DNA from: Gemmatimonadota bacterium
GTDB taxonomy: Bacteria > Latescibacterota > UBA2968
Length of the DNA stretch: 40,573 nucleotides
Assembly: GCA_028874765.1 (NCBI GenBank)
Contig: JAPPIE010000225.1
Location: 1-40,573, forward strand
Reading direction: 5' to 3'
Under the pieces are notes generated by a model that worked only from the letters and a program-made list of their open reading frames with translations, was not told where the DNA came from and made no database searches. Of the stretch, positions 1-40,573 are shown piece after piece (position 1 is the first letter of the stretch; every line of letters begins with the position of its first letter). The position numbers were made by a program, and so were the translations under genes.

Positions 1-110
1 TAGGAATATCCCGCACGCGCAACCCGTTTTCCAAATTGCTTAAAAAAGAACCGGTCCAAAAGCGATACCACGCGGAGCTTACCCCACGCAGTGTTCGCAT
101 ATCAAACCGG
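1..110 (-). CDS. N-terminus of probable MFS transporter (partial)
   Basis: An open frame starts at ATG 110 and runs off the window edge after 36 codons. It includes the segment WYRFWTGSFLSNLENGLR, which resembles the first membrane segment of major facilitator superfamily drug/sugar exporters (pattern RLFWxGxFxSNLGxGL). It begins 24 bases after the stop of the DapF homologue on the same strand, so it is probably co-transcribed with it. No strong Shine-Dalgarno is visible (only a weak purine-poor stretch). The call rests on a short match and the rest of the gene is outside the window. Confidence 0.42.
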
Positions 111-134
111 CTTTTAACCGTTTATATCACCTGT

Positions 135-1007
135 TCAGACGCCGACCTCGCGCAAAAAAGACGGACTCAGCGTACCGCGCGCCACCTCTGCCACAGGTCC
201 CGCCATTGTCAGATTAAACGCTTCATCCACATCGATCATCAACGTGCCTCCGGGTGCTTCTACCGTCACAGGTGATGCGACTAATCCCAAACGCACCGCA
301 GCACTCGCCGCAGCACATGACGAAGATCCTGATGCCTGCGTTTCACCTGCGCCGCGTTCCCAGATCAAAATGAAAATTTTTTGATCCCCCGTGGGCACGA
401 CCAACTGCACATTGGTTCGCCTCGGAAAAATCTCGTGGTTCTCCAACTCAGGTCCCAGGCGCAACAAATCATCGCGCGACCACGCCTCATCCCTCGGCTT
501 AAACACCACACAATGGGGATTGCCCACGCTCACACCCGTAAATACCATATCCTCGCCAGCGGCGGTAATCGGCTGTTCGATCAGTTCTTCCACCTCGAGC
601 GAACATGGCAATGCCCCTGGTTCAAACGTCGCCTCCCCCATCTCCACAGTCGCCGCACTCGCATCGCCCCATTCGTCAATATGCAAATCAATATGCACCA
701 ATCCCCCTGGCGTATCGACTGAGAATGACGTTTTGTCCAACTTACCAGTAGCATGCAAATACCGCGCAAAAATCCTCAGCCCATTGCCCGATTTCTCCGC
801 TTCACTGCCATCTGGATTCCATATCCGCAACCCAAAATCCGCGCGGTCAGACGCTTCCAATGTCAAAATGCCATCACTCCCTATCCCCCAATTGCGATCA
901 CAGATTTTCTCAATGCGCTCTGGCGTCAATTCAAACGTCAACGCCTTTGGATCCATCACCAGATAATCATTGCCCAATCCATGACCCTTAAAAAATCCGT
1001 TCTCCAT
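135..1007 (-). CDS. Diaminopimelate epimerase-family protein with Ser/Ser active site
   Basis: This 290-residue protein has the full length and both halves of the diaminopimelate epimerase (DapF) fold: an N-terminal KGHGLGNDYLV segment, a central NPHCVVF segment and a C-terminal ERGAGETQAS segment. In classical DapF two cysteines act as the acid/base pair in LL- to meso-diaminopimelate conversion; E. coli has them in QCGNGAR and TQACGSGA. Here both are serine (EKSGNGLR and TQASGSSS). Related families with changed pairs include hydroxyproline epimerases/dehydratases and PhzF-type isomerases, so the substrate cannot be assumed to be diaminopimelate. The start is supported by AGGAG seven bases upstream. 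It follows the sulfite-oxidase-like gene by 26 bases. Family membership is firm; function is open. Confidence 0.85.
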   Translation of the reverse strand: MENGFFKGHGLGNDYLVMDPKALTFELTPERIEKICDRNWGIGSDGILTLEASDRADFGLRIWNPDGSEAEKSGNGLRIFARYLHATGKLDKTSFSVDTPGGLVHIDLHIDEWGDASAATVEMGEATFEPGALPCSLEVEELIEQPITAAGEDMVFTGVSVGNPHCVVFKPRDEAWSRDDLLRLGPELENHEIFPRRTNVQLVVPTGDQKIFILIWERGAGETQASGSSSCAAASAAVRLGLVASPVTVEAPGGTLMIDVDEAFNLTMAGPVAEVARGTLSPSFLREVGV

Positions 1008-1033
1008 AATTACTCCTGTTTTTTCGTAATAAT

Positions 1034-2329
1034 CTAACTAACGGTCACCGCGACCCGATGCATTGAATTGTTGAGATACCCCTTCGGATTCCAGGTAATG
1101 GCGTGCGGCTGGCTTATACCTTCCGAATCGGTCGCCCTTGCCCAAATCTCGTAATATCCCGCTTTGGGAAACGCGATCTCCGCCCGCCAGTTCTGCCATG
1201 CATACGCATTCACTGGCTCGTCGAGCTTCGTATCAATCCATGTTGCGCCAAAGTCAATGGACAGACGGACAGAATCAACCTTCCGGTCTCCTGCCCAAGC
1301 GTGCCCGCGTACTTCCAGAGACCGCCCTGCCATCTTGTGACCAGTAGCTGGATTTGTAATTAACGACTTAACCTTCATAGCGTGGATAATCTCGAAGTCC
1401 TTCTCCTCTACTTTTTCTCCAGGTACTATCATCCGATTGGGTATCCGATAATCAGTTCCCGTCATCTTCGGCCCATCGTGAACCTGATCTCGCAACCAGA
1501 TGCGAGTCAACCATTTCTGTGAGCATGACCCCGACCAACCGGGAATAATCAGGCGCAACGGCGCACCGTTCATGGGATGGATCGGTTTGCCATTCTGAGC
1601 AAAAGCGATGAGATTGTGCTCATCCATCGCCTTCTCAATCGGCACCCCACGCGAGATGGGAAGCCGGCCCTCCTCACCAGAAACATGGGTATCAGCACCT
1701 ACATGCGCGGTATAAATCACATTGTCTTTCACCCCAGCAGCCTTGAGAACATCAGCCAGACGAACACCTGTCCACTCCGAGCAAGCCACAGCGCCATAGG
1801 TCCATTGACTACCGTCCGCAGAAGGCTCAAAAAAGGCGCGTCCATTGCCGCCGCACTCCAATGTTAGTGCCCTATTAACGACTTCAAATCGCTGTTTGAG
1901 GTCGTCGATGCTGAGTGTCATGGGATTATCCACCAGACCATCAATCGTCAGCTTCCAGCCCACTGCATCCGTATTCTCCGGCGGAATACCATTGTTGCGG
2001 ATAAAATGCCTCTCAGTCGGAGTAATAGCGTCATCGAGCAAGTGCGGAGGCGTTTCGGCATTCAATGGATGGTCATTGAGCACGGTCAAGCCGTCCTTAC
2101 CCTGAATCATATCCTCCGCTGCGAGTGCGACAGGAATAAAATGAGCCGGGATATTTCGATGAAACGGAATCGCCGCCCCGACCATTGCCCCCATCATCGC
2201 CAACCCTGCCTTCTTCAAAAATCCCCGCCTATCGGGATATGTCTCACGGCCAAACAATAAGTAATCGGCCTCATCGGGATTGCTCTGATAAAGTTCGAAT
2301 AACCCCCGTTCTGTATTTTTTTTCTTCAT
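1034..2329 (-). CDS. Tat-exported sulfite oxidase/SoxC-like molybdopterin oxidoreductase
   Basis: This 431-residue protein carries a twin-arginine signal, DRRGFLKKAG followed by a hydrophobic stretch at about residues 34-70, so it is probably exported folded to the periplasm. The molybdopterin domain follows (about 100-300) with the cysteine that ligates molybdenum in TLECGGNGRAFF at residue 159. A C-terminal Mo-cofactor dimerisation (Ig-like) domain with SxDFGATWxxxKL-type features sits at about 305-430. Family members oxidise sulfite or related oxyanions, or reduce sulfoxides; the substrate here is not evident. No haem-binding CXXCH motif is present in the protein, and no cytochrome gene is adjacent. 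The gene begins two bases after the HicB-like stop, with AGGT as the likely ribosome-binding site inside that gene. Confidence 0.85.
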   Translation of the reverse strand: MKKKNTERGLFELYQSNPDEADYLLFGRETYPDRRGFLKKAGLAMMGAMVGAAIPFHRNIPAHFIPVALAAEDMIQGKDGLTVLNDHPLNAETPPHLLDDAITPTERHFIRNNGIPPENTDAVGWKLTIDGLVDNPMTLSIDDLKQRFEVVNRALTLECGGNGRAFFEPSADGSQWTYGAVACSEWTGVRLADVLKAAGVKDNVIYTAHVGADTHVSGEEGRLPISRGVPIEKAMDEHNLIAFAQNGKPIHPMNGAPLRLIIPGWSGSCSQKWLTRIWLRDQVHDGPKMTGTDYRIPNRMIVPGEKVEEKDFEIIHAMKVKSLITNPATGHKMAGRSLEVRGHAWAGDRKVDSVRLSIDFGATWIDTKLDEPVNAYAWQNWRAEIAFPKAGYYEIWARATDSEGISQPHAITWNPKGYLNNSMHRVAVTVS

Positions 2330-2331
2330 TG

Positions 2332-2559
2332 TTACGACCTCTTTTCCGCTGCCAGCATCAGCCGCTCGCCTTTGAGTTCCGGTATTGGATCGCCAAACTC
2401 TTTTGCGGTATCAATCCAGAGAGCTATCGCTTGATTGACGTTCTTGAGAGCAATTTCTTGCGTATCACCATGAGCCATGCATCCGGGAAGCTCGGGCACT
2501 TCAGCCACGAAAGCATCATCCGCGTTGCTCCAATAGAGAATGATTTTGTACTTGTTCAT
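2332..2559 (-). CDS. HicB-like antitoxin domain protein without a HicA partner
   Basis: A 75-residue protein beginning MNKYKIILYWSNADD and containing AFVAEVPELPGCMAHGDTQ, the hallmark of the HicB partial RNase-H-like fold, followed by a helix (ALKNVNQAIALWIDTA). An upstream ATG at 2601 is possible, but the ATG at 2559 has AGAG at suitable spacing and starts where the HicB family normally does. HicB normally neutralises the mRNA interferase HicA encoded next to it. There is no room for hicA here: a HigA-like gene lies 78 bases upstream and the molybdoenzyme gene two bases downstream. It is therefore an orphan HicB, possibly a remnant or a stand-alone regulator. Confidence 0.78.
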   Translation of the reverse strand: MNKYKIILYWSNADDAFVAEVPELPGCMAHGDTQEIALKNVNQAIALWIDTAKEFGDPIPELKGERLMLAAEKRS

Positions 2560-2637
2560 CATCCACTCTTTTCTATTCAGATCACGAGACGTACCTGACA
2601 CATCTGATAATGAGAAATCCCATTGCTCATCACTTCA

Positions 2638-2934
2638 TCAAACCGTAGGCTGAAACTCATAGCGCTTGACCTTAATCTGGTCTTCTCTCTTACGCGCTTG
2701 CACCAGATTATAAGCAGTCTGACGACGCAGCCAGAACTCGGCGTTAGACCATCCGGCCTTCTCCAACCGAATAGCCATCTCCGGAGAAATAGCCGCGTGA
2801 CCATTCAGTACGCGTGAAAGCGTGTGACGGGCTACGCCCAATACCTTCGCCGCTTCGGTAATATTCAGACCAAGGGGTTCCAGACAGTTCTTTTTGATAC
2901 TGAGACCCGGATGAGGTGGATTCTTCATAGACAT
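2638..2934 (-). CDS. HigA-family XRE antitoxin-like DNA-binding protein, orphan
   Basis: A protein of 98 residues with the HigA signature: [20 protein letters not shown], then the helix-turn-helix [20 protein letters not shown] and [22 protein letters not shown]. HigA binds and neutralises the RelE-fold toxin HigB and represses its own promoter. No higB-like gene is adjacent: upstream is a Gfo/Idh oxidoreductase ending 22 bases away, and downstream is the HicB-like gene. The start is placed at ATG 2934, with 2928 as an alternative six bases on. It sits inside a metabolic gene run, which suggests a relic insertion or a captured regulator. Confidence 0.78.
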
Positions 2935-2956
2935 AAATATCTCTGATCGCCGTGGC

Positions 2957-3997
2957 TTACAACTCGCCAAATCTCTCTCGCAGATTGATCACCTCGCCGC
3001 TTTGGGCTGACTCGTATCCCGCCTGCACGATGGCAAGGCTCTTCCGTTCGCTCCGCCCCGACGTCGGTCCTTCGGTTCCTTCCAGCACATAGTCCGCGAA
3101 GTCCTCGATTTCCTCTGCAAATGCCGAAAGAACGCTTTTGGGATAGGAAACTTCCTCTCGCTGATCCCCATTTGCCTCACACCATACTTCACACGAGTCC
3201 TGAGTCGCCTGCAACAGCCCTTTATCTCCAAAAATCATATAGCCACCCGGCGGATTTGGGAATTTCACCTCACAGCTTTGCAATACTGTTGTCTGAAATC
3301 CCGCGTCCATCGTCAGAAGCCCCGTCATGGTTCCCTCAACATCATCCCGCCGGAAACTGCGAGCGTGATGCTCTTTCATATAGACTGAAGTGACCTCTCC
3401 AAAAACGTATCGGAGCATCGCCATCGTGTGAATACCGTGAAGCATCCAGGTACCCGTTCCACCCTGCTGTGGATTGGAAAGCCACTCGCGTCGCCCCGGA
3501 TAGGCGTAGGTAGGCCGCGCCCGAAATCCCGACGACACCGATGCCGACACCACTTCCCCAATATAAATTCCCGTATCCACCACATTTTTCAAAAAACGCG
3601 CCATGGGATGGTAGGACATGCTCTCCGCGACATAGATACGCACACCCGCGCGATCGGCCGCATCGATCATTCGGGTCGCATCCTCCACCGTCAGAGCCAT
3701 CGGCTTTTCCACCAGCACATGCTTGCCAGCATCGGCAGCCGCGATTGCCTCCGGACAATGGTTGGGATGAGGCGTACAGAGCGAAACCGCATCGATTTCG
3801 GGATCCATCAGCGCATCGTCGAGATCCGTGTACGTCTTCTCAATCCCAAACGCCTCTGCCCTATCTTTCAAATGATCCGGATCCCGGTCCACCAGACACG
3901 TCACCTCAACCTTCCGCCCAAGCTCTCGTGCGCCTTCCACATGGTGACTCCCCGCCCATCCAACACCCACAACAGCCATTCGAACAATATCGCTCAT
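2957..3997 (-). CDS. Gfo/Idh/MocA-family oxidoreductase
   Basis: This 346-residue protein begins with an NAD(P)-binding Rossmann fold ([18 protein letters not shown]). It has the family EKP motif ([15 protein letters not shown]) near residue 95, where the lysine contributes to catalysis in sugar and inositol dehydrogenases. The C-terminal alpha/beta domain (about 125-340) matches the family in length. The usual role is NAD(P)-dependent oxidation or reduction of a sugar, inositol or sugar-derived ketone in the cytoplasm; the substrate cannot be read from sequence. It follows the MBL hydrolase by 31 bases in the same direction, consistent with a catabolic operon. Confidence 0.85.
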
Positions 3998-4028
3998 CCA
4001 ATCGAACTCCTGCGCGAATGTACTCCGT

Positions 4029-4874
4029 TCAAGTATTATCTCCCCGACCGCTTTCTTCCTCTACAATCTTAGCAACCGTATTCAAATGTCGTTGCGGCAT
4101 TCCATTCCGATCTCTGGGCAACCGATCTCCGATAAACTCATTGTATCCAACCCGGTCCGCTATATCCTCTGCCGGAATACCTTCGCTCAACGCCTTGCGA
4201 ACTGCCTCCCGAACACGCGCCAGATAGCCGGCCTCCCACTGAATCCAGTCCTTTACCCGATCCTCGCCGAATAGAACATCACCGTGGCCCGGAACCAGAA
4301 TATCAATATCGAGCGTCATGAGTTTGTAAAGAGAACGTTCCAGCACCTCGCTATTCCCCGCCCCGATCGCAGCCACGATACCGGTCACCACCGAATCGCC
4401 TGCAAACAAAAGCCGATGTTCCTCTATGTAAATACTCACGCCATCCGGACTGTGTCCCGGCGTTGGAAACATCCACGCATGCAATCCACCCAAATCTATC
4501 CGAAACTCATCTCGATAGGTAATAGTCGGCTGGATCACCCGGGCCCGCGCCTCGGCCTCATCCACCTCCCAGCGTGCCGCCCACCCCGGTATCTGTTTCT
4601 CGATCTCCGCAGGCGTAAGAACATGTGCGAAAACCTCCCCTTTCGCCAGAGGACCCGCGCCAAGAATATGGTCTCCGTGACCGTGAGTAAGTGCCAGTCG
4701 ATTCGGCTCGAACCCGCTTCCACAAATAAAGGAGGCCATAGCGGCCCCCTCATCTTCATAATTGCTCCCATCAATCGCCAGTGCCGCCCGTTTCCCGATC
4801 ACAATACCGTTCTTTCCATCCACAAAACGGCTATCAACGCTAAAAATCCCCGGGGCGAGTTCATTGAACATCAT
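4029..4874 (-). CDS. MBL-fold metallo-hydrolase
   Basis: A 281-residue metallo-beta-lactamase fold protein. The metal-binding motif appears as LTHGHGDHILGAG near residue 64, followed by the later ligands in TPGHSPDGVSIYI, FAGDSVV and VPGHGD. No signal peptide is present, so it is cytoplasmic. Members hydrolyse thioesters, lactones, phosphodiesters or related bonds with a dinuclear metal site; the substrate is unknown. The gene starts with two consecutive ATG codons. GGAGG lies three bases before the first and six before the second, so translation may well start at 4871. It sits 21 bases after the methyltransferase gene. Confidence 0.82.
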   Translation of the reverse strand: MMFNELAPGIFSVDSRFVDGKNGIVIGKRAALAIDGSNYEDEGAAMASFICGSGFEPNRLALTHGHGDHILGAGPLAKGEVFAHVLTPAEIEKQIPGWAARWEVDEAEARARVIQPTITYRDEFRIDLGGLHAWMFPTPGHSPDGVSIYIEEHRLLFAGDSVVTGIVAAIGAGNSEVLERSLYKLMTLDIDILVPGHGDVLFGEDRVKDWIQWEAGYLARVREAVRKALSEGIPAEDIADRVGYNEFIGDRLPRDRNGMPQRHLNTVAKIVEEESGRGDNT

Positions 4875-4895
4875 GGTCCTCCATACGCCACCTTA

Positions 4896-5795
4896 CTACT
4901 GCACTCCGAACAGCGCGAAGGAGAAATTTGGTGCGGGATCGACCAGATCGCTTCTATCTTTTAGATAACGGCGCTTTTGCTCTTCGGGCGGAATGGTCTC
5001 TATCTCTACAAAGCCAATGCGCGACATCTCGTCATTCAATTCCTCGGGCGTAAACACAGACAACATCGGCTCCCCTCGGCGCGCCACAAACCGGTCCAAC
5101 CTGTCGGCGAAAGGCAAGCTCTCTTCGGGAATAAGATGCCTGGCGAGCTTATAATCGAAAACAATGCGACTACCAGGCGCAGAGATGTCCGCAACGCGAT
5201 CAAACGTCTCTCTTATCGCGTCCTTCGTAAGATAATAAGTCGTTCCCAACCAGGAAAAAAAGGCGGGCTTATCTGGATCAAAACTGGCCCGGAGAAGTGA
5301 CTCATTTAGCTGATCGGTCTCAAAATCAATGGGAACAAATACCAGATTGGAGGGCACATCGCCATTGACCGCGCGCACCTGTGTCTCTTTCGTCGCCTGG
5401 GTCGCGGGGTGATCCAACTCGAATATCCGCACGCCATCTGCGAATTCCTTGTGGCGCATGGAAAACGTATCGAGACCTGCACCGAGGATCACGTACTGCC
5501 CGACGCCCTCCGCTATCGCCTCCATGAGACGGTCTTCCGCATATCTGGCTCGCAGAATAACCTCGGTATGTATGGGGCGGAACGATTGGAACACCTTGTG
5601 AACAACGAACCAGCTAAGCAATCTGTTCTTGGCGATCACACGCCAGATAAACGGCACCATGTCAACCGCATAATCATCCGCAAAAACCGGGAATTTGCTC
5701 TGCTGATAATGATACGCGCGTACACTTGCTGCGAGTGCCGCTGTCTTGCTCGTCCTGTGCTTGTGTGCGGATATTCCAGATTGCGGAGAAGACAT
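4896..5795 (-). CDS. Class I SAM-dependent methyltransferase (leucine carboxyl methyltransferase-like)
   Basis: This 299-residue protein resembles the bacterial TIGR00027/LCM-like methyltransferases. Features in order are TSKTAALAASVRAYH (N-terminal), the R-A-R-Y-A-E-D segment, the SAM-binding motif QYVILGAGLDTFSMR near residue 110, an acidic strand end ELDHPATQATK, and SWLGTTYYLT later on. Members methylate carboxylates or small molecules; the substrate here is unknown. It begins one base after the dehydrogenase stop, so the two are probably translationally coupled. Confidence 0.82.
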   Translation of the reverse strand: MSSPQSGISAHKHRTSKTAALAASVRAYHYQQSKFPVFADDYAVDMVPFIWRVIAKNRLLSWFVVHKVFQSFRPIHTEVILRARYAEDRLMEAIAEGVGQYVILGAGLDTFSMRHKEFADGVRIFELDHPATQATKETQVRAVNGDVPSNLVFVPIDFETDQLNESLLRASFDPDKPAFFSWLGTTYYLTKDAIRETFDRVADISAPGSRIVFDYKLARHLIPEESLPFADRLDRFVARRGEPMLSVFTPEELNDEMSRIGFVEIETIPPEEQKRRYLKDRSDLVDPAPNFSFALFGVQ

Positions 5796-5796
5796 A

Positions 5797-6768
5797 CTAA
5801 TCCTTCCAGACCATCACCACGGCCATTGCCTCATCAAGACGCGTGTACAACAAATCAAATGCTTCTGCAGCATCCTCATAATCAAAACGATGGGTTACCA
5901 TTTTCCGGGTCTGGATCTTATCTTCCATCAACAACTGGATCGCAGTATCCGACCCCTGTGGCCGGTACGCGCTGTTCAGATATCCTCCAATCAGGCGTTT
6001 GCCCTGAATTTTTGACGAATCCAGAGGCAGTGGCTCGCCCTCATACAATCCCACAACCTGCAACAACCCACCTCCCCGCACCATATCTTGCGCCTGTGCA
6101 AATGCCTGTGCGCCCGCACGTCCCCCCACTGCTTCAACCACAACATCTGCGCCCTGGCCATCCGTAAGCTCTTTCACCGCTGCAATCGGATCGGTCTCGC
6201 CCGCATTCACCACAGCACTCGCACCCAACTGTTCCGCCAAATCACAGCGCAAGGATAAGGCATCAACCGCGATTACGCGGCAATTTTGCAAATGTCGTGC
6301 GACCTGCATACAGCAACTCCCCACCAGACCTTGCCCCAAAATTGCCATGGTATCGTCTGGCCCAGCCCCAGTTTCTCGCATCCACAGCACCGAACTCGTA
6401 GTCAGGGGCCAAAAAGTCGCCGCCTCGGATGTAACCGCATCGGGTAGCGAAACCACAGGCGGTTTATGGCGCGAATTGACAACCTCAATAGCCACGTACT
6501 CGGCATGCGGCGCCAGAGCCGCTACTCGCTCCCCCATCGAAAAATCATCGACCTGCGCCCCTACCTGCACAATCGTTCCAGCGAGCGAATATCCCATCAT
6601 CTGGTGATCAATCGCTTCTTCTCGCACATACCGCCGCCAGATCTCAGACCCTCTGCTAATCAGCGTGCGTTCCGTTCTGATAAGCACCTCTGTCTGTCGA
6701 ATCTCTGGCAAAGGCACATCTTCGATCTCGACATGATACGCGCCTTCGGGTTTAATCACGCGCTTCAT
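5797..6768 (-). CDS. Zinc-type (MDR) dehydrogenase
   Basis: A medium-chain dehydrogenase/reductase of 323 residues. The GroES-like N-terminal domain (about 1-130) contains MGYSLAGTIVQVG and MGERVAAL, and the Rossmann domain follows with MAILGQGLVGSCCMQVA and DVVVEAVGG. The Cys and His ligands of the catalytic zinc that precede the usual GHE region in classical alcohol dehydrogenases are not evident. This makes it closer to the shorter zinc-independent or BchC-like members than to a classical alcohol dehydrogenase. The likely reaction is NAD(P)-dependent oxidation of a secondary alcohol, such as a sugar acid or polyol; this is inferred. Confidence 0.8.
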   Translation of the reverse strand: MKRVIKPEGAYHVEIEDVPLPEIRQTEVLIRTERTLISRGSEIWRRYVREEAIDHQMMGYSLAGTIVQVGAQVDDFSMGERVAALAPHAEYVAIEVVNSRHKPPVVSLPDAVTSEAATFWPLTTSSVLWMRETGAGPDDTMAILGQGLVGSCCMQVARHLQNCRVIAVDALSLRCDLAEQLGASAVVNAGETDPIAAVKELTDGQGADVVVEAVGGRAGAQAFAQAQDMVRGGGLLQVVGLYEGEPLPLDSSKIQGKRLIGGYLNSAYRPQGSDTAIQLLMEDKIQTRKMVTHRFDYEDAAEAFDLLYTRLDEAMAVVMVWKD

Positions 6769-6804
6769 GGAACCCTCCCGATGGTAGTGGTTTGTGACAA
6801 TCCA

Positions 6805-8724
6805 TCAATCCCTATCCCCCATCATCACCCAATCGTACATCTCCCCAGCCCGTTCGACAGCGAGATCTACATCTTCGCGCAACATCAACCGCTCCCCCAC
6901 CAGTTCCCGAACTGCTCGCGCCACACAATCCAGATACGCTTCGCGGCTGCCATAGCGTTGGGCAATCGATAGTCGCGAATCACCCGCGCGCGCATCCTCA
7001 TCGCGCGCAAATGGCACCCACATCCCATCCAGGCCAACAAGCGCATCGGTCGCGCCGCGTTGTCGATACCGCCATCCCGTAAACGTACCCAGAGGTGCAA
7101 CCACCTCTGGCATGCGAATACCCGCGACCTCATTGCCATCTACATCAACCTGGGGTACGCGCACCCCAAAAGGACGCCCTTTTTCAGGCGGCTCGAGATC
7201 GATAATCCCCTCGCCCCACCTATCCCCCCAATTCAACCGCAAAGGTCTCCGCATGCGTCTGGGACTTCGCAAGTCGGGAATCGAGGGAAATTTCAAATCG
7301 TCCGCATCAACCAGCGAACCATCCGCAATACGACCATACCTGCTCTCGGGAGGGACAACGCCCTCGCGCACCCAGCGGTCTAAGGCAACGAAAAGGGCGC
7401 GCTCTGCATAGCGAAAATTCACGGGATTTGGGGGCACTGTTTGACGCGGCTTTTTGGGCACATCACCCGGACCGTGTTTTGTACTTGCAAAATGATAAAC
7501 GCGGACCGAAGAATGGACCTCGATATCCTCATGCCCGCTTACGTCCGTGTGAACCAAAGACGCACCGCGATTCCAGTATTCGGTTGAAGTATTCGTATAA
7601 AAAATGCGAGGTGTCACCCCCGCGGCGTCACAGCGATTCAACAAACCGTCTTCTTCCCGCGTTTCCGTATCTATCTGCGGCAAATCTGTAAACGGAAACT
7701 GCTCCGTGGGATACAACGCATCAAAATGCGCGCTGGCATGCCGCGAAGGCTGTGCAAACCGATGGTTAAACGATCCCCGCGCGCCCCCCGCAACATTGGC
7801 AAACACCCCATCGAAAACCTTTCGCCCAGCTTCATCCCCATTAAAGCCCTCATACAACATCTGTCGCAAAAAACGCCCACTTTGCGACGACCCAAAAGCA
7901 TACGCCCGCTCAATCGCATTGCCCAGTGGATTGCCATCCGTCCCGTACTTCAAAAACGACACAAAATCCCGGGTCGCGGCAAAACCCGTTCCCATCACAG
8001 TCGAATTTTTTCCCGTATAAACCAGATTGTAAATGCGTCCCGGTTCAAATCCCTGTGAAAATCGGATCGCGGCGCGCCCGTCTTCCAGCCGATCAAATAT
8101 CCATTGATCGCGCCCAATTTCCTCGGCTTCATCATACGGATAAGCCCGAACAGTGAGCACCGCATCGCCATCTTCCACGGGTTCATAGGGATCGTGATAG
8201 CGACTCCCCAGAGAATGCAAATCCGTCTTTGCATCAACGACAATTTCACACGACACAGGACCCGTAACATCAACCACTGGCGCGTCCAATGTCATCAAAT
8301 TGGTAGCGCCTTCTGCTTCAGGCGGCACATCGGCCTGCCAACCACACGAGGCAATCGTATAACCCTGCCGCATCAAAAAACCATCGCCAAAATGTGCGGC
8401 AGTCTCGGGCATATTTGATCCCTGCGCCAGATTAAACATAGGCAAAATATTTTTGCGCCCGCGATTGACCACATTGTAAAACACCGTGCCATTGCCCAGA
8501 GCGACATCAACCGGCTTGAGCAAATGCACATCGGCTCGAAAAATCACCCGCCCACTCTCGTCAACGGTCGCGAGATTTAAATCGACAATCGCCTCGTTTT
8601 GCTTGTGGTTGGGATCAAGCGCGAACCACGCACTACCACACAGCGCTTCATAAGCACCCACAGCACCGTATGACTTGCCATCGAGCACAGTTTCCCGAGA
8701 AGTAATTTCCAATTGCGTGAGCAT
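6805..8724 (-). CDS. Abhydrolase_10-type alpha/beta hydrolase
   Basis: A large single-domain hydrolase of 639 residues beginning MLTQLEITSRETVLDGKSYG, without signal peptide or membrane helix. The nucleophile elbow is AFGSSQSGRFLRQM near residue 271. The protein resembles the alpha/beta hydrolase domain family (Abhydrolase_10) common in uncultivated marine lineages; the name is from memory of the family. The expected reaction is hydrolysis of an ester or lactone, with the second serine of GSSQSG as the likely nucleophile. GGAG lies seven bases before the start. Its neighbours are dehydrogenases and hydrolases, compatible with breakdown of an esterified or lactonised sugar-like compound. Confidence 0.75.
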   Translation of the reverse strand: MLTQLEITSRETVLDGKSYGAVGAYEALCGSAWFALDPNHKQNEAIVDLNLATVDESGRVIFRADVHLLKPVDVALGNGTVFYNVVNRGRKNILPMFNLAQGSNMPETAAHFGDGFLMRQGYTIASCGWQADVPPEAEGATNLMTLDAPVVDVTGPVSCEIVVDAKTDLHSLGSRYHDPYEPVEDGDAVLTVRAYPYDEAEEIGRDQWIFDRLEDGRAAIRFSQGFEPGRIYNLVYTGKNSTVMGTGFAATRDFVSFLKYGTDGNPLGNAIERAYAFGSSQSGRFLRQMLYEGFNGDEAGRKVFDGVFANVAGGARGSFNHRFAQPSRHASAHFDALYPTEQFPFTDLPQIDTETREEDGLLNRCDAAGVTPRIFYTNTSTEYWNRGASLVHTDVSGHEDIEVHSSVRVYHFASTKHGPGDVPKKPRQTVPPNPVNFRYAERALFVALDRWVREGVVPPESRYGRIADGSLVDADDLKFPSIPDLRSPRRMRRPLRLNWGDRWGEGIIDLEPPEKGRPFGVRVPQVDVDGNEVAGIRMPEVVAPLGTFTGWRYRQRGATDALVGLDGMWVPFARDEDARAGDSRLSIAQRYGSREAYLDCVARAVRELVGERLMLREDVDLAVERAGEMYDWVMMGDRD

Positions 8725-8775
8725 TAACCCGCTCCAATTCTCAATAATTCTCTACCCGTTCCGATACCCCACAAC

Positions 8776-9711
8776 CTAAAACGCGGTAAGATCAAAGGGA
8801 TTGGACCACGCCTTGTCGCCATTTGGTGCAATAATCTCAAAACGCACGTGTTTTGAACCAGGCCGCAGCGTAAATGTGGCGGTCTCAAACAGCTTACCAC
8901 CCTCGTGGTATTCGGTACCCCTCGAATCTAATACCGCGGCAATGCGCTGTGCGGGTGAACATTTTACCGTGGCTTCAACCGCGCGGCCTTCCCCACCATG
9001 CAACTGAATATCAAAAATTTGTGGACCCGTTGACGCATAACCAGCACCGGATTCCAGTGCTTCGACAATGGCTTTGGGAGACCGTTCCTTCACGCGCACC
9101 ATAGTCCAACCCTGATACGTATCGCGCTCTTCTGATTCAGCCGCGTGGGAATCGTCATTGCCCAGTGCCGGGAGCAATTGTCCCGACAAATCCATCCAAT
9201 CGTCCCAGTGCACAGAAGACTCACCGCGCCCGGCGCATCGACAGGTCGTATTAAAAACTTCTATTCCCGCCAGACCCGTCAGCGGCATTGTATCGCGCAA
9301 AATATTGATCCCGCTCCAGTGCGGATGTGCGAGCCAGATTGAACCCCCCTGTTTTTTTACTTCGTCAATCACATGTTGCGGGGGCATAGCCCGCGCATCC
9401 ATATCCTCTGAAATATTGAGTGCTACAAAGTGATGGCGGTCGCCGCCAAAGGGATTGTCGGGATGCAGTTCTGCACCCTGAATAAGCGTAAATTTTTCAG
9501 GACAGGTCAGTGTCTCGACAAATGTGATATTGTTGTGATCTGATACACACAAATAATCGTAGCCCTGATTGACATACCCATCCACGCGTTCCTGGGGCGA
9601 AACCTTCCCATCCGAATTTGTCGAATGGCTGTGCAAATTGCCCTTCAGCCACATATAACCATCGTCATCAGATAAAACGAACGGATTTACCAACCCATTT
9701 TTCTCGAGCAT
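8776..9711 (-). CDS. PHP-domain metal-dependent hydrolase (CehA/McbA-like)
   Basis: This 311-residue protein has the PHP motif 1 metal ligands in GNLHSHSTNSDGK near residue 25, then CVSDHNNI, an AHPHWSG segment and a late GNDDSHAA segment. Together these form the multi-metal site of the PHP/CehA family, whose members hydrolyse phosphoesters or carbamate-like esters. The C-terminal 90 residues look like a beta-rich accessory domain (RIAAVLDSRGTEYHEG). No signal peptide is visible. It lies 24 bases after the amidohydrolase gene on the same strand. Confidence 0.82.
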   Translation of the reverse strand: MLEKNGLVNPFVLSDDDGYMWLKGNLHSHSTNSDGKVSPQERVDGYVNQGYDYLCVSDHNNITFVETLTCPEKFTLIQGAELHPDNPFGGDRHHFVALNISEDMDARAMPPQHVIDEVKKQGGSIWLAHPHWSGINILRDTMPLTGLAGIEVFNTTCRCAGRGESSVHWDDWMDLSGQLLPALGNDDSHAAESEERDTYQGWTMVRVKERSPKAIVEALESGAGYASTGPQIFDIQLHGGEGRAVEATVKCSPAQRIAAVLDSRGTEYHEGGKLFETATFTLRPGSKHVRFEIIAPNGDKAWSNPFDLTAF

Positions 9712-9735
9712 AACAAACTCCTCTGTGTTAATTCA

Positions 9736-10869
9736 TCACCCTTGCCACCAGACCTTTCCATTGCGAACAGACGCACGGCAAACCAATCGCTGCTCCCCCA
9801 TCAACACCTGTTCCATCGAATCGGTCAACTCGAATGTCCCCTTTTCCAATTCAAATACAGCGACATCGCCCGCAGCACCAACCTTTAGATGTCCCAAATC
9901 ATTCTCTCGGTCAATTACCTGTGCTGGTTCGATAGTTGAGCGTTGGATCACTTCCTCGAGCGACATGCCCAAATTTAGAAACTTGGACATCGTCGTCGGC
10001 AAATCGTACACGGGACCATCGATATTATACGAATGAATATCACTGCTGATGGTATCGGGCGGAAAACCATCTTCCATCGCTGCGCGCCCCACATCGTAAC
10101 TAAAACTGCCCAACCCGTGACCAATGTCAAAAATCACCCCGCGATCGCGCGCATCCCACGCCTCAGAAATCACCTTTCCTCGATTGTCAATAATCGACGC
10201 GGGCTGTGTACCGTGAAAACAATGGGTCACAATATCGCCCGGGCGCAAAGGCTGAATCAGGTCACGCAAAGGCACATCGGCATTGCTGATATGAACCATC
10301 AAGGGTTTTTCGCACCGATTGGCGGCCTCCAGGGCAATTTGCAACAAATCGCGTATATCCGCATCGCCGCCCACCCCTTTGTACAAACGCACCTTAACGC
10401 CCAGTGCTGTTTCAGGGTGATTCAAAACCACCTGCGCGCACTCACTGGCCGACACGTAGCCTTCATACACCATCTCGCCGCGCCGCCAGGGCAATCCAAC
10501 ACCCGACAGATTGACATAGGCCAAAATGCGCGTTGAAGACGGCTCGATCACATAGCGTTCCAATCCGCGATAATTAATCCATCCCGCCGTCCCCGTATCC
10601 ACGCTCGTTGTCACACCCGTGCGCGGACACAAGTCATCGGCCTCTATGCCAAAACTCGATACATCTTTGTACACATGGGTATGCAAATCAATCAGCCCCG
10701 GCATCACGAAACATCCGCTTGCATCAATTACTGAATCAGCCCCACCCAAATCGCGCCCAATAGCTGCCACCACGCCATCCTTCAACACCACATCCAATGC
10801 GTCATGCACGCCATTGGCCGGGTCTATCACCGTCCCACCTGTTATCAACACATCGTATTGATCAGCCAT
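9736..10869 (-). CDS. Amidohydrolase/deacetylase-family metallohydrolase
   Basis: A member of the amidohydrolase superfamily (377 residues from the chosen start) beginning MADQYDVLITGGTVIDPANG. The composite sandwich domain is followed by the metal motif GLIDLHTHVYKD, a KVRLYKG segment with the likely carboxylated lysine, then VHISNAD, VTHCFHG and DIHSYNIDGP. This pattern matches the deacetylase subgroup (Atu3266/EF_0837-like) acting on N-acyl or O-acyl compounds. An ATG at 10881 overlaps the upstream stop as ATGA. The ATG at 10869 has AGGA five bases before it, and I prefer it. The substrate is unknown. Confidence 0.82.
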   Translation of the reverse strand: MADQYDVLITGGTVIDPANGVHDALDVVLKDGVVAAIGRDLGGADSVIDASGCFVMPGLIDLHTHVYKDVSSFGIEADDLCPRTGVTTSVDTGTAGWINYRGLERYVIEPSSTRILAYVNLSGVGLPWRRGEMVYEGYVSASECAQVVLNHPETALGVKVRLYKGVGGDADIRDLLQIALEAANRCEKPLMVHISNADVPLRDLIQPLRPGDIVTHCFHGTQPASIIDNRGKVISEAWDARDRGVIFDIGHGLGSFSYDVGRAAMEDGFPPDTISSDIHSYNIDGPVYDLPTTMSKFLNLGMSLEEVIQRSTIEPAQVIDRENDLGHLKVGAAGDVAVFELEKGTFELTDSMEQVLMGEQRLVCRASVRNGKVWWQG

Positions 10870-10877
10870 ATCTGTCC

Positions 10878-11876
10878 TCATGATCGCTCTGCAATATACG
10901 TTTCCGCATCGATTTTTCCCGCGGCAATCAATTCGCGGAACAGTGCCACAGTTTCAGCCACGCCTTCTACCAGCGGCTTGTGCGCCACCGTGCCAATCGC
11001 AGCCTCTAATCCACTCCCATCGACCTCTTGTGGAAATGGCAACTGGATATCTTCAAACGCGATCTTATCCGCCGCCTCGGGTGCTGCCCGATCAATCGCA
11101 TCCTTCACATCCTGCATATCGGGAGTAAATCCCCCCAAATTAAATGCTCCGGCGCCCTCGTAATCAGCCCGTGCAGCCTGAATAAACGCGCGCGCCGTAT
11201 CATCGGCATATTGAAAAACCGTGCGCCCACCATAAGAAATGTGATAGGGCAAGTTCGCCGCCGCCGCGAGCATGGCCGTCGTTGGCGTTGAAGTAATACC
11301 TTGATCGCGCCCCACCCCATAGACCACATAAGGCCGAAAACCAATAGAAGACACCCCTTCATCGAGCCAATACACATGCGCGGTTCCCTCATTCGCCTGT
11401 TTGTACACGCCGTAATGCGTATGGGGCATCAGCGAGGAATCATCTTGCATCACAGCACCGGGTTCGTAGTCTTCGGGCGCGCCAAAAACAGCAACAGAGC
11501 TTGCATAGACCACCTTGCCAATGCGCTCTTGCCGGCGTTTCACAGCTTCAAAAACATTTGCAGTACCCACCACATTGACGCGCGCGCCAAGCGGAGGATC
11601 GGCTTTGCAAAACGGCACTTGAAGCCCAGCCAGATGAATGACACGCGTAATCTCATTATCGTCTAACGCCCGTTCAAAAGCGGGCAAATCCGCAATATCG
11701 CCTGCGACAAAATTTACCTGCGCCAGTTCGTCATCTGACAGCAACAATTGCAACCGCCGGGGCTTTGTCGCCAGATCAAATACCGTGACCGGCACCTCTT
11801 GGCGCACCAGATTGTGCACAGCCCATGCGCCAATACACCCCAATGCACCCGTAACTAAAAAACGCTCATCAGCCAT
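10878..11876 (-). CDS. NAD-dependent epimerase/dehydratase (extended SDR)
   Basis: A 332-residue extended short-chain dehydrogenase. The glycine motif is RFLVTGALGCIGAWA near the N-terminus, DFDL-like FDLATKPRR follows, then HLAGLQVPF and the catalytic YGVYKQANEG (Tyr and Lys four residues apart). Such proteins epimerise, dehydrate or oxidise sugars bound to nucleotides or free sugar acids. AGAGGG lies just upstream of the start. It is the first gene of the long minus-strand run that continues to the window start, beginning directly after the terminator of the preceding membrane operon, so a promoter should lie in the short interval 11877-11950. I could not identify one confidently. Confidence 0.82.
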   Translation of the reverse strand: MADERFLVTGALGCIGAWAVHNLVRQEVPVTVFDLATKPRRLQLLLSDDELAQVNFVAGDIADLPAFERALDDNEITRVIHLAGLQVPFCKADPPLGARVNVVGTANVFEAVKRRQERIGKVVYASSVAVFGAPEDYEPGAVMQDDSSLMPHTHYGVYKQANEGTAHVYWLDEGVSSIGFRPYVVYGVGRDQGITSTPTTAMLAAAANLPYHISYGGRTVFQYADDTARAFIQAARADYEGAGAFNLGGFTPDMQDVKDAIDRAAPEAADKIAFEDIQLPFPQEVDGSGLEAAIGTVAHKPLVEGVAETVALFRELIAAGKIDAETYIAERS

Positions 11877-11886
11877 AATTCCCTCT

Positions 11887-11925
11887 AAAAAAATCCGCTG
11901 GTATGCACAATCACCAACGGATTTT
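11887..11925 (-). terminator. Rho-independent terminator of the membrane-protein operon
   Basis: Arms 11890-11902 and 11913-11925 pair over 13 bases with one mismatch, around a ten-base loop. Read on the minus strand the hairpin is followed by seven T. It lies 25 bases after the stop of the 814-residue membrane protein and before the SDR gene, and so separates the two minus-strand operons. Confidence 0.8.
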
Positions 11926-11950
11926 CGTCATAAAAATAAACCCTTTGCGA

Positions 11951-14395
11951 TTAGAATAACAAGACCGATACCGACTTCTGGATCATGGCAATGGACACCG
12001 ATGCCATGCCCACGAGGGCCATACCCACGGAAAAGCCGACCATCAATACCGCTGCATAAATGCGCCATTGTTGCTTGCCAAAACGCTTCCAAAAATAGTA
12101 GCGAGCAATCAGCGCGCCAATGATCTCAGTGATCATAAAATGCGGAATACTGGTCAAACTGCGTATATAACCAAAGATGAGCAAAATGGGCAACCCAAAC
12201 ATGGACAAAACAATGAAGAACACAAGCCCAATGGCAAATCCGGTACCAATAACCCAGGGTTTCAGAGCCTCGAACAAAATGGGCTTATCATCCGACGACT
12301 GTAAAAATGCCCCATCAAAAGAAGGCACCTGATCGATCTCGTATTGATAGAACAATTCTCGGTCCTGAGGATCCATCGCCCTGGAAATGACCATTTCTGG
12401 ATTTGGAGTACGCAGGTGCGCGCCATCGTCCGCGCTGCGTATTTCTGGCGCAGAAGGCAATCCCTGAGCCAGAGCATCGGAAATATCGGGCGGAGCGCGA
12501 CTCAGCGTTGAAGGCGAGTATGGCGGGGGTTGTTCAGCATCAAAATTGGTATAAAAATAGGCAGTTTTAGACCACGGGCCATATCTGACCTGGTCTGGAG
12601 GCACACTCTCTGGATCATCAGGCGTTGCCCTTACCCGCCAGTACCACCACGCATTATTCGACAAATTCGCCGGCGTCCACGTTACAGTGCTCTCTTCAGA
12701 ATAGTCAACTTCCCCGCGCATGGTACTGGTAATCCACACACACCGCTGGAGGGCGTTCAACGGCCAGAACAATTGCACATAAGGATACGCGTCAGAAGGA
12801 ATGGGTGCGAGTTTCCAAATATAGGACCAATACATAAAACTGGTTAGAAAAACCAGAGGCACCATAAAGATCTCGGCCTTCAAAATGCTCGTAAATTTGG
12901 TACCCGTCAACTCGATCTCTCTGAAACGCTGCGCCGCCGCGCCATAGTTGTCCAGCCCAAAATCCACAAACCAGATCTCAATCCCCCGGAAACCACTCAA
13001 AAAAATGGTAGCTTGTTTAATGTACGGGATACTCACGTTTTGCCCCACCATACCGTCTAAACGGGCGTTGACAAATGAAATGAGGGGCGTGTACACAAAT
13101 GCAAAGATAAAGAAAAAGATAAGCAGGGTGATGGTGACCAGTTGTGGAAAAAGAATTTTGGACAGAACAATGGTGTACAAACTCGCTATACAAAACAACA
13201 CCACGCAAATCCAAATCCTGAAATCACCCCGCCCGGGCGGCGTTTCCCACGATCCCGTCTCGGTCTTTTCAATCCGCGCGGTTCGCACCCCGCGCCACAC
13301 CTGATAAAATCCGATAACAGTAATGGCAAATGTAATGCCAATACCAAAGCTCATCCAGAAATCAATACCCGTCACAAAGTGCGTCTGGATAGTATCCATC
13401 CCCATAAACCAGTGCGGCATAAATCCATAATGGTGTAAAATGGGGCTTGCAATTGTATGGATCACCACGCCTATAAAAGCCCCCATCACAGCCCAGAATG
13501 GGGCGAGGAAACCCGCAAAAATGGGTCCCAGATGCAGGGTGAAGCCCAGCGGGGTAGCGGGCAAAAAATATCCTGTATATTGCGTGAAATCGACAAATGG
13601 AATCGGGATAAGCTGCACGGGTTGTTCCATAAACGCACCCGTAATAGCCGGCACAGCCACATAGACCATCCCCCACACCAGGCCGATCACCGCACCGACA
13701 GAAAACATGCGCCAGCGCCACGTAATATCCCCACTGCTTTCTTCTGCCAATGCCATAGCCCCCTGTGCCGCGATGGGAGCAAATGGAAAAGGCAATTTCT
13801 CGTAATCGGACGTGATGCGGAACAGCACATAACTGGCGGAAAACCAGGCAATGCGCCCCATAATTGTGCCCAGTATCAGCAATGCAATGGGCCAAAACCA
13901 ATCGGCGTGTAAAAACGTGCGCTCAATCAGCGCCTCGGAATTTGCCTTCGGCGCGAACCACCACAATTCGCCCAATGCCTTTTGTATGCCAAATTGCACG
14001 ACTGCGGGCGACTGCACAAAATACTGATTCCACAATAGACCTTCAAAGGCATTGGACTCCCGGTTGACCAGCGCAATCGTCACATAATACAGCAGATATA
14101 TTTCCTGTCGCTTGAGTACAGTAAACGAGCGCTTTGCCAATTCGATGAACAAAATAATCGTGACCCACTGCGCCGCCGCGCCAATTGAGCCGCCGATCAT
14201 CAGTTCCAGATAAATATTGCCGGGCACCATCACAATCGACACAAATAATGCACCCACAATGGTCTTTGCATTAAAGCCATCGGCAAATTCGTCGGGTGTT
14301 TGGAGCAGATCGCGATACTCTTCGATCTCTTCAAACTGCGTATTTTTTCTTTTTGGTTTGTCTTTGTTGCGTCTTAAAAGATTGCCTAAAGCCAT
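11951..14395 (-). CDS. OPT-like polytopic membrane protein with FN3-like insert
   Basis: An 814-residue membrane protein with roughly a dozen hydrophobic segments, a short basic cytoplasmic N-terminus (RRNKDKPKRKN) and a DYEKLPFPFAPIAAQG motif. The 663-residue protein at 18927 has a similar ERLVFPAMAPL segment, so the two are probably distant paralogues. Both resemble membrane proteins annotated DUF6784/DUF6785 (family names from memory), which look like oligopeptide-transporter relatives. A soluble stretch at about residues 555-640 (TVTWTPANLSNNAWWYWRVR to GPWSKTAYFYTNF) resembles a fibronectin-III-like fold and would face outside the cytoplasm. It is the last gene of a three-gene operon, 21 bases after the M28/FtsX fusion. 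Transport of a peptide or other small molecule is an inference. Confidence 0.72.
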   Translation of the reverse strand: MALGNLLRRNKDKPKRKNTQFEEIEEYRDLLQTPDEFADGFNAKTIVGALFVSIVMVPGNIYLELMIGGSIGAAAQWVTIILFIELAKRSFTVLKRQEIYLLYYVTIALVNRESNAFEGLLWNQYFVQSPAVVQFGIQKALGELWWFAPKANSEALIERTFLHADWFWPIALLILGTIMGRIAWFSASYVLFRITSDYEKLPFPFAPIAAQGAMALAEESSGDITWRWRMFSVGAVIGLVWGMVYVAVPAITGAFMEQPVQLIPIPFVDFTQYTGYFLPATPLGFTLHLGPIFAGFLAPFWAVMGAFIGVVIHTIASPILHHYGFMPHWFMGMDTIQTHFVTGIDFWMSFGIGITFAITVIGFYQVWRGVRTARIEKTETGSWETPPGRGDFRIWICVVLFCIASLYTIVLSKILFPQLVTITLLIFFFIFAFVYTPLISFVNARLDGMVGQNVSIPYIKQATIFLSGFRGIEIWFVDFGLDNYGAAAQRFREIELTGTKFTSILKAEIFMVPLVFLTSFMYWSYIWKLAPIPSDAYPYVQLFWPLNALQRCVWITSTMRGEVDYSEESTVTWTPANLSNNAWWYWRVRATPDDPESVPPDQVRYGPWSKTAYFYTNFDAEQPPPYSPSTLSRAPPDISDALAQGLPSAPEIRSADDGAHLRTPNPEMVISRAMDPQDRELFYQYEIDQVPSFDGAFLQSSDDKPILFEALKPWVIGTGFAIGLVFFIVLSMFGLPILLIFGYIRSLTSIPHFMITEIIGALIARYYFWKRFGKQQWRIYAAVLMVGFSVGMALVGMASVSIAMIQKSVSVLLF

Positions 14396-14416
14396 AGATT
14401 GTCCCGTGTATAGATA

Positions 14417-17400
14417 CTACGCATTGACCACTGCTGTGGGTGCTGCCAGCAACTCTCGCCCTTTTTCCGTGTATTTGGCGCGATTCGTTGGATCAACTGT
14501 TCGCCAGATCAAAAACTGTTTGCGAAGCGCGTTCATAAAGCCCTGATTGCCCCGCCGCCACGAAGCCACATCACCAGAAAGTCGATCTATTGTCAGCGTC
14601 ATCGCAAAAATATTGTGCTCACCTATTGGCACGGCTTCAAAATGCACCTGTTGACTCACACCCAAATCATAAGGCGCTAACCAGATTGTCGTATCAATCG
14701 TATAGCCCGACCCGGTTTCTGCTTCAATCGAACCAAATCGCGCACCATCTGTATAAAACGCGCCCATGGACTCGCCCATGTGCGACTCGAAATAATCCAC
14801 CAGAAATACCGACAGCCCAAACACGTCTTTGCCACCTACGGTAAATGGAAACTCAAAATTCCAGTGATCGCCTTCCGGATCGGGCAACCTCCAGCGGCGC
14901 GTCACATCGGGCACAGCCATAAGTGCCGCCTGACGCGCGGGATAGAGCGACGAAATCAAAACCACGACCATCACCAGAGCTGAAGAAATAACCGTTGACA
15001 ATGCCGAGTAATTCACATTAAGCCCTTGCAACCACCCCTGCCACAACAAAACTTTGATCACTCCTTGACCGAGCAAATACCCCGATACAGTACCCAATAC
15101 AGCGTAAACGCACGCTTCGGCAATAAACAAAAAAGAGATGTGTACAGGTGCCAACCCCACGGCAGAATAAATACCAATCTCGCGGAAGCGCTCGTACACC
15201 GACCCCATCATCGTATTCAGCACAATTAGTGCAGCCACCAGAATGGGAACAAACAAATTGGCAAGGCCGGGCAATGGCCCCCATCCCAGCGAACTGTAAA
15301 TTGACACCTCGATTTTGCCGTCTTCCCCTGGAATACCCGCGTACACAACCACCGACAACCGCGACACGTATTCTTTGACCTGTTCTTCGACATTTACATC
15401 TTCGTGCAAACGAATTGCCACAGATTGCAGTGGACTGCCCACTTCGCGCAATATCTTATAGGGAATAATGGCAATATCGTCCGGATCTATATGCTCGAAT
15501 GGCATGTTCTCGAGCTGAGGCTGTTCCAGACCCTGTTTTTCGCGACTCTCCCGCTGAGTCATCTGAGAGATAATTTCATCATCCGTCAGCTTAAAATCTG
15601 CCGGACTCAATATCTCGCCATCCAGGTCCTTGAGATCGCGCATTTTTTCCGCATCGATCAAACCCACGACTTTCAACTGTTTGCCAAATAAGCGCACGCT
15701 CTTTTTGCCGACATCTTCAGGTTCCACTTTGAGCAATCCGGCTATTTTGCCAGGCAAAATACACGCGATCTCACCCTCTTCAAACCACCGCCCATGGCTC
15801 AACAAGGTATCGATCCCCGTGACCGCGGGTTCATTGACTGATAGTCCCACTATTCCCAGCACTTTGGTCGTTTTTTCCGGCGTTTCAATAGGCGTCTTTT
15901 TCAGGTCCCGCGTAACATACCAACTGCGCGGCGCGATCTCACCCTGATCAAAAAAATTGATGCGGGCATAATCATAAGCCGTATCCTCCAGCGGCCCCCA
16001 GAATTGGCTGCGGATCAACAGCCCCGGATACTTGCCTTCGGTATCATCCAGCGGAAGTTGATGAAAATCGAGCGTCGTCTTAATCGACGTAAAGGACAAC
16101 ACCGTAAATGTCAATAAGACCAGCGTTGCAAATGTCAGGCTGGTGCGCATTTTGCGCTTTTTCATATTCGCAATACCCAACTGAAATGCTGCCACTGAAG
16201 CACTTATACGCCCCACATCCGTATCGTGCAACAACACCTCTTCTGTGCGCAGTTGACGGATATTGTCGTGAAACCGCCCCGACACAATGGAAATCACAAA
16301 AACCGCCAGTGCCAGAATCACAAAAGCCAGCAAAATCACAAATGGATTGGAGAGATCAAAAGCGGGATGCACCTGCGCGAGAACGGTCCAGATCACCACA
16401 AAAACCACGCTAAAACCGCCGATTTGCACCCGGATATCGGAAAAGGTAAAAAGCAACCGCTCGACAAAAAACGCACACGGAATAACCAGCAGCATAAAGA
16501 AAATCACGCCTCGAATTACATCGTTTTGCGTTGATTTTACGTCTGGATAGGCGCGCGATTCGAGGCCCATGCCCGCGCGCGTGTGTTTGACAAACAAATC
16601 CCATTTCCTATCTTTCATCGCTTCTTCGGCCAAATCCAGATGGTATTTGGCCTGATCGTGCAAATTGGTCATCCGCTGGTTCTCAATCGAATACTTCTCC
16701 AATTCGCGCATCCGCGCCTCGTTCAGTGTCCACATATCTTTTGCGGCCTGAAACGAAGAGCGAATAAACGCCCCCCCGTGTTGCAAAATCTGAAACCCAT
16801 CGCCGCGCGCGATTTCCACACTTTCCGCGCTCTTTGAGTTCAACAACAAATAGCGCACGCCGATCTCTCGCTCCCGCATCACAATTTTGATTCGTTCGCC
16901 CGGCGTTGTAAAAATGGTTCCCACCGGTTCTTCTGGACCAAAACCAATGGCATAGCCGTATTCCTGTGGCGCAGTATTGCCGGGACCGAGCACACTGATG
17001 CTCGACAACTTGGTGAGATAACGAGGATCGACTGTATCGTAAAAATCCGTTGCAACACACGGGAACAAAATCCGCGTGCGCTTGGATATCCACCAGTCCA
17101 TATTAAACTCGCCCCGGTATATCCGCGCCTGGCGGCCGTGATTGGGTGCGTATGTGATCTCGCCGCTTTCTGGATCCATATAAAAAGCCTTCACATCCAC
17201 ACGGCGTTCGGCAATGCCCGGCATGTAAAATTCGCCATTTTCATCGGCAATATCGTAATAGACGCGGCGCACGCCTTTAATCGATTTGTCATTGCCCATT
17301 CGCAGCGAAGCCACAGCACCGGGACGGGGGCGATCAGGTGTAATGCTCAGTCGGGGAAACGTGCGCACGAAACCCTGCAACCCGCGCATGCGATCGTCGG

Positions 17401-18934
17401 GATCCAGCTTGTAATCGGGCAAAAAATCTTCGGAATTTAACCCGAGGTCAAGCACGCCGGCAAGCAGGCGTATCTGCCCGGTGAGATTTTTGAAATTCAC
17501 ATGTTCGGGTTTATCCAGCGGAGTATCTACTCTAAAACGCGCATCGTTGACCGTAATGAGCGATAGCGCAGGCGTGCCAGCTTCCAAAACGACCTCACCA
17601 TCTGTCTTCAGGACTTTTCCCGGAATATACATATCCCAGTTCATGCCGCCTTTGGGATTGATTCCATCGATGAGGGCATCGGCGGGGTCCAGGTCAAAGC
17701 GCTCGGCTATCGCCTCTGAATAATGCACAAGCGATTTGCCAAATGGTGTAAAGAAACGCTTGTAATAATAATTGCGCGTGCTGTTCCAAACCCCGATTTC
17801 ATCTGTCTGACTCGTCAAATCCAGAGAAATGAACAGCGGCAATTCGAGAGGTTCAGTCATCAATGCGGCAAAATGCTTTTCTTTCCGCGAATGCCTGCTC
17901 AAAAAATCGCAAATACCTCTAAAGCCGAGATGATGCCCAGAAGATGCGAGAAACAAAAGCGTGTGTTTGGGCGGGTACTTGCTGAAATATTCGGCCAACT
18001 TCATCAGGCCCACAATCCCACCTGCCATCTCAGCGCCTGGCGCGAGTGCTGGCACTACAGACATCGCATCGTAATACGTATTGATCACCACGATTTTTTC
18101 GCTCAATACGGGATCGGTTCCGCGAATCCAGCCCAAAATATTCCGGGTCTCTTTCTTTTCCCAATCCATTCGCGCCTTCAAAGTGACATTGACCTCATCC
18201 TTTTGCGCAATCAATTCCTTCAGCTTTTCGCCACTTGCCTTATCGATCCAAAAACGCTCAACACTATTGGGCACCTGCAAAAATTTGGTCTCTGCCTGCG
18301 CGGTAAACGTGGAATCGGGTTCGATAAACACAATCTGCTGTGCGCCGAGCATGGCGGCATTGAGCCAGTTGTTCCACGAATTAAATTCCATCAACACCAC
18401 CGCGCCCTCTATATCGCGCCCATTAAATTCCGACACATCGCCAGTGCCTCCCCACAAGAGATGCCCCCGCACGCCACCTGCGGGCAAGGTGGTCGTCTTG
18501 ACCAGATTGGGCCACAAACCGTGAATGGTAAAAACCTCGCCTGTATCTTCCACCATTAAGCTGCCGCCCTGGTCTATGGGCACGGCCACGCCATACGTCT
18601 CGGCTTCTACGTCTTCCATGCCAAAACGCCGAAACTCAGATTCTATAAAATCCGCGGCTTTTTCATGGCCGGAATAACCCACTACGCGTGAATCGTAGCG
18701 CACAAACTGATCCATCAACGCGCGAATCCCATCTTCGCGCACGGCGTCCAAAACCCGTGTACCCACTTCTTCTGCACGAGGAACGGGTACGGGCGGAACC
18801 TCGCTGGGCACTTCCAATCCCAATAGAGCAGCTATATGGGGATTTACGCGATAGGGACCGGCAATCAGAAGTGCCGTAACAAAAATCCCCAGGACGATAA
18901 GGCTCCAGGTGATGTGCTTATAATATTTATCCAT
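14417..18934 (-). CDS. M28-like peptidase/FtsX permease fusion, peptidase ligands replaced
   Basis: A giant protein of 1505 residues. An N-terminal membrane anchor (about 8-26) is followed by an M28-type extracytoplasmic domain with a PA-like insert (about 60-480). A helical linker precedes membrane helices near 840-930. A MacB/FtsX-like unit follows: a helix near residue 965, a large extracytoplasmic domain, and a cluster of FtsX helices including VAALIVLNTMMGSVYERFREIGI. A C-terminal soluble domain of about 180 residues ends the protein. The usual M28 zinc residues are altered: the AHxD motif reads TYYD (287-290), the GADD motif reads GAEM (300-303) and the catalytic EE reads HH (SSGHHLG, 331-337). 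It may be a pseudopeptidase used for binding. No ATPase partner gene is adjacent. It overlaps the upstream membrane-protein gene by eight bases. Confidence 0.8.
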   Translation of the reverse strand: MDKYYKHITWSLIVLGIFVTALLIAGPYRVNPHIAALLGLEVPSEVPPVPVPRAEEVGTRVLDAVREDGIRALMDQFVRYDSRVVGYSGHEKAADFIESEFRRFGMEDVEAETYGVAVPIDQGGSLMVEDTGEVFTIHGLWPNLVKTTTLPAGGVRGHLLWGGTGDVSEFNGRDIEGAVVLMEFNSWNNWLNAAMLGAQQIVFIEPDSTFTAQAETKFLQVPNSVERFWIDKASGEKLKELIAQKDEVNVTLKARMDWEKKETRNILGWIRGTDPVLSEKIVVINTYYDAMSVVPALAPGAEMAGGIVGLMKLAEYFSKYPPKHTLLFLASSGHHLGFRGICDFLSRHSRKEKHFAALMTEPLELPLFISLDLTSQTDEIGVWNSTRNYYYKRFFTPFGKSLVHYSEAIAERFDLDPADALIDGINPKGGMNWDMYIPGKVLKTDGEVVLEAGTPALSLITVNDARFRVDTPLDKPEHVNFKNLTGQIRLLAGVLDLGLNSEDFLPDYKLDPDDRMRGLQGFVRTFPRLSITPDRPRPGAVASLRMGNDKSIKGVRRVYYDIADENGEFYMPGIAERRVDVKAFYMDPESGEITYAPNHGRQARIYRGEFNMDWWISKRTRILFPCVATDFYDTVDPRYLTKLSSISVLGPGNTAPQEYGYAIGFGPEEPVGTIFTTPGERIKIVMREREIGVRYLLLNSKSAESVEIARGDGFQILQHGGAFIRSSFQAAKDMWTLNEARMRELEKYSIENQRMTNLHDQAKYHLDLAEEAMKDRKWDLFVKHTRAGMGLESRAYPDVKSTQNDVIRGVIFFMLLVIPCAFFVERLLFTFSDIRVQIGGFSVVFVVIWTVLAQVHPAFDLSNPFVILLAFVILALAVFVISIVSGRFHDNIRQLRTEEVLLHDTDVGRISASVAAFQLGIANMKKRKMRTSLTFATLVLLTFTVLSFTSIKTTLDFHQLPLDDTEGKYPGLLIRSQFWGPLEDTAYDYARINFFDQGEIAPRSWYVTRDLKKTPIETPEKTTKVLGIVGLSVNEPAVTGIDTLLSHGRWFEEGEIACILPGKIAGLLKVEPEDVGKKSVRLFGKQLKVVGLIDAEKMRDLKDLDGEILSPADFKLTDDEIISQMTQRESREKQGLEQPQLENMPFEHIDPDDIAIIPYKILREVGSPLQSVAIRLHEDVNVEEQVKEYVSRLSVVVYAGIPGEDGKIEVSIYSSLGWGPLPGLANLFVPILVAALIVLNTMMGSVYERFREIGIYSAVGLAPVHISFLFIAEACVYAVLGTVSGYLLGQGVIKVLLWQGWLQGLNVNYSALSTVISSALVMVVVLISSLYPARQAALMAVPDVTRRWRLPDPEGDHWNFEFPFTVGGKDVFGLSVFLVDYFESHMGESMGAFYTDGARFGSIEAETGSGYTIDTTIWLAPYDLGVSQQVHFEAVPIGEHNIFAMTLTIDRLSGDVASWRRGNQGFMNALRKQFLIWRTVDPTNRAKYTEKGRELLAAPTAVVNA

Positions 18935-20918
18935 AGCGATGTACCCAATGTCCGCGTTCAGGGAACCAGATCATGTCGATACCCAATGACAAAGCCACGC
19001 CGAGAATATATCCGACGAGCAAACCGATGAACAGGGGTCTCGATTTGCGATAAACCGTTGGCCCGCCTACTTTTATGATTACAAACTTAATCAACCAAGC
19101 CAGAAAAGTTGTAAAGCTGGTGCGTCGGGCCAGATAAGAACCCGAAATCGCCAACCCCACGGGATGCAGCGGCCACCACACAAAGCGATAGCGCATATAG
19201 ATCAATCCAGCCATCAGAAGACCGCCAATGCCCAAAAATACCGCTTGTTCGGGATGTTCCTCATAAAACGGCGGCTCGTCAGGTTTTTTGATCGCATCAA
19301 CCGTGCTCTGAAAATGGCGTTCGGCTGCCCGCGTGATCTCCCAACTGTTGAAATTATAAGCCCCTTGATCGTAACCCAACCACACGGTAAACAACATATT
19401 AAACAGCAAGCTGACCATAAATACCAGTCCAAGCGCCCCCATCAACCGCCGCCGCTGATTGCCGGGAACACCCTCGGAAACACGCCCGGCATGGGAAAGC
19501 GCGGGCATAAACAAGCCCTTAAAATTCTCGTTAATCAGTGCGGAAAAGCGAAAAGAGACGAGGGTGGAAAGCGAGATATTGCGCCTTCCATAAAACGATG
19601 CGACCATACTCCATGACCCAATGGGTTTGCTCGCAAATGGCATGCCGGTATCGGCGAGGATCTTCGCCATACCCGTATAGACAAAAATCGCTGCCAGAAT
19701 ATATAAAAATCCTTTAAACGGATCGAAATTCATCTGCGTCAGCCAGATAAACAAATACGCTATGCTGCACAGCAAACCGATACAAGCGGCGCGATAGGAC
19801 ATCAATTCCTGGGAGTCATCCACTGTGGGATCCCTCCCGAGAGCCTTCATCAACACATCGCGCAAATGTTTTCTCGCTACCCAGAATGTCGAACCCACAA
19901 AAACGACAAAGGCTCCAAAAGTCTGCCAGTAATACACTCCCGTGCGATAATAAGGCGTGGTGGCTTTATAGCCCCACTTAGTGAGCTGGCCACCTTCAAA
20001 GATGAACACCAGATCAAAAAACCAGATTGAAAACAGAACATCCAGGCTGGCAAAATAAGAAAAAAGAATGGTAAAAATGCCAAAGTATCCCCTGATAGGC
20101 GGCAATTGGCGATCTATCCAGTACCAGCGCGACCGATAAATGGGAAAACGCGGAAAGCCCGGCAAAAAGTAATTGATACAATTCCAGGCCAGCACGCCAA
20201 ACGCAATGGCAAATCCGATCCAGAACAAGCGATTGCGCATAAACTCGGGCAACCACCCCTCACCATCACCCGGTTCAGAAGTCATATCGATCAACGGCGC
20301 CATTGCGGGAAAAACCAGGCGTTCGTTTTGCACCCATTGTTTTCTAAAAACAGTGGCCACACAGGCCAGCATTAAAAAAGCCGCCGCCACAACCGTCGTC
20401 CACCAGAACAGAGGCAATATCCACACGCCCCAGGGGATAGTAGCACCACTCGGCAAGCCTTCGTAAAACCACGCAACGGCATTGCCCTCAGGGCTCGGCA
20501 AGAGCCAGTTGGGCAAATGCGGGTGCAAGTGCTCAGCCCACTGGTTTTCTTCCGTAGCAAAATAATAAGGTGCCGTGATATAGCCGATCAAATAACCCGT
20601 CAGGCCAAAACACGGCAGCGCCGCACCCACAAGCCCCATCGCCAAAATCGCATGCCATTCGCCTTTTGAGAGCACCCAGCCGGTCATTTTGGCAACGATT
20701 GCGAGTCCGATCATCAAAATCATCAAAATGATCAGCATGGCCATCGGGATGTGGCTATACGTCATCAGCGAAGCGTGCAAGACATAGCGTACATACATAG
20801 CCAGCAGATCGAGGGCAATGACGAGAAAAACACCCAATCCCACAGCGCGCAGTGTTACCGCGGGTTGTGAACTCGCATCATCTGTTTCCGTCTGAATATT
20901 TTGTATATCAAGAGCCAT
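18927..20918 (-). CDS. OPT-like polytopic membrane protein
   Basis: A 663-residue membrane protein, first gene of the operon. It has about a dozen hydrophobic segments, an N-terminal cytoplasmic stretch of about 25 residues, and the ERLVFPAMAPL motif that recurs in modified form in the 814-residue protein downstream. A conserved-looking segment near residue 435 (MPFASKPIGSWSMVASFYGR) sits between helices. The family looks like a relative of oligopeptide transporters (DUF6784/6785-like, name from memory). No enzymatic motif is visible. Its stop overlaps the start of the M28/FtsX fusion, which argues for coupled synthesis and possibly a shared complex. Confidence 0.72.
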   Translation of the reverse strand: MALDIQNIQTETDDASSQPAVTLRAVGLGVFLVIALDLLAMYVRYVLHASLMTYSHIPMAMLIILMILMIGLAIVAKMTGWVLSKGEWHAILAMGLVGAALPCFGLTGYLIGYITAPYYFATEENQWAEHLHPHLPNWLLPSPEGNAVAWFYEGLPSGATIPWGVWILPLFWWTTVVAAAFLMLACVATVFRKQWVQNERLVFPAMAPLIDMTSEPGDGEGWLPEFMRNRLFWIGFAIAFGVLAWNCINYFLPGFPRFPIYRSRWYWIDRQLPPIRGYFGIFTILFSYFASLDVLFSIWFFDLVFIFEGGQLTKWGYKATTPYYRTGVYYWQTFGAFVVFVGSTFWVARKHLRDVLMKALGRDPTVDDSQELMSYRAACIGLLCSIAYLFIWLTQMNFDPFKGFLYILAAIFVYTGMAKILADTGMPFASKPIGSWSMVASFYGRRNISLSTLVSFRFSALINENFKGLFMPALSHAGRVSEGVPGNQRRRLMGALGLVFMVSLLFNMLFTVWLGYDQGAYNFNSWEITRAAERHFQSTVDAIKKPDEPPFYEEHPEQAVFLGIGGLLMAGLIYMRYRFVWWPLHPVGLAISGSYLARRTSFTTFLAWLIKFVIIKVGGPTVYRKSRPLFIGLLVGYILGVALSLGIDMIWFPERGHWVHRYG

Positions 20919-20971
20919 CTGTATGATTTTCGTGATACAAGGTAAAATCCCTTAAAAAATGTGCGGGGATA

Positions 20972-20999
20972 ATTAACCCTTGCCCCTTGCATTTGTCAA
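20972..20999 (-). promoter_or_regulatory. Candidate sigma-70 promoter of the membrane operon
   Basis: On the minus strand TTGACA (20999-20994) is separated by 16 bases from GTTAAT (20977-20972), a 4/6 match to the -10 consensus. It lies 54 bases upstream of the ATG at 20918. No other convincing promoter is visible in the 214-base interval up to the tRNA. Confidence 0.5.
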
Positions 21000-21078
21000 A
21001 TGGTTTATATGTTTATAATTGTAATCCTGCACATAGCGCAACATTGCTTCTGTTTACGAAAAAACGTAAGCAAGAACC

Positions 21079-21107
21079 TTGACACCAATCAGCCGTTTTG
21101 TTAAATT
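21079..21107 (+). promoter_or_regulatory. Sigma-70 promoter of tRNA-Phe
   Basis: TTGACA at 21079-21084 and TAAATT at 21102-21107 are separated by 17 bases and lie 26 bases before the mature tRNA. This is a textbook arrangement for a stable-RNA promoter. A small hairpin (TTACG/CGTAA around A6) sits just upstream of the -35 box. Confidence 0.72.
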
Positions 21108-21132
21108 TGGTCGTCTTATCGGGAAAGATGAT

Positions 21133-21205
<73 letters not shown>

Positions 21206-21261
21206 CCTTTTTTTGTTTGACCCTACACAGACGTAGATTTCCTTCTAAAAGTTCCAATAAG

Positions 21262-21298
21262 AAAAGGGTGTGAACACTGCAAGTTCACACCCTTTTTT
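21262..21298 (+). terminator. Rho-independent terminator after tRNA-Phe
   Basis: A perfect 14-base stem (arms 21262-21275 and 21283-21296) with a seven-base loop, followed by T. The left arm starts with AAAA, so the element could also work on the minus strand. It lies 57 bases after the tRNA. Confidence 0.85.
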
Positions 21299-21314
21299 GT
21301 TTTTTAAAAAAAAC

Positions 21315-21389
21315 GGGCGACCCCCTGTGGTCGCCCCTACAAAACCAGATTAATAATATCATCGTAGGGGACGGCCCCTGTGCCGTCCC
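21315..21389. repeat. Pair of palindromic elements with the same CCCTGT loop
   Basis: Two hairpins face each other. The first has GGGCGACC (21315-21322) pairing with GGTCGCCC (21329-21336). The second has GGGACGGC (21368-21375) pairing with GCCGTCCC (21382-21389). Both have the six-base loop CCCTGT. The inner borders are CCCCTAC and GTAGGGG, themselves an inverted repeat. The first hairpin is followed on the minus strand by GTTTTTTTT and can terminate the SUMF1-like gene. The second is followed on the plus strand by T8. They look like REP/small mobile palindromes reused as terminators. Confidence 0.7.
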
Positions 21390-21407
21390 AGGTTGTTTTT
21401 TTTAACG

Positions 21408-22199
21408 TTATAAACTCTGCGCCACCCGAAACCCCACATAAAGACTCCCGGCAAAGGTTCTGTGTTGGTCGCGAGCAGCCGAGCGAAGGAAATATCCTTC
21501 CAGATACCATGCACCTCCGCGCACCACGCGCGCAGTAGAGTCGCCGACCTCCCACGCAGATCCGTCATCGGGTGCGCCCACATATCTATTATTATAACGA
21601 TCCTGAGTCCATTCCCACACATTGCCGTGCATATCGTGAAGGCCCCAGGCATTGGCCTCGAACGATCCCACAGGCGCTGACATCTCATTATCCCACTGAC
21701 TGCCGCACCCATTGCAATTGGCGAGGTTTTGACCGAGATTATTCCCCCAGCTATACCTCGTCACTGTTCCCGCACGCGCCGCATACTCCCACTCCGCCTC
21801 GCTCGGCAAACGATAGTTCTTCCCCGTCTGCTCCGATAACCACGCTGTGTACGCCACCGCATCGTCCCAGGTGATATTGATCACGGGACGCCGCCCCCGA
21901 CCAAAACCCCGGTCATCTGCTCGCTCGCGCCCCGTCGCATCTGTGAAGACATCGTAATCCTCAAATGTCACTTCGTACTTCGACAGCGCGAACGATGCAA
22001 TCGTCACCTCATGCACCGGCCTCTCGCTATTATTACAACTTCTCCCCGACACGCAGCCCATCTTAAAACTTCCCGAGGGAATCACCACCATCTCCGGCGA
22101 CTTAAAAGAAGCCCCTTCCTCCTGTGAAACACGAGCAGATGCAACCGCGAAAAATCCCAATAAGACGAGAACAAAAATATTCCTGATCACACTCTGCAT
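21408..22199 (-). CDS. Secreted SUMF1/FGE-sulfatase-domain protein
   Basis: From ATG 22199 (AGGAGAG at good spacing) this encodes 263 residues. A signal peptide ends LLGFFAVASA, followed by an FGE-sulfatase domain: MVVIPSGSFKMGC, SKYEVTFEDYDVF, RRPVINITWDDAVAYTAWL, YRLPSEAEWEYAARAG, GLHDMHGNVWEW and VRGGAW..GFRVA. True formylglycine-generating enzymes need two cysteines after the GGS/GGA motif; here that stretch (GGAWYLEGYFLR) has none, so it is probably not a sulfatase-activating enzyme. Such domains also bind ligands or act as EgtB/PvdO-like enzymes. An in-frame upstream ATG at 22286 lacks a ribosome-binding site. A close paralogue lies at 37995. Confidence 0.85.
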   Translation of the reverse strand: MQSVIRNIFVLVLLGFFAVASARVSQEEGASFKSPEMVVIPSGSFKMGCVSGRSCNNSERPVHEVTIASFALSKYEVTFEDYDVFTDATGRERADDRGFGRGRRPVINITWDDAVAYTAWLSEQTGKNYRLPSEAEWEYAARAGTVTRYSWGNNLGQNLANCNGCGSQWDNEMSAPVGSFEANAWGLHDMHGNVWEWTQDRYNNRYVGAPDDGSAWEVGDSTARVVRGGAWYLEGYFLRSAARDQHRTFAGSLYVGFRVAQSL

Positions 22200-22282
22200 G
22201 ATATCTCTCCTGTCATTACTACCTGATAAATGCTCATAACAGAAAAAATAAGACAACTTCTTATGGATGAGAAACATATTTT

Positions 22283-22438
22283 TCACCTTCCGATAGTCAC
22301 ATTGACCAGGGCACCGGGACGGACATACTTTCCCGCATTCAAAAAAGACCCGTTACTTTGCACGTCCCATTTTCGGGATCAATAACAGGACTGATCCCGA
22401 CGACGCGCCCGGGCAGCGCGCGCTTTCCGCCAGCGGGT
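22283..22438 (-). pseudogene. HlyD/RND periplasmic adaptor C-terminal remnant
   Basis: Read on the minus strand, one frame gives GRVVGISPVIDPENGTCKVT and a second frame gives LNAGKYVRPGALVNVTIGR followed by a stop. Together they reproduce the C-terminal beta-barrel/membrane-proximal signature of RND efflux periplasmic adaptors (GRVxxISPxxDPxTGTxxV ... LRPGMxVxVxI). The frameshift lies near 22350. The remnant starts abruptly next to the stop of the YdjM-like gene and no other part of the adaptor gene is seen. It marks a past deletion or insertion at this junction. Confidence 0.65.
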
Positions 22439-22444
22439 TGTATA

Positions 22445-23638
22445 TCATAGTTGTTCTCCTGTCAGACGAATACGTAACACACCCCTGAATCGCACATTTT
22501 TGCGTTTCAGGGCCTCAATCTCTTTCTGCTTTTCCGCCAGTTCTTTCTCAATTTCCCTCCGTTTCAGGTAGTGAACGGGCGGATAAGCCATTTTTAAGTC
22601 CTCCAGTTTCTCAAAAACCTCTTGCTTCTGCCTTGACAAATCTTTTACGCGCTCAGAGAGACCTCTTAAAATGGGCTGGAACCGCAAAATCTCCTTTTTC
22701 TGGGCAAATTTGAATTCAATCTCCCGGGTAGTGAAACTGACAGCGCCGCCCAGACGTTCTTCCTCCCCAACTCCAAAAGAAGCATCTGCCTCGAGCAGGC
22801 CAGACACAAAACTGTTTGCGGGGATCCGCTCTATGAGTTCCTGATAGGTCTCGCCTTTCAATCGAATCGTCTGTATTCTCACGGGTCGGTCCGTCTCTTC
22901 CACGCGCACCTTATCCGGCAAAATGGCGCCGTGTTCTCCGCATGTCAGAACTCGCCCATTAAAAAAGATCCAGAACCACGCGGATCTGGCATCGAGGATC
23001 AGGGCTTTTCCACTCACCTTCTCCCGCGTGTGTCGCCATTGTCCTTCAAAATTCAAATAGGTCTCTGTATTGGCTCTCCGATAATCTGAGTATGCGGCCG
23101 AAGGCGTCGCCATCAGGTATCTAAACGATCGCCAGATACCCCCCTTATGTGATACGGGCATGAACAATAGGAGCAGTATGACAACCACAGCCAATACAGT
23201 GCCCTCCCCCATGAGGGATCCCGTTTTGATTCTGTATCTCGCACTGCCAGGAAAAACGCAAACCGCGGGATGGGGATAAAACAGGGGCACGCCGCTTTTG
23301 GTCGTACTATCGGCGATCAGATGGCTCATATAGCCTAATAGTATGGCAGCATAACACGCGGTTTCCCACGCGAGTAAAGGCAGAGTGACAACCGATAGCG
23401 CGAGCATACAGAGCAGCGAATGCGTAATCGTGCGGTGCCCCCATCGCCGCTCAATCGGGATGGAAGCAAAGGGCATCACCCGACCAATAGAACTCCTCGG
23501 TGAATCCACATCCGGAAGCAGGCTCCCTATGATCGCGCATGCGACCGCGGGAAGATTGCGGTGAAAGGACATGGAAAAGAGCGAAAAGGAACTCGCCACC
23601 GTGAGCAACCCAAATGCAATGTGTGTAGGTGCAGTCAT
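22445..23638 (-). CDS. YdjM-like membrane-bound metal-dependent hydrolase with coiled-coil tail
   Basis: A 397-residue protein of the YdjM/LexA-regulated membrane hydrolase family. The N-terminal membrane half (about 1-175) carries the family motifs MTAPTHIAFGLL, SLLPDVDSPRSSIGR, RRWGHRTITHSLL and MSHLIADSTTKSGVPLFYP, whose His and Asp residues are likely metal ligands. After the last membrane helix (VLAVVVILLLLFMPV) comes a soluble domain of about 150 residues. A coiled coil of about 60 residues follows (ERVKDLSRQKQEVFEKLEDL and EIEKELAEKQKEIEALKRKN). The tail is not typical of the short YdjM proteins. Its ATG overlaps the recombinase-ATPase stop as ATGA, so the two are coupled. The biochemical activity of the family is not established. 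Confidence 0.8.
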   Translation of the reverse strand: MTAPTHIAFGLLTVASSFSLFSMSFHRNLPAVACAIIGSLLPDVDSPRSSIGRVMPFASIPIERRWGHRTITHSLLCMLALSVVTLPLLAWETACYAAILLGYMSHLIADSTTKSGVPLFYPHPAVCVFPGSARYRIKTGSLMGEGTVLAVVVILLLLFMPVSHKGGIWRSFRYLMATPSAAYSDYRRANTETYLNFEGQWRHTREKVSGKALILDARSAWFWIFFNGRVLTCGEHGAILPDKVRVEETDRPVRIQTIRLKGETYQELIERIPANSFVSGLLEADASFGVGEEERLGGAVSFTTREIEFKFAQKKEILRFQPILRGLSERVKDLSRQKQEVFEKLEDLKMAYPPVHYLKRREIEKELAEKQKEIEALKRKNVRFRGVLRIRLTGEQL

Positions 23639-25125
23639 CGTTTGAACCTGTACATAAAGAATCGAATGCCTACCAGAATCGCGCTGCCAATGCCGGCCAG
23701 CACATACCCCTCCATACTTCCGATGCCGCGCATGAAGAATCGCGCCGCAACCACGAATAGTAGAATCAGCACCACGGCAAACGTGAGATCGATCTGATCT
23801 CGCGCGCCCGTGTGGGACACATCCCTGACCGCGGATCGGGTTACCGCTGGCTCTTTGCGAAGCCGTTCCATGATCTCAATGACGGCGCGCGGATTGCCAG
23901 CACTCTGTTGTAATACGCGAGTCTCGGTCATGGGGTAGTCTTCTATATTGGCACCAGCAGCACACTGTCGGATCAGCTTCTTGGCGTCCGTGGTCGAGAG
24001 ATGCTCTATTTCTACGCGGTCGAATTTCCAGAAGTGTTTCTCGTGGGGCTTCCGGACTTCCGGTAGAGCAGCGATAATGGTAAACTTGCGGTTGAGTTTG
24101 TCGATCAATCGCCCGACGGAGGTGGTCATATCGGATAGATCATCCACGATTAACACGAACTCGTTTTTCTCCACTGAGCCGAGGACCATATCTGTCCAGC
24201 CCTGAATGGTCGTGCGGGTGTGTTGCTTTTTGATCGTTTCAAAGTCTGGACCATCCGGACATAGCCTACCGATTTTGTGCAGTTCCTTCGCAATATTTAT
24301 CAGGGCTTCCTTCACCGGCGAAAGCGTCTTTACCACGAGCGCGTTTTCAGCGTCCAGCAACGCGAGCAAATGACTTTTGCCCACGCCAATCGGGCCGAGT
24401 ACCAGCGTATCAATACCCTTGCTCAAGTTGTCTGTGAGTTGGCACAATTCCCCATCGCGTCCCACTGTCTTTCCCATCTCGACTCTCGACCGCGCAAAAA
24501 ATCTGTAATTGCGATTCTTCTGGCGCGACCACCACCGCGACAACCGTGACCTGCGGTCAATGCGATCAATAGAGCGCCGCTTTTGCTCTTCACTAACAGA
24601 GATGTAGATGGAGGCCGTCTCAATGGACGCATGCCCCATCAAGTCCTTGATTCGCTCGACCGGCACATCCCGATCTGCCAGGTCAGTGCCGAAGGTATGC
24701 CTGAGCATGTGCGGATGAACGTGGCGGATCCCCGCGCGCTGCGCGCAGGTCTTCAGGGCTGCCCACACGGTCTTGCGGCTGAGACGCTGCCCATTGCGGA
24801 GATTGCAAAAGACGTATTCAGAATCCGAAAACCGACGGGACTCCAGCCATTCTCGGAGCACATCCTGCACCTCGGGGTTCAGCGGGACAATGCGCTCTTT
24901 GCCACGCTTATCCGCAAAGCGAAGGCTCGGTGTGTCCGTTGACCAGTCAATGTTGTCAACCGTGAGTGAACACGCTTCGGATACGCGGAGACCACACATC
25001 GAGAGCACGGCGATGAGCGCGCGATCACGCGAATTCATGCGTACAGATTTAAGTGCTTCAAGCTCGTGTTGCGCGAGAGCTTTTGGTGGTAATGCTGGAC
25101 GGGTTGCGGGTGACTGGTGAACCAT
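23635..25125 (-). CDS. Tyrosine recombinase-P-loop ATPase-membrane anchor fusion
   Basis: A 496-residue protein with three parts. Residues about 15-190 form a tyrosine recombinase catalytic domain with R47 (GLRVSEA), lysine near 73-76 (KRGKERIVPL), H139-x-x-R142 (HMLRHTF), H165 (MGHASI) and the nucleophile Y174 (SIYISV), so all catalytic residues are present. The usual N-terminal core-binding domain is absent. Residues about 215-425 form an AAA-type P-loop domain: Walker A GPIGVGKS (244-251), Walker B FVLIVDD (323-329), and a sensor-like LQQSAGNPRAV near 405. Two membrane helices follow (about 446-466 and 472-490) with a basic end. AGGAGG lies eight bases before the start. Strand exchange at the membrane or ATP-regulated recombination is an inference; I know no described protein with this architecture. 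Confidence 0.85.
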   Translation of the reverse strand: MVHQSPATRPALPPKALAQHELEALKSVRMNSRDRALIAVLSMCGLRVSEACSLTVDNIDWSTDTPSLRFADKRGKERIVPLNPEVQDVLREWLESRRFSDSEYVFCNLRNGQRLSRKTVWAALKTCAQRAGIRHVHPHMLRHTFGTDLADRDVPVERIKDLMGHASIETASIYISVSEEQKRRSIDRIDRRSRLSRWWSRQKNRNYRFFARSRVEMGKTVGRDGELCQLTDNLSKGIDTLVLGPIGVGKSHLLALLDAENALVVKTLSPVKEALINIAKELHKIGRLCPDGPDFETIKKQHTRTTIQGWTDMVLGSVEKNEFVLIVDDLSDMTTSVGRLIDKLNRKFTIIAALPEVRKPHEKHFWKFDRVEIEHLSTTDAKKLIRQCAAGANIEDYPMTETRVLQQSAGNPRAVIEIMERLRKEPAVTRSAVRDVSHTGARDQIDLTFAVVLILLFVVAARFFMRGIGSMEGYVLAGIGSAILVGIRFFMYRFKR

Positions 25126-25178
25126 GGGAATACCCTCCTGAATGGGTTTGGAACTGAAACTTCGTGCCCTTTAAATAG

Positions 25179-25195
25179 TGCAAAAAACGTGCCAA
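25179..25195 (-). promoter_or_regulatory. Sigma-54 (RpoN) promoter of the recombinase-ATPase operon
   Basis: On the minus strand the sequence TTGGCACGTTTTTTGCA matches the -24/-12 consensus YTGGCACGRNNNTTGCW at all but one position. GG (25193-25192) and GC (25181-25180) are exactly ten bases apart. Transcription would start near 25168, leaving a leader of about 43 bases with a strong ribosome-binding site before ATG 25125. No competing sigma-70 promoter is obvious. Confidence 0.78.
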
Positions 25196-25268
25196 AATTT
25201 GCCCAAAACCCCGTAACTGCTTGCAGGAGAGCGTGTTTTTAAAAAATGCCGAAAAAATGGCAGGTGGA

Positions 25269-25331
25269 AAAGTGTGTAAAATGAAACAGTTGGTGTTTCA
25301 AATGAAACAGTAAGTGTGTCAAATGAAACAG
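25269..25331. repeat. Three tandem 21-bp direct repeats upstream of the sigma-54 promoter
   Basis: Units 25269-25289, 25290-25310 and 25311-25331 each end AAATGAAACAG, and two of the three share AAGTGTGT at the start. The 21-base period equals two helical turns, so bound proteins would sit on one face of the DNA. The array lies 74-136 bases upstream of the -24 element, the usual place for sigma-54 activator sites. It could alternatively be a recombinase arm-binding array. Confidence 0.85.
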
Positions 25332-25373
25332 TTTGATTAGAATAAAACAAGTGAACTATTAGGTAGATTACAC

Positions 25374-25400
25374 AAAAAATGCCCTGAAGAACACAGGGCA
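25374..25400 (-). terminator. Rho-independent terminator of the LRR/lyase operon
   Basis: Perfect seven-base stem (TGCCCTG 25380-25386 with CAGGGCA 25394-25400, loop of seven), followed on the minus strand by six T. It lies 78 bases after the stop of the pectate-lyase-like gene. A second imperfect hairpin at 25419-25446 lies between the gene and this terminator. Confidence 0.82.
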
Positions 25401-25477
25401 TGCTGGAGGGTAGTTATAATGATGGTGTTCGAATGAGCACCATTATGGAAATGTTGCAGTCGATGTAAAACTATCAA

Positions 25478-26797
25478 TTATTTTCCCTCAAGTTCTGTCG
25501 CCAGTTGTGCCAACCACGCATCCACATCCGGGGGAATATCCAGCGGTCGTCTGACCATATTTATTTCAGGATATCCGCCCACCTCCTGCTGGCTATCAAT
25601 CATCCGGCCTTCGCGTGCTCGAAATTCGTGTATAATCCGTTTGTCAATTGCATCGCGGTCTTTCGGACGCGCACCCGCGCTTGCCACCACATGTTCCACA
25701 ACAGCTGATGCGGGCAATGGCGTGATGTTGCCCCAGATGGGTTTCTCTTCCAAAATGCGGATATTGCCCGAGGTCAAAGGCACATTAGCGCCTGTTCTAT
25801 CCAACGAGATATTATCCTCGAGATACGCATCACCCGTTGCCGATACCAATGCCAGTCCTGACCGTGTATCGTTGCCGTGGATCATCACGTTGCCCACCAC
25901 ACTCACGCGCGCATTTTGTGGGATAAAATCGACATCGTTAAACTGCCCACTGATAAGATTAAGGTGAATTGCTCGAGATCCTGGATTATAGATCAGATTG
26001 TTCACAATAACACCTGTTGCAGATGCCTTAAAAAGTGGACTGCGCTCTACATTGTGGGCATACAAATTGCCAATGATGGCAATCTCTCGGCAGAAATCGT
26101 GAATCAGCGATCCCTTTGAATGTGGGCCGCCGCTATGAGACGCATCATGCAGACCTTCGGAGATAATACAATTGCGAAATGTGATGCGATGAGAAGTCGC
26201 ATCCGGTCCTTCTGTACGCGGGCCAGACGCGCTCAAATTCTCATCTACTGCCCATGAAATAGAACAGTGATCGATTAACACATTATAAGCTTCACCTCCC
26301 CACGTTGAAATACCATCTGGCTCCCATCCACTTCTTTTGGGTTCTCCCGCATCACCCGGTCGCACCCGAATATGTTGCACAATCACATCGTGTGTCTCAA
26401 TGAAAATGGCACCACGAATGATCGTAATGCCCGGACTCGGCGCGGTTTGTCCCGCCACTGTCACATACGGTTCGCTAATCGTCAACTGCGCCTTGTTCAG
26501 ATCAATTGCGCCTCCCACTTCAAATACCACAATACGCGGTCCCGATGCAGATAGTGCTTCATTCAGTGATCCCTGTCCACTTGCAGACAGGTTTGTCACC
26601 CGAATGACTCTGCCTCCACGTCCACCAGGCGTGTTCATACCAAAATCGCTGGTTTGGTTTTCCGTAATATCAAAGCGGTGTGCATACCTATCCAGCCCAT
26701 CACGGGTATTATCTTCTTCTTGCCCTGTAGGTTTATCACCACCACACGCGATAAGTGCGACAAATAGACACAACGCGATTTTTTGCATTAAATTCAT
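25478..26797 (-). CDS. Pectate-lyase-like right-handed beta-helix lipoprotein
   Basis: This 439-residue protein starts with a lipoprotein signal (MQKIALCLFVALIAC, lipobox LIAC with the cysteine at about residue 18), so it is probably anchored in a membrane. The mature part resembles polysaccharide lyase family 1: GGRGGRVIRVTNLSASGQGS, IVVFEVGGAIDL, an antiparallel DVIVQHIRVRPGD strand, NVLIDHCSISWAVDENL, FRNCIISEG and IGNLYAHNVERSP, with a parallel beta-helix pattern. The WIDH-like region (LIDHCSIS) is conserved; metal and base residues cannot be assigned by eye. It follows the LRR gene by 12 bases and ends at a terminator, so the two form one operon. A role in polysaccharide attack or binding is inferred. 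Confidence 0.8.
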   Translation of the reverse strand: MNLMQKIALCLFVALIACGGDKPTGQEEDNTRDGLDRYAHRFDITENQTSDFGMNTPGGRGGRVIRVTNLSASGQGSLNEALSASGPRIVVFEVGGAIDLNKAQLTISEPYVTVAGQTAPSPGITIIRGAIFIETHDVIVQHIRVRPGDAGEPKRSGWEPDGISTWGGEAYNVLIDHCSISWAVDENLSASGPRTEGPDATSHRITFRNCIISEGLHDASHSGGPHSKGSLIHDFCREIAIIGNLYAHNVERSPLFKASATGVIVNNLIYNPGSRAIHLNLISGQFNDVDFIPQNARVSVVGNVMIHGNDTRSGLALVSATGDAYLEDNISLDRTGANVPLTSGNIRILEEKPIWGNITPLPASAVVEHVVASAGARPKDRDAIDKRIIHEFRAREGRMIDSQQEVGGYPEINMVRRPLDIPPDVDAWLAQLATELEGK

Positions 26798-26809
26798 ACT
26801 GAGAGACGC

Positions 26810-28939
26810 CTATCCCGAACAATTCGAGCCACTGTGATCTGTAATGCCCTGAAGCCACGCCTGAAAGGCAGCATCAAGCGACGCACATAGCCCTGTGTTA
26901 TGAAAGTAAAATTGCGTCAGCTTTGTCAGCCCACTCAGGCTTTGAGGAAGTGCATCTATCAAGGATGCATTATCCTCAAGTCTCAGAACCGCAAGATTGG
27001 AGAGTTTACCCAATTCTGCAGGAACCCTACCACTCAACCGATTGCTGTGAAGAGTTAGTACTACAAGATTAGATAGATTACCCAATTCGGGTGGTATCTC
27101 GCCACTCAACTGACTACGGTTAAGACCCAGTACTGTAAGATTAAACAGGTTGCCCAATTCGGATGGAATCTCTCCACTCAACTGATTGCCACCGAGGTCC
27201 AGGGTAGTAAGATTGGACAGATTGCCCAATGCGGCTGGTATCTCTCCATTCAACTGATTGCTGTAAAAACTCAGAGTAGTAAGGTTAGATAGATTGCCCA
27301 ATACGGCTGGAATCCTACCATTCAATTGATTACTGTGAAGACTCAGTAAAGTAAGGTTAGATAGATTGCCCAACGTTGTTGGAATCTCACCCACCAACTG
27401 ATTGTCGCTGAGGTCCAGGTAAGTGAGGTTGGATAGGTTGCCCAATTCGGGTGGTATCTCTCTACTCAACTGATTGCCCCAAAGATACAGGTGCGTGAGA
27501 TTGGACAGATTGCCCAATGCGGCTGGTATCTCACCCTCCAGTTGATTAGTGTGAAGCCAAAGATCCTCAAGATTAGACAGATTACCCAATGCTGTTGGGA
27601 TCTCACCACTTAACTGATTAGTGCAGAGATCCAGGTAGGTGAGATTAGACAGGTTGCCCAATGATGTTGGAATCTCGCCCTCCAACAGATTGTTGTAAAG
27701 AACCAGTGCCGTAAGATTAGACAGATTGCCCAATGCGGCTGGTATCTCACCCTCCAGTTGATTAGTGTGAAGCCAAAGATCCTCAAGATTAGACAGATTA
27801 CCCAATGCTGTTGGAATCTCACCTTCCAGTTGATTAGTATGAAGCCAAAGATCCTCAAGGTTAGACAGGTTGCCCAATGATGTTGGAATTGCACCCTCCA
27901 ACTGATTGTTGTAAAGAGCCAGTGCCGTAAGATTAGATAGATTACCCAATGCTGTTGGAATCTCGCCATCCAACCGATTGTTGTAAAGAGCCAGTATCTC
28001 AAGGTTAGACAGGTTGCCCAATTCTGTTGGAATTTCACCTCCCAACAGATTGCCCCAAAGCCATAGTTCCGTAAGGTTCGATAGATTGCCCAATTCTGTT
28101 GGAATCCCACCATCCAACCGATTGCCGCTAAGACTCAGGAATGTAAGGTTCGATAGATTGCCCAATTCTGTTGGAATCTCGCCACTCAACTGATTACGGC
28201 TAAGACTCAGGAATGTAAGGTTAGACAGGTTGCTCAATTCTGTTGGAATCTCGCCTCCCAACCGATTGTTACTGAGACCCAGGTAAGTGAGACTGGAAAG
28301 GTTGTACAATACGGAAGGAATTGCAGTCAGTCGATTACCTCCCAGATAGAGCTTGCTGAGCGCGGTCAGGTCATCAAAGAGACCATCGGGCAGACTACTG
28401 AGTCGATTCTCTCTCAGATTGAGCTTTGTCAAACCAGTCAGACCAGATAAATCCCCAGCCTTCAACTCTGCAAGACGTGCGTCAGATAAACTGAGAGAAT
28501 CTATGGCTGATAGATGTCCCGCTGTCACATCGCCGCAAGTGCTTACAGGCACCAATGCCACAATCGCGTCGCGCACGGCACCCGTGCGATCACATACCGA
28601 TACCCTTACTGTCTGTGACGGCACTTCTTTGCCAAATGAATCGACAAATATCAAAAAATCAGGGATCCCGATCACACCATTGCCATCCAGATCATATTTG
28701 GCTTGATATGTCCCATCGCCACGACTTGATCCGAACACATCTACAAACAGCAAGAAGTCGGAAATACCAACTGTTCCGTCGCCATCAAAGTCAGGGGAAG
28801 GATTGTCGTTCTTGTCATTAGACGAGACCGCAAGGGTTGTTGTGAGTTCGGCGTCTGCGTTGGAACCCGTAGCGGTTAATATCACAAAACCCAGCAACGC
28901 AAGAGTGGTAATAAACAGCATATGCTTTTTTGAAAACAC
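26810..28939 (-). CDS. Secreted dockerin-like/leucine-rich-repeat protein
   Basis: The preferred start is GTG 28939 with AAAGGA nine bases upstream, giving 709 residues and a clean signal peptide (KKHMLFITTLALLGFVILTA). ATG 28921 is an alternative; the ATG at 29017 would place structured leader RNA inside the gene. Two dockerin-like EF-hand loops (DFDGDGTVGISD near 50 and DLDGNGVIGIPD near 83) precede the repeats. There are about 22 leucine-rich repeats; 18 in a row are exactly 24 residues and of plant type (LxxLxLxxNxLxGEIPxxLGNLSN). Such proteins bind other proteins or glycans at or outside the cell surface. First gene of an operon with the lyase-like lipoprotein, under a sigma-54 promoter. 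Confidence 0.85.
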   Translation of the reverse strand: MFSKKHMLFITTLALLGFVILTATGSNADAELTTTLAVSSNDKNDNPSPDFDGDGTVGISDFLLFVDVFGSSRGDGTYQAKYDLDGNGVIGIPDFLIFVDSFGKEVPSQTVRVSVCDRTGAVRDAIVALVPVSTCGDVTAGHLSAIDSLSLSDARLAELKAGDLSGLTGLTKLNLRENRLSSLPDGLFDDLTALSKLYLGGNRLTAIPSVLYNLSSLTYLGLSNNRLGGEIPTELSNLSNLTFLSLSRNQLSGEIPTELGNLSNLTFLSLSGNRLDGGIPTELGNLSNLTELWLWGNLLGGEIPTELGNLSNLEILALYNNRLDGEIPTALGNLSNLTALALYNNQLEGAIPTSLGNLSNLEDLWLHTNQLEGEIPTALGNLSNLEDLWLHTNQLEGEIPAALGNLSNLTALVLYNNLLEGEIPTSLGNLSNLTYLDLCTNQLSGEIPTALGNLSNLEDLWLHTNQLEGEIPAALGNLSNLTHLYLWGNQLSREIPPELGNLSNLTYLDLSDNQLVGEIPTTLGNLSNLTLLSLHSNQLNGRIPAVLGNLSNLTTLSFYSNQLNGEIPAALGNLSNLTTLDLGGNQLSGEIPSELGNLFNLTVLGLNRSQLSGEIPPELGNLSNLVVLTLHSNRLSGRVPAELGKLSNLAVLRLEDNASLIDALPQSLSGLTKLTQFYFHNTGLCASLDAAFQAWLQGITDHSGSNCSG
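27002..28297 (-). repeat. Eighteen 72-bp tandem repeats coding the LRR array
   Basis: The region is exactly 18 units of 72 bases, each one 24-residue leucine-rich repeat. Conservation is uneven. A 94-base stretch at 27505-27598 is identical to 27721-27814, 216 bases (three units) away, which points to a recent duplication of three units by unequal exchange or slippage. Confidence 0.9.
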
Positions 28940-28983
28940 CCGGTATGTTCCTTTGTTAAAACTCCCATCTGGTTTAAGATAGA

Positions 28984-29114
28984 GGGGTGGCGGATGAAAA
29001 TAAATCTGCCACCCCAAGCCGGGCTATGAAATGGGAGAACATTTGCCCGGCGCAATCTCGATTGCATCTGCTGATAGGGCCACACGCGCATAAGTAACGG
29101 GTGCCGGGTCACCC
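28984..29114 (-). ncRNA. Structured 5' leader of the LRR operon (candidate cis-regulatory RNA)
   Basis: Four hairpins lie in a row between the sigma-54 promoter and the start codon. They are: GGGTG/CACCC (29099-29103 with 29110-29114); GCAAT/ATTGC (29052-29056 with 29061-29065); GCCGGGC/GCCCGGC (29018-29024 with 29045-29051) continued by AAATG/CATTT; and a 12-base stem at 28984-28995 with 29004-29015 (one G-T pair). The last lies 45 bases before the GTG start. It has no T tract after it, so it is not an ordinary terminator. I could not match it to a known riboswitch. A role in translation control or RNA stability is an inference. Confidence 0.5.
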
Positions 29115-29174
29115 ATTCCCCTGCCGACGCTGTCTTGTCCCAACCCTATGCCTGCTGAGACTCAGGTTTATATA

Positions 29175-29191
29175 TGCAAAAAGTGTGCCAA
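29175..29191 (-). promoter_or_regulatory. Sigma-54 (RpoN) promoter of the LRR/lyase operon
   Basis: On the minus strand TTGGCACACTTTTTGCA matches the -24/-12 consensus with GG (29189-29188) and GC (29177-29176) exactly ten bases apart. Transcription would begin near 29164, giving a leader of about 225 bases that contains four hairpins. It lies in the interval between the LRR gene and the divergent sigma-54 activator gene. Confidence 0.78.
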
Positions 29192-29246
29192 TTTGAGCGT
29201 TCTTATAGGGCGTGCTACTCGTAAAGGATTGTTTTAAATAAAGAAA

Positions 29247-29294
29247 GAGCCAATCTGACTATTGAATATCGTCGCAGAATAGTCGAATTGGCTC
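29247..29294. repeat. Interrupted inverted repeat between the LRR promoter and the activator gene
   Basis: GAGCCAAT..GACTATT (29247-29263) pairs with AATAGTC..ATTGGCTC (29278-29294), with a two-base mismatch in each arm and a 14-base centre. It lies about 58-105 bases upstream of the LRR -24 element and may be an activator-binding dyad. A smaller hairpin AAGACC/GGTCTT (29301-29318) follows. Confidence 0.6.
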
Positions 29295-29379
29295 TCCTAC
29301 AAGACCTTATATGGTCTTATGGAAGACGTACTATCGTCTCAATGGTCCCGAGATCATAGTACATCCTTCATATTTTTTG

Positions 29380-29430
29380 TTTGCAAGTGCGAGATACGAT
29401 ATTATGTTTTTCTTTGCAAATGTGAGATTC
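29380..29430. repeat. Direct repeat upstream of the sigma-54 activator gene
   Basis: Two copies of TTTGCAARTGYGAGATWC start at 29380 and 29413, 33 bases (about three helical turns) apart. The second ends about 43 bases before the activator start codon. They could be autoregulatory sites of the activator, or distant upstream sites for the LRR promoter. Confidence 0.55.
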
Positions 29431-29473
29431 AACTTATGAACCCGTTTTTTATTTTTTCCACAAGGTTCTTCCT

Positions 29474-32400
29474 ATGATCAAGCCACTTGAGCGCACGGGC
29501 ACCTATCGGACGTATTCTATGGCCGATGGCCTATCTGGAATGCGCATTGAACACATTGCCGAAGATAGCGAGGGGTGTATCTGGTTCGCCTCCTGGGACA
29601 ATGGCGTCAGTCGCTTCGATGGAAATGAATTCCAGAAATTTACCAAACAGGACCGTCTTATTGATGACCGTACTTATTTTGTTACACAAGACAGTCAGAA
29701 TCGATTGTGGTTCGGCACAGCAAATGGCGTCTGCTGGTACGACGGAGCCGAGTTCCATCATTTGAAGGACGATGGCATTGCAGGCCGAGACGTGCGGTGT
29801 ATCTACGAAGATAGAGAAGGCCGTGTATGGTTTGGTGGTACCCGCACTTTGGGGTATTACGGGAGCACTGCTTTTCAAGACCTGATTCCTCTCTACCTTC
29901 AGCACTACGAAAAACCTCCTTCTCAGAGGTGGCGTCCGTGTTGGGGTATTACTCAGGATCCGCAAGGTCACCTGTGGTTTGGCTTCAACTACCTCATCCG
30001 CTTCGACGGCACATCCTTCCATCGCTATGATGAGAAAGACGGTTTTTCCCAGGATGGGACCGCATATACGGTAGATAAGGACCATACCGGCAAAGTGTGG
30101 ATTGGTCGGTTCGAAAATCGAGATGAACTCTGGTACTATGCCGATGGCACCTTCGAGTCTGTTCAAGTCGATTTAGGTGGCGCACTGCGCAAAATACAGT
30201 GTGACCGTGAAGGGCGAATGTGGTTCTGTACGTCAGAAGGGGGATTGTATCAGGACGGTGATGGCTTTAGCAGGTTTACCACTGCCGATGGCCTACCCCA
30301 TCCCGCAGTCAAAGCAGTGTTCCAGGATCGCGATCATCAGTATTGGTTTGCCACCTGGGGCGGCGTCGGCCTTTACGATGCCCATAGTATCAGCGTTTTT
30401 GACCTCGGCAAGGCTTCTCCCAAAGACAAAAAGCCGAGCGAGATCTCGCAGATCGTGCAAGACCGACAAGGGGATATATGGATCGGGCGTGTGTCACCCA
30501 TTCTCACCACCCTGAACAAAAGCGTCGCCCGTTTTGATGGCGAGCACTTTGCATTTGTAGGCACCGAGCAAGGCCTTGATATCAATAACTGTCTCTCTAT
30601 GTACGAGGATCACGAGGGGTATCTGTGGTTTGGTGGTCGCAACGGCCTGTTCCGCTACGATGGACAAGCGTTCAAAAAGATGAAAATAGCTGCGGATTCA
30701 GGCGACAGGCGTATCAGTGCAATCACCCAGGACTTGCAAGGTCAATTCCTTTTCGGCTATTGGGAAAAGGACACCAGTAAAACCGAATTTATAAAAAAAG
30801 AACTCTCGGTTAGCCCCTTAAAGCTCATTTACCAGCGGGACGAGGCATTCCAAACCATTTTTTTGGAGGAAAAAAAGAAAGATGTTTTAGACCGCATTGG
30901 CACTGTGATTGCCGGGCGCGGTGGCGAGGTCTATTTTCATTTGGCCTGCCACAATTTCTCAGTTGGCAACAGGGGCCTCGCGCAGTGGCATCCCGAAGAT
31001 GGCCTCAAATTTTATGGGATTGAAGATGGGCTGATCGATGACAGGGTCACAGATCTTTTGGAAGACCGCGATGGCAATCTGTGGATCGCTACTCTCGGAG
31101 GTCTTTGTCACTTTGATGGCAGTAATTTCCAGACCTTCACGACGGACGATGGGCTTCCGAGCAACCGCATCCGTTGCTTGTTCGAAGATCGGCAAGGCCA
31201 CCTCTGGCTCGGTACAGAAGGGGGTGTGGTTCACTTTGATGGTCAGCTTTTCCAGACCATCAACTCACCTTATATAGGACCAGTTTGCCAGATACTCGAA
31301 GATCGCGATGGAACGTTCTATTTTGGCACTATTATGGGTTCTATCATACGCTACCGCCTGCGGCAAACTTTGCCCCGGATTCGCTTGCAGCAAGTGATTG
31401 CCGATAAGGTGTATGAGAATTCGGAGGAAACCATTGTATCTACGGCAGGACAGCAGGTGATCTTCGAGTACAAGGGCCTGAGTTTTTCCACCCATCCCAG
31501 CGACATGCTCTACATCTATCGCCTGAATGGCTATGATGCCGACTGGCAACCAGCCACTCGAAGAATGCGGGCCTTTTACAGGGACCTGCCGCCGGGAGAC
31601 TACACCTTTCAGGTCCGGGCGATAGATCGCGACCTCAATTACTCAGAGATCGCGCAAACGCGACTCTCGATTACGGCAGATCCGCGTATCGAAGCATTGA
31701 CCGACGTCATCAACCGCCGAGGAAGCCAACAGTTTATCGGGCATAGCGCTGCGCTGCGCGAGTTTCAAATCAGTCTTGAAAAAATTGCATCTACCAATAT
31801 GACCGTGCTGATTATGGGCGAGACAGGGGTGGGCAAGGGACTGGCTGCTCGGACACTACACGCGCTGAGTGCCCATGGCGATGGGCCTTTTATAGAGTTT
31901 AATTGCGGTGCATTGCCCGGGACGTTGATCGATAGCGAACTGTTTGGGCACGAGAGAGGAGCTTTTACCACTGCTGTTTCCCAAAGACTGGGCAGGGTGG
32001 AACTGGCGGAAGGTGGCACACTCTTTTTGGACGAGATCGGCGATATGGCCTTGGAAACGCAGGTCAAGCTGTTGCGTTTGCTGGAAGAGGGCACGTTTGA
32101 GCGGGTTGGGAGCAGCGAGACGCAGATGGTAAAGACGCGGATTGTGGTAGCGACCAATCGCAATCTTGAGGAGATGGTCCGCACAGGAGATTTTCGGGAG
32201 GACCTCTATTATCGCCTCAATGCCTTTCCGATGTATTTACCGCCGCTTCGCGAACGCAAGGAGGATATACCGGAATTAGCCGAGTATTTCAAGACGCGCA
32301 TGGCGACGCATCTGGGCAAGCAATTTGCCCCCTTGACGCCAGAAATTATCGAGATGCTGCAATCCTACGATTGGCCGGGTAATGTGCGGGAATTAGAGCA

Positions 32401-32692
32401 TACCATACAGCGGGCTGTGGTTTTGTGTCCCGAGTCTCAAATTGGAGTGGGAGATCTGGGACTGCCTGGTTCTCAAATCAAAGATATGGATCAGTGGACT
32501 TTATTTGCTTCTCAAGACCGCGAATTCGTGCCTTTGGATGAGTATGACCGCCGCTACATCCTCGACGCACTAAAAGCCACGAATTGGCAGATAAAAGGCC
32601 CCGAGGGCGCAGCGACACTGCTTGGCGTACCCCCTTCTACCCTGTATGGAAAAATGAAAAGACTGGGTATTAAACTAGACCGCGATGTTTGA
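29474..32692 (+). CDS. Sensor-activator: Reg_prop propeller, Y_Y_Y, sigma-54 AAA+, Fis-type HTH
   Basis: A 1072-residue protein. Residues 1 to about 640 are Reg_prop-type propeller repeats of about 40-50 residues (pattern DxxGxxWFGT...GvsxxDGxxFxxFTxxDGL). A Y_Y_Y domain follows (about 660-730; YRLNGYDADWQP, RDLPPGDYTFQVRAIDRDLN). The sigma-54 interaction AAA+ domain begins near 750: Walker A GETGVGKG (about 781), loop GAFTTA (829-834, normally GAFTGA) and Walker B TLFLDEIGD. It ends in a Fis-like HTH (about 1022-1068, GAATLLGVPPSTLYGKMKRLG). There is no signal peptide and no membrane helix between sensor and effector, unlike the Bacteroidetes hybrid two-component sensors, so sensing should be cytosolic. 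It probably controls the two sigma-54 promoters on its left. Confidence 0.88.
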   Translation: MIKPLERTGTYRTYSMADGLSGMRIEHIAEDSEGCIWFASWDNGVSRFDGNEFQKFTKQDRLIDDRTYFVTQDSQNRLWFGTANGVCWYDGAEFHHLKDDGIAGRDVRCIYEDREGRVWFGGTRTLGYYGSTAFQDLIPLYLQHYEKPPSQRWRPCWGITQDPQGHLWFGFNYLIRFDGTSFHRYDEKDGFSQDGTAYTVDKDHTGKVWIGRFENRDELWYYADGTFESVQVDLGGALRKIQCDREGRMWFCTSEGGLYQDGDGFSRFTTADGLPHPAVKAVFQDRDHQYWFATWGGVGLYDAHSISVFDLGKASPKDKKPSEISQIVQDRQGDIWIGRVSPILTTLNKSVARFDGEHFAFVGTEQGLDINNCLSMYEDHEGYLWFGGRNGLFRYDGQAFKKMKIAADSGDRRISAITQDLQGQFLFGYWEKDTSKTEFIKKELSVSPLKLIYQRDEAFQTIFLEEKKKDVLDRIGTVIAGRGGEVYFHLACHNFSVGNRGLAQWHPEDGLKFYGIEDGLIDDRVTDLLEDRDGNLWIATLGGLCHFDGSNFQTFTTDDGLPSNRIRCLFEDRQGHLWLGTEGGVVHFDGQLFQTINSPYIGPVCQILEDRDGTFYFGTIMGSIIRYRLRQTLPRIRLQQVIADKVYENSEETIVSTAGQQVIFEYKGLSFSTHPSDMLYIYRLNGYDADWQPATRRMRAFYRDLPPGDYTFQVRAIDRDLNYSEIAQTRLSITADPRIEALTDVINRRGSQQFIGHSAALREFQISLEKIASTNMTVLIMGETGVGKGLAARTLHALSAHGDGPFIEFNCGALPGTLIDSELFGHERGAFTTAVSQRLGRVELAEGGTLFLDEIGDMALETQVKLLRLLEEGTFERVGSSETQMVKTRIVVATNRNLEEMVRTGDFREDLYYRLNAFPMYLPPLRERKEDIPELAEYFKTRMATHLGKQFAPLTPEIIEMLQSYDWPGNVRELEHTIQRAVVLCPESQIGVGDLGLPGSQIKDMDQWTLFASQDREFVPLDEYDRRYILDALKATNWQIKGPEGAATLLGVPPSTLYGKMKRLGIKLDRDV

Positions 32693-32732
32693 AGACAATT
32701 CAAAATAGAACATCAGGCATCTCCAAGATTCA

Positions 32733-33503
32733 CTACAAAGCACGGCGAACACGCCGCCTAACTTTAACCGTATCCAGACCGGGAAGTTCCGGTGCAAATA
32801 CCGTATCCAGATCCACATCAGTGTAGCCACATATAGATGAATAGCGCGCATCCAGCGTGATATTGATCAAGTTGTTGAGGCCAGAGAAAATGCTCGCTTT
32901 GGTGAATTGGCTGACGCCCGTGAGGAAGGTGAAGTGAATGTGTGCATCGCAGTCTTTAGTGGTGGCGTACAGGCTGTGCAAAAAGTCGCGATTGGCCCGA
33001 GCGACTTCGGGCACCGCCAGCGCGTCCAGGATCGGCTTGTCATTTTCATCCACCAGTAGCATAACGCGCTGACCACTGCGCTCGTGGAGCACTTTCATCA
33101 AGTGGCGCAAGCGGGCTGATGCGTTTTCGTCGCGCGGGCTGACCTTTGCTTCGTTCTCCAGGGCGTCCAATTGCACCGCCACTTCCTTCCGCAAGTCGTC
33201 CGGCCCCTGATAGTTCCCACTGCTGAAGTCGAATCGCAGGACAGGATAGCGAACAGACCAGTCCCAGTGGTCGTGGATGTGAAGTCCCTCAAACAGCGGT
33301 TCGTTGCCCTCAAACAGTTCCTTCAGTGTGTCCAGAAACAGGCTCTTGCCAAACCGACGTGGACGCGATAGAAAGTAGTGCTTACTCTCGTCGATCAGCC
33401 GCTGAATGAGGGCCGTTTTATCGACATAGTAGTAATTCTCCTCTCGCATCTCCCGGAAGGTCTGAATGCCGATAGGCAGCTTGCGTCTGTCTGATATGCC
33501 CAT
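32733..33503 (-). pseudogene. AAA-ATPase-like (PD-(D/E)XK nuclease family) protein, C-terminally truncated
   Basis: The 256-residue frame matches the start of the AAA-ATPase_like family: KLPIGIQTFREMREENYYYVDKT, Walker A RPRRFGKSL near residue 50, then LLVDENDKPILDAL and THFTFLTGVSQF-like FTFLTGVSQFTKASIF. Full members are about 500 residues and continue after the LPGLD segment into IRRWYNGYxF and a C-terminal nuclease-like domain. Here the frame loses similarity after LPGLD (VKVRRRVRRAL) and stops. The Walker B aspartate region reads DEND where DEYD is usual. The start has in-frame family similarity from the first residues. These genes are very often multicopy and decayed. It lies tail to tail with the activator gene. 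Confidence 0.72.
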
Positions 33504-33620
33504 CTCTTATCTCCAGATTGCGATGTCCTTACGGTCGCCCTGCTCGATACAGTATTATACCGCTTTCGCTATCTATTTGGAAGTCAAAACTTTTCGTTTT
33601 TCTGTGCCTACATCTATTAG

Positions 33621-33908
33621 GCGGATCCGGATATGTGCGCTGAGGACGATGCGGTTGTTATTGAGGTGGAGGATAATGGGGTAGGGATAGATGAGGCACC
33701 CCGGTAGCGTCTTTTTGAGCCTTTTTTCACGACAAAAGATGCCGATCGCGGCACGGGTTTGGGATTGTCGATAATTTATGCCATTGTTCGCAATCACGAT
33801 GGGGAGATCACCGTCGAGAGTGAACAGGGAAAGGGGACGACGTTCAGGGTGATGTTGCCGGTGGTGGAGAAAAGCTATCCGCAGATGAGCGCAGATGGAC
33901 GCAGATGA
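33621..33908 (+). pseudogene. Histidine kinase ATPase-domain remnant
   Basis: A plus-strand frame reads VVIEVEDNGVGIDEA, then a TAG stop at 33705, then [20 protein letters not shown], then [18 protein letters not shown] and [14 protein letters not shown] before TGA at 33906. These are the G1 box (DNGVGI), F box (FEPFFTTK) and G2 box (GTGLGL) of a HATPase_c domain in order. The N box, dimerisation region and sensor are absent, and the frame has an internal stop, so it is a dead 3' fragment. Its lost partner domain is unknown. Confidence 0.85.
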
Positions 33909-33909
33909 A
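33881..33909. repeat. Three short GCAGATG repeats
   Basis: GCAGATGAGC, GCAGATGGAC and GCAGATGAAA follow one another with a 10-base period at the end of the kinase remnant. Repeats of this kind are common between genes in environmental genomes. No function is apparent. Confidence 0.6.
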
Positions 33910-34037
33910 AAGGCGGGTCAGGATTTACAGAGTCTGCACGGGAGGGTTCCATCCAGTGATGAAAAGGCAAACTGCATCAATCACAGCTTGAAATCCAAGT
34001 CTTAAATATCCCACTAAAGCGGAGTAACTCCAGACAG

Positions 34038-34292
34038 TCAGACAGAGGGCGGTCCGAAGTGTGCTATCCGAGGATTGGAGAAGGGGCCTTCTACAGCCCA
34101 TTTGGAGCCACTCTGAACCTTCGACGCAGCACTTTCCGTAACGAGGATCGTGAATAAGCTCTCTTTGGGGTCAATCTCTACAACGCCGAAGGATGCGTCA
34201 ATCTCTTCCTCCGTGAGACCGTAGCGAGCACGTACCAACTCGAGGGTTGGGTGCTCGCCGTTCGTGCAGATTGTGAGCATCACTGTATTCAT
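34038..34292 (-). CDS. Small uncharacterised protein downstream of the subtilisin gene
   Basis: An 84-residue protein (MNTVMLTICTNGEHPTLELV start). It has an alternating strand-helix pattern: LELVRARYGLTEEEIDASFG, VVEIDPKESLFTILVTE, AASKV. No signal peptide, cysteine pair or known motif is seen. Its position, 139 bases after the S8 peptidase gene on the same strand, and its strand-helix-strand pattern raise the possibility of a peptidase-inhibitor or propeptide-like partner. This is inference. The reading frame has plausible composition, but the call as a gene is not certain. Confidence 0.5.
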   Translation of the reverse strand: MNTVMLTICTNGEHPTLELVRARYGLTEEEIDASFGVVEIDPKESLFTILVTESAASKVQSGSKWAVEGPFSNPRIAHFGPPSV

Positions 34293-34431
34293 AGAGCAGA
34301 TCCTTTCCGTGATTCAGCGAACAAACGCTATCCCGCGGCGATGGGTCGCAACCTATTGTATTGTTCGCCATCTCCGCTGGTGTCGTTACTGCTGCGATCA
34401 ACATCCAAATCAGTCACCCTTCTTTGGATCA

Positions 34432-35799
34432 TCAAGCTGGAGTTTCTGTGAAAGGGAATTTCGCGGCGATATTGCAGCCGTTCACGATGCCCCAGCCATA
34501 CTTGGCACTATGGCCGCTATGACTATGACTTGCTTCGGCGGTATCCCTCAGAATTTTCCGCACGGCGGCGGGAGACGTATTGGGATCAGTTGGATCCTGC
34601 GGCATTTGCGAGCGAAGCGCCGCCACGACGCCAGCCACGACGGGCGCAGCAGCCGACGTCCCGCTGTCGGCTGGATAGACCTTCGATCCTTTGAAGTGAG
34701 TGTAGCCCGAAATGTCGGGCTTATCCGAAGCCAAACGACCCGGTCCAATTGAGGAGTAGCCCACACGGTCCTTGTTCACGTCAACGCCAGCGACACACGT
34801 TACTTGAGGGTGAGAGTTCGCACCGTAGATGGCTTTTGTTGTGACACCCCCACACCCACTAGCCGGGCAATCCGCTCCACAGTTACCGGCAGCGAACAGG
34901 ATGTCGGCACCCGCACCTTCAAGGACTCCCACAATGCGGTTAAATGGATGGCTCGGGTTGTCGCTGTAGTTTCCGGGATGTCCGGCTGGAAAGTCCCAAC
35001 TCGGGTGGTACATCCCCCAGCTATTGTTCACGACCAGAGAACAATCTTTACCTGACTCGATCCGTGCTTGCATAGTGTTGAGAAGGTGACTATAGGCCAA
35101 GACAGCGTCGCTCAGGGTGCCCGACATAGGACTGCTACCTGACAGCCGCGTCTGAAGGAGCGCGATATCGAGAATCGTGCAGTTGGGGGCCGCAATACAG
35201 GCGTCGAACGCTACCATAGTACCATGATCGACAGGCATGCTTCCGAGCATGTGACCTGGCGGTGTTGTTGACGGCTTCCAACTCAAACCGAGATTAAATG
35301 CTGGGTACTTGCCCACGCTATTTAGATATGTAATGTTGACTCCTGTATCGACTATAGCGACGAGAACGCCATTTCCGTCCATTCCCTGGTTTTGCAGATC
35401 GGGTACGCAGAGCAGATTCTCGATATCGCCATCATTTCCCGACGGTGGGTCACCCGGACAGATCGGACAGCTCTGGATTTCACAGTCAGCGTACACGCCG
35501 ACGATGCTCTGGTTGTTTTTCATCGCTGCCTCGAGCGCAGACTGCGAGTTGTCGGCGACAGTCCCACGCAGGAGATACGTCGCGTTAGTCGGATCTGGGG
35601 CGAAAGTGGACTGTTCGGTCACGTCGTCTCCGGGTATGCTGACTGGAGCGAATGCATCGTCCCACTCAATCCAATTGAAGTTCGGAGTGAGATTCGAAGG
35701 AAAGAGACTCTCCCCAGACAAACCCGCCGCCTCAGATGCTTCATGCAAATTGTTCGTGTACTTCATTTCTACAATGACGCGAGATGGACCATTGGTCAT
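34432..35799 (-). CDS. S8 (subtilisin-like) serine peptidase without signal peptide
   Basis: From ATG 35799 (AAAGGTG eight bases upstream) this encodes 455 residues. The catalytic triad is complete: Asp151 in VAIVDTGV, His192 in PVDHGTMVAF and Ser382 in DSGTSAAAPVVAG, with the oxyanion Asn306 in FAAGN. The N-terminal 130 residues may act as a pro-region. An upstream in-frame ATG at 35865 would add a hydrophobic stretch (VSCFVIFFTVF), but has no good ribosome-binding site, so the enzyme is probably cytosolic or leaves by another route. The protein is cysteine-rich around residues 106-131 and 307-316, suggesting disulfides if it is exported. The substrate is unknown. Confidence 0.85.
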   Translation of the reverse strand: MTNGPSRVIVEMKYTNNLHEASEAAGLSGESLFPSNLTPNFNWIEWDDAFAPVSIPGDDVTEQSTFAPDPTNATYLLRGTVADNSQSALEAAMKNNQSIVGVYADCEIQSCPICPGDPPSGNDGDIENLLCVPDLQNQGMDGNGVLVAIVDTGVNITYLNSVGKYPAFNLGLSWKPSTTPPGHMLGSMPVDHGTMVAFDACIAAPNCTILDIALLQTRLSGSSPMSGTLSDAVLAYSHLLNTMQARIESGKDCSLVVNNSWGMYHPSWDFPAGHPGNYSDNPSHPFNRIVGVLEGAGADILFAAGNCGADCPASGCGGVTTKAIYGANSHPQVTCVAGVDVNKDRVGYSSIGPGRLASDKPDISGYTHFKGSKVYPADSGTSAAAPVVAGVVAALRSQMPQDPTDPNTSPAAVRKILRDTAEASHSHSGHSAKYGWGIVNGCNIAAKFPFTETPA

Positions 35800-36037
35800 C
35801 TGAACACACCTTTCTAAAAGCTTAAAAACCGTGAAAAAAATAACAAAACAACTGACGTTACGCAATGCTTAAGTCCGGAAGCGAAGCGGAGTAATATCGT
35901 CTGACCACTTACCACCTGTCATAAATCGGGTATTTCAAATTTGAAAATCGTGTGAAAGAAACTGCTTGATAATGGCAAATTAATAATAATCAGGTTCTTA
36001 TACAATTAATCCCCGTGAGTTGCCCACTTTGCGCGGT

Positions 36038-36241
36038 CTATAAAATTAAGCAGCACGACACAGTTTCGGCCCCGTACAGCACTGCAAAGTTCCCGGCCAG
36101 ATCGCTGAACCGGCTCGGCGCAGGAATGGCCCCAAGCGGTGAGTTGGCGAGACTTTGGTGAATCACACGAAACATGCGCATGATTCGGACCGTGCAAATC
36201 TGTACTTGAATGTGCCCTATAAGGTTGATATAGCCAGCCAT
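36038..36241 (-). pseudogene. RES-domain toxin, truncated
   Basis: A 67-residue frame contains MFRVIHQSLANSPLG and then SRFSDLAGNFAVLYGAET, which match the N-terminal part of RES-domain toxins (pattern RVxxxxxxxPLG ... RFxDPxGxFxVLYxAE). It then stops where about 100 further residues should follow. RES toxins act on NAD. The start overlaps the antitoxin stop as TAATG, the compact arrangement of a Xre-RES toxin-antitoxin pair. The toxin is presumably inactive. The plus-strand sequence after it (to about 35866) shows no continuation that I could recognise. Confidence 0.6.
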
Positions 36242-36549
36242 TACGCAAAGTCGCCCTGGAGATACCCTTTAGCGGCGGCCTCAACACGGGCGACTTCTCC
36301 CTTGCGAAGAAGGGCAAGCGGTTTTTCTCCGTCGAGTACGTCGTTTGGCACTGTTAGCCAATACCATGCTGCATCGGCATCACCGTCGAATATCTGTTTG
36401 ATACGATCAAACCCTTCAAGAGGCTGCATGTGTTCGTTGAATTGCCCAGCCCCTCCCATCTTCTGAGTACGTTGTTTGATCATCCGTTTCGCCTCCTGGT
36501 CATTGATCAGATCTTCGGTGGCCTGGATGATTATTTGTTGCATTTTCAT
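36241..36549 (-). CDS. Xre/MbcA/ParS-family antitoxin (DUF2384 toxin-binding domain)
   Basis: From ATG 36549, with a perfect AGGAGG six bases upstream, this encodes 102 residues. The C-terminal half (DADAAWYWLTVPNDVLDGEK then PLALLRKGEVARVEAAAKG) matches the DUF2384 toxin-binding domain found in antitoxins that neutralise RES toxins. The N-terminal half (QQIIIQATEDLINDQEAKRM) is helical and short compared with the usual Xre DNA-binding domain. The paired RES toxin gene downstream is truncated, so the antitoxin is an orphan in practice. Start codon choices further upstream lack a ribosome-binding site. Confidence 0.7.
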   Translation of the reverse strand: MKMQQIIIQATEDLINDQEAKRMIKQRTQKMGGAGQFNEHMQPLEGFDRIKQIFDGDADAAWYWLTVPNDVLDGEKPLALLRKGEVARVEAAAKGYLQGDFA

Positions 36550-36778
36550 TTTGATCCTCCTGTGCTTATTCTCAGAACTTCCTGAAACATGGATACAGCA
36601 ACGCTTAATCCAGGGGCAGAGAGGGCTTTCCCTGTCCACAAACGTGACTGGGAATCTTCTGCAAAGGCTAATCCGTCCATTGCCTACAGCCGTTCTTATG
36701 CCGTTGTCCATTTCGCCAGCGACCGTCTCTTCGCATTCGCTGTCCCAAACTTCAGCACACGGACTCTGGCTGGACGCA

Positions 36779-36916
36779 TTATTTTCCGAGTATATCTACC
36801 TTCCGAAGTTTGGTTTCAGCGAGAAAGGTGAAGAGCAGGCATTGCCGAGGTTTTGACTTCCGAATCGCCTGCATCAACCGCTCCAGATCTTTCCTGTGGA
36901 TTGGCCGCGGCAACCC
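36779..36916 (-). pseudogene. Possible tyrosine-recombinase-like remnant
   Basis: A 45-codon minus-strand frame reads GLPRPIHRKDLERLMQAIRK, then SKPRQCLLFTFLAETKLRKV and a stop. The pattern (PRPL..DLERLL..I..PRDRLLF.LLAETGLR) resembles the start of a tyrosine recombinase catalytic domain, with LAETKLRK at the place of the catalytic arginine segment. No HxxR or tyrosine follows in this frame or in its neighbours. The match is short and the call weak. The rest of the interval 36550-36972 shows nothing I can identify. Confidence 0.3.
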
Positions 36917-36972
36917 GGGTGAACACCAGGTACCGCGCTCTCATTCTGATTACATAAATACGCCTGATTTGC

Positions 36973-37932
36973 TCACCACTGACACGCTCCCCGATCTAAC
37001 TCATTTCTTCCTACCTCTTCACCTTGACGATATACTATGGACCAGCAGGTCAAATTATCGGACATGTCAAAACCCAATACTAACCACCTGCCTTCTCTTT
37101 TGCCGTCTATATATTCACCTTTATCTTTGTACCCGGAAGCGTGATGATCGACCCAAAGCCCATGCTTCTTGCCGTTCACATAGGGGCCTTCCTCTCCACC
37201 TCCATTCGCGTAACGTGTGGCCCAATGCCCATGCCGCTTGCCGTTCACATAGGGGCCTTCCGCTGTCCTTCCCCCGTCACGTTCGACCCATTTGCCGTGC
37301 ATTATGCCTTTCTGAAGGACGCCCATAGATGTTGACACTGACTTTACCGGGATGTCGTATTTTTCTGTGTCCGGATTGTAAGAGTATCCACCAATATAGC
37401 CCCATGTGATTGTCCCTTCCCCCTGAGCCACGTTCCCCGAACACCTGCCAGACCAGGTTACAGTTTCGCCTTCTTGAAGGTAAGGGTTCCAGACATAGAA
37501 TTCAGGACGGTCGGCCAATGCCATCCAGCAACTCGAACCCAAAGGCTTTCCGGTACACGTTTCCTCGGCACCGATCGGTATTCCTTCAGTCTCGATCAAC
37601 AACGCCAGTGCTTCCTTGTAAAACTCTCCCTCTCTCCCTGTTGATGATAAATACCTGGTCACAGACTCAAGCGCGATCCGGGTTGAATCTGCTGCCAAGG
37701 CCACCTGTGCATATTTGAAGTGGAACTCGTCTGGCAATGTGAGATTGTGTTCTTTTTGCAGCGCAATGGCCTTATCCATCATATTGAGCGCAGCTATATA
37801 GTCTTTTTTCTCATGTAACTGTTCTGCCTGCATCAGATATTTGTCTGCTATGATCTCTGGCGGTAGTTGAGCAGATGCAACCGCAAAGAATCCCAATAAG
37901 GCCGGAATGAAAAAGCCGATAAACATTCGCAT
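36973..37932 (-). CDS. Secreted TPR/MORN-like repeat protein
   Basis: A 319-residue protein with a signal peptide (IPALLGFFAVASA). A helical region of about residues 28-115 follows (MQAEQLHEKKDYIAALNMMD and FKYAQVALAADSTRIALESV), with a TPR-like look. The C-terminal half carries MORN-like repeats: GIMHGKWVERDGG, GPYVNGKRHGHWATRYANGG, GPYVNGKKHGLWVDHHASG, GEYIDGKREGRW. AGGAG lies six bases before the start. Last gene of a four-gene minus-strand operon after the SUMF1-like gene. Its mature part may bind membrane lipid or protein; no enzyme motif is visible. Confidence 0.78.
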   Translation of the reverse strand: MRMFIGFFIPALLGFFAVASAQLPPEIIADKYLMQAEQLHEKKDYIAALNMMDKAIALQKEHNLTLPDEFHFKYAQVALAADSTRIALESVTRYLSSTGREGEFYKEALALLIETEGIPIGAEETCTGKPLGSSCWMALADRPEFYVWNPYLQEGETVTWSGRCSGNVAQGEGTITWGYIGGYSYNPDTEKYDIPVKSVSTSMGVLQKGIMHGKWVERDGGRTAEGPYVNGKRHGHWATRYANGGGEEGPYVNGKKHGLWVDHHASGYKDKGEYIDGKREGRWLVLGFDMSDNLTCWSIVYRQGEEVGRNELDRGACQW

Positions 37933-37994
37933 GAGTGTCTCCTGTCATCAATTTTTATGCGGCGAAGACGAAAGATGCGGTAAAGAATCAAGAA

Positions 37995-38768
37995 CTAAAA
38001 AGACCTGGCGACCCGAAAACCGTAGAAGATGGACCGAGCCTCGGAGGAATATGTGAGGCGAGTCGCCGAGCGCAAGATCCTCGGCTTGTCGGCCCACGAT
38101 CCACCACGCATCAGGCGCCTATTGCAGTCTCCACGTACCCCCGCAGAACCGTCTGTTGGCACGCCCCTGTAGCTGGGTCTCCAACAGTCCTGTGCCCACT
38201 CACTCACATTTCCGTGCATATCGTACACGCCCCAGGCATTCGCCTCGAAAGATCCCACTGGTGCTGTCTTCTCACCATCCCATGCACTAACGCAACCGTC
38301 GCAATTGGCACGGTCGTAATCTATGCTATCCCCCCAGCTATACGCAGTCCCCGTTCCTGCTCGCGCAGCATACTCCCACTCCGACTCGCTCGGCAAGCGA
38401 TAGGTTTTCCCCGTCTGATCCGATAGCCATTCTGTGTACGCTATCGCGTCATACCAAGAAACATTAATCACAGGACGCCGACCGCGTCCCCAACCTTCAT
38501 CGTTTGCCCGCTCGCGTCCCGTCGCATCCGTGAAAGCGTCGTACTCCTCAAACGTCACCTCATACTTCGATAGGGCAAACGAGTCTATCTTCACTTCACG
38601 CACAGGCTTCTCATCGTCGTAACAGTCTATGCCCGACACGCAGCCCATCTGAAAACTGCCCGCTGGTATCACCACCATCTCAGGCATTGGGAAACTCAGC
38701 TGGGAATACACTGAATACGCCGTCCAGCAACTCAACACCACTGATAGTGCAACAAATTTACGCCACAT
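37995..38768 (-). CDS. Secreted SUMF1/FGE-sulfatase-domain protein (second copy)
   Basis: A 257-residue paralogue of the protein at 21408. Signal peptide (MWRKFVALSVVLSCWTAYSV), then EMVVIPAGSFQMGCVSGIDC, SKYEVTFEEYDAFTDATGR, RRPVINVSWYDAIAYTEWL, YRLPSESEWEYAARAG, GVYDMHGNVSEW and MRGGSWADKPRIL. As in the first copy, the cysteines of formylglycine-generating enzymes after GGS are absent. It differs at the N-terminus, where its signal peptide is unrelated to that of the first copy. GGGG lies six bases before the start. It lies between the propeller gene and the MORN-like gene, in the same operon. Confidence 0.85.
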   Translation of the reverse strand: MWRKFVALSVVLSCWTAYSVYSQLSFPMPEMVVIPAGSFQMGCVSGIDCYDDEKPVREVKIDSFALSKYEVTFEEYDAFTDATGRERANDEGWGRGRRPVINVSWYDAIAYTEWLSDQTGKTYRLPSESEWEYAARAGTGTAYSWGDSIDYDRANCDGCVSAWDGEKTAPVGSFEANAWGVYDMHGNVSEWAQDCWRPSYRGVPTDGSAGVRGDCNRRLMRGGSWADKPRILRSATRLTYSSEARSIFYGFRVARSF

Positions 38769-38789
38769 ACTGAACCCCTTTCCCTGCTA

Positions 38790-39950
38790 TCACCTCGCCG
38801 TCTCAACGATAATCCCCGCCATTGATCCCTTGCCCCCGCGATGCCGCCACACTTGCGTTTCCACATTCTCGCCTGTAACGCGGATCTCGCCCGTGTTCGC
38901 GTCTATGTAGCTACAGTCTCCCTTGTATCCCGTGCCGTTGAGGGCTGTCAATCCCACTATGTAGGTTAGCCCTGCCCACACATTCAGCGTGTAGCAGTCC
39001 CACTCGTTGTCAATCTCCCCGGAAAATATGGTTCTGCCGTCCACATCAACCTTGATCTCATCCCCATCTTCGCAATCGTGGTCACGCACGCAAATTTCAA
39101 GGTTCCCCCTCGTGCCCCTGATTTTCATTGAAAAATCCTGAATGCCCTGGTCGCGCCCGACGCCCTGGTCACTGACGGCAGCCAGACCGCCATAGGCATA
39201 GATTTTACTGTCGTTCCTGTTCCTGTCCACCACCCACATGGTTGTCCCATCCGACCAGACCCCCTCGGGATCGGTATTTCCTATGGCGAGATCGGAGTCT
39301 TTGTCCGGATCACGGGCTTTAGTCCTCATGTTGTAGGCATAAATTTTATGCCGATACCCGTCTGCTACCCACATGGTCGTCCCGTCTGACCAGATGCCGC
39401 CAGAGTCTTGTTCTCCGGCGTCTTTTAGGGTATTGAAGTCTTTGTTCAGATCACGGGCTTTAGTCCTCATGTTGTAGGCATAAATTTTATCGAATTGGTA
39501 AGAGCTTTCCTTCACCCACATGGTTGTCCCATCCGACCAGATGCCTTCGGGGACGTCGTGTTCTGCGGCGAGAACGAAGTCTTTGTCCGGGTCATGGGCT
39601 TTAGTCTTCATGTTGTAGGCATAAATGCGGCCCCCGAAGTCCACTACCCACATGGTCGCTCCGTCCGACCAGATGCCGAGGGGAGCGGTATTTCCGGCGT
39701 CTTTTAGGGTATTGAACTCTTTGTTCGGATCACGGGCTTTGGTTCTCATGTTGTAGGCGTAAATTTTATCGCCCCAATAGTCTGCTACCCACATAGTCGT
39801 CCCATCCGACCAGATGCCGGTAGGGGCTACGTTTCCGGCGGCTTTCAGTGTATCGAAGTCCTTGTCCGGGATGTGGGTCAAGTCGGCAGCAGACGCGACC
39901 GCGAAAAGGGCGCAGAAGGCGGGGATGAGAAAGAGGGTGAGTGTTTGCAT
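38790..39950 (-). CDS. Secreted propeller-repeat protein
   Basis: A 386-residue protein with signal peptide (PAFCALFAVASA) and about five repeats of some 45-50 residues of the form GIWSDGTTMWVAD...DKIYAYNMRTKARDPNKEFNTL. These probably form a beta-propeller. The repeats include the invariant DGTTMWV segment. The last about 115 residues form a separate domain (FSMKIRGTRGNLEICVRDHD, DEIKVDVDGRTIFSG, MAGIIVETAR), likely a small beta-sandwich. No catalytic motif is seen. A weak ribosome-binding site (AGGA) overlaps the stop of the upstream gene eight bases away. Confidence 0.8.
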   Translation of the reverse strand: MQTLTLFLIPAFCALFAVASAADLTHIPDKDFDTLKAAGNVAPTGIWSDGTTMWVADYWGDKIYAYNMRTKARDPNKEFNTLKDAGNTAPLGIWSDGATMWVVDFGGRIYAYNMKTKAHDPDKDFVLAAEHDVPEGIWSDGTTMWVKESSYQFDKIYAYNMRTKARDLNKDFNTLKDAGEQDSGGIWSDGTTMWVADGYRHKIYAYNMRTKARDPDKDSDLAIGNTDPEGVWSDGTTMWVVDRNRNDSKIYAYGGLAAVSDQGVGRDQGIQDFSMKIRGTRGNLEICVRDHDCEDGDEIKVDVDGRTIFSGEIDNEWDCYTLNVWAGLTYIVGLTALNGTGYKGDCSYIDANTGEIRVTGENVETQVWRHRGGKGSMAGIIVETAR

Positions 39951-39958
39951 GGGGTGTC

Positions 39959-40522
39959 CTATTGATTATTTTTCAAGGTGCTATAGAGACTTAACAGCGA
40001 ATACAAGTGAGATGACCTGGAACCATCCCCGTGTATTATGGACGTAAACACCCGCTCAAAACTCTTGGTGTGTGTATCTTTTTCGTCCCCTTCATCAAGG
40101 TCGTGGATCATGTTTTTTGTCTCAAAGAGGAAGTGTATTAATATTGCCGCCTCCCATTCAATCCATGTATATGTAGAATCCACGATACGTATAATTTCAG
40201 GTGAGTCAAAGCTGGGCAGAAGGGCCTTTGTGGCGACCCAATATCCAAGACTATAACCTGATATGCGACCCAGAACAAAGGCTATGAGGTTTCTGTTACG
40301 AAATGAAGCCCTGGCTATCAGCACAATGAGAATATCTTTGGTAACCTGTGGTGATAATTCACGGATCAGGTCTGGCTCTAAAAGCAGGTCTAAGTGATCT
40401 TTTTTAAAGAACATGTCGTTAATAAATGGATATTGAAACAAACTGTCCCCCATTGTTTTATTTGGCCCCTTGTGTAAGATGTTTTCGTCTATATCGTACC
40501 AGTAGAGTGTTTTATCTTTCAA
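39959..40522 (-). CDS. Uncharacterised cytoplasmic protein, start uncertain
   Basis: A 187-residue protein with no similarity I recognise. It reads in frame from a TTG (40522) with weak ribosome-binding potential. The same frame is open upstream to a TGA at 40570, so the true start could be a little further upstream, or the gene may be truncated by the window edge. Segments such as NLIAFVLGRISGYSLGYWVA are moderately hydrophobic and could be one membrane segment or a buried helix. Two Asp/Glu-rich helices follow (IEWEAAILIHFLFETKNMIH). It starts the operon that continues with the propeller gene. Confidence 0.5.
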   Translation of the reverse strand: MKDKTLYWYDIDENILHKGPNKTMGDSLFQYPFINDMFFKKDHLDLLLEPDLIRELSPQVTKDILIVLIARASFRNRNLIAFVLGRISGYSLGYWVATKALLPSFDSPEIIRIVDSTYTWIEWEAAILIHFLFETKNMIHDLDEGDEKDTHTKSFERVFTSIIHGDGSRSSHLYSLLSLYSTLKNNQ

Positions 40523-40573
40523 TACTTCGGACAGTTTTTTAAAAAGTGATAGACAAAAAAGTGCCGTTCACGC

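What the first reader, a model, noticed from the sequence alone, without database searches (positions are those of the whole stretch)
22445..25331. Sigma-54-controlled recombinase-ATPase plus YdjM-like operon with an iterated upstream array
Three 21-bp direct repeats, a near-consensus -24/-12 promoter, a strong ribosome-binding site and two ATGA-coupled genes make a complete transcription unit. Recombinases under sigma-54 control are unusual. Pairing one with a membrane hydrolase carrying a coiled coil suggests a membrane-linked DNA process switched on by a signal. This is my main candidate for an undescribed system.
Basis: partly seen in the sequence, partly recalled or inferred. Interest (0 to 1): 0.85.

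Follow-up and report, generated by a model that had tools for sequence, protein, structure and literature searches.

The report
Sigma-54 operon: membrane ATPase plus YdjM
A signal-switched operon in an uncultured Latescibacterota bacterium encodes a membrane-anchored ATPase, here fused to a DNA recombinase, together with a phospholipase-like membrane enzyme, and similar gene pairs sit on plasmids of unrelated bacteria with no established role that I could find.

Summary
Operon 22445-25125 (-) has an exact -24/-12 element (25179-25194) and three palindromic enhancer-like sites at 21-bp spacing (25273-25330). The same leader stands before 16 of 16 ATPase-YdjM loci that I compiled from the genus (Candidatus Latescibacterota), at near-fixed distances. 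Tandem enhancers occur in 10 of 11 genus genomes, with 0 in the control; the exception also lacks the operon and both candidate activator families. An NtrC-type response regulator adjoins the operon at 6 of 16 loci, but is missing from the window's own draft genome. Gene one is an XerD-like catalytic domain (active-site residues kept, low dN/dS) fused to a STAND/ORC/MuB-like AAA+ ATPase with a predicted two-helix membrane tail. The recombinase part is optional (absent at 9 of 16 loci). The core pair, ATPase plus YdjM-type metallohydrolase, also lies together on plasmids from six other phyla; those of Bacteroidota carry the recombinase fusion. I read it as a plasmid-type envelope module, probably acting on DNA at the membrane, brought under sigma-54 control. 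Promoter and conservation are well supported; the activator's identity and the biochemical function are inferred. Eight paper searches found no description of it.

The parts
25315..25330 (-). enhancer-like dyad 1 (distal)
   Evidence: TGTTTCATTTGACACA on the - strand, 1 mismatch to TGTTTCA-N2-TGAAACA; starts 136 bp before the -24 element
25294..25309 (-). enhancer-like dyad 2, perfect
   Evidence: TGTTTCATTTGAAACA; starts 115 bp before the -24 element; mean majority fraction 0.93 over 16 aligned leaders
25273..25288 (-). enhancer-like dyad 3 (proximal)
   Evidence: 2 mismatches; starts 94 bp before the -24 element; column conservation 0.92
25211..25231 (-). conserved box CTCTCCTGCAAGCAGTTACGG between enhancers and promoter, role unknown
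   Evidence: mean majority fraction 0.96 over 16 leaders against 0.77-0.85 for the neighbouring spacers
25179..25194 (-). sigma-54 -24/-12 promoter element, exact
   Evidence: TGGCACGTTTTTTGCA; 2 exact in window against 0.02 expected; 22 against 1 in the genome
25133..25139 (-). ribosome-binding site AGGAGGG
   Evidence: direct reading; CAGGAGGG block, 8 of 8 columns kept in at least 15 of 16 leaders
23635..25125 (-). tyrosine-recombinase catalytic domain fused to AAA+ ATPase with two-helix membrane tail
24556..25086 (-). recombinase domain, residues 14-190 (no N-terminal SAM-like domain matched)
   Evidence: Phage_integrase residues 21-179; R, K, HxxR, H and Y motifs kept in 8 of 8 rows, dN/dS 0.08-0.22 in 8 pairs
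23806..24468 (-). STAND/ORC/MuB-like AAA+ ATPase domain, residues 220-440
   Evidence: invariant GxxGxGKS and DD motifs; model pLDDT about 77-94 over residues 221-430; Foldseek matches to NB-ARC, RFC, ORC, RuvB and MuB
22445..23638 (-). YdjM-type membrane metallohydrolase with extra beta-rich domain and helical hairpin
   Evidence: Pfam YdjM; modelled strands 191-313 and helices 327-350 and 357-379; H6 D43 D45 H68 H73 D110 invariant in 13 of 13 aligned homologues
22296..22448 (-). remnant of third gene (HlyD-like periplasmic adaptor): start MIYN then a stop after 31 codons
   Evidence: DNA match of 22296-22434 to the HlyD gene of the second locus; translation; intact HlyD-like ORFs in L137, L124, L126, L127, L139
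25374..25400 (-). terminator-like hairpin TGCCCTG..CAGGGCA plus T run upstream of the array
   Evidence: direct reading; also in front of the leader at C113 and C123
29474..32692 (+). Reg_prop/Y_Y_Y sigma-54 activator, rival candidate activator
   Evidence: Pfam; similar activators directly upstream of the operon in G031:C48 and G039:C241; same family in 10 of 11 genus genomes

Best explanation
The locus is a sigma-54 operon. Supported by comparative sequence evidence: RNA polymerase-sigma-54 would start at 25179-25194, and a sigma-54 activator would bind three dyads two helical turns apart; the whole leader is conserved in the genus. Inferred: the cognate activator is the NtrC-type response regulator found beside the operon in relatives, so a kinase signal switches it on. 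Products: a cytosolic AAA+ ATPase held in the inner membrane by a C-terminal helix pair (here with an N-terminal Xer-type recombinase domain), a polytopic YdjM-type metallohydrolase with an extra beta-rich/hairpin domain, and in most rec-type relatives a HlyD-like adaptor. Inferred: they form an envelope-spanning complex in which ATP hydrolysis drives or gates the membrane enzyme, and which acts on DNA at the membrane, the recombinase domain being a DNA-acting option. The module is of a kind common on plasmids, and Latescibacterota carry chromosomal copies put under sigma-54 control. My odds: sigma-54 operon 0.93; response regulator as activator 0.75; physical membrane complex 0.65; DNA-linked role 0.4.
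For: Exact -24/-12 at 16 of 16 compiled same-genus ATPase-YdjM loci, for two of them before an extra first gene; tandem dyads at the same 16; near-fixed dyad-to-promoter distances. Operon, response regulator and tandem dyads are all missing from G009. Response regulator adjoins the operon at 6 loci. RpoN present. Pair adjacency in 12 of 13 plasmid records opened from ATPase hits and 3 of 3 from YdjM hits. Recombinase-ATPase fusion on Flavobacterium, Spirosoma, Haliscomenobacter and Flammeovirga plasmids; separate recombinase gene directly upstream in Desulfocapsa. TrwB/HerA-type ATPase gene follows YdjM on 3 of 3 cyanobacterial plasmids opened. ATPase fold resembles MuB, ORC and RFC. HlyD-like gene, Thermus OEP/TolC gene between the pair.
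Against: The response regulator is not in the G000 assembly, so in the window's genome the activator is unknown. The Reg_prop activator family shows the same presence/absence. No direct DNA-binding, recombination or ATPase evidence. The recombinase domain is dispensable (9 of 16 loci). NB-ARC/NLR proteins, not DNA enzymes, top the Foldseek list. The recombinase part of the model is poor (pLDDT about 30-70) and the YdjM model has no convincing PDB match. Plasmids carry Par and Rep genes anyway, so those neighbours say little. hhalign support for TolC-like upstream proteins is weak.
Confidence: 0.5

Rival explanations
1. Membrane-damaging effector system: the AAA+ protein is a STAND-type sensor that, on detecting a phage or competing plasmid, unleashes YdjM as a phospholipase-like enzyme (plasmid-borne defence or toxin system).
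For: NB-ARC/NLR structures are the top Foldseek hits. YdjM is described as related to alpha-toxin phospholipases and coupled to a beta-sandwich domain (passages of PMC8557891). Active-site-like residues invariant in 13 of 13. Plasmid location.
Against: No PADLOC match for YdjM or HlyD; the recombinase-ATPase matches only mad8, weakly and over 30 residues (E 0.003). No sensor repeat domain. HlyD, TrwB-like and recombinase partners do not fit. Enhancer-driven two-component induction would be unusual for an abortive system (general knowledge).
Confidence: 0.23
2. Envelope or lipid maintenance operon: a stress-induced membrane hydrolase with ATPase and adaptor, and no DNA role; the recombinase domain is a chance fusion.
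For: Recombinase lost at 9 of 16 loci; partner genes encode membrane or envelope proteins: HlyD and a Rce1/CPBP-like protein.
Against: The recombinase fusion recurs in Bacteroidota, keeps its active-site motifs and evolves under low dN/dS; a separate recombinase gene stands next to the pair in Desulfocapsa.
Confidence: 0.22
3. The activator is the Reg_prop/Y_Y_Y sigma-54 protein family (window 29474-32692) rather than the NtrC-type response regulator.
For: Directly upstream of the operon in G031:C48 and G039:C241; 4.1 kb from it in the window; present in the same 10 of 11 genus genomes.
Against: In the genus it is a multicopy family and was not found next to the operon there except at that distance in the window. 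The putative class-level enhancers read differently, GGTGTC-N6-GACGCC (by eye).
Confidence: 0.2
4. A transposable element that carries its own integrase.
For: Recombinase domain; 1-3 copies per genome; leader copies beside other genes (C113, C123, G001:C68).
Against: In 7 of 10 carrier genomes a copy or decayed copy lies at the same chromosomal place upstream of the FGE and DUF6785 genes (G000, G001, G002, G004, G005, G006, G010), and decayed or HlyD-only copies there in G008 and G007. Recombinase-free copies persist.
Confidence: 0.07

Closest known systems
NtrC-family response regulators with sigma-54 promoters (NtrC, AtoC, PEP-CTERM PrsR)
   Same: receiver, AAA+ and Fis-type HTH domains; tandem palindromic enhancers about 90-135 bp upstream of an exact -24/-12
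   Different: below the NCBIfam cut-offs for AtoC, PrsR and NtrC equivalogs; the target operon is unlike the glutamine, acetoacetate or exosortase operons
XerC/XerD tyrosine recombinases
   Same: catalytic R, K, HxxR, H, Y motifs; best NCBIfam profiles are XerA and XerD
   Different: scores below the curated cut-offs; the matches begin at profile position 94 or later, so no N-terminal core-binding domain; fused to a membrane-tailed AAA+ ATPase
MuB / ORC / STAND (NB-ARC) AAA+ ATPases
   Same: predicted fold and Walker motifs
   Different: predicted C-terminal two-helix membrane tail; no long C-terminal repeat region; partner is YdjM rather than a transposase or origin DNA
YdjM (PF04307) membrane hydrolases
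   Same: passes the Pfam cut-off; metal-type residues invariant
   Different: about 200 extra C-terminal residues with beta-rich domain and helical hairpin; fixed partner ATPase
HlyD/RND periplasmic adaptors
   Same: third gene of relatives passes the RND_mfp cut-off
   Different: no pump gene seen in the flanks held; gene broken in the window

Membership tests
sigma-54 (enhancer-dependent) operon | -24/-12 element GG-N10-GC | tested here: met
   exact TGGCAC-N5-TTGCA; 16 of 16 compiled same-genus loci
sigma-54 (enhancer-dependent) operon | upstream activator sites | tested here: met
   tandem dyads at the 16 loci; 10 of 11 genus genomes, control 0
sigma-54 (enhancer-dependent) operon | RpoN and a cognate activator in the genome | tested here: inconclusive
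   RpoN present; candidate response regulator absent from the G000 assembly; other activators present
sigma-54 (enhancer-dependent) operon | rpoN-dependent transcription | not testable with these tools
   needs transcript mapping
XerD/XerC equivalogs | NCBIfam curated score | tested here: not met
   XerD 130.4 against 329.6 bits; XerC 129.1 against 335.15
tyrosine recombinase catalytic fold | catalytic R, K, HxxR, H, Y | tested here: met
   8 of 8 rows; Phage_integrase over cut-off
PEP-CTERM PrsR regulator | NCBIfam TIGR02915 score (tested on the response regulator of L124) | tested here: not met
   418 against 502.6 bits
YdjM family | PF04307 gathering score | tested here: met
   96.1 against 29 bits
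known anti-phage defence system | match to a PADLOC model beyond a generic AAA domain | tested here: not met
   none for YdjM and HlyD; weak mad8 (E 0.003) for the recombinase-ATPase; the two activators match RtcR/PspF-type models in the sigma-54 AAA+ and HTH part
self-mobile element | defined ends, target duplication, empty sites | not tested
   only shared neighbours compared

The most novel reading that the evidence does not exclude
A previously unrecognised, widespread plasmid module: a trans-envelope, AAA+-powered DNA machine in which a membrane-tethered ATPase, often covalently joined to a tyrosine recombinase, works with a YdjM-type phospholipase-like membrane enzyme and HlyD- or TolC-like parts to move or recombine DNA at the membrane. 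In Latescibacterota it sits on the chromosome and is induced through a sigma-54 enhancer array.
Probability: 0.25. Interest if true: 0.9.

Novelty: categorically new. Interest (0 to 1): 0.7.

Why it matters
The gene pair recurs in seven phyla, mostly on plasmids in the records opened here, under names such as 'ATP-binding protein', 'site-specific integrase' and 'metal-dependent hydrolase'. If the pair works as a unit, many plasmids would carry an unrecognised envelope machine. It also offers a tyrosine recombinase joined covalently to a membrane-bound ATPase, a single-chain layout that recalls the separate Xer-FtsK pair (recalled, not tested). The Latescibacterota version has a clean inducible promoter whose elements can be tested in a heterologous reporter.

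Tried and rejected
Transposon or phage reading: copies share chromosomal neighbours; phage records matched only the recombinase part, 0 of 518 records with one place covering 80% of the query. Single dyads as proof of a regulon: rejected, they match chance. The enhancer array as recombinase binding sites: considered and judged unlikely, because the 9 recombinase-free loci keep it. TolC identity of the proteins upstream of the plasmid ATPases: only the Thermus one passes the OEP cut-off, the Flavobacterium one is just below (20.3 against 22 bits), three others gave no Pfam match, and hhalign is weak. YdjM structure search: best E 0.067, nothing usable. PADLOC: no defence assignment. Co-occurrence as a way to choose the activator: failed, both candidate families show the same pattern. 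Paper searches: eight, listings only, except passages of PMC8557891.

Rows left out of the 16-locus count: G008:C1:3262461 (decayed), G010:C273 and G003:C109 (YdjM fragments at contig ends), G000:C113 (HlyD first, YdjM frame broken), G000:C123, G001:C68, G007:C147, G008:C1:6262998 and G002:C34 (leader or array without the pair). In G003:C37 and G010:C169 the YdjM gene is cut by the contig end. Class-level loci in G019, G031 and G039 were counted apart.
Full report
Setting. The window is contig C70 of a 4.92-Mb draft genome, G000 (474 contigs, 95.8% complete, 6.2% contamination). Named close relatives of the first gene are all Candidatus Latescibacterota: 10 of the 13 loci returned by the genome scan; the other 3 are 24-27% identical recombinases of unrelated bacteria.

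The two genes overlap by ATGA. An exact sigma-54 element lies at 25179-25194 on the - strand: 2 exact matches in the window against 0.02 expected, 22 in the genome against 1 for the backward pattern. Upstream are three dyads 21 bp apart. Taken singly such dyads are not enriched; in tandem they are. A two-dyad pattern at up to 3 mismatches matches 10 of 11 genus genomes with 2-5 matches each and 0 in the control.

The leader is conserved. I compiled 16 same-genus loci in which the ATPase gene and YdjM lie together. All 16 have an exact TGGCAC-N5-TTGC: 14 within 330 bp of the ATPase gene and two, L127 and L139, in front of an extra first gene. All 16 have the tandem dyads at up to 3 mismatches. 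Dyads start 92-94, 113-115 and 135-136 bp before the -24 element where the stricter pattern finds them (it finds 1 to 3 per locus). Over 16 aligned leaders (14 of these loci plus C113 and C123), dyads 2 and 3, the promoter and the ribosome-binding site are better conserved than the spacers; dyad 1 is present in only part of them. A further 21-bp box at 25211-25231 is as conserved as the promoter and unexplained.

Anatomy of the operon. The first protein carries Phage_integrase at residues 21-179 with the catalytic R, K, HxxR, H and Y motifs in 8 of 8 compared rows, and dN/dS of 0.08-0.22 in that domain over 8 non-independent pairs, similar to the ATPase domain at 0.09-0.18. The ATPase part (model pLDDT about 77-94) matches NLR/NB-ARC, clamp loader, RuvB, ORC and MuB structures and ends in a conserved two-helix tail. 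The recombinase part of the model is poor and I draw nothing from it. At 9 of 16 loci the protein is ATPase plus tail only (281-323 aa from the likely start). The second protein is a YdjM with beta strands at 191-313 and a helical hairpin at 327-379 in the model; Foldseek found nothing convincing. In five rec-type relatives (L137, L124, L126, L127, L139) a 242-252-aa HlyD-like gene follows; the L137 one passes the RND_mfp cut-off. In the window it is broken: a start like the relatives' MIYN, then a stop after 31 codons. Two loci have an extra first gene of the Rce1/CPBP type, as does a leader without the pair at G001:C68. The CPBP gene, the recombinase-ATPase gene, the L142 ATPase and the C113 HlyD gene begin with nearly the same codons (MVHQS or MAHQS), which I read as nested deletions behind a kept leader.

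Who activates it. A receiver-AAA+-HTH response regulator lies directly upstream on the same strand in L124 and L126, and convergent just behind YdjM in L131, L132, L133 and L143. At E up to 1e-140 it occurs in 9 of 80 relatives, namely the genus genomes G001-G008 and G010, and not in G009 or G000 (20 candidates scored per genome). G009 also lacks the operon and the tandem dyads. Against this: in G000 the activators I compared are at best 43% identical over long stretches and 47% over a 155-residue fragment, so the window's own activator is either missing from the draft or another protein; and the Reg_prop activator family, of which the window encodes one member at 29474-32692, shows the same presence in 10 of 11 genomes. 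In two class-level genomes a Reg_prop activator stands directly upstream of the operon (G031:C48, G039:C241) with its own -24/-12-like sequence between and, by eye in L149, different repeats. I favour the response regulator because of adjacency within the genus.

Distribution. In the phylum set, YdjM of this type is in 13 of 64 genomes. Outside it, tblastn with the short ATPase found 11 plasmid records, and with the Methylobacter homologue 48. I opened 13 records chosen from ATPase or recombinase-ATPase hits, mostly one per genus: 12 have a gene annotated metal-dependent hydrolase within 1.8 kb (in Flammeovirga a 127-aa one), and one (Thiospirochaeta) is cut by the record's origin and cannot be judged. 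Three more opened from YdjM hits all have an ATP-binding protein upstream. Phyla: Bacteroidota, Deinococcota, Pseudomonadota, Cyanobacteriota, Thermodesulfobacteriota, Fusobacteriota. The recombinase-ATPase fusion spans at least 80% of the Flavobacterium query in 5 plasmid records, the query's own included: Flavobacterium, Spirosoma, two Haliscomenobacter plasmids and Flammeovirga. In Desulfocapsa a separate tyrosine recombinase gene heads the cluster. On three of three cyanobacterial plasmids opened, the gene after YdjM passes the Pfam cut-offs for TrwB_AAD_bind and DUF87. On the Thermus plasmids a TolC-family gene lies between the pair; the one from pL4C passes the OEP cut-off. Six likely metal or active-site residues of YdjM are invariant in 13 of 13 aligned homologues. 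No exact -24/-12 precedes the 15 plasmid loci scanned; one has a loose match. So the module is old and wide, and sigma-54 control was seen here only in Latescibacterota.

Mechanism. Supported by sequence comparison: the promoter, the enhancer array, the operon, and the wider pair. Inferred: induction by a phosphorylated response regulator; an inner-membrane complex of ATPase and YdjM with HlyD- or TolC-like parts; action on DNA at the membrane. The DNA reading rests on the recombinase fusion or neighbour, the TrwB-like neighbour, and the MuB/ORC-like fold. The main rival, a phospholipase-like effector under a STAND-type switch, rests on the NB-ARC resemblance and on the published relation of YdjM to alpha-toxin phospholipases (passages of PMC8557891 seen). 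I give 0.4 to a DNA-linked role and 0.23 to the effector.

Novelty. The regulatory layout is ordinary in kind. The protein module was not matched to a named system by Pfam, NCBIfam or PADLOC nor described in the papers found by eight searches. That library lacks most subscription journals, so absence from print is not established.

Noticed in passing
29175-29190 (-) and 29248-29300: A second exact sigma-54 element lies upstream of the LRR/dockerin gene 26810-29017, next to the divergent Reg_prop activator; an imperfect inverted repeat beginning AGCCAAT and ending ATTGGCT lies between them. A close paralogue of the activator with another LRR/dockerin-type gene is on C394.
   Followed up: partly
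L074:554-3740 (G000:C448): An exact sigma-54 element stands about 150 bp before a TPR plus AEP-TOTE primase gene that is followed by a Cas1 gene (Pfam E 2e-101): a possibly sigma-54-controlled CRISPR adaptation locus.
   Followed up: partly
25211-25231: A 21-bp box (CTCTCCTGCAAGCAGTTACGG) between enhancers and promoter is as conserved as the promoter itself; role unknown.
   Followed up: partly
L147:4394-4421 and the like stretch in L145 near 533-560: Inverted repeat of about 11-bp arms around 6 bases (ACCAAACATAA..TTTTGTTTGGT), with further TTTTGTTTG copies, just upstream of the recombinase gene in class-level relatives: a candidate recombination site, seen by eye only.
   Followed up: no
L071:7253-9515 and L072:7447-7590 (G000:C113 and C123): Two further leader copies in the same genome: one before an HlyD gene and a frame-broken YdjM, one with no gene directly behind it.
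   Followed up: partly
G001-G008 and G010, for example L131:8658-10865: At the carB-pyrK site an AAA_16 plus TPR protein gene directly precedes the response regulator gene in the same direction; it may belong to the signalling side.
   Followed up: no
21133-21207 (+): tRNA-Phe (GAA) gene about 1.3 kb from the operon's downstream end; no sign of integration at it was looked for.
   Followed up: no
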